Shown here in pieces: positions 1-64,000 of a stretch of DNA of 64,000 nt (position 1 is its first letter; each line of letters begins with the position of its first letter). The stretch is from Strigops habroptila (taxonomy: Eukaryota; Chordata; Aves; Psittaciformes; Psittacidae). Under the pieces are notes generated by a model that saw nothing but the letters and a program-made list of their open reading frames with translations, was not told the DNA's origin and ran no database searches. A program made the position numbers and the translations under genes. The DNA lies in assembly GCF_004027225.2 (NCBI RefSeq), contig NC_044296.2:4198796-4262795 (forward strand), given 5' to 3'.

Positions 1-440
1 GGAAGCGACGCGTTGGCGGCGGTGACGTTCCACCGGCGCGCGGAGCCATGGCGGCCCCGCTGGCGGCTCCGGGCGGCGCCGGGGCGGCGGCGGCGGCGCC
101 GGGGCGGGGGGGCGCGGGCCGGCGCTGCGGGAGGGGGCGCGGGTGTCGGCGCTGTGCCTGGCCTGGTACGGGCTGAGCGCGGGCGGGAACGTGGTGAACA
201 AGCTGCTGCTCGGCGGCTTCCCGCGGCCCGTCACCGTCTCCTTGTTCCACATCCTGGGGCTCTGCGGGCTCCTGCCGCCGCTGCTGCGTGCGTGGCGGGT
301 GCCCCCCGCCGGCCCGGCCCAGCTGCCGCCCCGCGCCTACCCCCGCTACATCCTCCCGCTCGCCTTCGGCAAGTACTTCGCCTCCGTCTCAGCGCACGTC
401 TCGCTCTGGCGGGTCCCGGTCTCCTACGCGCACACAGGTG
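1..440 (+). promoter_or_regulatory. CpG-rich 5' end of SLC35E1
   Basis: The first 440 bases are extremely GC-rich with many CpG dinucleotides and G/C homopolymers, as expected of an avian CpG-island first exon. The window opens inside it, so the core promoter is probably cut off upstream. No TATA box is visible in the 47 bases before the ATG. Confidence 0.5.
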
Positions 441-3400
441 AGGGCCGGGACGCGTGTGTGTGCGGAGGGTGCCTGCTGAGGTGTCCTTATGCCCGGGGTT
501 TGCTCGTGGGGGTGCCCGGTGAGGTGTCCCGGTGCCAGCTGTGCTCATACGAGGGCCCGGTGCAGTGACCTGAAGCCCGGTGGATACTCGTATGGGATGA
601 CCTGAAGCCTGGCGTGTGCCTGGATTGCCCAGTGCAGTGTCCCAGAGCACCAGGAACCAGCCAGCGAGTGCCTGGCGCAGCAGCAGGAGGGACGCCCCAC
701 GGAGGTTATGGCTTCAGTGGGGCTGGACCTGGGCCCTCCTCCCTCCCCAGTGCTCACCCTCCGCTGATGGGGGTTACTGGGGTTGGCCTGAGCTTTGCGT
801 CCCCATCAGTGTTCTCTTTCCATTCCCAGTCAAAGCAACGATGCCGATATGGGTGGTTCTTCTTTCGCGGATCATTATGAAGGAGAAGCAGACGACGAAG
901 GTGCGGACAGGTTTGCTGTGGTTTCTTCTCCTGGTGGTGCTTGTGGTGTGCTCTGCTGGCTGGGATCGGGAAAGCTGGGGCTTGGGTTCACGGAGTGAGT
1001 TTTGTGATTGAAATTAGATAAACCAGATTTTCCATTCAAAATATACTGTGGGAACCATCTCTAGGATCAAGATATCATAGAATCCCAGACTGGTTTGAGT
1101 TGGAAGGGACCTTGAAGCTCATCCAGTTCCAACCCCCTGCCACGGGCAGGGACACCTTCCACTAGAGCAGGTTGCTCCAAGCCCCTGTGTCCAACCTGGC
1201 CTTGAACACTGCCAGGGATGGGGCAGCCACAGTTTCTCTGGGCACCCTGTGCCAGCGCCTCAGCACCCTCACAGGGAAGAAATTCCTTGAATTCCAATAG
1301 TATAAAAGTTGACCCCTGGTTCTGTCGCTTTATTCTTCCTTCTCCTTTCCTCCCACGTCAGCATTCTGTATAAACTCAGTGGAAGTGAAAATTCATAGGT
1401 GTAAGGTGCTCCTCTCTGTTCCTCTTCCAGGTGTACTTGTCTCTGATCCCCATAATAACCGGTGTCCTGTTGGCCACCGTCACGGAGCTTTCCTTTGACA
1501 TGTGGGGGCTCATCAGCGCACTTGCTGCTACGCTGTGTTTCTCACTTCAAAACATCTTCTCGAAGAAGGTGAGGGTTTTGCTGCTCATTGCATGGGGCAG
1601 CAGCAGCAGCCTTTAGCAGGACAGAATGATTGTATTTTTCAGTTCATGTATGTTTTTAAGTGAACTTTACAGTCGAAGGAGCCCCAAGTAACAGCTGGCT
1701 GTTTTGTCTGCCTGTTCTCTACAGCTCTGTAGATCCTGTCAAAGCTGTTACACTGAAAATTGGCAGAACTCAGAGTTTCCTGAGCCTTTTCTTCACTCCG
1801 CAGCATGTCTGCTTTTCTTTAGTAATCCATATAGAAAATTCCTACTGTAACAGTATTTAATTATTTTCATCATTTATCTGTCATCTAAAGCTGTCACTGT
1901 TACCCCGCTCCTGAATCTCTGCTGATATAGCATGAGTGGTAGCTGAGGAAAGGCTAACATCGTGTTTAATGATGGTTTTTGTTAGGTGTTAAGAGATTCC
2001 CGAATACATCATCTTCGGTTGCTGAACATACTTGGGTGCCATGCTGTGTTCTTCATGATCCCAACGTGGGTTTTGGTAGATCTTTCTTCCTTCTTAGTAG
2101 AGAACGACTTGGTAAGTGTTGTATTTGGGAAACTGTTCCTTATTAAGAAAGAAAAAAGGAAAAGAAAACAAAACCAACACACACCATCACTCAACCAGAA
2201 AAAGCACCCTTAAGTGTTGCAGTGTAGTTCCTCCTCAGCGTGGAAGGAACTGTTGTGAAACGTTTGTAAACTGTTTCACCAAACAGTCTTAAAAAATAAG
2301 CATCGTGTTGATTGTAGGAATTCACATCAGGGTTAGAGGCAGCTTACGTTATGGTGTAAGTCTCGGGAATCAGTAGCTGGAGAGAGGACCAAATGCACCT
2401 GAGTGGGTGTCGCAGGGGTGTGGAGAGGTTCTTGCAAAGTCAGCAGCTGTGTAAGGTAACGTACTCGGGACATCCTTCCTATCGGTGGCAAGTAAGAAAT
2501 GGCTCAAGTATTTGTGTTTCTTCATCTCTTATCTGCAACCTGAGATAATTTTTCCCCTTGTAATGTTTGTCTTTATAACAGAGCACGATGTCTCACTGGT
2601 CCTGGACCTTGATGCTGCTTATTATCAGTGGATTCTGTAACTTTGCCCAGAATGTCATTGCCTTCAGTATCCTGAACTTGATCAGCCCACTAAGTTACTC
2701 TGTCGCAAATGCCACCAAACGAATCATGGTCATCACAGTGTCCCTTATAATGCTTCGCAATCCAGTTACGAGCACCAACGTCCTTGGGATGATGACAGCC
2801 ATCCTGGGGGTCTTCTTGTATAACAAGGTAAGGGGGTTTATTCAGGAAACTCACTTGACACAGTCCAGTAGCTTCAAATTCTTTTTTGTACCACAAGTAA
2901 CTTGTTAGTAGAACAAACACACAGAATGTGCGGCATAAAACTTCATCGCAAGGAGGTCCGTGTGTCACCAAAGCAAAGTATGTGGGTGTTTGGGTGAGGC
3001 CAGCTGCTGGGCCTCTAACAATGTGAATTTTGATCTTCATATTCTCCTGACAAGTGAAGATTGGGAAGTAACGTACTCAAAGCTCTTCAGCAAAAGAGCA
3101 GCTTATTGATTTGGCTTGTGAGAGGAATGAGGTTTTTGTTAGAAGCTGCTAGTAGACCCTTAACAGGCATAGATAGGTAGTAGTGTAATTGTAAAATCAG
3201 GTGCTTTCTGCTAGGTAGATGAATATGTTAGGTGGTGTCTTAGAAAAACATTCTTTCTTTCTTTCTTTCCTAGACAAAATACGATGCAAACCAAGAAGCA
3301 AAGAAGCAGTTACTTCCAGTTACAACTGGAGACCTTGTGAACCTGGACCGGCATCGAAACACTCCCGAGAAGTCTCAGAATGGACTTACGGCATTTGCAC

Positions 3401-3507
3401 CACACGGAGACTATCAGTATGGTCGAACCAATATCTTAACAGACCACTTCCAGTATAGCCGGCAAAACTATCCAACTACCTACAACTTAAACCGTTTTGA
3501 TATATAG
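48..3507 (+). CDS. SLC35E1: Solute carrier family 35 member E1 (nucleotide-sugar/TPT-type transporter), six coding exons, frame break in exon 1
   Basis: Coding exons are 48-437, 830-900, 1431-1568, 1986-2111, 2582-2827 and 3274-3507; all introns are GT-AG. The product is a multi-pass carrier of the drug/metabolite (TPT/NST) superfamily, probably in the Golgi or ER membrane; its substrate is uncertain. Recognisable segments are SAGGNVVNK and [13 protein letters not shown] in exon 1, [20 protein letters not shown] in exon 2, a hydrophobic helix in exon 3 with [29 protein letters not shown] in exon 4, and [16 protein letters not shown] plus [14 protein letters not shown] in exon 5. Exon 6 is the hydrophilic cytosolic tail ending NLNRFDI. 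The only well-placed ATG (48, context gccATGg, Ala/Gly-rich start) is one base out of frame with the conserved reading frame, which begins clearly near 131. The exon sum is 1205 nt, one short of a multiple of three. With one more base the protein would be about 401 residues, near the roughly 410 of human. An assembly indel in the G7 run at 106-112 is the likely cause. Identity is near certain; the start is not. Confidence 0.93.
1034..1300 (-). mobile_element. CR1 LINE 3' fragment (copy A) in SLC35E1 intron 2
   Basis: The plus strand carries the reverse complement of a CR1 3' end: the atcatagaatc start, then the conserved blocks ccagttccaaccccctgcc, gggcagggacacc and cctggccttgaacactgcc. It is 5'-truncated near 1300. 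The roughly 40 bases before the usual CR1 terminus (1034-1073) match the bases flanking the CR1 copy at 25893, so either the element is longer here or the flank was carried along. Confidence 0.9.
3251..3270 (+). repeat. (CTTT)n microsatellite forming the polypyrimidine tract of SLC35E1 exon 6
   Basis: A short tetranucleotide tract directly precedes the tag acceptor at 3271-3273, so a length-variable repeat doubles as the 3' splice-site pyrimidine tract. Confidence 0.8.
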
Positions 3508-4290
3508 AGTCCTGGCAAACAGGTATAGACTGTGATATCAGAGTGTCCCCAACATTATCAGAAACTTTTTAGTACATCCATGAATGTAAAGCCATTTTAT
3601 TGTACAGGTTTTGCAGAAGGGAAGATGCATGTGTAGTGAAAGCGGTACAGACCTTCAACTTCTGCTGAGCAGAGCTTGAACATGAAACAGCTCCATCTGA
3701 CACTGGAACTAAACACACGGTGTAGCTCTTGTACAGAGATCCTGGTGAATGCACGTACGTACCTTCAGAGTAAAATACCTGCTGTTGCTGCTCCTTTTCA
3801 GAGCCTGTCAACCGATGATTCTTTTGGCAGCTGAATTCTGGCCAGTATTTTCTTTCCACGCTGGTAACGTCACCTTTAATTTGTTCTGATACGTTTTAAT
3901 GACACTTTTAATGAAACTTCCAAAAAGAAGTGGAACTTCTGGTTATCAGGATTTGTCTGTTTGAGGAAGATCAACTTAGTTGCAGATAGGGTAGGCCTGA
4001 ATTCATCTTGAGCAACTACCAAACTTCATGTGGGTATTAACTACTCCTGCACCTCTGCCTTCTGCTTTTGATGATGAACCAGAAGTGTTTCTGAAAGAGT
4101 TGACAGTAGAATGATTGATCTCTTCAAAAAGCAGGCTTGAGGCCCAGAGAAACAGAATTCTCTAAAATCACTGTTGTCCCACTCACTGTAGATAACAAAC
4201 AAACAGAGCTGAAATTGATCATTGTTTCCTGAATAATGTCATCCTGTAACTTCAGAACTTGCTCTTGGCAATACAGAAAACGCCTTCACA

Positions 4291-4296
4291 AATAAA
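4291..4296 (+). terminator. Candidate SLC35E1 poly(A) signal
   Basis: AATAAA 784 bases after the stop codon, followed within about 30 bases by T-rich sequence (atttatttttttaat). It is the first canonical hexamer after the stop. Confidence 0.5.
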
Positions 4297-5021
4297 GTGT
4301 TTGGAATAAGATGATTTATTTTTTTAATCGCTTCATACCTGTTCTTACAAAACTCTCTTGTTGCTTTAGAAATTGAAGGGTTTAAGGTGTTTTCTTCTCA
4401 GCTTTAGGCATGAATTATGTTCTTTTATATGCTTCATATATTATGAATGCATTCATTTGAATAATCATTTGAGTTGTTTCTCAAGTCTATTTTTTTAGCC
4501 CCTAATTGTTCTGTTTTAAGTTCCTTAACTACTGCTGTTGGAGTTGCTGTGTGCATTTAGCCTGACTTCCATTTTCCACTGAAAGAAGCTAAATTGTGGG
4601 TCCTGCAACTCCCTTAGCTCAGATAGTAACTTGTTAAGAAAAAAGTATTTAAATCAGCATTAAAGAGTTAATTTATGGTTAGGAAGAACTGATTCAGTTA
4701 GTAGAAATGAATTAATTCTAGACAAGTGGATTGTTGTGTGTCAGATACTGTATTTGTGCATGAAAGGAATGAAAGCAGGTGACGTGGGTTTCACTGAATC
4801 AGGTTGTTACTGTTAGTACTTTAGCAAAAGAAGATTTTAGGGCCTTCTTATCAGAAAGGCTGTTGTACAGCGAGAGTTTTGATAGCATTAAGTACAATGT
4901 TTGTACCAGAGAGGTATTAGACACCAGTGACAAAATGCAGGGTGTTGTACAGAACACTCCATCTATTTATTGCTTTAAAAATTTTCAAGATGTAAGATGA
5001 TGATTTGGCTCCTTTCTGGAT

Positions 5022-5027
5022 AATAAA
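5022..5027 (+). terminator. Candidate distal SLC35E1 poly(A) signal
   Basis: AATAAA followed by a T-rich stretch (gaatttatttttaagtg). It may serve as an alternative distal site. Confidence 0.35.
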
Positions 5028-5599
5028 GAATTTATTTTTAAGTGCAGAGTCAACCTGAGCTTATTCTTTTGGCTGACTGTGGAGGTAATTATGGAACCTG
5101 CCTTCCACCACACAGTCCAAAAGAGGAAACGGTCCTTGCTGAAACTTCAGAGGCAGGTTAAATATGCTGCTAACGTTTGTGAGCAGAACCTCCTTGACTC
5201 GACTGGTGTTGAATCTGTTCATGCAAGCTCAGAACTTGGGCTTTTAGTTTAGGAAACTTTTCCCTAACCCAGGTTAACAAGGACAGGATAATGAGGAAAA
5301 GCATTCTTTCAGATAAAACTTCTTTTGCCTGTTCCAATATTAATTTATGTATAATGATTTCATTTTAATAAGAGGAAGTGCAAAATGTGTATTTCTAAGG
5401 CTCACTTGCCAATATCTAAGTGCTTTTACATACGTGCAGAAAGGATTGTATGGACTCTGGGTTTGGATTTGGTTCTGGCTCTGCAAAAGACTGATTTGAG
5501 GACAAGATATTTAGGCTGAGGTTTTTAAGAGGGGCTAAAGTTCTCCAACTGCTTGCAAAGGGAGGGAGCTGTAAAATACTGAGCTCCTGCAGATGCTTA

Positions 5600-5690
5600 A
5601 TTGTCTTCTTTGTGCCTCAGTTTCCCATTTGGAAAGTGGAGATGGTTCTTCCCTACTTCAAGGTGGGGTGAGATACCAGAAGCAAGCAGC
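5600..5690 (+). mobile_element. Ancient MIR-like CORE-SINE remnant
   Basis: The run gcctcagtttcccatttgg followed by aaagtggagatggttcttcccta and a GGGTGAG block follows the order of the MIR 3' half (CCTCAGTTTCC, CATCTGTAAAATGG, then CTACCTCA). It is diverged, as expected for an element older than the bird lineage. Confidence 0.5.
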
Positions 5691-5793
5691 AGTGGGGGTC
5701 CCTGGGATGCACAGGCATCCTCTGAGTTCATCTGTGCATTTTCTGGCATGTCTGTTGCTGTACTGCCTTCAGACAACTTGAATTGTTAGATGG

Positions 5794-5799
5794 AATAAA
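5794..5799 (+). terminator. Candidate distal poly(A) signal
   Basis: AATAAA in tggaataaagctcc, about 2.3 kb after the SLC35E1 stop. No transcript evidence is available. Confidence 0.25.
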
Positions 5800-6340
5800 G
5801 CTCCATGTGCTTCATTCACAGGGCAGAGGCTTTGTTAAATATGTTTAGATGACTTTCTGTTCAAGAACATAACCAGATCTTTTTTGCAACCGTTTTCAGA
5901 GAAAGCTTGTACCCACTGCACATGCAGGGCAAAAAGGGACTGACCCAAAATGAGGATATCATCTGTTTAAGGCCTGGAGAGTGAATCTCTTCCCTGGAGC
6001 TTGCCTGACAGTGTGCATGCTCTTCTAGTTCAGGTCTGTGGTCAACAGGGATCATTTTGTGTGGAGGAACATGTAATTAAAATGGTGAAGTGAATTAGTT
6101 CAAAGAAGTGGTTTTGCTGAGTACCTCAGTCCGAGTCCTTAAGCAATATTGCCCCCATTCAGGTAAAGAAGTTTCTGACACTGTTGTAATATATGTTTTA
6201 ATCTTGGCCCGCTGTGAGATTTTGTTTGGCAAGGTGGAATGTTTGTTTTAACATGGTTTGTAAATTAATGGCATATTTAACTCTGTACATAGGTCTGTAG
6301 AAAGTGTGGAAACACTGGAATAAAAAGGGTGTATCTAGAC

Positions 6341-6366
6341 AATGGTGTATAATGGTGTATAATGGT
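6341..6366 (+). repeat. Short 12-bp tandem duplication
   Basis: The unit aatggtgtat(aa) occurs twice and partly a third time in head-to-tail order. It is a simple local duplication. Confidence 0.6.
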
Positions 6367-7249
6367 GAAGGGGGTCGGTTTGGGTGTTTCACTTGCAGGA
6401 AGCTTTGGGAGTGCCAAACGGTGGTGGTAATGGCCACTCGTGAGAAATCAGATTGATGTCATGTTGTACTGGTGTGATCCATTGCCAGATGGTTCTGTAG
6501 GCTTGAAACTACCATGACTTGGATGCCATATCTAGCGTTAGGACACTAGTCACCAGTATGTATCCTTAGAAATGTTTTGATTTCCATGATGAGTTTCTAA
6601 CGTACGTGTAAATACATTGCAAAAGTGAGAAATTCTTCCCAAACCAGTCCTGGATAGTTCTAGAAATGTGAAAGAAACCAATGTCTCCCCATTGCTTGTG
6701 GGTTTGTTGTTGTACTTGGTGCTCTGTCAAGAGCTCTTCAGAGTATTTCCCTCACGGATTCCGTTTTGGTACCCAGTAGTGATTAGAGCATCTTTATCAC
6801 CTGGTAAAACGCGTGTGGTTTTTAGTGCTAACTAAAACTGAGGCAACCCTTCAGCTTTGGAGGTGGGCAGGGATTTGTAACAACCGCGTTGGTCATTTGG
6901 GGTCGAGTCACGATGATTCCTGAACCTCAATAAGCCTTTTTGTTTCTAATCTTGTGTTTGAACCTGCGTTTCTGATGTAGCATTTTGCAGCAGATAAATC
7001 TTGTAGCTCTTTGTGAAAAAGGTGCGATGTAAATAAAGGGAAGGTTTTGTTTTTCTAACCACGTTGTCATTTTTAGCACCGTTCTTCAAGGTCTTTTCCA
7101 ACCAAGTCGATTCTATCTTTGTGGTGAGGGTAGAGGCGGGGTAAAACCTAGTCAATTCTGAGGGGGCAGGTGGAGGATGCAGTCGCCTTATGTGGATGTG
7201 CGGGTGGCACAACCACCCATCGTGTGGTTTATCGTTGTTTAAGTGCTTA

Positions 7250-7490
7250 AATACCGCTGCAACGGGCTTCCCCTCACGATAAAGGGGATATTTAACGCCC
7301 AAAACCCGGACCCGCTCTTCCCGCCTCTGTGTGAGGGGGAACGGCGCTACGTGCGCTGCGCCTCGCGCCGTTTCCATAGCGCCGCGGCCGTAAAGCGCGG
7401 CTGCGCGCACCGCCTGGCGTTTCGCGGCACTTCCGGCCGGTGCGGCCTAGCGACGGTGGAGGCCCGGCGGCGCCCCGTTGTCCCGGAGCC
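7250..7490 (+). promoter_or_regulatory. CHERP CpG-island promoter
   Basis: Sharply GC- and CpG-rich DNA directly upstream of the CHERP ATG, with an ETS/GABP-type site CACTTCCGG at 7428-7436 and no TATA box. This is typical of a housekeeping promoter. The island runs on through exons 1-2 to about 8070. Confidence 0.6.
7428..7436 (+). promoter_or_regulatory. ETS/GABP consensus site
   Basis: CACTTCCGG, the reverse complement of the CCGGAAGTG ETS core, lies 55 bases before the CHERP start codon, where initiator-proximal ETS sites usually sit. Confidence 0.5.
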
Positions 7491-10400
7491 ATGGAGATGC
7501 CGCTGCCGCCCGACGGTGAGCGCGGCCCCGGGGCCGGCGGGGAGCGGGGCGCGGGGAGCGGGGCCTTGGCGGGGGCTGACGGCGCTGTGTCCCCACAGAC
7601 CAGGAGCTGCGGAATGTCATCGACAAGCTGGCGCAGTTCGTGGCGCGGAACGGGCCCGAGTTCGAGAAGATGACGATGGAGAAGCAGAAGGAGAACCCCA
7701 AATTCTCCTTCCTCTTCGGGGGCGACTTCTACGGTTACTACAAGTACAAGCTGGCCCTGGAGCAGCAGCAGCGTGAGTGGGGGCCGCGGCGGGCTCGGCT
7801 CCCCCGGTGCCCGGCCCCGGCCGGTGGAGCCGCTTTGTGCCCTCCCCGGCCTCGCTGTGCCCCGCCAGCGCTGGTTCGCAGCCGCTTCCCGTCCTCTGAG
7901 CGCCATCCGGGCGGTTGGCCGAGCCCTGCTCGCGGCCCCCGACGCCCCCCGCCTGCGGTGGGCTTGGCCGGCCGCAGGCACCGGCTGCGCGGAGAGTTCG
8001 GCGCCCGCAGGGCCCTCGAGAGCCGGGTGTTCAGCGCAGCAGCGCCGGGGGCTGCTCGTGTGTTGGAGTCATTCCCCTCGCAGCGCCCGAGGAGTTGCTG
8101 ACGCTCCTCCTTCTGCACTGTCCACCCTCAACTGCACGGTTCTTATTTTGCCTTAAGCAGTTATGTAAAGAGCAAGGGTCTGTTTTGGAACCAGCGCGGT
8201 TTTCACGTGGGCTGGTGGTAGCAGGTTTCTCTGCGAGGCTTACTTTACAAGTTTACTTTGTCTGATAGTGTTGTGCAAGCAAAGTCAAGATATCGAGGCC
8301 ACTGCGCAGATCCAGCCGCTGCCACAGCCATCTCTCCCACCGGCTGCACCTATCCCAGCTCCTCAGGGCACTCCTTCCGTGGAGGAGCTTATCCAGCAGA
8401 GTCAGTGGAACCTGCAGCAGCAGGAGCAGCATCTCCTTGCGATGAGACAGGTTGGTTGAAGAGAAGCACTTCCCTGGTTCATCCAAGACTGCCAGTGGAT
8501 GTAGAAATTAGGAGCGAAGGGGGAAAGGAAGGTTTCCTTCTGATTAGTGGTGGCGGCTGCACGTGTCGGGGAGGAGAAGGAGCATTGCTTTGCTTATTTT
8601 TGTTCTGTGGCAGCTGCCATCATCTCCTTGGAACAGACCTATCTCATGTACTGGCAAGATCCATCTTTGATTAAAGCAGTTTATTTACTATACAGAAAAC
8701 CTTGTTGGGTTTGCAGAGTGGAATAAATGGTGACTGCTTTAATCTTTGCTTAATGCTGCAGGTTGCTGGGAACTGCAGGACGTTCCAGCTTGTCATATTC
8801 TAAGGTGGATGCTGACAAGGGGTAGGAGGGGACTGCATGCTTTGAACTAATGGGTTTTTGCAGGAGATGTTCCACTGTTAAAACTACAGGGAACCAAATG
8901 GAAGAGTTCCTGGGGGAAAGCAATGAGCCTAGATTATGTTCTATACACTTAGGAGCTTCCTGCAATTATTTCTTTTCATGATGGAGGTGAAAATGAACTG
9001 GACTTTTCCTGAAGAATGAGGAGAGTCTTTTTTTCTTAAAACCAAATAACTGAAACATTTGTGGTTGTCTTTGAGCTAGCTACATGTGGCTAAGAGGTCA
9101 GTGACACAGCAGCATAGTTCTTTAAAAGAATGCTGGATGTAAGATAATTCTGTCTTTTTTTATCCTACTTTTTGTTACAGGAACAAGTCACATCAGCGGT
9201 AGCTCTTGCAATTGAGCAACAAATGCAGAAAGTTTTGGAGGAAACCCAGTTAGATATGAACGAATTTGACAACTTGTTGCAGCCAATAATTGACACTTGT
9301 ACAAAAGATGCAATCTCAGTAAGTGAGCTACATCTGAACAGTTATTGTGGTTGTGGATTAAGTGTAATTTAATTAAATGTAATTAAGTGTATGAATTTTG
9401 AGGTTGTGTAGTCCAGAGCAGCTTTATTGTTGTGTTGGGTGGTCGGTGAGATTATAGCTGTTACTTGAAAACTTCCCTCCTGTGGTTATTTCAGAGTTCT
9501 AGGAAGTCTCTATGATGTGAATGCATTAGATTAACTTAATATTTACGTGTGCTTTTCAAAGGCTGGCAAGAACTGGATGTTCAGTAATGCAAAGTCTCCT
9601 GCCCACTGTGAGCTGATGGCTGGGCACCTGCGGAACCGCATCACGGCAGAAGGAGCTCACTTTGAGCTTCGCTTACATCTCATCTATTTAATCAATGATG
9701 TATTGCATCACTGGTAAGACTTAAATCATGAGTTTCAGTTTGCTGTTCTGATGAATCTGGTGAAACTCTCTGTTAGGTTGTTAGTTTGACTAGTCGCTTT
9801 TTATATTTCATTTTAGCAGCTGTCTTAAGATGTCCATAGCTGGCACAAGGATCTAGTGCTTTAATAATCAAATTCAGCTTTTTTTTGTGTATTTTTCCTC
9901 CAGACAAGACTTTATAGTAAAAATGTAAAGGAGAGACCTGTCTATTTTATGACTCTTGTTACTTTTAGTACAGCAGGAGCTGAGATGAATTCAATGTTAT
10001 GATGCTGTGAGTGTTACAGTGAAAGGCAGTAACTCTTCTCTTCCCATTCCTTTATTGAAGCCAGCGGAAGCAAGCACGAGATCTCCTGGCTGCCTTGCAG
10101 AAGGTGGTAGTGCCTATTTATTGTACAAGTTTCCTAGCAGTGGAGGAGGATAAGCAACAGAAAATTGCCAGGGTGAGTATCTGGGTTTGGTTTAACCATA
10201 TGCTTTACTTGGTTAGGTTAGTGCCAGGCAAATTCACAAATATGAGGGTGAAAGAGGACCCCTGAGATTTTTCTAGCCTGATGGTCTTCATAAAGTCTGT
10301 TAGAGGATGTGCTTTAATCCATGTTTAAACTAGAACTTAAAAGCACCTAGGCTTTATTTAAAAGTTACCATAATGATGAATGCATCTGAGTCTTCAGTGG

Positions 10401-13400
10401 TTCAGAGCCAAGTGCTGATATCTTAGGGCTTCTGACAAAGCTAGAGGCATAAAAGTGCTCTGCCTCAATTTTTCTTGTGTTGTTCAGCATTTCTAAAAAC
10501 CTTTCACTCTTGAATTTATGCAGCTTCTTCAACTGTGGGAGAAAAATGGGTACTTCGACGAATCAATTATTCAGCAGTTACAGAGCCCAGCTCTTGGACT
10601 TGGCCAGTACCAGGTTAGCCACAAGAGAAGAGTAACCCTTTCCTTATTTATGGAAATATTTTGAAAACAAATTTAGGAAATGTTTTCCTTTTTTTTTTTT
10701 TTTCTTTGAAAGGTAAATATTAATTCTACCCCCCCGCCCCCCCTTGAAGTAATTTACAAGGGATTACAAAACTGATGTAAACCATAACCCTGTTATATCA
10801 AACATTCAATAACCCATTTGCTGATGCGATCCCGGAAAGTCTGTTTGTATTTGTCACTGCTACAGTCATGTACATCCTTGACAATGTGTTCTCTTGTTAT
10901 GGAAATGAATGTTTGGTTAAAAAGAAACTAAAGAAACCATAGCTTGAAATTGGATGCACTAAGCATAAAATCTGTTGTGACAGCAGGAACTATTAGTTTT
11001 TAGCATTAATAATGAATGTTGCTGATTTTTAGCTGTATTTGCAAGTGAGGCACTAGTATAGATGGTGGATTCCAGCCTGCAGAGAGTAGTTTGGAAATCT
11101 TCACAGAGTTATGTGGTGTGATTAGGCTCTTCTGCCAGTTATCCCGCATTCTCATGTGTTTCCTGGGAGAGGGGATGGAGGCCAATGCAGGAGACTGTGA
11201 ATGAGCGGGTAGGATAACTGGTTTAGGTACGGTGGTAACTTGTTCCTCCTTAATTGATCTCATTTATCAGGCAAATTTGATCACTGAATACGCAACAGTC
11301 GTACAGCCTGTACAAGTAGCCTTCCAACAGCAGATACAGAACCTGAAAACCCAACACGAAGAGTTTGTGAACAGTTTAACACAGCAGCAGCAGCAGCAAC
11401 AAATACAAATACCACCACTGGAGAATGAGGTGAAATCAACCCCCCCACCTCAAGCCCCTGCAGCAGCACCAGCCTCGGCGCCACCATCTGCTCCAGTTAC
11501 ACAAGCAGGTACTAACCTGTTCCAGAGACCTGTGCAGAAGTTGGTGGGTGGCAGCATGGGGAGATGATGATTATTTCTTGCTCCTTTTGGTTGTACAGAA
11601 GTGCTGTGCTGGTTTGGTTCAGGCAAAAGCCTGAAACTGTTTGGAGGAGACACGGATGTTAAATGGGTCAGAAATCCTCTCTTCCAATAACAGATTTTTG
11701 CAGAATGTTTACACATCCAGCAAAATTCAGATGGAGCCTGTTGTAGGTGTGCTGATGTCTTATTAACTACACGTGACCTGGGTGCTTATAATAGTCTCCA
11801 ATTTGTTTCAGATGATGTTAAATCTCAGCTGCCTTTAGCTGGTTCTACAGAATATGACACAGCAGGGTCTGGAGTGCAGGATCCTGCCTCTGGGGGACCA
11901 CGTGGCCCAGGATCTCATGATCAGATTCCTCCAAATAAACCACCCTGGTTTGATCAGCCTCACCCTGTTGCACCATGGGGTCAACAACAGGTAAGAAACA
12001 TAGTTCTGAAACAAGGCCGAAGGGTGGCGGAGGTTCAGAGTGACAATCTTGGCTGTGGAAGTTACAAATCCAGATTCAAATGCCAAGCTTTGTCCTTCCG
12101 AGCTCAGTTAAACGCAGAGTGTAAATCGTACTTCACTTTGTCAGCCATCACACTTTCCCTATGAACAAGCAGAACAAGAATTACTGTCTTGAGTACGGAG
12201 CTGTTTGGTTCAGTAACAGTTTGGTCTTTTCCTGTCTCTTCTCTGAAGCCGTGGTTGTTCAGACCTTGTATTTGAAAAGTTCTTTCACTTACGCCTGTTG
12301 CCTACAGGCTGTATTTATTTATATTTATTATTTAAAAAAGGGAGGTTGGTTTTTAGTGCCACCTGATTTTTGTAGCCTGATGACCAGGCTTCTTTTCTTC
12401 CCCACCAGGGACCACCTCATTGTCCTCCGTGGAATAACAACCATGAAGGAATGTGGAACGAGCAGAGAGATCAAGGCTGGAACAATCAGCGAGAGACACC
12501 TTGGAACAACCAGCCCGATCCTTCTTGGAACAACCAGTTTGAAGCCCCGTGGAACAACCAGCATGAACAACCTCCATGGGGTGGGGGTCAGAGGGAACCT
12601 CCATTTCGAATGCAGCGGCCACCTCACTTCAGAGGCCCATTTCCTCCACATCAGCAACATCCCCAATTCAACCAGCCCCCGCATCCGCATAATTTCAACC
12701 GCTTTCCACCTCGCTTCATGCAGGATGATTTTCCACCTCGCCATCCCTTTGAAAGGCCTCCTTATCCTCATCGTTTTGATTACCCCCAGGGGGATTTTCC
12801 TCAAGGTAAAGTGTGTACCAGGCCAGGTTTTCTTACCTTGCGATGCTGATTGCCGTTACAAAATGATTCAGTGCTTTGGGGTGACAGCTTATCCTTGGTA
12901 GACTGTTGTGGTTTTCCTGAGAAATGCTGACTTTGGGGGTTTGGGAAGCCATTGCTAACAACTTGGTAGGAAATAGAGTTGGATGCTTCCTTGCTTTTTG
13001 AGTCTTCCTTCCCTAATGGATGCAGATAACTAGAACCTGTAGTTCAAACTCAAGTCAGGCACCCCTTTTGTGACTGTTTCATTTCCAAAATAGTAAGATC
13101 AAAAGTGAGAAGCAACGTTTGCTTGTAAATTCAATCTCCTGCACATGAGGCCACAGGTGAGGGCTCTTCAGCTGTGCCTTCCATAGGTGGAGGAAGTCAG
13201 AGGAGGACAGGCTGGGAACACTTGTTCTTGTGCATGTCTTCATCCATGCCCTTCTTCTTTTTTTCTCCTTATTTATACTGAAAAGCTCCAATTATCTTCC
13301 TTATCGTTGTGTGGCTTGGTAGTGTCTGGTGAAATAGTCCTTACCTCCAGTTCTCCTCCCTTCTTTGGTTTGCTCTCTTGCTGGAACATGGGGTCGTAAA

Positions 13401-16400
13401 GTGTAGTCAGGACACTGCTTGCCTGGCCTGGGCAGCTCTTGAGTTGGCAGTGGGCTCCCTTGTGAAGTCCAGTGTAGTTCTGCCCTGATGTAGTTTCTAT
13501 TTCACATGCAGAAGTTATGATTATTCTGGAATGATCCTCATCAGCGTAAAGGCTAAAAATCACTGTGGTTCTGTATAAGCCACTTAAAGAGCAATTCCGT
13601 TTCTATGTAGGAGTTGCTATTATAAGCTTAAAAGATTCTCATTTCCCCAAGTCCAAAAAAACATGGAAAAAACAGTGGATTAGAGCTTATTGTGATGAAC
13701 TTCTCCAGTAGAGATTGTTCCTTTTGTTTGTTTGTTTGTTTCCTTTGAGTTTGTTGTTTGTTTGAAGAGTTGTGGTCCTGAGTAGGGAGAACAGCTTTTC
13801 TTGTCCTGAGGGAATTAACATGGAAGCTCAGAAAAAGATGCTGTTTTGGATTGTAGTGGTTATCCAAAACATCGTTGTTTCATTGAAAGTTGTTGGAGGA
13901 GGGGATATACTAACACCGATGTGTAAAATTAGGAGAGCAGTGAAGCAACGACAACACAGACTGTGCTCAGGCTCTCATGAAGAGGAGTCACACAGTGCTG
14001 ACTGAAGATCGGGCAGTGGCTGTAATGGCTTTTCCTGGGAAAACTGTTGGGCCTGCTGCAGAGGGTGTTGATTTTCAGTCTTGCATTTCTCCCTGTGTAG
14101 TGCAGGGAGCTCAGCAGGGTGTCCTGGTGCTCACGGCAAATGGCTCGTCCATCAGGGATTGGATGGGTGTCACTCACTTCTCTGGTTTAACAGGATGTTA
14201 TCTCTGCCTCTGCTCGAAATGCCTCTTTAAACAAAGTATTTTCTTGTCACCTACTCATGTGAGTTAATTCCTGCCATATTTATTTGGGTTTTTATGTTGA
14301 TTTGGCATAAAGACAGAACTATGGGTCCATGCTAAGCCCTGATGGTGTATTTTGGCTTCAGATAAAGATCCCACCAGTAGCTGCCCTGCATCTGAAACCT
14401 TTTGTTCTTGAGCATCTTTCTTGTGGTACTTTCTGACCACAGTATGTCTCAAAGTGAGCAGTGGCTTAGGGTTCAAGTATCCTGTTGTCTTGAGAGCGGT
14501 AGCTGTGGCCAGGGAGGGAGATGCACTGCAAGATACTCAAAAGTGCAGCCCTGTAGCCTCTAGTTCTGCAGTTCTGCTGCTTTTCTGGGTCTGATGAGGG
14601 TATTTTTCAGGATAAATGCACTAATTGAAGTACATCTCTGATTGCCTTCCTTTCTCTACAGCAAAATAAACCGTTTTAACCCTCCCTCCGCAGAAATCGG
14701 ACCTCCTCATCATCATCCTGGGCACAGATTGCCTCATCCTGGCATCAGCGAGCACCCTCCCTGGGGAGGGCCGCAGCACCCTGATTTCGGGCCTCCCCCT
14801 CATGGCTTTAACGGGCAGCCTCCTCACATGCGGCGCCAGGGCCCCCCGCACATGAACCACGACGATCCCAGTCTGGTGCCAAATGTTCCCTACTTTGATC
14901 TTCCTGCTGGACTGATGGCTCCACTTGTAAAAGTAAGTGCTTGCAATGGGCCCTGACTAGCGGGATTAAAAGATCAACATCCTGTGGTCGGTGTTAGGGA
15001 CAGTTTAATGTGGACATTTATAATTCCAAATCCTTCCATCCAGCACCCATTAGCCAGAGTTCTCGTAGGGGTTACCAGGGCAGGAGCTGAGGGAGAAGGT
15101 AGTGAAAATTGTCATGTTTTCAAGTGTTGTGTGCCAGTGAAAGCTGGCTGAGCTCAGGTATACAAAAGACTAATTTACCCTTGAAAATCTTACCCCTGTT
15201 TTTAGAAAGCAGAAATCCCTGCTGGTTTTTGGATGGCCAGAGGGAATTTGCAGTTCTGATGTGGCCACTGTGTACTAGTTTTTTGGTATTGAGAGTTCTT
15301 TCTTACAAAGATGTTTTGCAGTACTGGTGTTATATATGCAAAGAATGATAGAGCACAGGAAATGTATCTGTGCCAGCATCTTCAGGGATATACATGTTCC
15401 GTGTTTGGGATGAACAAGTGGGTCTCTTCCATCACCAACTTCATGTTACTCTCAGCTTTTGCCAGGCTTCCAGCCAGCCACTGTTACACACAGGTGGATA
15501 GATGAGATCTGCGTTTTAGCTACCTGGTGATGCAGTTAATTCTGCGACCTGGGCAGTGCTGGCTTTGCCTGTAGAACCCAAAATGGTAGTGATAGCACGA
15601 GAAAACATTGGGTCACCTGCACAATCCTTATTTCCGGACCAGTTTTTATCCCAGTAGTGAAATGTGAGGTCCCTACACAGTTAAATCTGTATTTCTCTCT
15701 TCAGGTAGCCACCCCATGACACATGACACGAATGTAATTTGTTTTGTTTCCGGCAGCTTGAAGATCATGAGTATAAACCTTTAGATCCTAAAGATATACG
15801 TCTTCCACCCCCAATGCCCCCCAGTGAGAGACTACTGGCTGCGGTTGAGGCATTTTATAGTCCACCATCTCATGACAGGCCTAGAAACAGGTAAGAGTAG
15901 GTATAGCTAACAACATGGTAAGGAAAATGCCCTAAGAAGCTGTCTCAAACCACAAAGTGCCTCTCTCTCCCTTCGCCTGTGTCTTGGTTCTTCTAATGCT
16001 GAAATGAGTGCTCTCGTTGTGTTGTAACCTGCACACACTGTTTGATCTCACTGAGATTTGTGAGACCTTTTTGCCCAGGCCCTTTGTTCCCTACAAAACC
16101 CAGTGGACATCCTGCACGTCTCCACTGATGGAAGCAGAATTTGACAGATGTTGGTTCTGTGTGTGGTTGATTTGTTGCAGTGAAGGCTGGGAGCAGAATG
16201 GACTGTACGAATTCTTCAGAGCTAAAATGAGAGCAAGGCGGAGGAAAGGCCAGGAGAAGAGAAATAGGTGAGACATCCTGTCTGCTGCCTTCTGCATGCT
16301 GTTTGCGTGGAAGGTGCTGGGAATATCTTGGGTTAAATGCAGAGGGAAAGTGTGTTCAGCAACATGCTGATGGAATAACTGAGCTTCAGCTTGCTGGAAT

Positions 16401-19002
16401 TTCTATCTAATCTGCAGAAAATAGTTTTTGCCACACTCAAGTTTTCAGTGGGTTGGCTGCAGAAATCCAGTGCTTGTGCGTCATGTGAATTTGATCACAA
16501 GTGTATTTGAATTTCATGTGCTTCTCTGAGGAGTTTCACTGGGGTTTCTCTGCTTTTATCTGGGCAGTGGGCCGTCTCGGTCTCGCAGTCGGTCTAAAAG
16601 CCGCGGTCGCTCATCCTCCCGGTCCAATTCCCGATCTTCAAAGTCATCTGGCTCCTATTCAAGGTCACGCTCTCGCTCTTGCTCTCGATCACGATCCTAT
16701 TCCCGCTCGCAGTCCAGGTAGAGTGCAGTGGGCCAAGCCTTGGGAACTGGAGGGGTGGATAAACCCCAGCCCTCAGGGTTGGATGTTGCTGGGGTAACTT
16801 GTACATCTGACGCCTCGTGTGCTCGCCCATTCCAGGAGCCGGAGCAGGTCCCGCTCCTCTCACAGCCGCTCGCGGTCACGGTCACGATCGAGGTCGAAGT
16901 CGTACTCCCCTGGAAGGCGGCGCCGGTCCCGGTCTCGCAGCCCCACTCCTCCGTAAGCTTTTGCTTGTTGATGTTCTGGTTTACCTGGGTTGTTGGGAGA
17001 AGTACCAAGGAGGATTCTTTCTCCGAAGCTGAGTGTAACGAGCATTTCAGCAAAGAAGAAGATTGAAAGCAGGTAGAGAATGTTACTCTGTTGTGGTGGC
17101 TTTATATGCCTTCTCGGAGAGCAGGAGGAATCGTCTGAGTACTCTCTGCTAGGAAGACTGTAGTGTTTGATTTCCCTTGTAGCAAGACACAGGTAGGGTG
17201 TTTCTGACACCTTTATAACTCCATCATCTTTATGAAAGAATAGCTTAGTAGAGTAGGTGGGATTTTGTTGGGCGTTAGTGTTGAATATAAGTGACCCTGC
17301 TTTGGGTCAGAACAGTATCGCTTGTTCTTAATATGTTCTTTTTATTTCCTTAGTTCTTCTGCTGGTTTGGGCTCCAGTTCTGGGCCTACTATTCCGGAAT
17401 CAAGACTTGGAGAAGAAAATAAAGGCCATCAAATGCTAGTGAAAATGGGTAAGATCCTGTTCTGGACTCCTAACACACGCCAGGAAACAAAACCAGGCAT
17501 CGCACATGGATACAATTAATGAATGCATGTTCATAAGGAATTACCCCTTGGTATTCCAAACTCAGCGTGAGGATATTCAGAGATGTAAGTATATGGATCG
17601 TGGAGCAGTGGTGGTAGTTGCCTTTCTGCAAAGGATCTGGAAGACAAGGTCCTGAGATTGGCATCAGCTAGAGCTTGCTACCCAAGGTGTTTCATCTCCC
17701 TGTGAGTGCAGCTCAGGGGTTGACCAGCAGCTTGGCCTCACACTGCGTCCTCCTTTGCCCTCTTAAAAGTGTTTAGGGATAGTGCTGGTGCTCATCAGCT
17801 CCCAGAGTCTGTGTCTCTTAATGCTTTTGAAACAAATGGGGCAGTTCCTATGTTGTTTCAGGCTGTCTGTTACCATCCTGCTATATCAAATTGACATTCC
17901 CTTTCGTTGTTTCCAAAATATCTGTCTGTCTTCGGAATTCTAGTAATTACAGGATTTCAATGTTGTGTCCTTTGTGCAGGATGGAGTGGATCTGGTGGAT
18001 TGGGAGCCAAGGAACAAGGAATTCAGGATCCAATTAAAGGAGGGGATATCAGAGACAAATGGGATCAATACAAAGGAGTGGGAGTTGCATTAGACGACCC
18101 TTACGAAAACTACCGAAGAAATAAAAGTTACTCATTTATCGCTCGCATGAAGGCACGAGATGAATGTAAGTGACTGTTTCTAAGTTAAAAAACTCTGTGG
18201 ACTTGATAGTGATTTTGTCCTGTTGACTGTAGCCTCTAATCCCCAATCCAAAGCCTAGTAACTCTTAATTCTTTCTAATGTAGGGGGTACAATAAACCAA
18301 CAGGTAAGTAGACGTAGACTCTGATTAACCACCCTCTTTTCCTTTTCAGCAGTGGTGTTGTAAGTTCTGACTGTTCATTAATGAGCCTGTTCTGTGTAAG
18401 CCCCATCCTGGTGCAGCCGCAGGAGCCTGCACCTTTGAGTGTTCTCCTTCAGACCCCAGGAGTAATGGCAGAGGCAGTGGAGGGAGCCATGCCCCAGGAG
18501 GGATGGCTGCCAGCGCAGGAAGGGCTTTGTGGTTGGAATGAAGTTAGACCAGGCTTACTGTTCAGACCAGGGTTACCATTTGGCCCGGCCCAACTCCGAG
18601 TTTCCTTCTGTTAGGGCTGTGTTCTGCCAAAGCCAGAACCAGCCATAAACCCAGTGTAGGGCAGGAAGGGTTCAGAAAAAGTGGAGGTGCATTTTCAGAC
18701 GTGGAGACAATGACCCAAGTGCTGGATTTTTGCAGAGAGTCTGTTACTAGAACTACACTTGCCAACGACTAAAAGGAAAAAAATTGGCATGCTAAATGAA
18801 AAGTCACTTCTGCCTATGGCTGCAGTAGCCCTGTGTAATAAAATGGGTTCAAAGCAAGCCCAAAAGGAAAAAATCCTTATTAATAGAGCCCTCATTCCAT
18901 GAAACGTTTCAGAGAGCTTAGGTAACTGCAGAATGTATAAGAACTCTTTTCCCTATTGTTGCAGTGAAGCGTGAAACGCAAGACCCTCCACCACCTGAAT
19001 AA
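7491..19002 (+). CDS. CHERP: Calcium homeostasis endoplasmic reticulum protein (SURP/CID/RS/G-patch splicing factor)
   Basis: Exons: 7491-7515, 7599-7772, 8269-8450, 9181-9318, 9562-9713, 10061-10172, 10524-10613, 11271-11508, 11812-11990, 12409-12805, 14694-14932, 15757-15890, 16181-16267, 16568-16717, 16836-16952, 17354-17448, 17980-18165, 18965-19002. They splice in one frame to 910 residues (human about 916). CHERP is a nuclear U2 snRNP-associated splicing factor, first described in ER calcium handling. Domains: SURP at about 9-60 (LRNVIDKLAQFVARNGPEFE), CID-like fold about 150-290, poly-Q about 330, then Pro-rich sequence with a WNNQ repeat near 440-485, an RS domain about 717-805 and a G-patch about 825-865 (GHQMLVKMGWSGSGGLG). 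The start is ATG 7491 after a CpG island (MEMPLPPD). The C-terminus is ambiguous: reading through the exon 17 donor gives DECK and a stop at 18171, splicing to 18965 gives DELKRETQDPPPPE, and a candidate 20-nt exon gives a third end. The neighbour C19orf44 homologue converges on it tail to tail. Confidence 0.95.
10689..10745 (+). repeat. Homopolymer cluster (T-run then C-runs) in a CHERP intron
   Basis: A 16-base T run at 10689-10704 is followed about 25 bases later by C-runs broken by one G (10729-10743). This is low-complexity intronic sequence prone to sequencing slippage. Confidence 0.7.
12454..12579 (+). repeat. CHERP W-N-N-Q tandem peptide repeat
   Basis: Exon 10 encodes five to six head-to-tail copies of an 8-9-residue unit W-N-(N/E)-Q-x-x-x-P, e.g. 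WNNQPDPSWNNQFEAP, with the tggaacaaccag core repeated in the DNA. It sits in the Pro/Gln-rich linker and probably arose by in-frame tandem duplication. Confidence 0.8.
13732..13752 (+). repeat. (TTTG)n microsatellite
   Basis: Four to five TTTG units in the intron between CHERP exons 10 and 11. The rest of this 1.9-kb intron shows no recognisable feature. Confidence 0.7.
16568..16952 (+). other. CHERP RS-domain exons 14 and 15
   Basis: The two exons (16568-16717 and 16836-16952) encode an almost uninterrupted Arg-Ser alternation (SRSRSRSKSRGRSSS and SRSRSKSYSPGRRRRSRSRS). RS domains are phosphorylated and bind other SR proteins, consistent with a splicing role. The serine codons alternate between TCN and AGY, so the repeat is old at DNA level. 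Confidence 0.85.
18284..18303 (+). other. Candidate 20-nt alternative exon in the last CHERP intron
   Basis: A 20-base segment is flanked by a plausible acceptor (ttctttctaatgtag) and a strong donor (cag|gtaagt). Spliced after exon 17 it stays in frame, adds WGTINQQ after ...ARDE, and exon 18 then supplies an immediate TGA. It overlaps the AATAAA at 18291. It may be real or coincidental. Confidence 0.3.
18291..18296 (+). terminator. Candidate intronic poly(A) signal of CHERP
   Basis: AATAAA 118 bases after the in-frame TGA (18171-18173) that is reached if the exon 17 donor is not used. This is what a short isoform ending ARDECK would need. I recall human CHERP ending in DECK, but that is from memory. 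Confidence 0.4.
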
Positions 19003-19669
19003 GACTCTCTGAAGAAAGATGTCTTGCATCTTCTACAAGACATTAAACTTGTATAAATCCGGATTAAAGTCTGGAGGAAGTGACAAATGAATTACTTTTA
19101 AAACTATGGTGACAAATGGAAAGCTATGACATGTATTTCAGCACTTGTTGAGTGTTCGGATAAGGCCACTCGTTCCTAGGACATGTCTAGCAAGTTAAAG
19201 AATTTCCATTTATTTTACCAAAATTTTTAATTAGTTCCCCATTTTATACTAGAATTAAAGCCCAGCCCAGGTCCCTGGTGTAGGATTGTGGTTCATTCAT
19301 TCCTGTGGAATACAGACATTATCTGATGTGGTTGTATGTTCTCTAGTTCCATAATGTATGTTTATTTCTCTCAAAAGGTTAATTCTATTTGAAGTGGAGG
19401 GGTGCTGCCTTGGGATCAAGTCAGACTGATGCTGAGCAGTGTATCCTAATGTCTAAATGGGGAATGAAGCATCTAGTTCCAGTACAGGTGACCTATGAGC
19501 ACTGTGCGAGCTTGTTAGAACCTACCACCCAACTTAACACCCCTACACACCAGCCGCTGCAGTCACAACTCTGCTCAGAACACAAGGGTTAACTGTGCTC
19601 TAAGGGATGGTCAATGCTTTGTAACGGAAGACATTCTCTAAGCTTTTTATATTTTTGTATATACCCTTT

Positions 19670-19675
19670 AATAAA
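19670..19675 (+). terminator. Main candidate CHERP poly(A) signal
   Basis: AATAAA 668 bases after the exon 18 stop, preceded by T-rich sequence with tttttgtatata. It overlaps a minus-strand ATTAAA (19672-19667). Confidence 0.55.
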
Positions 19676-20045
19676 AGCCAAGTAGCTCAATAGAAGAGAA
19701 TCCATTTTCTCTGCTCCGCAAGTTTCTGACAACGAAATGTTTCTTGGAAACCTCCTTTAATTGAAATGAGACAAGAAAAACCCAACCGTTTTGTAACTGT
19801 TTCCAGAGACCACCAGCTGAAGGTGTTAGGCCCTCACACTGCACTTCCACTCCAGAGCTCTGCGTGGTGGTAACCTCTTCCAGAGTTTTTTGTTTGTATA
19901 GCAGAAACCCTCTTAAAAACCATTCAGTTAATATGGTGAAATACCCATTTGTTCTAGATCTACTGTAGTTGTGGAACTGTAACTGTCTGTGAATCAGCAC
20001 ACACCACCTCTGTGTTACCAACTTGTGAATTTTGTTTTGCCTTCC

Positions 20046-20051
20046 AATAAA
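20046..20051 (+). terminator. Alternative CHERP poly(A) signal
   Basis: AATAAA in ccttccaataaacgc, followed by a T-rich run (cttttttt) about 7 bases on and another A-rich AAATAAAA. It would be a plausible distal site. Confidence 0.4.
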
Positions 20052-20581
20052 CGCATCTTTTTTTAAATAAAACTAAAATGGTGCCTCGTATTTTGGAGTC
20101 AGTGGATTCCTGTCCATTGGCTATAAGCCTGCCTTGTATTGAATTTGTCTTCATTTTGCATGTGTTTGGTAATCTGACAAGGCTAATTCTATGGAAACAC
20201 TGTTTAAATATGGCACTGAAGGCAGGATATGGTATTTTTCTACTGTGATCCTATTCCTTGGGTGCTGTAGTACAGACTTTCACTTCTACCATGATCACAG
20301 GATGAAATGCATACTGTGCTGTCAGACTTACCACACTCCCTTTGGAGAGAAGTGGGTACTTGGTTTCGTTTTTCCTGAACTCTGACATAGTCTGGCTGAA
20401 GGTTACTGCCTGTCCCTGTATCACCTACATGAGTAAGAAAAACCAGATCTACAAAACTGATTTATGTACAATAAGATATAAAGCAAGCTCTGGCAGGCTT
20501 TGTACTAACTGTGTGAGGTGGAAGGGTTTCTTGTTGCAGCTTGAGATCTGTAAACACAAATTTTACTTCAAGTCTGAAGAA

Positions 20582-25126
<4,545 letters not shown>

Positions 25127-25501
25127 CGGAACCGGCCGCCCTGAGGCACTGGCACCAGCGGCTCCTCCAGGCCGGGGACGGGCCGTATCCTAGAGACCGC
25201 GACACCCAAACATACCGCCCTTTCATTGGCTCTGCGCAGACACACCCTCTCGCATGCCGGCGATGCTTGGGAGTAACCAACCAATCCCAAGAAGGGATAC
25301 TGCGCCCGTCAGAGCGCCGACTACAAGTCCCGACACGCACTTCGCCATGTGGCTACGTCACGGGGGGAATTGAGCCAATCCGATCCCGGTTCAAAACACG
25401 TTAGGAGAGCGCGGCCAATCAGAGCGCGCCATGGAAAGGGCGGGCCGCCGAAGGCGCGAAGCTGTGGACCGGTGCTGGTCTGAGGTGTGAGGGTGGCGGC
25501 C
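25127..25501. promoter_or_regulatory. Bidirectional promoter of C19orf44 homologue and CALR3
   Basis: Only 375 bases separate the divergent start codons. The stretch is GC-rich without a TATA box and carries CCAAT boxes at 25281, 25375 and 25415, an inverted one (ATTGG) at 25225, a CRE-like TACGTCAC at 25354-25361, a GC box GGGCGGG at 25438-25444, and a ZNF143-type site at 25320. This density of elements fits a shared divergent promoter. Confidence 0.65.
25320..25338 (+). promoter_or_regulatory. ZNF143/SBS-type element
   Basis: ACTACAAGTCCC followed by GACACGC matches the core of the ZNF143 (Staf) SBS motif ACTACAANTCCC. ZNF143 sites are enriched in bidirectional promoters, and this one lies in the middle of one. 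Confidence 0.6.
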
Positions 25502-28500
25502 ATGGCGGCGGTGCTGTCCGCCGCCGCGCTGGAGCTGCTCCTGCTCCTCGGGGCTGCGCTGGGCTCTGCGGGGGCCACGGTGTATTTCCAGGAGCAGTTT
25601 CTGGATGGAGGTTGGGCGAGGGCACGGGGTTAAAGGGTGGAGGGGGCGGTGGGGCAGCTGCCGGTAATAACGGCTGTGAGTGTGTGAGCTGGTGGGGAGG
25701 GAGCTCCCTCCCCCTTCCCGCCCTGTGCTTACTGACCCTGCTTCTGTGTTGTTGCTGGTGCTGACTGCACGGGACAGCCAACTGGAGGAAGAGGTGGATG
25801 AATTCTGAGTACAAACCAGACTTTGGGAAGTTTAAGCTCACTGCAGGGAAGTTTTATGGACATCCAGTGTTAGATAAAGGTATTTGAGTTTCATTCAAAA
25901 TATGCTATGGGAGCCATCTCTAGAATCAAGGATATCATAGAATCCCAGACTGGTCTGGGTTGGGAGGGACCTTAAAGCTCATCCAGTTCCAGCCCCCTGC
26001 CATGGGCAGGGACACCTTCCACTAGAGCAGGTTGCTCCAAGCCCCTGTGTCCAACCTGGCCTTGAACACTGCCAGGGATGGGGCAGCCACAGCTTCTCTG
26101 GGCACCCTGTGCCAGCGCCTCAGCACCCTCACAGGGAAGAGCTTCTGCCTCAGAGCTCATCTCAATCTCCCCTCTGGCAGGTTAAAGCCATTCCCCTTGT
26201 CCTGTCCCTGCAGGACCTTGTCCAAACCCCTCTCCTGGCTTCCTGTAGCCCTTTTAGGCACTGGAGCTGCTCTAAGGTCTCCCCTTCAGGAGCCTTCTCT
26301 TCTCCAAGTTGAGCAGCCCCTTTCTATACATTTATATATTTGCCTTTATATATATAAAGGTGTGCCGTGCATGGCAATAGAAGTATTTTTTTCTTTGCAA
26401 ATGGAAAAAAATGTAAGTTTGACTCTTACACTATTATCTTTGCAGGTCTACAAACTAGTGAAAACTCTAAGTTTTATGCCATCTCATCACGATTTAAACC
26501 ATTTAGTAACAAAGGGAAGACTCTGGTCATTCAGTACACAGTGAAGCATGAGCAGAAGATAGATTGTGGTGGGGGGTATGTTAAGATTTTTCCCTCAAAC
26601 TTGGACCAGAAGAAGCTGAGTGGAGATTCACATTATTACATCATGTTTGGTGAGTTTATAGTTATTACTTCATTACTAAAATACTGTTACTGCTTTGTGC
26701 AGTTCTTCTAAAGATCGTTGTGGAAATGGAGGAAAAATTGTAGAGGAAGGCTGTCTTAAAAACATGAGGATATTGTGACTGTAAGGGGTTAGCTCTTCCA
26801 CGCTTGAGAGATCTCTAAATATGTATTAACAAAATACATATTAATGCAACCATTGGGAAACACATGTCTGCAAACCATGTGAGCTGATTTGAAGACATAA
26901 GTGAAAATGATTAGACTGAGTTTAGAATAAAAGTAGTCGTTCAGCAGGATTTAAGATCTTTAACTGAAACAACATCCTGCAGGCCATGATCTGCCCTTAT
27001 TTACTTTTATGTAGTTTCCAGTGACTTAGTGAAATTTGTACCTTTGTATGTCCAACTGAAGTTTGACATTATGGATCTAATATATAGTTATCCACCTTGT
27101 TCCATAGATAATCTTTATTTTGCCAGGATTTTTGTTTTCTGGGTTAGTTTTCTGTAACAGAACTAAACCCCAAACTACACAAAATCTAATTCCGAGGTAG
27201 ATTTACCTGGCTTTACCTGGTAGATTTACATGGTTTTGAGTAGAAGCCATGTCATTCCATTAAAAATTGAATGGAATACATCAAAATATGTGGGATGGGA
27301 GAGATGTCTAGCAGTATTAGAAGGAAAAGGGAAACAATCTGTATTTTCTTGCAAAGAAGTTAAGAATGCAAAGCATATGATCTCTTTATAGGGCCAGATA
27401 TTTGTGGATCTGATACAAAGAAAGTCCATGTTATTTTAAATTACAAGAATAAACCCCATCCAATCAAGAAACTGATCAGATGCAAGGTAAATACACATTT
27501 TAAAGGATATATAAACTTTAAAATAAACAAGTTACAGGGATATGAGGATGAGAAAACAAAAAGCAACTATTACAAACATGTAATACCTTTGAGTTTCATC
27601 ATCTCTTAAGTCATATTAATTTTGGGACTTCAGATATTTCTTAGTTGATGATATGTTTGCAATTTAATGATTGCATTTCTAATACCTGATACTGATACAG
27701 GATGCAACAGGGTTGCAAGGGTGCTGCATGTTATTAAGAATTGTATGTCACCATGTGTCTTACCTGTAACTTTAATTCCGTGTTTCCTAGTGAGAGAGCC
27801 CTTTCTTGTGGTATGTAGAGACTTTGGGAATGAAGTATTTTTTCTTACTACTCTTTATGAAAAATCCATTCGAAATTAGCAGTATAAGTCTGGTGTGAGG
27901 CAATTCCCAAGATCTGTATTTAAGGTTCTTAAGAAATGTTCTTTCTTTAAAAATTGCATTCTTTAAAACCCAGGTTGATGGCTATACCCATCTATATACT
28001 TTGATTATAAGGCCAGATCAGACTTACAAAGTAAAAATTGATAACGAAATGGTTGCATCTGGCAACTTAGAAGATGATTTAGATTTTTTGCCACCAAAGA
28101 AAATTAATGATCCAACAGTGAAGAAACCAAAGGACTGGGATGATCGAATCGAAATTGATGATCCAAACGATGTCAAACCTGAGGTAATTTGCTCTCCTTA
28201 TTCTGCATTGCTGGATGATTTCATTTCTACTGACTGCATGCTTGATATAGTTGAACTGTGCACTAGTTTTGCTTTCTTAATCTTTTTAAAGGATTGGGAT
28301 GAACCTGAATACATCATGGACATGAGTGCAGAGAAACCTGGAGATTGGGATGATGCTGCGAATGGAGAATGGCATTATCCTAGGGTCAAGAATCCTCTAT
28401 ACAGAGTATGAATAATTTTGTAATCCTAGCTACAGATAACACTTTAAGGAACTTTTATTTGCCTGACTGTATTGAGAACATGTGGTTTATCCTAGGGGGA

Positions 28501-29650
28501 ATGGAAACCAAGGCAGATTGATAACCCAAATTATAGAGGAGTTTGGCCTCATCCGCAGATTGACAATCCAAATTATTCACCAGACTACAACATCTACAGC
28601 TTTGAAAATATTAGTGTCATTGGACTAGATATCTGGCAGGTGAGATGCCTATAGTGAAAAATAAAGAACTTTTCTTTCACTGAGTATATACCAACCTGTT
28701 TATGCTTTGCATATAAACATTATCTATTGCTTTTGAGGACCTAAGTCTTTTCCTTACTTTTATGTAAATATGTGCACAGAATTGAAAAACTTGTAAAAGA
28801 CACTGATCTTCTGTTGCAGTTACTCTTTGGATGATAATCATTCACAGGTAAGTGAGGGCCCTAAAATAATTTGTGTGAATACTGTGAAGTATGGCTTATT
28901 CCACCTGATTTGAGGTGCATAACTGAAGCTTCAAGCAGCTCAGTTATTCCTGACTTAACCAAAAATTAATGAGGAGAAAACTGCCCTCTGGGGTGCTTCT
29001 GAGATTTTCTTCTACCTCAGGTTTCTTGACTTAGCCACTGATGAGACTTAAAACTTCTTAGAAGAGCAGTGAAATGCCTAAAGTTTAAGAAACACTTCAT
29101 TAGGTTCTTGAAAAATGTTGTCCAGAAAGAGAGAATTCTTCATCAATTTCTGTAAAATCTGTGGGGTTCTTGACGTGATTACTCTTTATTGAATAGATGA
29201 TATAAACATATTGGCTAAAAACAAGAGATGAAAACTCTTAAAAGATGCATCCTTTTTTGTTTTTCTCTATTCCTTCAAAGGTGAGAGCTGGCACAATTTT
29301 TGACAACTTCTTAATAACAGATGATGAGGAATATGCAGAAGACTTTGGTGATGAAACATGGGGAAAAACAAAGGTAACACAAATGTCTTGTTTCTGTTTT
29401 GGTTCTGTATTACCACATTTTCAAAAGGCCCTGTTTGGTCTGATCAAGAACCTCTGGGTGCATAAAAATGACATCTTAATATTAGGGTCCTGAAAAGGAA
29501 ATGAACATAAAGCAGACTGAGGAAGAGCAGGCAAGAGAAAGGGCTACGGAAGAAAAATACTTTGAGCAACAGTTTAAGAAAAAGCTAGCGAGAAAAACAC
29601 AACCTGGAAAGGGCAGAGCAGAGAAGACTGTCACCAAGGAAGAGCTTTAA
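25502..29650 (+). CDS. CALR3: Calreticulin-3 (ER lectin chaperone), complete, nine exons
   Basis: Exons 25502-25610, 25778-25879, 26446-26649, 27392-27486, 27974-28183, 28292-28405, 28496-28639, 29281-29373 and 29486-29650 give 411 residues. Calreticulins fold glycoproteins in the ER lumen; mammalian CALR3 is testis-restricted. A Leu-rich signal peptide (about 1-25) precedes mature TVYFQEQFLDG. Family signatures KHEQKIDCGGGYVK (about 104-117) and IMFGPDICG (about 136-144) are intact, with the Cys111/Cys143 pair. The P-domain has full type 1 repeats (NDPTVKKPKDWDD, IDDPNDVKPEDWDE, AEKPGDWDD; 215-262) and three type 2 repeats (GEWHYPRVKNPLYR and two more; 265-306). The C-domain is short and becomes basic (KKKLARKTQPGKGRAEK) before the KEEL retrieval signal, unlike the long acidic tail of CALR, so high-capacity calcium storage is unlikely. 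CALR3 rather than CALR is chosen from this tail and from the neighbours. Confidence 0.93.
25890..26325 (-). mobile_element. CR1 LINE 3' fragment (copy B) in CALR3 intron 2
   Basis: CR1 in reverse orientation with the blocks atcatagaatcccagactgg, ccagccccctgccatgggca and cctggccttgaacactgcc, then further internal sequence (ctctaaggtctccccttcag) to about 26325. It starts about 10 bases after the exon 2 donor and shares its 3' flank with the copy at 1034. Confidence 0.9.
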
Positions 29651-31080
29651 TTGGTGTTTGAAAGAAGTTCACCTATTTTCACTTAAATCACTTAGGAATG
29701 TTTTCACTGAAGGATTTTGATGTTTGTTAACAGCTTGTTGAAATCTGCACCAGTGGCGTTGTATTAAAACAGGATTCTTTAAAAATTCAGCATTAAATTT
29801 TGTGACCAGTTTCAGTTTAATAAAAATACCACGACAGAGTTAAAATATCTATAGAAAAGGTTATTTTTTTCTTTTTTTCTTAACTGCTTTTCTTTACACT
29901 GCTAAGGTGTGTTAGAAACACCAGTAATAAAGCACTACGATTTGGAACTGAGTTACATTTCAGTGGTTTCATATGAAATGTAAAATTCATGCTCATTTTT
30001 TGTTGAGGAAATACTATCATAAGCGTTTTATGGTATTTCATTAGAAGGTTCAGCATGTCAACTGTGCGAAGCATGTTTCACAACATACTTCAGCCTAAGG
30101 AGGAGATAAGCTCTGCTAAGCTGCTGCAGTCATTGTGCGCCTGTCAGAGTTTCACCCATCACTGCAGCTGCGAATGCACCGCGGCTGCTCTTGGCTGTTC
30201 GGCTGTGGCTTATCCGCTGACAGAATGTTCTAGTGCCCTGTCATGGTGTGGGGCCTAAGTGACAACAGTCTGTCCATCACAAATCTGTCCTTAGGAGTTC
30301 AAATGTATTCAGGCAACTTGTGTTCTTCCCCCCAGTTAGGGTGGTGAGGCAGGAATTTGAAACAATGATGTGTCTTTTTCTGTCTGACCTGTCCTGTAAC
30401 TCTCTTGTAACTTGTTCAGTCACTTCCTTCATTCCTTCTCAGCTCCTCCCGCTCTTTTATGTTTTCTTTCCCTCCCCTATGAACTAATGCTATAAATTTA
30501 GCAAAAACTGAAGGCAGACTTCCAGAGCCCGTGGTTGTGCATTTACCTCTAGGCTGAGCAAAGTTGTGTGTGGTAAGGAGATAGGGAGTGGGAGGATCTG
30601 TGGAAGCCCAACTGAATGAAGCTGGGTGGTTCTTGTCTTGGAGCGGCTGAGGTCAAATTCTTTCCCTTCTGCTTGTCTGAGAGCTGTCCCCTGTAAAACA
30701 ATTCCAGTGATGCTATGGGTTGAAGAACTTTGAAAGCTATTGAAATACGCTGTAATGGCAGTTGCCCTGTACTTTTCTTCCCCTAAACAAATTCCTGATG
30801 ATTTATTTTTCATATTGCCACAGTGACCTACCCTTGTTGAGGCTGCTGTTCAATATTTCTACACTGCTGTCAAGGATTTCTTAATTTTATTGTATTTGAT
30901 GCTGAAAATATTATCATAGACCGCAGGGAGCTTAGTTTGAAGTCCGTTTTGACAAGGTTGAATGAAGTAAAATAACTAGGTTTGTCCAGGAGAAAGCTGG
31001 ATGCAAGTCCATCAGTTACCTGGAAGAACGTTCCACAGGGTCTCCCCTAGACCTACTTTGTCCGTACCGTAGGTAGGTCA
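29651..31080. other. CALR3 3' UTR and intergenic DNA
   Basis: After the CALR3 stop and its poly(A) signal at 29819 I see no gene. The sequence is unique-looking and of mixed composition until the CpG island that starts near 31080. Open frames here are short and show no recognisable protein. Confidence 0.6.
29819..29824 (+). terminator. CALR3 poly(A) signal
   Basis: AATAAA 169 bases after the stop, followed by a T-rich stretch (ggttatttttttc) about 35 bases on. It is the first canonical hexamer and is well placed. Confidence 0.7.
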
Positions 31081-31950
31081 CCGCCAGGCAGCTGGAGAAG
31101 CGCCGTGCCGGGGAGCAGAGAGACTGCGGGAGGCAGGGGCTGAGCTGCCGCCGGACGGAGCCGCGGGGGCAGCCCCGGCTTGGCGGGGTGGGGAACGGCT
31201 GCCGGGCACAGATAAGCCGCGCTCGCTTTGTTCCCAGGTCAAGAGCGTCTCCGGAGCTAAGCGACGAGCAACCGCGGCCCAACAGGGCCCATCCCGGGGC
31301 CGCGCGGTGCCAGGCGCGGCCGGGGCCTCCCGCCGCCGCTCGCCCCGCCTCCCCCCACCCCTCCCGCCCCGGCCGCTGCCCGAATCAGTGGGAGGAAGAT
31401 GGCGGCGCTCATCCCCCTCAGCCAGCAGGTAACCGGCCCGGCCGGACGCTACCGCAGGGGGCGGCTGAGGGGGGGGACGCGGCCCTCCGGCCCCCGGCGG
31501 TTGAGCTCCGATCGAGGAAGACGGACCGGGCCCGCCCCGGCGCGTTCCCCTCCCGCAGGCGGGTGCAGCCGGGGCCGGTCGGCGCTGGGGCACAGGCCCT
31601 GCCTCTCCCCGCAGCCGGGGGTGGCTCGGCCCGCGGCGGGAGAGGGTCTGTGCGCGGCGGGGAGCGGGCCCCGGGCTGTGGGGAGCAGCCCCCGGCTGTC
31701 CCCCGCTGTCAGGCCGGGGCTGGGCGCCGGCCGGTTCTGTAGGGGCACAAAAGGCGCTGGCGCCCTCCCCTCATGGAGGCCCCGGAGCTGCCCCCCGGGG
31801 AGGGGCAGGGCAGCGCCGAGGCTCTGGGATCGTTTCCCCTCCCCGAGCTGCAGCTGCCGGGTTCGAGCTGCGGGGCTCACGCGGGTGGTGGTCGGAGCTC
31901 CAGGGCTGGGCGGCAGGAGGGTAGGCTCGCTGTTTGCTGAGACCCCGGTT
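31080..31950 (+). promoter_or_regulatory. EPS15L1 CpG island
   Basis: A strongly GC- and CpG-rich block surrounds exon 1 of EPS15L1 and extends about 520 bases into intron 1. There is no TATA box before the ATG at 31399. The open frames on both strands here are products of the base composition. Confidence 0.6.
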
Positions 31951-34900
31951 TTGGCCTCGTCACCCTGTGTTCCTGCCCGTAACACGGGGTTAACGCCGCC
32001 TTTAGCTGTCATGACTGGGCTTAATGTTTGGGAGGTGCACGAGTAGCGCAGCCACAGGCGCGGGCACATCAGTGGAGGACCCGGTAGGGAGGAATGAAAA
32101 GGAGGTTTTCAGCCGACAGCAGGAGAATGAGGCTTCTGCAGGGGAGGGAAGACCCTGAACCTTGGAGCCTCTCCCGCAGGGAGGGTGGCATGCCTCCGGG
32201 AGAGGCTGTTCTGAGCTCTGGCTTCATGGTTGGGATCCTTGGGTAGGTTGTTATTGTCATTACAAGGCTTTTGATTGATTTCTCACCCAAATAATTTAAA
32301 CCTGAACAGCGTGATCACTGTTTATGCTTTTTTTTATGCTCCTCTGAAGACAGTCAGTTTACTTATTTCCTTTAAAACAAAAGCAACACCACCCCTCTAC
32401 CCTCCAGTGCCTTGAAATGAAAACTGTTTTCTCCACTGTGGCTAGGCCAGTCAGGAATTCAGAACAACTGCTCTTGGTAGCTCTAACGATTTAAATGTAT
32501 CTATTTCCTTTTAATAATGGACTTTTATATGTGATACTCTGAGAATATATCTGTCAGTGGAGTTACGCGATGCTTGGGTAACATGTAATTTGTCTTATTA
32601 AGAGAGCACACTGCTTTTTAGCTTCTGAATAGCAGTAAGAATCCTCATTAACATCTGTTGAATTAAATTAACATGTTCAGAAACGTCTGAAAACATCCAT
32701 GCACATGCAAACTGTTATCAAAAGTTTTCAAGTGAAGTAACGTGGTGCAAAATATATGTGTGAAATAAACTCTGGACTGGAAAGAGTTTGTTGTTGTGGA
32801 ACTTAAGGAGTACATTGGTAAAAACATACCAAATATTTCTCATGCTGGAATCCTGCTACTGTGTTGTTTAAATTCCAATTGATGTTTGAGAGACTGGTGT
32901 CAATGGTATTTTCTTTTGTATAACATGTTGAGGGAAAAAGGACCACAATCTGTGAATATATCAGTTATTTTGACCTATTATTTTCTAACTAATTTAGTGA
33001 AAGCATTCTAGTGTTAAAACTTCTTTTACTGTATTGAACCATCAAGAATAATCTAGTGGTAATCAGGGCAGTAAACAGAATTTCCCTGGAAATTGATAAA
33101 CTTCCTCTTTTAATAGCCTCAAATTCATGAGAGATGTGCTAGTTACAATACATGCCAGAAATGGTATTAAAAGGAGTAGGAGACGTTATGTGTGCTGTAA
33201 TGTTGAAGTATATTCACTCAGTAAGGTATAAAATAAGAATATTGATATCAACATACTAGGGTTATAGTCAATACAGGTAATTCAAGCATGTGAAAGCACT
33301 TAATGGTATTTGTTCTCGTAAATGAATTTTATTACGCTTCTATTCCTCTATGAGGTTATGCTTTTATGAAAGAGAATTTAGATGTCTAACAGTTTGCAAA
33401 CTGTTCAACGTTTCAGCTCTTTATGCATAAAACCAGTCGAAGAGCAAGCGTGTAAAAGCAGTTCTTGGAGTTAGATCCCGTTTCAGTTGTTGTTTTACCT
33501 TTGATGACTTTATTTTCTTGAATATTTGTTCATCTTATCAGTGGTCTTTCCACTGGGCCAGGCATGTTCAACCTACAGCCTTTGGAGGTTATGGAGAGTT
33601 ATGTTAGAGGTATTGGGGCAGCACAGATCATTTGGTAGCTCAGTCTCTGAGACAACTCGGGGTACTCAGCAGGTAGAGTAAGGGCAAAGGTAATCTGGGG
33701 GCAGCAGCAACCTTCTTTTTGGTCTTATCTTTGTGGAACACCATGTTTTTCCCCCTTTCATGGTACCTATTTTCATCCATCATATGATGTGACAAGAGTG
33801 GCTGAGAGAAAATTGTGAAACAGGAGCACACCAAGGAAAGTAATTCATCTGATCCGCTGTTCTTTGTGGTCCTGAGGTGACCTCAGGAAAGACGGCTGAT
33901 AGGAACTTTATCGATAGATTTATCGATTGCTGTGGTGGCAGCAGCTTACGCCTGCCTTTTCCCCAGGTGTGCATTAAGGGACATGGAGTTGTATCTGTGT
34001 GTGTGCTGTGCACCACAAATGCAGCATACCAGATGTGCTATGAGAGTGCAAGTTCAAGACTTGAACTTCAAATCTGTATAGGAAATCAACTTAGAGGTCA
34101 AACAACAAGGAACCAGGGTTCTGAAGTGTGTCTTTGTGGGACAGTGTAAAGTGTTGCTCATTGATGATGTTTTGGTATGATGGAGTAGGTATAGAAACCA
34201 GAGAGTTGTTAAACTGAACTGCTGTATAAGAGGTTATAGCCTTTGACCACTCATCAACTACAGACTCTTCAAAATGTTTGTCTCTGCCAGCATCGACAGT
34301 ATCTTGTGTAGGTTCTTCGTCAGCAGATGTCATCCAATTACAGAATTCTCTTGAATGATAGTGCTGTAGTCACACATGGTGACGGGTGGGTAGGCAGCTA
34401 TTTTTATCTCTTGAGCCCATTTTGTCTGGTCTGCTTCATCACAGAGGTGCAGACATTTAGGTAAATCAGTCAGAGAGGCTTCATCTTTGTAAAACTCTGA
34501 GTATCAAGTGATGAAGTGCTTTCCAGCAGCACTTGCCTGAATATATTGCTGTAGTAAAAACTTCACAGCATTTAGACACATCACCCTGGATTCCTGCCAC
34601 CTCTGTCAGGTAAGTCAGCTGTATGTCACAGCTGACAGCATTGAATGAGGATGACAAGAATGCCTGGTGATGGGATGAGATCATTCAGTACTGCTGCTGG
34701 AGTGGTTTGCTTTGTATTTTGGTACGAATCCAGTCTCTGTGTGCTTGAGGATACTCACAAATCAGTCACAAGAGCTTGTAACTGGTCTTTGGCTAGCTTC
34801 TCTAAGCTTTCTGGTAAACAAGAGCTATATAGTTTGGCTAAAACATACCAGGTTTTATTCAGAGTTGGACAGGCTATTTCCTACTTCCACCTTTTCTCCG

Positions 34901-37900
34901 GATGATGTGTTTCCTGGTCTGGATAGGAACTCAGTGCTTATCTGTGGATCTATGGTGATCATTTACAAGCTGGCAAAAAGATGAGTCAGGTTTATGAGTT
35001 CTGGTCACAGCTTGCTGCTTCTGAACTCCTGTCCAGCTTCTGGAAGAGCATGAGCTTCTAGAGGCTACTGACTGATGTTGGAGGATGCAGCGGCTTGTTT
35101 TGTTGATGGGTATAAGTACATGTAAGATGCTTAGGAAGCTCTTCTGAAAATGCATGGTTTTTCTAGCCAAGTAGAACTTTTGATCTTCAAAGAGTTGGTG
35201 TTTGCTTGTGTTTGGTTAATAGGGGTTAGTTATTTTGGATAGCTCCTTAAATTAAGATTTAGCATGTTCATTGCAAACTTACAGAAAGATTCCCTATGTG
35301 TAAGATAAAATGTCATGCTCTTCACTGGTCTTCTCTTTCACTGTATTTCTGTCTCCCTTCCCCTCAGTGTAGGCAGAATGTCTGGAAAGCCATGTGGATG
35401 GCCATTTGGGAGGTGACATACCAGTGATGGGAATTAGTGTGGAGTAATAGTTCGTCAGGTGTCTGACTTATGTCCTGTAGGCGGAGAGTAGTTGTCCCAA
35501 GCAGTTTCAACATCACTACATCTCGCTTATTCAACTGTGTTTATTGGGTCGTTTGCTTGGGTTTTAAGGTTTTGGCTGCTCTAAGGGGTGACTTGTTTGA
35601 GATGGGATTGTAACATTTTTGCTCTTGGCATTGAGGCTGGAGAGCGGTGTGGAGGTAGAACCTGCACATGGCTACAGCTCATGTGGCAATTGTAGGAGGC
35701 AAGTGAGAAGATGGGTGTTCGGGCTTCTGCCTCTCTTGGCATTGGGGTTCCCATTTGCTTGGAACATTAGCAAGAGGGAAGAGGAATCTGCTTGTTTAGT
35801 ATCCCAGAAGGTCAGGGCCTGCCTTTGTGTCTGCTGCTCTGGTGTAATGCAGTGATAACACCAAGTTCAAATCCTCAAAAAACATTGTCAGGGAATTGTG
35901 ACATTCGTTAATTAACCATTCATTTATTATGGTGGTTTTACTGTTTCAGTTTAAGATCCTCATCCTGGAAACGCATAAACACAGGCATATTTTGATACCA
36001 GAGCTCTGTCTGTGTGTGTGTATAATTGCCTGTTGAAAATATTCCTTAAGTATATATACAATGCAGGAGATAAGTCAGCATTATGTTGAAAACTGCCTTT
36101 ATCATCAGTAGTTCTCAAACTGTCATCTGAAATACCATGGCAAATAGTTCAAAGCTGCTTTACAAAACCTTACTGCCCTTTAGTGTTGTTAATTACAAAT
36201 GCAAGTGTGAGTTTGAATGCTGTTTAAGAGGTGACAGTAGCCTGTTGGCTGCAGGTTTTGGGGGATCACTGTTATCCACGCTTAGATTTCAGGTATCCAG
36301 TTAGGAACACAGCAAATTAACATACCATTTTATATTTTTAATAGAATTAATACACAAAGTACTATACACTTTTTTCCCCATCAGTCCTTAAAGGTGGCTT
36401 GTCTGTGATTGCAGTTCATTCTTTGTTTCCTTAACATCTCTCTTGTTTTTCAGTTTACTGGGAATCCATTATATGAAACTTACTACAAACAGGTAGGTTC
36501 TTTTAAAAAACTAAAACTAAAGTGCAGTTTCCTCTTCCCCAAAATTTCCCTCTCTTTCCTTTCCCCATTGCAGTGCTAAGCTTCTGTAAATTCTCTCTGC
36601 TGAGTGGTAATGTTTGCTCGTGTAACTCCTTTTGACCTAGAGACGATACATTTAATTTCTCATCCCTGCTTTCATGACAGCCATGCTTCAATTGAATGTG
36701 AACTTTTATCTTTCAGGTAGATCCAACATATACGGGGAGAGTTGGGGCAAGTGAAGCTGCACTGTTCCTGAAAAAATCCGGTCTCTCTGATATTATCCTT
36801 GGGAAAGTAAGTTGAGGGAATTAAATAATGCAGTAATTATCCCTACACTTGCTTGAGTGAATCTAACATTGAGCAGAAGGGGTTTGCAAAAAGGCATTTG
36901 GTAGAATGCTAATCAGAGCCATTCAACATTGTGTTAATCACAGATTGGTAATAGCTCCAAGGAATTGTTCTGAGTTTCTTAGGAATCTAAAAGGAAAAAA
37001 TTGTCTTTTGTGTAACATTTTTCTTGTTAACTTGAGAATTAGATAATTGTATATCATAACTTGGAAGCTGCAACAAGCACTTCAAGGAGACGTGCAGTAT
37101 GAACTGCTGAGCTGAGTTAAGTTCTATTTTAAAATCACAATGGCTTTTATGTTGTATCCCCACAGATATGGGATTTGGCTGACCCAGAGGGTAAAGGATA
37201 CTTGGATAAACAGGTAAATTAAATGTTCCTGTAGAGCTCTTACATTATCTTCCACAGATTAACCTTGTTTCAAGAAAATCCTGTTACCAGTAGGAGTTAT
37301 CCTTACCTGTTTTTAAGTTTCTGTTTGCAAGGTGAGTTGGGGTTTTTTGTAGCACTGCTCATATCCAAATATATTACTTAGTGAGGCTGCTGCAGAAGTT
37401 TGGATCTAATTTTCTGTCTCGTTTTCCAAATAATCCATGTGTGATATATAGATACATGATTATTAGAGTCCCAAATACGAACTATGATTTTAAGATCTAT
37501 TTTTTAGAAGTCTTTTTTTGAATGAAAAATTAGCGTTAGTAAAAATGGTTTGGAAGTTACTTGTAGATGAAATTGTTACTTGTAGGTGAAATTTTTTAAA
37601 AACATTATTAGTTCTAAGAAAAATTGTTGACATTCTTAATGTCAATAATTTAATATAGGAAAGTCCTTAAAATCTACCTTAGAAGTTTTCTGCTCTTTGT
37701 TCCATGTTACTGTAAAGCTTTTCCTGAATCATCTTTAAAAGCAGTAGGGTAGTTGTCACTATGCAGTGAATGGAATGAGCCATACTCATTCTGTTGTTTC
37801 TGTCAAATCTGGTGTTTCTGTGCTTTACTGAGTTTCACATGTACAGTGTTAGTAAAAATCATAAGTGGGTTATTGGAGACTGATTTAGACTGGTTCCTTT

Positions 37901-40900
37901 TTTAACAGAAACCACTCATTTTTGTAGGGTTTCTATGTCGCATTGCGCCTTGTAGCATGTGCACAGAATGGCCATGATGTTAACCTGAGCAGTCTCAACT
38001 TGACTGTGCCACCTCCTAAATTTGTAAGTAATATGCACCTCAATGTATGTGTCTATTATAGGAGAACTAAGGCTTCAGTTGGAACACTGGAATAATCTTC
38101 TGTTTCATATATGTCAAACTGTTCCTTAAGACCAGGGCTGCCATAGTCCTGTCTTCTTGAGTAATACGTACCAGCCCCTTCCTGGACTGCAGAACTGCTG
38201 CGAGTTTAACTACAGTCAGCTTGCTCAGGAAGCTGGTGTGGCTAAACTCTACATTTATGAAAAAAGAAAAGGGGAGGAGGGGCAAGATTAATTTGGGGGT
38301 AGATCAACAGGAGTTTGTAGTAAAGGGCATGACGGCAGCTTTGCCTGCCGTAGCTGCTGTGCAACCTCCTTCAGCTTGCTTTAGTTCTGTGTTTGGTACC
38401 TAAGGCACCTAATGTCCTTATTGAAGTGCTGTAATAGCATAAATCAGTATGACGTATGTTTTTATTTAGGTATGTGTGCAGCTTTTTATTTCAGAGCAGT
38501 TCAGCTTCATATCTACAACCATCTCTTAAAGCAATCAGTGAGGATTAGAGACAGAAGTGTATTTTATATATATACACACATATAAATAAGAAATTCTTTG
38601 GTTTTTAGCACGACACTAGCAGTCCTTTGCTGATCACCCCACCTTCAACAGAAACTCACTGGGCTGTTAGGGTAAGTGTAAAAGACAACACATTCCATCC
38701 ATTCTTTAAAAGTAAATATTTTCTTTGCCTGTAATTTTCCCAGTGAGAGTATATTGTAGCAAATAAATTTCCCATTTCAGAAGTCCTCCCTTTCTGATGG
38801 CAGACTTTTGCACAATAGAGAATATTGAGCTGTAGTTTTATATGTGAAATAAGTATTAACTGAGCCTTTGAGAAGCCCTGGTGTGATGTTTTTAGGACAC
38901 AATGAATTTTAATCTTCTGCCTGGATTTCCTCTGGAATCCTACCGTAGACACTTTCATGTTTGTATAAAGGAACCCCACTGAGAACAGCAAAGCATTTCA
39001 CCAAATCCATCCTGAAGTATTCATTTAAAGCTTGAGTTCATATGTTCTAATTAGTAGTCAGTGATACACACAATGTATGTCATTGGAAAAAAGGAACTTT
39101 TGATACAAACATGGGGATATTTGTATTTAGTTAATTTTCAAATGCAAGCCATTTCCAAAAGGTAGAAATTTAATAAAATAACTTTTTTCCCTTTTCCCTT
39201 TTTTTCCCTTTTTTCCCTTTTTTTCCCCTTTTTTCCCTTTTTTCCCTTTTTTCCCTTTTTTCCCTTTTTTCCCTTTTTTCCCTTTTTTTCCCTTTTTTCC
39301 CTTTTTTCCCTTTTTTCCCTTTTTTCCCTTTTTTCCCTTTTTTCCCTTTTCCCTTTTTCCCTTTTTTCCCTTTTTTCCCTTTTTTCCCTTTTTCCCTTTT
39401 TCCCTTTTTTCCCTTTTTCCCTTTTTCCCCTTTTTCCCCTTTTTCCCCTTTTTCCCCTTTTTCCCCTTTTTCCCCTTTTTCCCCTTTTTCCCCTTTTTCC
39501 CTTTTCCCCTTTTTCCCCTTTTTCCCCTTTTTCCCCTTTTCCCCTTTTTCCCCTTTTTTCCCCTTTTTTCCCCTTTTTTCCCTTTTCCCCTTTTTCTCCC
39601 CTTTTCTCCCCTTTTCTCCCCTTTTCTCCCCTTTTCTCCCCTTTTCTCCCCTTTTCTCCCCTTTTCCCCCCTTTTCCCCCCTTTTCCCCCCTTTTCCCCC
39701 TTTTCCCCCCTTTTCCCCCCTTTTCCCCCCTTTTTCCCCCCTTTTTCCCCCCCTTTTTCCCCCCCTTTTTCCCCCCCTTTTTCCCCCCTTTTTCCCCCCC
39801 TTTTTCCCCCCCTTTTTCCCCCCTTTTTCCCCCCCTTTTTCCCCCCCTTTTTCCCCCCCTTTTTCCCCCCCTTTTTCCCCCCCTTTTCCCCCCCCTTTTT
39901 TTCCCCCCCTTTTTTCCCCCCCTTTTTTCCCCCCCTTTTTCCCCCCCTTTTCCCCCCCCTTTTTTCCCCCCGTTTTTTCCCCCCGTTTTTTCCCCCTGTT
40001 TTTTCCCCCCGTTTTTTCCCCCCGTTTTTCCCTTTTTGTTTTTTCCCTTTTTGTTTTTTCCCTTTTTGTTTTTTCCCTTTTTGTTTTTTCCCTTTTTGTT
40101 TTCTGTAGTTGCATGTTGCACTTTCAAGTGGGAAGCAAGCTATATGGGAAGAATAGTTTTTAGTTCTACAGAGTTTGTCAAAGTTTGTTTAAAATCTGGT
40201 CAGCAGTGTTTTAATCAGAATGCATTCTCCTTTTAGAACACTATAGAAACACATCTTCCGTGCTGCATGTTAAAATCTCTTAGCTATCATACCCTTAGTT
40301 TTGAAATCAAGCTCCTAAATCCAGCTCCATGGGTTTACATTTAAATACAGCATGGTGGCAGTTGCCAGAAAGCTCGGAAGTTTAGAGTGAATACTTTACT
40401 GACCAGTCTTAATTTCTTGCAAGATCTCATTTTCAACACTCACACAGGCACACTTTTTTACTTATTCAGGCTATTTCTTACCAACTAGGTGGAAGAAAAA
40501 GCAAAGTTTGATGGTATTTTTGAAAGCCTTTTGCCAGTAAATGGTTTACTTTCAGGAGACAAAGTAAAACCAGTACTGATGAATTCAAAGCTACCTCTTG
40601 ATATCCTAGGAAGGGTAAGTATGCTGTTTAGATTTAGCTATTCTCTATTTAGCTTTTTGTAGTTGCAATGTTAAATATTTAAATGTAACTTGCCAACATG
40701 GATCAGGTTTTGGCTGAGGTATTACCTTGAGTGCATGCTATAAGACAAGAACAATAAGTAGGTTCTGAAGTCTTCCACTTAGAAATAGTAATAATAGCAT
40801 CAATTTGGTCCCTGGAGTAGGTTGGCTTCATTATCTTTGTATTCATTTTAAGAGCTGGAAATTTTTACTTAGGTTGTTTCAAAACAAGAAAAAGCTCTCC

Positions 40901-43900
40901 TAAACCATAATGGCTTTTATATCATATTCCACTGTTTTGTCATTTTTCCAAATACAAGTTAATAGACATACCGTTAAGTGTATCCACTGTTAGTACAGGA
41001 GAACACTTTAAAACATCCTAGTTTATTGTAGCTATCAAATTGTCAAGTAGTTTTCTTTTTTTCATGTATATTTATAAATACTTCTGAGATCTGAGTTTAG
41101 TGCATCCACTGCATAGTTGCAAAGGAAGCAAACCTTAAAGTATTTTTTTGCATCCATTTAAAATATGGATTCTTTAATGTTTTGCATATTGATATGACTG
41201 AATGCATTCTGTGTAAGAGCTGTATCTGTGTACACTTCAATCTTTTCAGGAAGAACTGCCTCTTTCTCTGATTATCTACAAAATCTAAATACGACTTGGT
41301 TTCATTCTGTACTTGAATATTGTGAAGTACTTGGCCTTGAAAGGCTTGTATTTTATCTGGCTATTGTCATGATAGAAATTTAGGAAGCTTTTTCCTGTTC
41401 CAGAAGAGTCTGCAGACAAGACAGGGGACTGAGGAAATGGGCAAAGGGCTAATGAGCTGGCTTAAATTTGTACTGGGAACCAGAGATAAAGCTGGGAGGA
41501 GAGTTCAGATGGTTGAGCCTCGGTCTTAGCTCTCTGTCCGCTCTGCCATACTGTCTCCAAGTCATATTGATGATTAAACAGTGCTAGCTGATGGCTGAGT
41601 ATTAGAGTACCCAAAGTTTTGTATCCTTCTAAATCTCCTGCAAGTTTCATTGGCTGTACTTGACCTAATAATGAACTACAGTTGAGAGATGCTTAAATTC
41701 TCTGCTACAAAAAACACAGGGGGGTGGACAATTTTGTTTTATTTTGCTTTTAACAAGAAATTAAAACTAAATATTGAGGCATAGAATGCAAATTAGAAGT
41801 GTATTGACTTCTCTAAAACATTTTCCCTTCCTTGTAAAATAAATTTGGACAATCTGCTAACCCGCACCCACTGGACCCTTCTGAAAGCCACCTCTGAGTG
41901 TTTTTAGTCAGCTTGATGATTCCTTAACTGCATCATAGAAGGATGAAAATCCTGCCTATGTTGCATCCAGAATTTGTTAGAGGCAGTGTTGATTCACGCT
42001 GCCACAAAACTAATCCAGTCTGTTACTAGATCTAATATAACTAATGCAGTCTTCACAAAAATCTGTTAGGAGTCTTTAGGGAGCATGCTTAATATGATGA
42101 TGATTAACATCAAAAGCACAAAGTGTAACTTGTTCTCTAAATGATTGTTTTTATCATAATTGCTGTAGGTCTGGGATCTCAGTGATATTGATAAAGATGG
42201 TCACCTGGACAAGGATGAATTTGCTGTGGTAGGTTGCTTTACATTCTCCATTCACAGTGTGTCTCTTAGAGCAGATTGCTTAGTTTTTTCTCAAAGAGCT
42301 CAGGTTTTTCTCTCAAGAGCTTTGCAGCTTTCTCTGCTACATTTGACTGTTCTAATCTAAATTGTTCATGTGGAGCTATTAAATGATCTTTCTCTCATCT
42401 GTCTGCTGACTCTTGCCTAGGTCACCAAGATTAAACTTTTTGGAATTAAAATCAAAATTATCTGCTCTGGTTTGCATCTGTAATCTTACTGTCTTTGTTC
42501 TAGTATGATGTAAATGACTGACACTGGAACATCCTGTAGTTTTTTCTTCTAATTGTTAATGTTATCTGACCTTTTTGCCTTTGCAGGCAATGCATTTGGT
42601 ATATAGAGCTCTCGAGAAAGAGCCAGTTCCTTCACTATTACCCCCTTCTCTCATACCACCTTCTAAAAGAAAGAAGACGCCTGTCTTCCCTGGTTCTGTT
42701 CCTGTTCTTCCTGCAAGTCCTCCACCAAAAGACAGCCTCCGTTCTACCCCTTCTCATGGGAGTGTCAACAGTCTGAACAGCACGGGGAGTTTGTCTCCCA
42801 AGCACAGCATTAAGCAAGCACAGGTACAAATCGTTTTTCTCTTTTAAAATCAGCAAACTGCAGATAAAAATAAACCTGCTTTTTGATTTCTGCCTCATGT
42901 GAGCGTTTTTCTGAAAAAGTGGTTTTTGTTGGATAATTTGGGTGGAGGGAATGAAATGAGAATGGAAGGACTCGGAAGAGCGGAAGAAAAGGAAGTGAAT
43001 TTTAGTCCGTGACCATGAGGTAGCAAATCTTATGGGGAATTTTCACTTTTCATAGAAATTGAAAACGTAGAAAGGTTTCAGTCATGTATCTACTTTAATA
43101 CCAAAGAAATCATAGAATTATAGGATGGTTTGGGTTGGAAAGGATCTTAAGATCATCTAGTTCCAACCCCCTGCCGTGGGCAGGGACACCTCACACTAGA
43201 TCATGTTGCTCAAGGCTCTGTCCAACCTGGCCTTAGACACTGCCAGGGATGGAGCATTTACCACTTCTTTGGGCAATCATTAATCTACCTACTAAAGTTC
43301 CTGTGTTATTAACATGAGGACTTAGTATGCCTAGTTGGGTCCATATTTCCAAAGAATGAATGCTTTCCAAAGCATTCCAAAGAAGGAATGTTTATCAATA
43401 TTTATAATTCAGATAGAAAAGTATTAAGCTAAAACATTCATAGGAAAAGTGGGGAAATACCCACTTACCAATTAGATTGGATTGTGCAAGATGTTCAGCA
43501 CTTCTGGCTCTGAATAATGTCACGTATTCTCAATGTGTTGATAGAGGCTGTTTCCCTTCTCTTGAAAGACAAAACTTTGTTTTCCAGCCCTCTGTGAATT
43601 GGGTGGTACCAATGTCTGAAAAAGTGCGATATGATGACATTTTCTTAAAAACAGACACAGACATGGATGGGTTTGTGAGTGGCCAAGAAGTAAAAGACAT
43701 TTTTATGCATTCAGGTCTCTCTCAGAATCTCCTAGCACATATATGGTAAGAATTCCCTAGTAGCTCTATTTTTGTAACTTGCTGATCTGGGAAGTTGGAT
43801 TATCCAGCCACAATAGTGATCCTAACATCAAAAAACCCCCTAAAACGCAAACAAAAACCCCAACCTCTTATAATTGCCCTGTTGCTGTTACTGTGGTATT

Positions 43901-46900
43901 TGGGCTATATGGAAAAATAAGGGAGAAATTAATTCTCACTTTGCTTTTCTGGGAGGGGGGTATAGTCTGTGAACTGTGGTTGGTTTTTTTAAGTTCTAGG
44001 GCTCTAAATAGTTTCTCAGGGTAACGCTGTTCTATTCGGTTAATATATGGCTAATAAAATACTGCTCTGTTTATGGAACTCTTTCACTAGAATAAGCAAG
44101 CTCTGATGGAGCTGAATCAAAAGGAAATTACAGGTATATGTGTATTTCAGGCTTCTTGGTAGAGGAGAAATAAGCTTTTCTTGTTTATAAGTATGATCTA
44201 TTTTTTACCAGGGCTTTGGCAGACACAAGACAGATGGGAAAGCTGAGCAAAGATCAGTTTGCACTAGCAATGTATCTCATCCAACAGAAGGTCAGTAAAG
44301 GGATTGATCCTCCACAAGTGTTGTCTCCAGAGATGATCCCTCCCTCAGAGAGGAACACTCCCATACAGGCAAGTCATTGATTATTTGTAGATAATACTGA
44401 GCTTTTGTGCTTTGAAAGTAATGAGCTTCGAGGTTTTTGTAGTATTATAGTCAAAATTGCCTTTTTCTTTCCCCTTATCTCCTCTTGCAAAATTCTTTAA
44501 CATTTGAAAATGTACATAAATTTTTTAACAACACAAGACAGTAAGTAAAGAAAAATGCAGTAGAATATTCTATAAATAAAGGAATCATGGGAAATACTCC
44601 TTTGTTATAGAGAAGGGTTGGGGTTTTTTAACTTCAGGGAACTGTTAAAAGCTGGTTTAGTAGCCTGTCCCCTCCTGTAAAATGTAAAATTAAATGGCTA
44701 CATGAAGAGTGGTGACTTCCTAGTTTCTGGGAATTGGTGGTTGATTCATTCCTTGTAGCAGGATGGTCTGTAGTCCTATGTCCTTCACTGTTAATACCAT
44801 TTTACTGGAGCATCTAATCTTTTACTAACCCCTGCTTTATTCCTTTCCTCAATAGTGTGTTAGTGTATTTCTGAAGCTTAAATGAATAAATCATAGAATC
44901 ATAGAATGGTTTGGGTTGGAAAGGACCTTAAGCTCATCCAGTTCCAACCCCTGCCATGGGCAGGGACACCTTCCACTAGAGCAGGTTGCTCCAAGCCCCT
45001 GTGTCCAACCTGGCCTTGAACACTGCCAGGGATGGGGCAGCCACAGCTTCTCTGGGCACCCTGTGCCAGTGCCTTACCACTCTCACAGTAAAGAATTTCT
45101 TCCTTATGCCTAACCTAAATCTCCCCTTTTTAAGTTTGAACCCATTAGCCCTTGTTCTTCTTCTGTCATGTCAATATATTCATCTTTTCTATAAATTATA
45201 TAGTATTTTCCTTTTTCTGCTTTCCCTAACCAGAAAGCTTTGGAGCCTCTAAATATATTTTAATGATTGCTGTTGCTCTGGTCCTTTTTGTGGTTTTTCC
45301 TGTATCCTTTTTCTACAGACTCTGTCAGGTTACTTGACCTCTGTAGGGACTGAGATCTCAACACTAACAGAAATGCGTCGTGTGAGTAATTGTAACGTCC
45401 AAAAGAATGCAAATTGGTTTATGTACACTACTTGTAACTTTAAAAAAGGTCTTATTTCTACTCCTCCTGTCTCTTTGCTCATGTGTTCTGTGCCACTTGC
45501 TCTTGGCATGACAATAGTACCACAGTAGTGTGACGTTCCCAGTGTTGGCTGTTGAGCTGGTGATACTGCTTCCTTCAACAATTTGGGATGCATTGGTCTG
45601 TCAAGAAGTTTTCAGTGTTAGCATGTTAAAGCTACTCATGTACTAGTTCCCTGAAGCTGTGGGCAGTAAATATACCTTGGTGTGAGAGCTTTAAGCTTTC
45701 CATTATTTTCAGTTCTCTGTATTTTTTTTTCCCCATCTACTGTGGTTTTAGCTGAATATAATGTGGAATAAACTGTATGCTACTGTGAACATAGCAGATC
45801 AGTTTTCTGTTCCTGTGGAGCAATGAATTGTGTTATCCTAACCAATGCAGCAGCTCATTTTAACTTATTTCATAATCATATTGGGTAACACCTTATCATC
45901 CTGCACAGCAGATAGCAGAGATCTCTCAGCAAATCAGTATCTGGTCTGAAAATGTAAAAGTGATACTAGAAGCTTTTGATTTGCCAGCTTGAATAATTAG
46001 TCTGGATTGGTGGTGTTATTTAGGATTACTTAGTGGCATAGTAAGAAATACTCACCCAAAAGTGAGGACTTAATTAACTTAAGCTGTATATTCACCTGTT
46101 TTTTCTGCAAAACAATCACATTTTACTGTGCTGTTTGTGGTTTGTTGATTGGGTTCTTGGGGTTTTTTGTAGTGAATAAAGCCAAACTTTCTGTGCTTAT
46201 CACAGCCTCAGAGTGAACAAAGCAAGCAAACTGTACTTGCTCCTTTCTAAAATGCTATTTAAAACTGGTAGGTCTCCTGATTTGTCATACTGGCAGCGAG
46301 CTCAGTGGTGCAGGTTTTGCTCCATTGCAGTGGTTTTTTTCTTTAAAAGAACTAGCAATCCTTTCTATAATAATGACAAATTTTGTACCAAATGCTGAGA
46401 TCTTCTCTTAATAACTTCTAATGACAACTTTCTTGTCTAAAAGTCAAGTGATACCCTCTGTGTCTTGCCTGATCCACACCTGAATGGCTGTAGAAATGAC
46501 CTGCAGGAAATTGGGTATACGTGCAGAAATTGGCTTTAATTTGTGGCAGGGCTGAAGAAGATCGTAATTTCAATCTGATTTTGTTCAGTTCCCTGGAAGC
46601 TTTGCTATTGACTATAGCAGAGCTGGGGTTTTTTGGGTTTGAATTTTAATTCTACTATTGCCTGCAGTTTATTCATTGACATTGTGCATGTCCTTTCACT
46701 GCTGTGTGTTTCAACTGTCCCATCTGTTATATGGACATGGAGAATATTCTTCTGTCTCACAGGTAGACCTGTGTGATGTGCTCAGTGCTTGTTGCGTAAT
46801 AATTTGTTGTCTCCCATAGAATTTTGCAGATGCATATAATGAGGATTGTGTCCCACCTTTGTCCTCAGCTTTTGTAAAGGCAAATCTTCGTAAGAACTTG

Positions 46901-49900
46901 GCGTTTTAATAGACTATTTCATTCTTAACAGGATAGTTCAAGTTCCGTTGGATCAGGCGAATTTACAGGGGTGAAGGAACTGGATGATATTAGTCAAGAA
47001 ATTGCACAGCTACAGAGGTAATGGTTGTGGACTATTAAAAGAATGGTGGAGTAGGAGAAACATAGAATCATAGAATGGTTTGGGTTGGAAAGGTCCTTAA
47101 GATCGCCAACCCCGCTGCCATGGGCAGGGATGCCTCACACTAGACCATGTCGCACAAGGCTCTGTCCAGCCTGGCCTTGGACACAGCAAGGGATGGAGCA
47201 TTTACCACTTCTTTGGGCAACCTGTTCCAGTGTCTCACCACAGTAAAGAATTTCTTCCTTATATCCAACCTGAACTTCCCCCGTTTCAGTTTGAACCCAT
47301 CATGCCTTGTCCTATCACTCCAGTCCCTGATGAAGGTCCCTCCCCAGCATCCTTGTAGCCCCCTTCAGACACTGGAAGCTGCTCTGAGGTCTCCACGCAG
47401 CTTCTCTTCTCCAGGCTGAACAGCCCCAATGTTCTCAGCCTGTCTTCGTGTGGGAGCTGCTCCAGCGCCTGATCATCCTCGTGGCCTCCTCTGGACTTGT
47501 TCCAACAACTCCATGTTCTTCTTACAGTCCTGATGTGTTCATTACTTTTGTTCTCTTTTAGTCAGTTTGTCATTACTTGTCACTGAAGTTGGTGGCAAAT
47601 CTCCCACTGGTACCTTATAGTTAGCTATTTGTGTAAAGCCAGTCTGGATTCTACCAGGTGGCTTCAGAACAGATAGTCTTTTTCAAAGCATAATTGATTT
47701 GAATACACCTTTACTCACTTAAAGGATATATCAGAATATGGGCTGGCATTTTTGGCTGTGTGGTGTTTCCAGAGTAATATTTAATTGATGTTTGCATGTG
47801 CACGTGTGTGTTGCAGTATTTAACTGATCATGGATGCATGTGCTTGTTTATCTTACAGAGAAAAATACTCACTAGAGCAGGACATTAGGGAAAAAGAAGA
47901 ATCAATCAGACAGAAAACCAATGAAGTCCAGGTAAAAACTCAGGATATCATTATTATTTTTCATTTTAATCTAAAATAAGATACAGGAAGTTAAGCATTC
48001 TTTCTTCCATATTGCCTTATGTTGCTTCTGGGCAAGTCTTTCCTTCTTTCTTGAGATTCTCCTTTAACTCACAGAAAAATCCTTACTTTCCCGATCTCCA
48101 TTAGAAATGTTTTCTTCAGATGTTGGTTAATATAAACAGGAGATGTTACATGAACAGTTTGAAATGTCTTTTTTGTTAGCGCTTGACTAACACTAATTTA
48201 GGAAATCATTGTTCAAAGAGTATTGGGTTTTATAATTAGGATAGTTCCATTACATGTGCTCTGTGTCACAGTCTCTCTTCCATCTTGTGAGCACTGATTT
48301 GTTTCTTGCTGTCTCATAAAAGTTCCTGCAGAAACAAAACATACACATGCAGGGAATAACCTATATGACATAGAAAATCTTCTACATTTTGCTAGCCTGT
48401 TTGTGTGTGGTTGAGCATTCCTCTAGAACAGCTAAATATAAGTTACAAACTGGAATTTTCCTCAGGAACTCCAAAATGATTTAGATAGGGAGACAAGTAA
48501 CTTGCAAGAGCTGGAGGCTCAGAAACAAGATGCTCAAGACCGCCTGGATGAAATGGACCAGCAGAAAGCCAAACTAAAAGATATGCTGAACGATGTAAGG
48601 CAGAAATGCCAGGAAGAAACACAGGTGGTGAGTGTACGTTAATTCTGGACATGCTCAAGAGTACTGTGTCTTTCGTTGAAGGAAATTCTGTTTATTTAGT
48701 GAATAACCTTGCTTTGTTTCTTCATTTTTACCATAAATGGCCATTTCCACACTAATACAGAGGTCCAAGAAAGGATTTTGCTAACCTAAATACCTTTTAT
48801 AATGGTCATAAATGGGGGGTTGAATCAGATGATTTCCAGGGGTCCCCTTCTACATAAAGGATTATTGTTCTGTGAATATATGAAACATTTATTCAACCTA
48901 ATAGGGTAGCTGAGAAGCATTATTGCTGACCTCTGGGACAGTCCATGGGCAGTGGTGCATATTTTGATCACTGTGAACCTCGTCAGTGTTCTAAAAGTGG
49001 GTTTTCAGGGGGATACAATTGCCATTGTAGCTAGCCTGTTTTCTTAATGTAGAAATTTGGTGTATAAGGTCATGTAAGAAAGTATAAAAGGAAAATCATA
49101 CACAACTGAGTAATTTTAACTCATATTATCAGAGTTAAAAATCACCTTTATAATACTTCGTAAATGTTTGAATGGAAAAGGAGCTAAGTTCTGAAAACTA
49201 CAAAGTAACCATCTAAGAAACACCTTTTAATTACCTTTGTAATCAGTGTGGTATTTCTTTGATTTAAAATATTAGTATTTCTTGCTGTTATTGAATGTCC
49301 TATGTGCTTTTATCAAGGATTTTGTGTAACATTGTAAGAAGCATGCAGTTTTTCATATTAAGTTCTTGTTACCTTCCTTAGCAGTTGATAGGTTGCTTTA
49401 CAAGTGTCTATTTGTTATAAAATCATGATTTACTGAGTTACATTTCTTTCAAATTTCACTCTGATTTTTGTAACGCTTTGTTTCAGATTTCATCACTAAA
49501 AATGCAGATTCAATCTCAGGAATCAGATTTAAAATTACAGGAAGATGACCTTAATAGAGCAAAAGCAGAGCTGAATCGCCTCCAGCAAGAAGAGACTCAG
49601 CTAGAGCAGAGTATCCAGGCTGGAAAAGTGCAGCTTGAAACAATAATCAAATCTTTAAAATCAACACAGGAAGAAATAAACCAGGTATTCACTGTAGTTT
49701 ATACTTCTTTTTTGCTTCTTGAAAGGTTAAGAATTGAGCATCACCTAGAAAGATTATGAAGAAAAATACTGGTTCATGAAATAAGCCTGTTTAGTGCTCA
49801 GTAGGTTAATTTGCAGTTTGAGTCAGGAAAAGTTCAGCTCTGGGGGAGGAGGGAAATGCAAGTGTCTGGCAACCAGGTTTAACAAGAATGTGAGAATGAC

Positions 49901-52900
49901 AGTGTTATTGAATGCATAACGTACTGAAGTGTTTTTCACTGCTTAGGCAAGAAGTAAACTTTCTCAACTTCAAGAGAGTCATCAAGAAGTCAATAAGAGT
50001 ATAGAAGAATATAATGAAGCTCTCAATGGGATTCATGGTGGTAGCCTGACGAATTTGGCAGACATAAGTGAAGGCATTGGGCAGACAGAAAGAAACAACT
50101 ATGGAACTATGGTAAAAGTATAAAAAACTACTGTTGTTTGGTGTATTTTACAATAATTAGGTTTGTGACTTGCACCTAATCTGAAATAGTGAAGATGTTT
50201 GTTTAGTTGGCTTTCCGTATGTTAACAAATACCATGATTCCTGCAAGGTAGCAATCTTCAGTGCAAGGCAGGGCAAAGATTTTAATACTGGTGGAAAACC
50301 TGATTTTTAAGCTTTGGGTTAAGTCTTGTGCTAAGATTTTGTGCCTGTGTAACTGTAACGGTATGGATATGGAAACAAAAACAAAAGGTCATGTTAACTC
50401 TTGATTAGTAACCTGTCACATCTTTAGTCTCAGGAGGTAGGACTTTGTTTTTATAGAGAAAGTGTAATAAAATGCTCAGCAGAAGAAAAGTAGTAGATTA
50501 AAAACAACAATACATGAGAGACATGGTCTTAACACTTAGGTACTTAGTTTCTGTGCTTGCATGGCTTGCGTAAACATTTATGTTTAATTTCCAGTAGAAA
50601 TTTCCAGATGTTTCTCTTACTTGCAAAACCTAAGAATTGCTTACTGGAAGAAAACTCCAGTACATGTTCATAGTAAATGTTTTAAACCATCATGCCCCCT
50701 TCCTGTTTCTTAACTCTTCCTTCCTCTTCCTCCTCTCCCCACCTCCCTCTACTGTTCTGAGAAGTACTAATTAAGACTTCTTCCTTTGTATCTTGTAAAG
50801 GGGTGAAAGACATACCATGTGTTTCTAGTATTGGGGGCAGTGTAAGTGGGTAGTTGTTACTAGGTATTTATGTTGGTGTTGAATGGCTTTGTCAACGGAG
50901 CCCAGTTGTACAGGTGCTGCATGCACATATGGCTACTGTGACAAGGACTGGTTTCATCAAAGAAGCCCAAACCAGGCAAAAGACAAGGGTATCATGGCAA
51001 ATGAACACAGTGAAGAGGTTTCATAATGTCAGTTTGCTATTTGTTTGTGCAGGCTGTATTTTTGTAACTTGTCAAAGCTGGAGGTTGGCTTCTGCTGACA
51101 AACCTCTCATGAAATGGTGACACTCCTCCTGCCACGTAATGCTTTGTAACATGAAATCAGTACTTGGAGCTTTGAGCTCAAGAAAGAGCTAACAAGAAGC
51201 AATCTTAACTTCTCAGTAGTAATTTCTCGTATTTGAAGTCCACAGATGATTTGCATATCCTTGTAAATAATGGTCTTACCTGAAGCTGAGCTGCAAAATA
51301 ACTGGGAGAGAAAAACTTTTTGATAGTGCAGTGGTTGGGGTTTCGTTTTGGTATTTAAGTATTTCAGAATTGAACATATTAATGTGGGAAAGAGTTTAAC
51401 CTTTCATTGTTGTGTATATTGGCTATACAACACCTTTTGATGTTCTGTGTAGCCTCAGGCTGTGTATTTCTTTCTATGGTGTAATTATTTCTACTTAGAA
51501 GCCACTTACTCAGAAAGTTCTTTAGGAAGTAATTATTAACATCAGTAAACAGGAACCAAGATAGCATAGAATTTCTTCTGAATGGGTAACTGAGCATTTT
51601 AGTCATGGTAAGTTGCTGTAATGTTTCTCCTCTTAATTTTTAGGATGATCCATTTAAGAATAAGGCCTTGATGTTTACCAATAATACACAAGAACTGCAT
51701 ACAGACCCATTCCAGTCAGAAGATCCTTTCAAATCTGATCCATTTAAGGGAGCAGACCCTTTCAAAGGCAGTAAGTGACCAGTGGCTCACCCGAGACCTT
51801 GAAGATCAATTTTTGAGTAAATGATCTTTTCAGAAACTTTATCATCTTGCTAAATAGTGGATAAAACAAGTTATTTTTCTATTCTGCATAGGTGACCCAT
51901 TCCAGCATGATCCTTTTGCAGAACAACCACCTGCTCCAGCAGGTAATAGCCCTTTTGACGACAGGACAGATATGATATAAACAATTTGTAGCCAAACACA
52001 AGGATTTCCAAGGTTTTCCTGGCTTCAGATTTTTGGTTTGCATGTGGGAACATAGAAACCTGATGGGGGGGGGATGTGTGTGTGTGTGTGATTCAGGATT
52101 AATGTCGATAACGTGCATGTAACTCTTTAGTTCCATAACCTTAATATAAACATGTACCTGTTCAAACTTAGTAAATATCCTGTTATCTGGGAGTTTAACA
52201 GATTTACTAAATTGTTGTGTGGTTTTATAAGAAAAAGTCCCATCAGTGAGTATGAGGTCCAGTGTAGAATGGTTTGTTATGGACACACTAGGTGCTATGT
52301 CTGTTTACCTTTTAATACACTCCTAGATCCATTTGGAGGTGATCCATTTAAGGAAAGTGACCCATTTCGTAGTTCTGCCCCTGAGGATTTCTTCAAGAAA
52401 CAAGTGAAGAGCGACCCATTTACCTCAGATCCATTCACAAAACCCCCCAGTTTGCCCTCAAAGGTCAGTAATTTTTCAATCTACACAAAATAATTTCTTT
52501 ACTGTTTCCAAGCTTATTGTCTGAAAGCTAAAAGGAACGAAATACCACAAAATACTTTTCTCCTAACTGATGAAGTATCATTAATTCCATCCTTAAAATT
52601 GAAGTCTGGATCGTTAAGGCAGTCAGCAGTTTGTTCTCTCCAGTTCCATGATAACATTGTCTGTTCACCATGAAGATGCAGTTAGGTGGATATTTTTTTC
52701 TCTGTTGGGAATTTCAGGCCACCAGCACCCACTCATTCACACCATTACCTCTATTCCGTCGCTGTTTCTGTTTGTGCAGTCACATAGTGAATTGGATCGA
52801 GGAACTGATCTGGCTACAGGATTACTGAGCCACCAACAGACAATAGAGCCAACAGAGTGGAAGGACTGCACAGAACACGTTTGTCAAATGTATAGTCACA

Positions 52901-55610
52901 GTTCTTAAGCTGTCCTTATGTGTATGTGTCTGGTTGTTTTGGGGGGGAGGGTATGGATTTTTGTTTTGTTGTTTAATTAATCCTTTCCCTCACCCTTCCT
53001 TGTGGCATTCATTGACTGTTGCCACCCAAGCGTTAGAACCCTATTGCAGTGTCAGTGGGAGGTTAGTTTGTCTTCAGTACAGGTTTGTACTTAGATAACA
53101 GCAGACTTTTCAAACTGAAGAGCAGCTGTGAACACCATCAGTTTAAAAAGAAGTGATGTACAGATTCTGAATTGACAGTAATGTACATGCCTGACCTGAA
53201 CCTGACCTGAATATTCAGTCTCTTTTGCTTGAAGACTGAATACTTCAGGGGTTTATTTCTTATTTTGCCCTGGTAACTGGTATCTCTTGTATTTCAGCGT
53301 GATACACTTTTCACTTTAACGTGTTTTGCTTGGAGGTACTTGGTGTTTTGTTCAAGGCTATCAATAGCCAAATGCACTAATAATGCAAATACCACATAAT
53401 CAGTTGATTTTTATCCTGGTTATGTGTCCACTGAACAGAGTGGTCTGAAATTGGAAATAAATCAAGAGATTTTGATATGCATAAAAAGACAAGTGCACAG
53501 CACAGCAGAACAATAATTATGTATATCTGTTCTTATTTAGCCTGACCCTTTTGAAAGCAGTGATCCTTTTACATCTTCCAGTATCTCTTCAAAAGGTCCA
53601 GGTAAGAAGAAAAAATTTCCTCTTGAAGATGAATAAAGAGGTATCTCTTTCTGATAGAAGAATCAAATGTAAAAGTTGAGAATAAAGAAAGTGTATTGTG
53701 AACTGTTGGCAAATATCATTGTAGTCCTTTTATGTATTATGAAGATTAAGTCTTCACATACACTCCCCCCCCCCTCAACTGGTAGAAAACTTGTTTTATG
53801 GAATTCTCTTTTAACATCTCATGCCAGATCAAAATGCAAGTGTTTCTGAATCACCTGCCTAGTTTTGTACTTCATTGGTACCAAGCATTCTTCATATGTC
53901 TTAAATGTTATTTTAAATAACTTTTGGGGTTTTTTTTCCCTGTATCTGTTTCAGATCCATTTGGAACACTGGATCCATTTGGAAGTGGTACTTTCAGTAG
54001 TGGTGAGGGATTTGCAGACTTCAGTCAGATGTCAAAGGTAAAGGTTACAAGAAAAGCAACTGTCCTTTTAAAAATGTATGTACAGATCCTTTTTTTAAGG
54101 GTGTGATCTGACTGTAACTTTTCAGCTGACAACCCACTTTTGTTAACCTTTTTCCAGTCAGCCTCCCCAGTTACCTAGCAAAGCATTTTCCATCCGTCTC
54201 AGATATGGCAAAGTCTTACCAAGACTGGTAGATTGAGCAGGGATAAATTAACTTTTCACAAACACTTTCAAATACCAGAGGAGCAAAAACATTACTTCTA
54301 GTTTTCACCTGTAAGAAAAGGTGGTTGTTCCAGATATTAATACATTTCAGTGTCCAACCTTCCTCTTAAGTCCTGGAGTCTGCTTCTTGGTTGCTTCATC
54401 TCTCATCATATCCCAGTTTGTTCTTAAATTTCTCCATGAGTACAGGGAACCAGAGGAAGGTGGAAAACATGGTGTGCTGAGCTTTCATGGCTCTTAATAG
54501 AATTGCTGTTTCCTTGGCTTCTTGGTATAAAATGAGTATATAGGGTGTTTGAAGTAGAACTGGGTCCTTACACCTCCTCATCTGGATCAGTCACAGTCTG
54601 CTGTTGGCTTTCTGAGGTGGAGTTTGGAATCGACAGTTGCCATCAGTTGCCCAACTTTTTACACTTAGTTCCACAATAACACTAGAACATCGTAGGGTAA
54701 ATGTTAATTAGAAAACAGATTATCACATCCCTTTGACTAATTAAACTTCGTGTATTCTTGTTTTCTAACTTTTTTTCCTGTTTCTGTGAGGGTTTTAGCT
54801 CTCCACTAGGTGGCAACAGTCTTTACAAATATTGACGGGTTTGACTCGAGTTCGAAGTTTTAGCAAAAGTCTTCCTGAGCTTTAGCTTTGCCTGCAAAAT
54901 TCCTCTTTCTGCATTTCAGAGTGCTAAATTTCCTTGCATGGCATAATTTTCTGTGCCTCGTTGAATCAATAGAAGTCCTTTTGAAGAGCCAGCTGAAGAT
55001 AGGCAACATTAAACATATGGGTTTGGAATTTTCCCTGAGCTTTTACAAAAAAGACAAATAGCTGTGTGTAACTTAAGGAAAGCTTGGCAAAAAACCTATC
55101 CATTCTGCATTCTACCATGTTTTCCAGTTTCTGTCATGATTCTGTTTATCAGAGTGAAGGCCAGATTGTAGTATGACTGTTCATTGCCAAAACTACTTTT
55201 TACTAAAAGTAGTTTTACTTCCTTTTATTTTTCTCATCAGTTTTTTGCTAGGACAAAAAGTTCTAGAATTACTTATGTGAATAAGAGTGTAAGTACTTTT
55301 GAATGTTAATAAAATCCTAGCACCTCTGTCAGTGGGCATTAGTTCTTACACCACTGACACCATTCTGTAAATATGTCCTTATTTTTTGAACTTAATGCTT
55401 TTAATTAACTTCTGGCTTTCATGAAACAACAGGTATTCTACAATGTGCTTACATGCTTTTCTTTTTTTCTCATGTAGTCGGTAGCTTCAGACCCCTTCGC
55501 CTCCTCTTTTGGAGGGATGGGATTCTCAGATGACCCCTTCAAAAGCAAATCAGACACACCAGCATTACCACCGAAGAAAAATGTCCCTCCACGACCCAAG
55601 CCACCCAGTG
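31399..55610 (+). CDS. EPS15L1: Epidermal growth factor receptor substrate 15-like 1 (EH-domain endocytic adaptor), 3' end outside window
   Basis: 22 exons: 31399-31428, 36454-36492, 36717-36806, 37166-37213, 37928-38023, 38609-38671, 40489-40614, 42169-42228, 42587-42823, 43588-43745, 44212-44368, 46932-47017, 47859-47931, 48466-48627, 49487-49684, 49947-50111, 51644-51770, 51892-51942, 52327-52463, 53541-53601, 53955-54037, 55478-55610. They join in one frame to 793 residues; human has about 864, so roughly 70-80 remain past the window. EPS15L1 works with EPS15 at clathrin-coated pits. Three EH domains lie at about 13-103, 124-212 and 272-360, with EF-hand loops [12 protein letters not shown] (EH2) and [12 protein letters not shown] (EH3). 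A heptad-rich coiled coil spans about 378-590. About 18 DPF motifs from 597 on bind the AP-2 alpha ear, and a Pro-rich [13 protein letters not shown] follows. ATG 31399 ([10 protein letters not shown]) sits in a CpG island. The intron after exon 11 has a GC donor. Confidence 0.95.
31429..36453 (+). other. EPS15L1 intron 1
   Basis: A 5.0-kb first intron. Its first 520 bases belong to the CpG island. Beyond that it is AT-rich unique sequence apart from an antisense, protein-like decayed stretch at about 34090-34690. No CR1 fragment was recognised in it. Confidence 0.6.
34090..34690 (-). pseudogene. Possible decayed retrocopy antisense in EPS15L1 intron 1 (parent unknown)
   Basis: Reading the minus strand, neighbouring frames give protein-like segments with biased composition such as [20 protein letters not shown] and, after a shift, [20 protein letters not shown]. 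Each is interrupted by stops or frame changes. That pattern suggests a processed pseudogene rather than chance frames. I could not identify the parent gene, and no poly(A) tail or target-site duplication was confirmed. Chance open frames remain possible. Confidence 0.3.
39181..40102 (+). repeat. 920-bp polypyrimidine (C/T) array with stepwise unit change
   Basis: Pure C/T on the plus strand for nearly 800 bases, then the same with isolated G. The unit shifts along the array: TTTTTTCCC (about 39180-39410), TTTTTCCCC (about 39420-39560), TTTTCTCCCC (about 39595-39660), TTTTCCCCCC to TTTTTCCCCCCC (about 39660-39960), GTTTTTTCCCCCC (about 39970-40030), and last a 15-bp CTTTTTGTTTTTTCC unit, about five copies (40030-40100). 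It lies in the EPS15L1 intron between exons 6 and 7. The antisense strand is an unbroken G/A tract that could form triplex or G-quadruplex DNA. The Gly-Lys frames on that strand reflect the repeat only. Confidence 0.95.
43109..43290 (-). mobile_element. CR1 LINE 3' fragment in EPS15L1 intron 9
   Basis: Reverse-oriented CR1: aatcatagaattataggatgg, ttgggttggaaaggatctta, agttccaaccccctgccg and cctggccttagacactgcc, truncated after ttctttgggcaat. Its 3' terminus lacks the extra flank seen in the copies at 1034 and 25890. Confidence 0.9.
44889..45170 (-). mobile_element. CR1 LINE 3' fragment in EPS15L1 intron 11
   Basis: Starts atcatagaatcatagaatgg, the canonical reverse-complemented CR1 terminus with two 8-bp units, and continues through gggcagggacaccttccac to ttgaacccattagcccttg. 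It resembles copies A and B in the body but lacks their 3' flank. Confidence 0.92.
46632..46790 (+). mobile_element. Ancient MIR-like SINE remnant in EPS15L1 intron 11
   Basis: The order tgggtttgaatttt, tctactattg, catgtcctttcac, ttcaactgtcccatctgtta, tatggacatgg and gtctcacagg follows the MIR core and 3' half (GGGTTCGAATCC, GCAAGTTACTTAAC, CAGTTTCCTCATCTGTAAAATGG, CTCACAGG). It is diverged throughout. Confidence 0.5.
47061..47525 (-). mobile_element. CR1 LINE 3' fragment, the longest in the window, in EPS15L1 intron 12
   Basis: Reverse-oriented CR1 from catagaatcatagaatgg through ccccttcagacactggaagc, aggtctccacgcagcttctc, ccaggctgaacagccccaa and ctcctctggacttgttccaac. It starts only 44 bases after the exon 12 donor. 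Confidence 0.93.
52065..52091 (+). repeat. G9 run plus (TG)n microsatellite
   Basis: Nine G followed by about eight TG units in the intron between EPS15L1 exons 18 and 19. Likely length-polymorphic. Confidence 0.8.
53765..53774 (+). repeat. C10 homopolymer
   Basis: Ten C in a row in the intron between EPS15L1 exons 20 and 21. Confidence 0.7.
55189..55216. repeat. Perfect 12-bp inverted repeat with 4-nt loop
   Basis: AAAACTACTTTT (55189-55200) and AAAAGTAGTTTT (55205-55216) are exact reverse complements around the loop tact, in EPS15L1 intron 21. It could extrude as a hairpin in DNA or RNA; function unknown. Confidence 0.85.
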
Positions 55611-58225
55611 GTAAGAAGGTTTTCCTTTTTTAATACAATTTACCCCAATTTCTGTGTATTGTTGGACATAAGGACAAGTTGACAGTCTTCTACCTCATTA
55701 TCTTCTATTTCAACCATGGAGGGAGGTATGAGGTTATCAGTAAATTGGCAGAAATTGTCAGTAAACCAAACTGGAACTCTTCAGACTGGAAAACAGATGA
55801 TATGGGAGTGATATGACAGATCTGTAAAATCAGTTGTGGCAGGGAAATATGCAGGGGGGAAAAAAGTCTTGTCTTTTTCCAAGTGGGCAAGAAATGAGAT
55901 GAGTAAATGGCACCTTCAAAATAAACAGAGGGGGTTTTTTATACAGTACTCTAAATTTAGGATTTTTTTTTTTATTCCCCAGAGAATATGGTGAATGCAA
56001 GAAAGTTTAAATGGGCTTAAAAATGAACTAGATAATTCTTAGGAGAAAAATCCAACAGAGGCATCAGGATCTACCAAAAGCCAAAATACTCTTTCTGGAT
56101 CCTGTGCTGCTGAATGTCTGCACCTAGGCAGGTGCAAGAATAGTCTGAAGTATGGCTGTATCTTTGCCTTGTTTTGATGTTCTTCCTGAGGCATCTGCCA
56201 CTAGATCCTAATAAGAACAGGGTACAGGGCTAGATAGACCTGTCCTGCCCTGTCCAGGTATGATCATTCTTGCATTCATGCATTGCTGCATTAATGAAAT
56301 ACAAAACACTTTATGAATATATGGCTTGTTCCTGCTGCAAGTCCATCATGTGTGGAAATTTTTAGTTATGTAGGAATCTCCTGTATTGAAAATAAGATCT
56401 CTTTCAGTGGAGATTCAGCTTCTACTTGTTTGCCCTCCCTAGAGTTGATTTTCAAAATATGCACATACCAGTGAAACTGTTCTGAGAACTGAAGCCACTT
56501 CAACCTGTTAGTTTCAAGTCTCCTTTTAACAAGAGTTGGTGTAGTTCAGTAACTAATAGTAGTGAACATTCAGTTGCCTCAAAAAAAAACACCAACCCCA
56601 ACATGCTGGTCAGCATCCAGTATTCTTGTGTATCCAGTGCCAGTGTTAGGAAGCATAATACAAAGAAAACAGTTCCATTATTAATGTTTCCCTGTCTATA
56701 TGTGTGGATTTTCTACCTTTCTGCTGTTGCATTTTGGAGCAAAGCATGCACCCTGCACCCATCCTGTTCATAAAACAACAGGTATCTGGTTGGTTCTGCA
56801 AACCAGTTGTGCTAGAACTAGCTCCTTGGATAATGTCAAAAATGCTTTCTGTTCCTGGAGTGTCCTGTCACATGAAGATGTCATGAACTATCCCATAGGT
56901 TGATCCAAGGTTTGGAATGTATTTAATACTGTAAACTTATAACCAGGCCATTGCAGCAGGATTAGTTTGTGCCTATTATTATGGTTTTACTGCTGATGAT
57001 GCACACAAAACCCCTGAAATCAAATGTTGAGGTTCTGCGTAGGTGAGTATTGATGAAAATTGGTCAGGGAATGCTCTAGGATTGTGGAAAAGTTCTTGAA
57101 GAAGTCTGTCCCATGCTTGCTTCATGTAAATAGTTACTACTCTTGAGGTGCTAGGGAGCCTTTAGTAATTGAAAAAATGCATAATATGTAATGTTGACAA
57201 ATATCAACTAATAGGACATAAATTAATACAAGCAGAATTTAAAAGCTGAAGGAGATCTTATTTGCCATTGTGAATGATGGTTTTCTTTTTTTGGTTTTCA
57301 AGGAAAGATGTAAGTGGATCTTTTTAAGAAAAGTCTACCTGAAATAATTTAGTGTTTGAAAGACCTGTATAAAGTTGAATGAGTCAAACAAATACTAAAT
57401 ACACCTATATTATGTCTTTCATGTGGTTTCTTTCTGTTTCTTGTTCGAAACATGATAATTCCTAGCAAATACAATGTAATAGTAGCAGCAAAGGTGAGAA
57501 ATGCATGCCATAGGATTGACTCACCTACAGAGGGGTTTTTTGAATTTATGTCTCTTTGTTCCACTTTTGTACATACTGAGGAATTTTGGAGAACCTTTGG
57601 CTTTAATAATTTGTTTTTCATTTAGACGTGTGCACTCAGCCTTTAATCAGCCTTCTTAAAAAACTTGTTTAAATGTGCACCTTCCTCTCTTCTGGGAGAC
57701 ACAATATTTGTAAGGTTCCGCTGCTCTACCAAAACCAAATGTTGTTATGATAAAATAGACTAAGGAGGAAACAAAGCAGGGTTTTTTTAAAGCAGATGAG
57801 CCTCATGTGCTTATGCAGTTATACTCCTCCCTTCCTTCCACAACTAAAGCAATTTTCAGTGGTTACTTAAAGCATGAGAAATTATATAGTAATATACTGC
57901 GATTCTAGCAAGAGATACAGGGGTACAAGTGCGCGTTGGAAATAGGAAAGCTGCTCAGAAAACAAACAACAGAAAAGAAACATCCGTTGTTTCTTACCCT
58001 TCTCATTGGTCTGTTTAATTAAAAAACAAGTAGGTGATAACGATCTTGTTGAAGGATGAATAAATGCTGCTTAGTACCAGGCAAATCTAGTTGGCCTTTC
58101 TGTTCGGGGTTCCTACTCTTTTTAGTAAAACTGTTCTTTCTGTTGGGGGGGATTTTTAATATTGAAAAGCACTTGAATGGTTTGCTTGCATTTTGCTAGG
58201 GAGGTGCAGTGTCAGGGAAGATTGC

Positions 58226-58265
58226 AGTGAAGCTCTAATACAGAGCTCTAATGCAGAGCTTCACT
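58226..58265. repeat. 11-bp inverted repeat enclosing a 13-bp tandem duplication
   Basis: AGTGAAGCTCT (58226-58236) and AGAGCTTCACT (58255-58265) are exact reverse complements. Between and across them agctctaat(a/g)cag is tandemly duplicated, giving a nested palindromic structure. Confidence 0.8.
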
Positions 58266-58279
58266 TGTCCTCAGCACTC

Positions 58280-58306
58280 TATTTTTTACTTGTCAAGTAA
58301 AAAATA
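58280..58306. repeat. Perfect 13-bp inverted repeat with 1-nt spacer
   Basis: TATTTTTTACTTG (58280-58292) and CAAGTAAAAAATA (58294-58306) are exact reverse complements separated by one T. It lies 14 bases after the hairpin at 58226-58265. Confidence 0.85.
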
Positions 58307-60324
58307 CTAATAACTTTTGCAGAGCATTGATAGCTGTCTGATTTTCCAAGTTAATTGGGGGAACAAGCAAAATCCACCAGGGATTGTTCCTGATTCATTG
58401 CTTTTCTGTATGCAGAGTTTTTTAGGAGTTACATGAAAGGCAAGCATTGTCTGATCAAGCCATCAAGGTATCGCAGGGTGTCCTGGCTGAGCAGGAGGTG
58501 CCACAGTTCCCATCTTGCCCATGTGGCTATGTGTCATCCAGATGAACAAGGAGTTTTGCATCAGGTCTTGTTTCTTCACAAGGACAAAGGCAGAGCAGAC
58601 CTTTGGAACTGAACACGAGGCTGGGGAAACACTTCAGCCAGAGACTGTTTACCATTTAGCGAAGGTCAGATCAAAAGGCCCCTTCAGATGTAGCTTGAAA
58701 AACCTCTAAAATGAATACATAGTTCAGATCAGCTGCTCTCATAGAAGGGCTCTGGAGACAGTCTTTCTACCATGCTTAGGGGAGCTTTTCTGCTACTGCC
58801 AGCTTTGTCAGGAGCAGGGTTGCAGTGGGTAACCATAGACTGGCCTTATAAATCCTGACCTGTTTGCTGGCTGCTTGTGAAGTGAAGGTTGGTTGGTTGG
58901 TTTGGTTTTAGTTGGTGTTTGGCTTTTTCAAAGCTTGGACACTGAGAAGCAGCTATGATCTGCTGACTATGTGAGCAAATACTTCAGTTCACAGCTGTCT
59001 GTGGTTGTTACTCTCTGGCAAGGATAGGCAAACAATAGCTGTGTGGCATGGATTAGACATCCTTGAGATCCATATCTTTCCCTTCTCAAAAATTAAAGTT
59101 AAGGTATGACAATCATGAGATTATTCCTATAAAGCTGTATCTTAGGCTGAATCTCAGGCTTATACTTGTTCTGTTCTTCATAAATCATTTTCCTTCTTTC
59201 TCATTTGTTTTTGAACCAAATTCTTTCAAGATCTTTTAGATGTTGTAGTCTTAAACTGATCTTTGTTTGGTCCAAGCGAAATTTCATATGTTTGTTTTTC
59301 TGATTAAATGCTCTATTGCAGTTTTTTCAGTGTAACTATTTAAAGGTAAAGTGCAGAACCTTTAAAGAGAATTGAAGGCAGGCTAATAAATCAGTGAATG
59401 AAAAAGAGAATGACGAGGAGAAGGTGTTTCAGAAGCAGCAAGCCTGGACACTAGTGTACATCAAAGCTTCAACATACCTGTAACATGCAAAGGTTTGAAA
59501 AATTAGTATCTCTGTCCCTTACCCTGGTTTGAAGTTTCTCTTTTTAGGTTGATAAAAATCAGCTAAGAAACAGCTCTTTAGCAGTTCTGCCTAGACTGTG
59601 CTAATAAAAATCCCCAAGGGGGTGTGTGCATGTTCTTTCTCTTCAGGAATGCATTCGTAGTCCATGAAGTTCCTAATGGACATGGGGTTTTGTACAGCTC
59701 CCCTGGGAGTTGGCTGAAGTAATCTGATGTTCACCAGGTGGTACTGGAGAACTTGAGGGCTTCTTCAGAGAAAAGTGGGAGGTTTTCTGTATTTATTGAT
59801 GCTGCATCTTGAATAATGCTCAAAAAGCACCAAAAAAAAAAAAATTAGCTATAAACAGGCCTGTGCTTTGCATAATGGGCTGTGATAAATAAAAAACAAG
59901 ACAAAATTAATGACTTACATTAACAAAAATAACAGTAGTCTATACTGACATACTTAAGCAAAGGCGACCTGTGACAGGGATCTCAATTCCAGTGCAAACT
60001 ATTTTCTCAAGCCTTCCTAAACCATAGCTAAGCTTTTATAAATACATTTTTTTCTGTGTCCTAGAGGATTACCTGTGGTGTTAAGCACTATTGAACTTCT
60101 GGTTGCTTCATATTTCTTGGGGTTTGTAGGACTTCTGTGTCATTATGAATCAAAAAGTCTGAAAGAGACGATACACTGAAACCTGTCAGTTAAAACGGGT
60201 TCTGTAGGTTCTCACAGGTTAACAATTATGTTTTCAGCCCTGAGCTGCAGATTGAAATCAGTCAGAGCTCACCGCTAACTAGTTTCTAGGTAAAAGTTGT
60301 TGATTACAAAAAGAGAGAAACAGA

Positions 60325-60367
60325 TTTTTTTTTTTTTCCTTCTTTTTTTTTCTTTTTTTTTTTTTTT
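60325..60367 (+). repeat. T-rich run
   Basis: About 43 bases of T broken by a few C, in EPS15L1 intron 22. It could be the reverse-complemented tail of an unrecognised insertion, but no element body was recognised next to it. Confidence 0.7.
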
Positions 60368-63300
60368 AAAGTGCAGGAAGTTGCTGTGTGGGTGTCAGTG
60401 ATTGGGTTATAAGTAAAATTCAATGCTCTAGTGCTTTGATCGTGGGACCTACTGCTTTTGCCCCACCCTTACCACTTCCTTTAAATGCAGCACCATGCAT
60501 TCCACATTGCGGTTATAACAGTACTGTTAACCAGTGATATTAGTGGAAGAACCTTCACCACTAACCAGTGTGTAACCTTCAACCTCTTCTAAATTTTTAT
60601 TGCTTGCTTCTAGTGGTTTTGACCTTTTTAACCTTGAAAGAATAAAAGTCCTAAAAACACAAGAAGACACCTTCCCAATTGCAGTGTGCTTTCTTCTTGC
60701 AGATTATTTAATAAAAACAACTATTTTATCACTCCAGTGTAAATGTTACAATTTACAATTAAATATATTGTCTATTAGTGATGAATAGAGGGGGTGGGTG
60801 TTGTATTTATAGTGAACTTCTTTAATGCTAACATGCTTTTAAAAATTCAGTTTTTCTTTGGTGTGCTAATAGCAGAAAAATACAATGTAGCTTGAAATTC
60901 AAAGGACTACATATTGAATTCAACCTGTGTAAGAAAGAAATCAGTGCATTTATTTAGCTGCTATTTGAAATAGAGGGATTAAAATAAATTCTATTGGGAA
61001 GTTATTCCAGCCTGCACACAGTGAATTTGTTAAAGAACTTTGGTTTTTTGATCTGTTTATTCTTAGATCCTCTGATGTGCAACTGAATTTATAAACTGGC
61101 ATTTCAGAAGTTAGTGGTTAACACCTCAGTGTTTTGAGTGAAGGACTTCAAGTCCATTCTCACGTTGTTTTTATGTCTGGTAGTGGTTTTGAAATGTCAA
61201 AATACTGGAAAAAGCCTTGACAGGACAGACGAAAGGACTAACCAGCCTGCCTTAAATTAGGAAGCATGATTCTGATCCCTCAAAGATGCCTGGCTTGGGT
61301 GGAGCCCCAGAAGACCTCAGTGCAAGCACAAAGGTTTTCACAGTGGTTACTGTGAGTGACTAGAAATTATGACAAGTTAATAGTAATGATGCTGTTGATG
61401 ATAAATGTAACCAGCCAAGGTGTTTGGGTTCAGTATTTTCACCAAATCACAAATGGCAAAACTGCTCGATAGATTTTGCTGTCCCACCAGTGAAGTCAGA
61501 AAAAGCCCTGACTGACTTAAGCAAAATCTGACTGATCAAGTCCTATTTTTTTCATCTCACCACTTGGCAGATAAAGAGAAACGATAACTGAACTTGTTGA
61601 CTGCTAAAAAAAAAAAAAGAGGTCAAGGCATTAAGATCTATTAATATCTTCAGGATCTTAATATTTCATTGAACTAATCTGAAAACTTTTAGCTCTGATG
61701 CATTTGTAATCCATCATGTACAGAAATAATAGTTCCCTAGTTTTGGATGGGGATCCTTTGCTGTTTCTTCACAAGTGTGGTTGCAGGAGAATATTATTGT
61801 CAGCCCCAAAGAAGGTAGAAATGCAAGAAAAGTTAACAGCCAACTCACAGAGATTTCTGTTTATGTGGTGCATGGATCTTGGAAGGTCAATTTAAGATAG
61901 ATTTGGCCACTGAAGTGCTCATAATTAAGAATGTGTACAGAGTTAAGATATTCTGAAGGCAGTTTGACTTCAGAGCTTGAGTGAGTGGATGCTTGGTGGG
62001 GTATGCACACACATTCCAGGCTTATCTGGACCAGGATTGCCTCACAGGAAGGTTTTGAGTTAGATTCACTCTGTGCAATGTCTTTTGCACCCCTTAAATT
62101 TTTAGGTGCCTCTTACTACTGCTGTGCATGATTAGATGCTTAATGCTGTCAGCCACCTCTCTGCTGGCATGAATCAGAAGGAGATGTTTGTACCAGCCCT
62201 GTTCTGCTGCTGTCTTCCTTTGTGCTTGATGCTTCCTCCTCCTTTATGTCAATGATAAATATAGTTCTTTTTCCTATGTGTTACTTCTCTAAATTTAAGG
62301 CATTTTATGGTTTGTCTGTTTTGAGCATTTTAGATTTATTTTTCATGCATGGAGCAGTGCAAGAGCACTGTCAGTTCCCATTGTCCTCATCTTGGTAGTT
62401 TTCAGTGAAAATAAAAAAGCATAGATCTCTGCTACTTTTTGAGTTGGAGATACAACTTGTGTATGTTTGCCTATGCTTCAGTGTCTCCATTAGATGAAAA
62501 CGAAATGAACAGTTTGTTCAGTATTCTGCTTAAAAAACCATGCAAACCAAAGTCTGAGTGCTTTCTTGTGTGCATTTACTGATTCTTTCTTGCAAGCAAA
62601 TGGTGTTTTAGGAATTCTTGGTGTTTAAACACATCGTATACTTGTGGCCATACTTTTTGACCTGTGCAATGTCCCATCGATATGAATTTGCAGAGAAATT
62701 TGCTCTGTGTCTTTAGTGAGGTCATTTGAAGAAGAAAGAAGCCAGGTTAGGTGTAATAGATGCAATCAGGAGTTGTGACCAAAAGAATTGTATTCATCAG
62801 GAAAAATGTCTAATAATTCCCTTGCACTTATTGCCATGGGCATATTCAAGTGTGAGGGTCAATCGTTTGGTCTATCGTTCGTTGGGTGATCGCAGGAGTG
62901 TTGTTTATTTCTGAGTGGTACCACACCTGTTTCCTTAGAGCTTCTTGGGTACCCGAGTTACTGACAAGTAGCACAGTGCCTGTTTACCTTTAGTTTTTAA
63001 CCTCAACAGCAGCTGAGAGTGAAAAACTCACCCTCAAAGCTTGTGATGGACAGGAAAACATTTTTCTGACTATTTTTCGTGCCTTCTAGCAGCCCTGACA
63101 GTTGCATTCGAACACAGGCAGCCCGTGTTGTGTAGGATAAATGACTCATGGGTGGAGCACCTGCCTGGCTACAAACTAAAAATTCCATTCACGCTTCGAT
63201 TCTGGTGTTTATGCTGATCTCTCACAGTTATTTCAGTACCGATGGTTGAAAGGGGTTGTTCAGCATCTGTTTCAGGACAGGTTGTTAGGCTGAATGTACA

Positions 63301-64000
63301 ATGATTTCTCACCTTTCAAGTTTGTCGTTTTCAGAAGACTTCTCCTCAGCTCAGGTTTTCAGAGCTATGGGCTTGCTCAGGGTGCAAGCCTGAGCAAATA
63401 TTTTGCAAATATTAAGCAAAACCAGTTTCGAAGGGTTTTTGCATAGGAAAAATTCTTCCTTCTGTTACTAAAAGTGTAGTGATTTTGTGCAAAGAGTATT
63501 ATCGCGAAACAGTTGAGTTTGAAATACAGTGCAGAAATAGCCCCTGTTGAAGACAAATACCTCTGAGTGTTCTGTAGTAAATTGGCTTTAATGTTACTAA
63601 CCTTCAAGCACATTTTGAAAACTAAGAGTAATATTTCTGTAAGTTCCTTACAGTTTATGCAAGTTTTACTCTGCATCGGTGGAAGAGCTGGATAATTTAA
63701 CGGGATGGAGAAGAACATGCTGAGTAGGTTAGGAATGATACGTAAATTTGAAGTGACAAGGGGAAGATGTGCTGGGAGGCACCTTACAAAACTGCACAGT
63801 CTCCAAAGTTTTTAGAGTAACACTTCCTCTGCCAGGTATGCAGATGTGAGAGGTGAGAACCCTGGTATTGTATGTCCAAGTGTAATCACAGGCATGGATT
63901 TAACTCACTCTAGCACTACTTATCCTATGTAGCACAACTCTGACTTCTTAAAGCACATGTTTTCACTTCAGAAAGTTTCCTGGAAAGGAGTCCTTGTTTA

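Follow-up and report, generated by a model that had tools for sequence, protein, structure and literature searches.

A tandem array of T and C fills 921 bp (39182-40102, forward strand), or 51%, of one intron of a gene that is probably EPS15L1 in the window, the whole 64-kb stretch of Strigops habroptila DNA analysed here. The array is likely to be an intronic polypyrimidine minisatellite that arose from local slippage and run-length change, without a demonstrated function. It is a new, tidy example of an already known kind of element, and its most likely consequence, as we infer it, is physical, through the DNA structures that it may adopt.

A segmented polypyrimidine array

The host intron, the exon that follows it and the seven blocks into which the array divides are listed below; the block limits were placed by eye.

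38672..40488, forward strand: host intron of the EPS15L1-like gene, 1,817 bp, defined by exon frames and GT/AG borders
39183..39421, forward strand: block 1, modal unit T6C3 (9 bp), 34% C
39422..39590, forward strand: block 2, modal unit T5C4 (9 bp), 44% C
39591..39661, forward strand: block 3, modal unit T4CTC4 (10 bp), 49% C
39662..39730, forward strand: block 4, modal unit T4C6 (10 bp), 59% C
39731..39971, forward strand: block 5, modal unit T5C7 (12 bp), 57% C
39972..40024, forward strand: block 6, unit GT6C6 (13 bp)
40025..40102, forward strand: block 7, 15-bp unit TTTTTCCCTTTTTGT, 5.2 copies with 100% matches in Tandem Repeats Finder
40489..40614, forward strand: next coding exon, start of the second EH domain, with the donor AGG|GTAAGT at 40615

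The array contains 502 T, 409 C, 10 G and no A. Its first G stands at 39972, leaving an uninterrupted C/T run of 790 bp (39182-39971, forward strand), which agrees with the roughly 800 bases of pure C/T reported in the initial annotation. No other stretch of pyrimidines or purines alone in the 64-kb window exceeds 43 bp, the length of a pyrimidine run at 60325-60367 that is mainly T.

Across the array, Tandem Repeats Finder returns overlapping rows with periods of 9, 10, 12 and 15. The left-to-right succession of units that had been read by eye (T6C3, T5C4, T4CTC4, T4C6, T5C7, GT6C6 and a 15-bp unit) is correct, each step being a modal unit accompanied by jitter. The modal unit accounts for 18/27, 12/19, 6/7, 6/7 and 11/20 of the units in blocks 1 to 5, which form the pure part, and jitter is present in every block except the 15-bp block. 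Head-to-tail copies of 9-15 bp, locally homogenised, are the arrangement of a minisatellite. A comparison of two exact 36-bp array patterns with viral contigs gave 0 matches for each.

Order of the units and models of growth

Identical units stand next to each other far more often than expected. In the pure part (80 units), 40 of the 79 neighbouring pairs are identical, against a mean of 8.6 and a maximum of 19 in 10,000 shuffles, so the segmentation into blocks is not due to chance. C-run length in this part has a lag-1 autocorrelation of 0.93 and rises with position (rho 0.92). Over all 89 units, the G-bearing ones included, rho is only 0.69, because the C run shrinks to 5-6 and then to 3 at the right edge. 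The profile of the whole array is thus a lopsided tent, short at both ends, and given this shape the array is no clean time line. The change of unit is not one-directional, since towards the right end runs of 7-8 C give way to runs of 5-6 and finally of 3. Higher-order repeats that combine several units were considered and rejected: the longest mixed repeated word spans five units, within-block shuffles average 5.06 with 69% of 300 reaching five, and repeated words are no commoner than in those shuffles.

The order also bears on whether the array is an assembly or consensus artefact, the real tract being shorter or different and its run lengths set by long-read homopolymer error. Array length and order come from one assembly, tracts of this kind are difficult to sequence, and PMC12954441 describes low sequencing quality and some technical variation in repetitive chicken introns. 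We nevertheless regard an artefact as very unlikely, as independent homopolymer error would be expected to leave scattered jitter rather than ordered blocks with common unit types.

Growth was simulated for arrays of 80 units, and a run was scored as a match when neighbour identity, autocorrelation and range agreed jointly with the array. Single-unit turnover matched in 0-10% of 60 shorter runs at six settings and in 1 to 32 of 100 longer runs at five settings. Since the limits for a match were set with the array already known, and polar growth (below) was modelled in a way that favours it, all the simulation figures given here serve as plausibility checks and not as tests. In these models, segmentation is an ordinary outcome of one-at-a-time slippage. 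Ordered successive expansions are therefore not required for the blocks, since single-unit turnover yields them. Of the earlier view, local expansion in segmented blocks is upheld, while the data do not call for a spatial record of successive expansions in place of one satellite.

Three other modes of growth were rejected. Turnover of three units at a time gave no joint match (six settings, 60 runs each). Burst models gave none either (8 settings, 300 runs each), and reached |rho| >= 0.85 in 0.3% of runs at two settings. Block duplication and deletion, run at 15 settings with unfinished runs dropped (130-284 finished of 300 started each), never reached |rho| 0.8.

What counts against plain turnover is the trend within the pure part (rho 0.92), which is rare in turnover simulations: a match together with |rho| >= 0.85 appeared in 0-3 of 100 runs. 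Polar growth, in which extension occurs mostly at one edge and the unit order is a time record, matched in 0-41% of 300 runs across 12 settings, and up to 12% of 300 runs also had |rho| >= 0.85, although extra mutation at the growing end gave this model an advantage. In the simulations, the C-run trend mildly favours such edge growth, and the rightmost 15-bp block is 100% uniform. On the other hand, C-run length returns to low values at the right end, lowering rho over the 89 units, and block purity shows no steady left-to-right rise. Polar growth is accordingly an unlikely account of the array as a whole.

Slippage within one minisatellite may have proceeded as follows. A T6C3-like stretch would have been multiplied by slippage or short-tract conversion, mainly of single units, while T and C runs were altered by one base at a time. 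Adjoining units would thereby remain alike and distant ones drift apart, hence the blocks. The right-hand block may have taken up TTTTTG, which is similar to the flank. Origin as a retroelement tail was also considered and set aside, although an old element is conceivable: when both flanks of the intron were compared with the window by BLASTN (default low-complexity filter, E up to 1), each flank matched itself and the other hits were three of 13 bp at E 0.85.

Predicted DNA structures

The G-rich purine strand serves as the gene's template. On it, the pattern of G runs of at least three with loops of 1-7 forms a single unbroken run of 808 bp (39189-39996). Averaged per 50 bp, G4Hunter values climb from about 1.0 in T6C3 to a level of 2.4 within the C-rich middle, then drop, reaching 0.46 at the right edge.

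From every block, one purine-strand stretch of 52-78 nt was folded under DNA parameters, G4 formation being permitted. The energies, which are not directly comparable as stretch lengths and G4 numbers differ, are -2.7 kcal/mol for T6C3, -46.4 for T5C4, -20.7 for T4CTC4, -56.0 for T4C6, -77.2 for T5C7, -35.5 for GT6C6 and 0 for the 15-bp block, with shuffle means of 0 to -23.7 kcal/mol (30 shuffles). The lowest of the seven belongs to 39824-39883 (block 5, T5C7) on the minus strand. G4 formation on the template strand is thus predicted in six of the seven stretches: in those with C runs of at least four, weakly for T6C3, and in none for the 15-bp block.

Perfect mirror repeats with arms of at least 20 are centred at 32 points of the array, the longest arm being 38, and the window beyond 39101-40200 has no such centre. 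From this symmetry H-DNA is plausible. The earlier suggestion that both structures are plausible is thereby supported, at the level of sequence, by mirror arms and predicted G4 folds, with the reservation that T6C3 is weak and the 15-bp block gives no G4. G-quadruplexes on the purine strand in the C-rich middle, together with H-DNA in the mirror-symmetric duplex, could stall polymerases and make the length of the array unstable.

Such stalling also enters a more speculative proposal, in which the array is a readable history: growth was directed to the end, every expansion fixed a C run slightly longer than the one before, and G4 stalling perhaps favoured longer G runs until growth stopped. We hold this to be distinctly unlikely; if it were true, the expansions would be datable from the order of the units. 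The interest lies in ordered-variant arrays as a way to test the interplay of slippage, conversion and non-B DNA structure over time, and the array would become a clean natural case if population reads locate length changes.

A strong acceptor-like sequence without a nearby adenosine

Two features that flank or end the array resemble splicing signals.

39170..39182, forward strand: branch-point-like TTAAT (A at 39173) and TAAC (A at 39181), 936 and 928 nt before 40109
40099..40108, forward strand: ttttctgtag, a high-scoring acceptor-like sequence whose nearest upstream A is at 39181

The second had been assigned to 40103-40108 and described as a near-ideal 3' splice site; it lies at 40099-40108, and the description is apt for the strong tract and AG but not for the distance to the nearest upstream A. 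Scored with splice-site position frequencies, the AG at 40107-40108 reaches 13.45, which ranks 11th among 4,420 AG sites of the forward strand and exceeds all five inferred native acceptors that were scored (3.58-9.81). The native acceptor of the EH exon at 40488 has a modest score of 4.4 (531st of the 4,420 AG sites). Eight YTNAY candidates lie in the 108 nt that precede it, including ones 25, 29 and 47 nt away.

The array could be a splicing element: a cryptic acceptor at 40108 that works with a branch point very far upstream, or a decoy of the PTB type. The score agrees with this, as do the sequences TTAAT and TAAC, which adjoin the left edge of the array and lead directly into the tract, and an AG-free zone of 941 nt (39165-40106), the next largest such gap on the forward strand of the window being 118 nt. 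In form, this zone is like the AG exclusion zones that PMC1431707 describes for exons whose branch points lie far away.

Distance is the main difficulty. From 39181 the sequence runs without an A to that of the AG at 40107, which puts the nearest upstream A at a distance of 926 nt. According to PMC10638238, branch points are mostly A and lie largely 10-60 nt from the exon, with C and G branch points in some introns. Mapped distant branch points lie 100-400 nt away, and one intron has predicted candidates at -1079 and -829 (both from PMC1431707). No adenosine branch point is thus available to 40108 within the mapped range of up to about 400 nt. Furthermore, the native donor at 40615 scores 10.27, and from 40109 up to it no donor exceeds 5 bits; a hypothetical exon spanning this interval would contain 3, 10 or 12 stops, depending on the frame. 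Use of the acceptor at 40108 is unlikely. That a branch point at the left edge reaches it across the 941-nt AG-free zone is conceivable, and less likely than that the units preserve a readable history.

PTBP1 is reported to bind YUCUYY and YYUCUY (PMC6224606), and the array is a poor PTB array because these motifs are depleted. Each occurs 7 times against a shuffle mean of 117.3, and UCUU (0 against 66.1), CUCUCU (0 against 12.8) and UUCU (7 against 66.2) are depleted as well. In excess over the shuffle means are CUUU (84 against 65.8), UUUUUCC (68 against 8.4) and CCC (223 against 79.8). The initial proposal of a PTB-type target is not supported by the counts of UCUU, YUCUYY and YYUCUY, all below the shuffles. 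C and U runs would be better suited to poly(C)-binding or U-run-binding proteins. Weighed against its strong acceptor score and long AG-free zone, these depletions, the distance to the nearest A and the make-up of the would-be exon leave a splicing role for the array highly improbable. A strong acceptor-like site with its nearest adenosine 926 nt away is, all the same, a natural test of branch-point reach.

Comparison with known intronic repeats

In human PKD1 intron 21, the pyrimidines of a long tract lie on the coding strand, and here too the coding strand carries 790 bp of pure C/T within a 1,817-bp intron. This is the closest system among those compared: there, too, an intron contains a long polypyrimidine tract, in which many G4 motifs and sequences able to form H-DNA occur (PMC11696556). 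Of the G4, H-DNA and replication block of the PKD1 type, the array offers G4 and H-DNA as predictions from its sequence. The two differ in scale and order: the PKD1 tract measures about 2-2.5 kb and an 88-nt repeat has been studied in it, whereas the array spans 0.92 kb in units of 9-15 bp with ordered block changes and 790 bp unbroken.

Introns of chicken contain large local repeat expansions with length polymorphism: on dot chromosomes 86% of the introns vary in length, as against 18% of those on the remaining microchromosomes and 11% of those on macrochromosomes (PMC12954441, 2026). The intron stuttering of dot chromosomes described there resembles the array in its local tandem expansion, in filling much of the intron and in leaving exons intact. 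The repeats in stuttering introns measure from tens to hundreds of bases and show less organisation, in contrast to the regular units of 9-15 bp found here.

The GAA/TTC repeat of FXN is like the array an expandable purine/pyrimidine repeat within an intron, but it is a trinucleotide with a uniform unit. It forms triplexes. The lncRNA PNCTR is similarly a long pyrimidine repeat RNA and binds PTBP1 (PMC6224606); it is rich in YUCUYY and YYUCUY, of which the array is depleted. Among the matches listed, the literature held no report of EPS15L1 with an intronic polypyrimidine tandem repeat.

Host gene and window

The exon upstream of the host intron ends in ...THWAVR. For the exon downstream (40489-40614), a PDB sequence search at E 0.001 found 13 distinct sequences in total, headed by three chains of EPS15 with E about 3e-17. 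Pfam matches for six peptides of the window comprise EH (three, one of which falls under the curated cut-off), calreticulin, Surp and TPT. The EH and EPS15 matches fit the gene call of the initial annotation and indicate that the host gene is probably a member of the EPS15 family, EPS15L1; the choice of this paralogue over EPS15 is an assumption based on the paralogues and on the human gene neighbourhood. The window runs from a TPT-family transporter through a Surp-domain gene (CHERP-like) and a calreticulin-family gene to the EPS15L1-like gene. This order fits the human order at 19p13.11, SLC35E1-CHERP-C19orf44-CALR3-EPS15L1. A further coding exon should lie between the first exon and 36714, but a word search did not find it.

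GC content is 33-52% in 59 of the 64 one-kb bins of the window. Three open frames, at 26026-26544, 44980-45252 and 47144-47419, share an 11-residue string or a close variant of it, pointing to copies of one interspersed repeat within the window.
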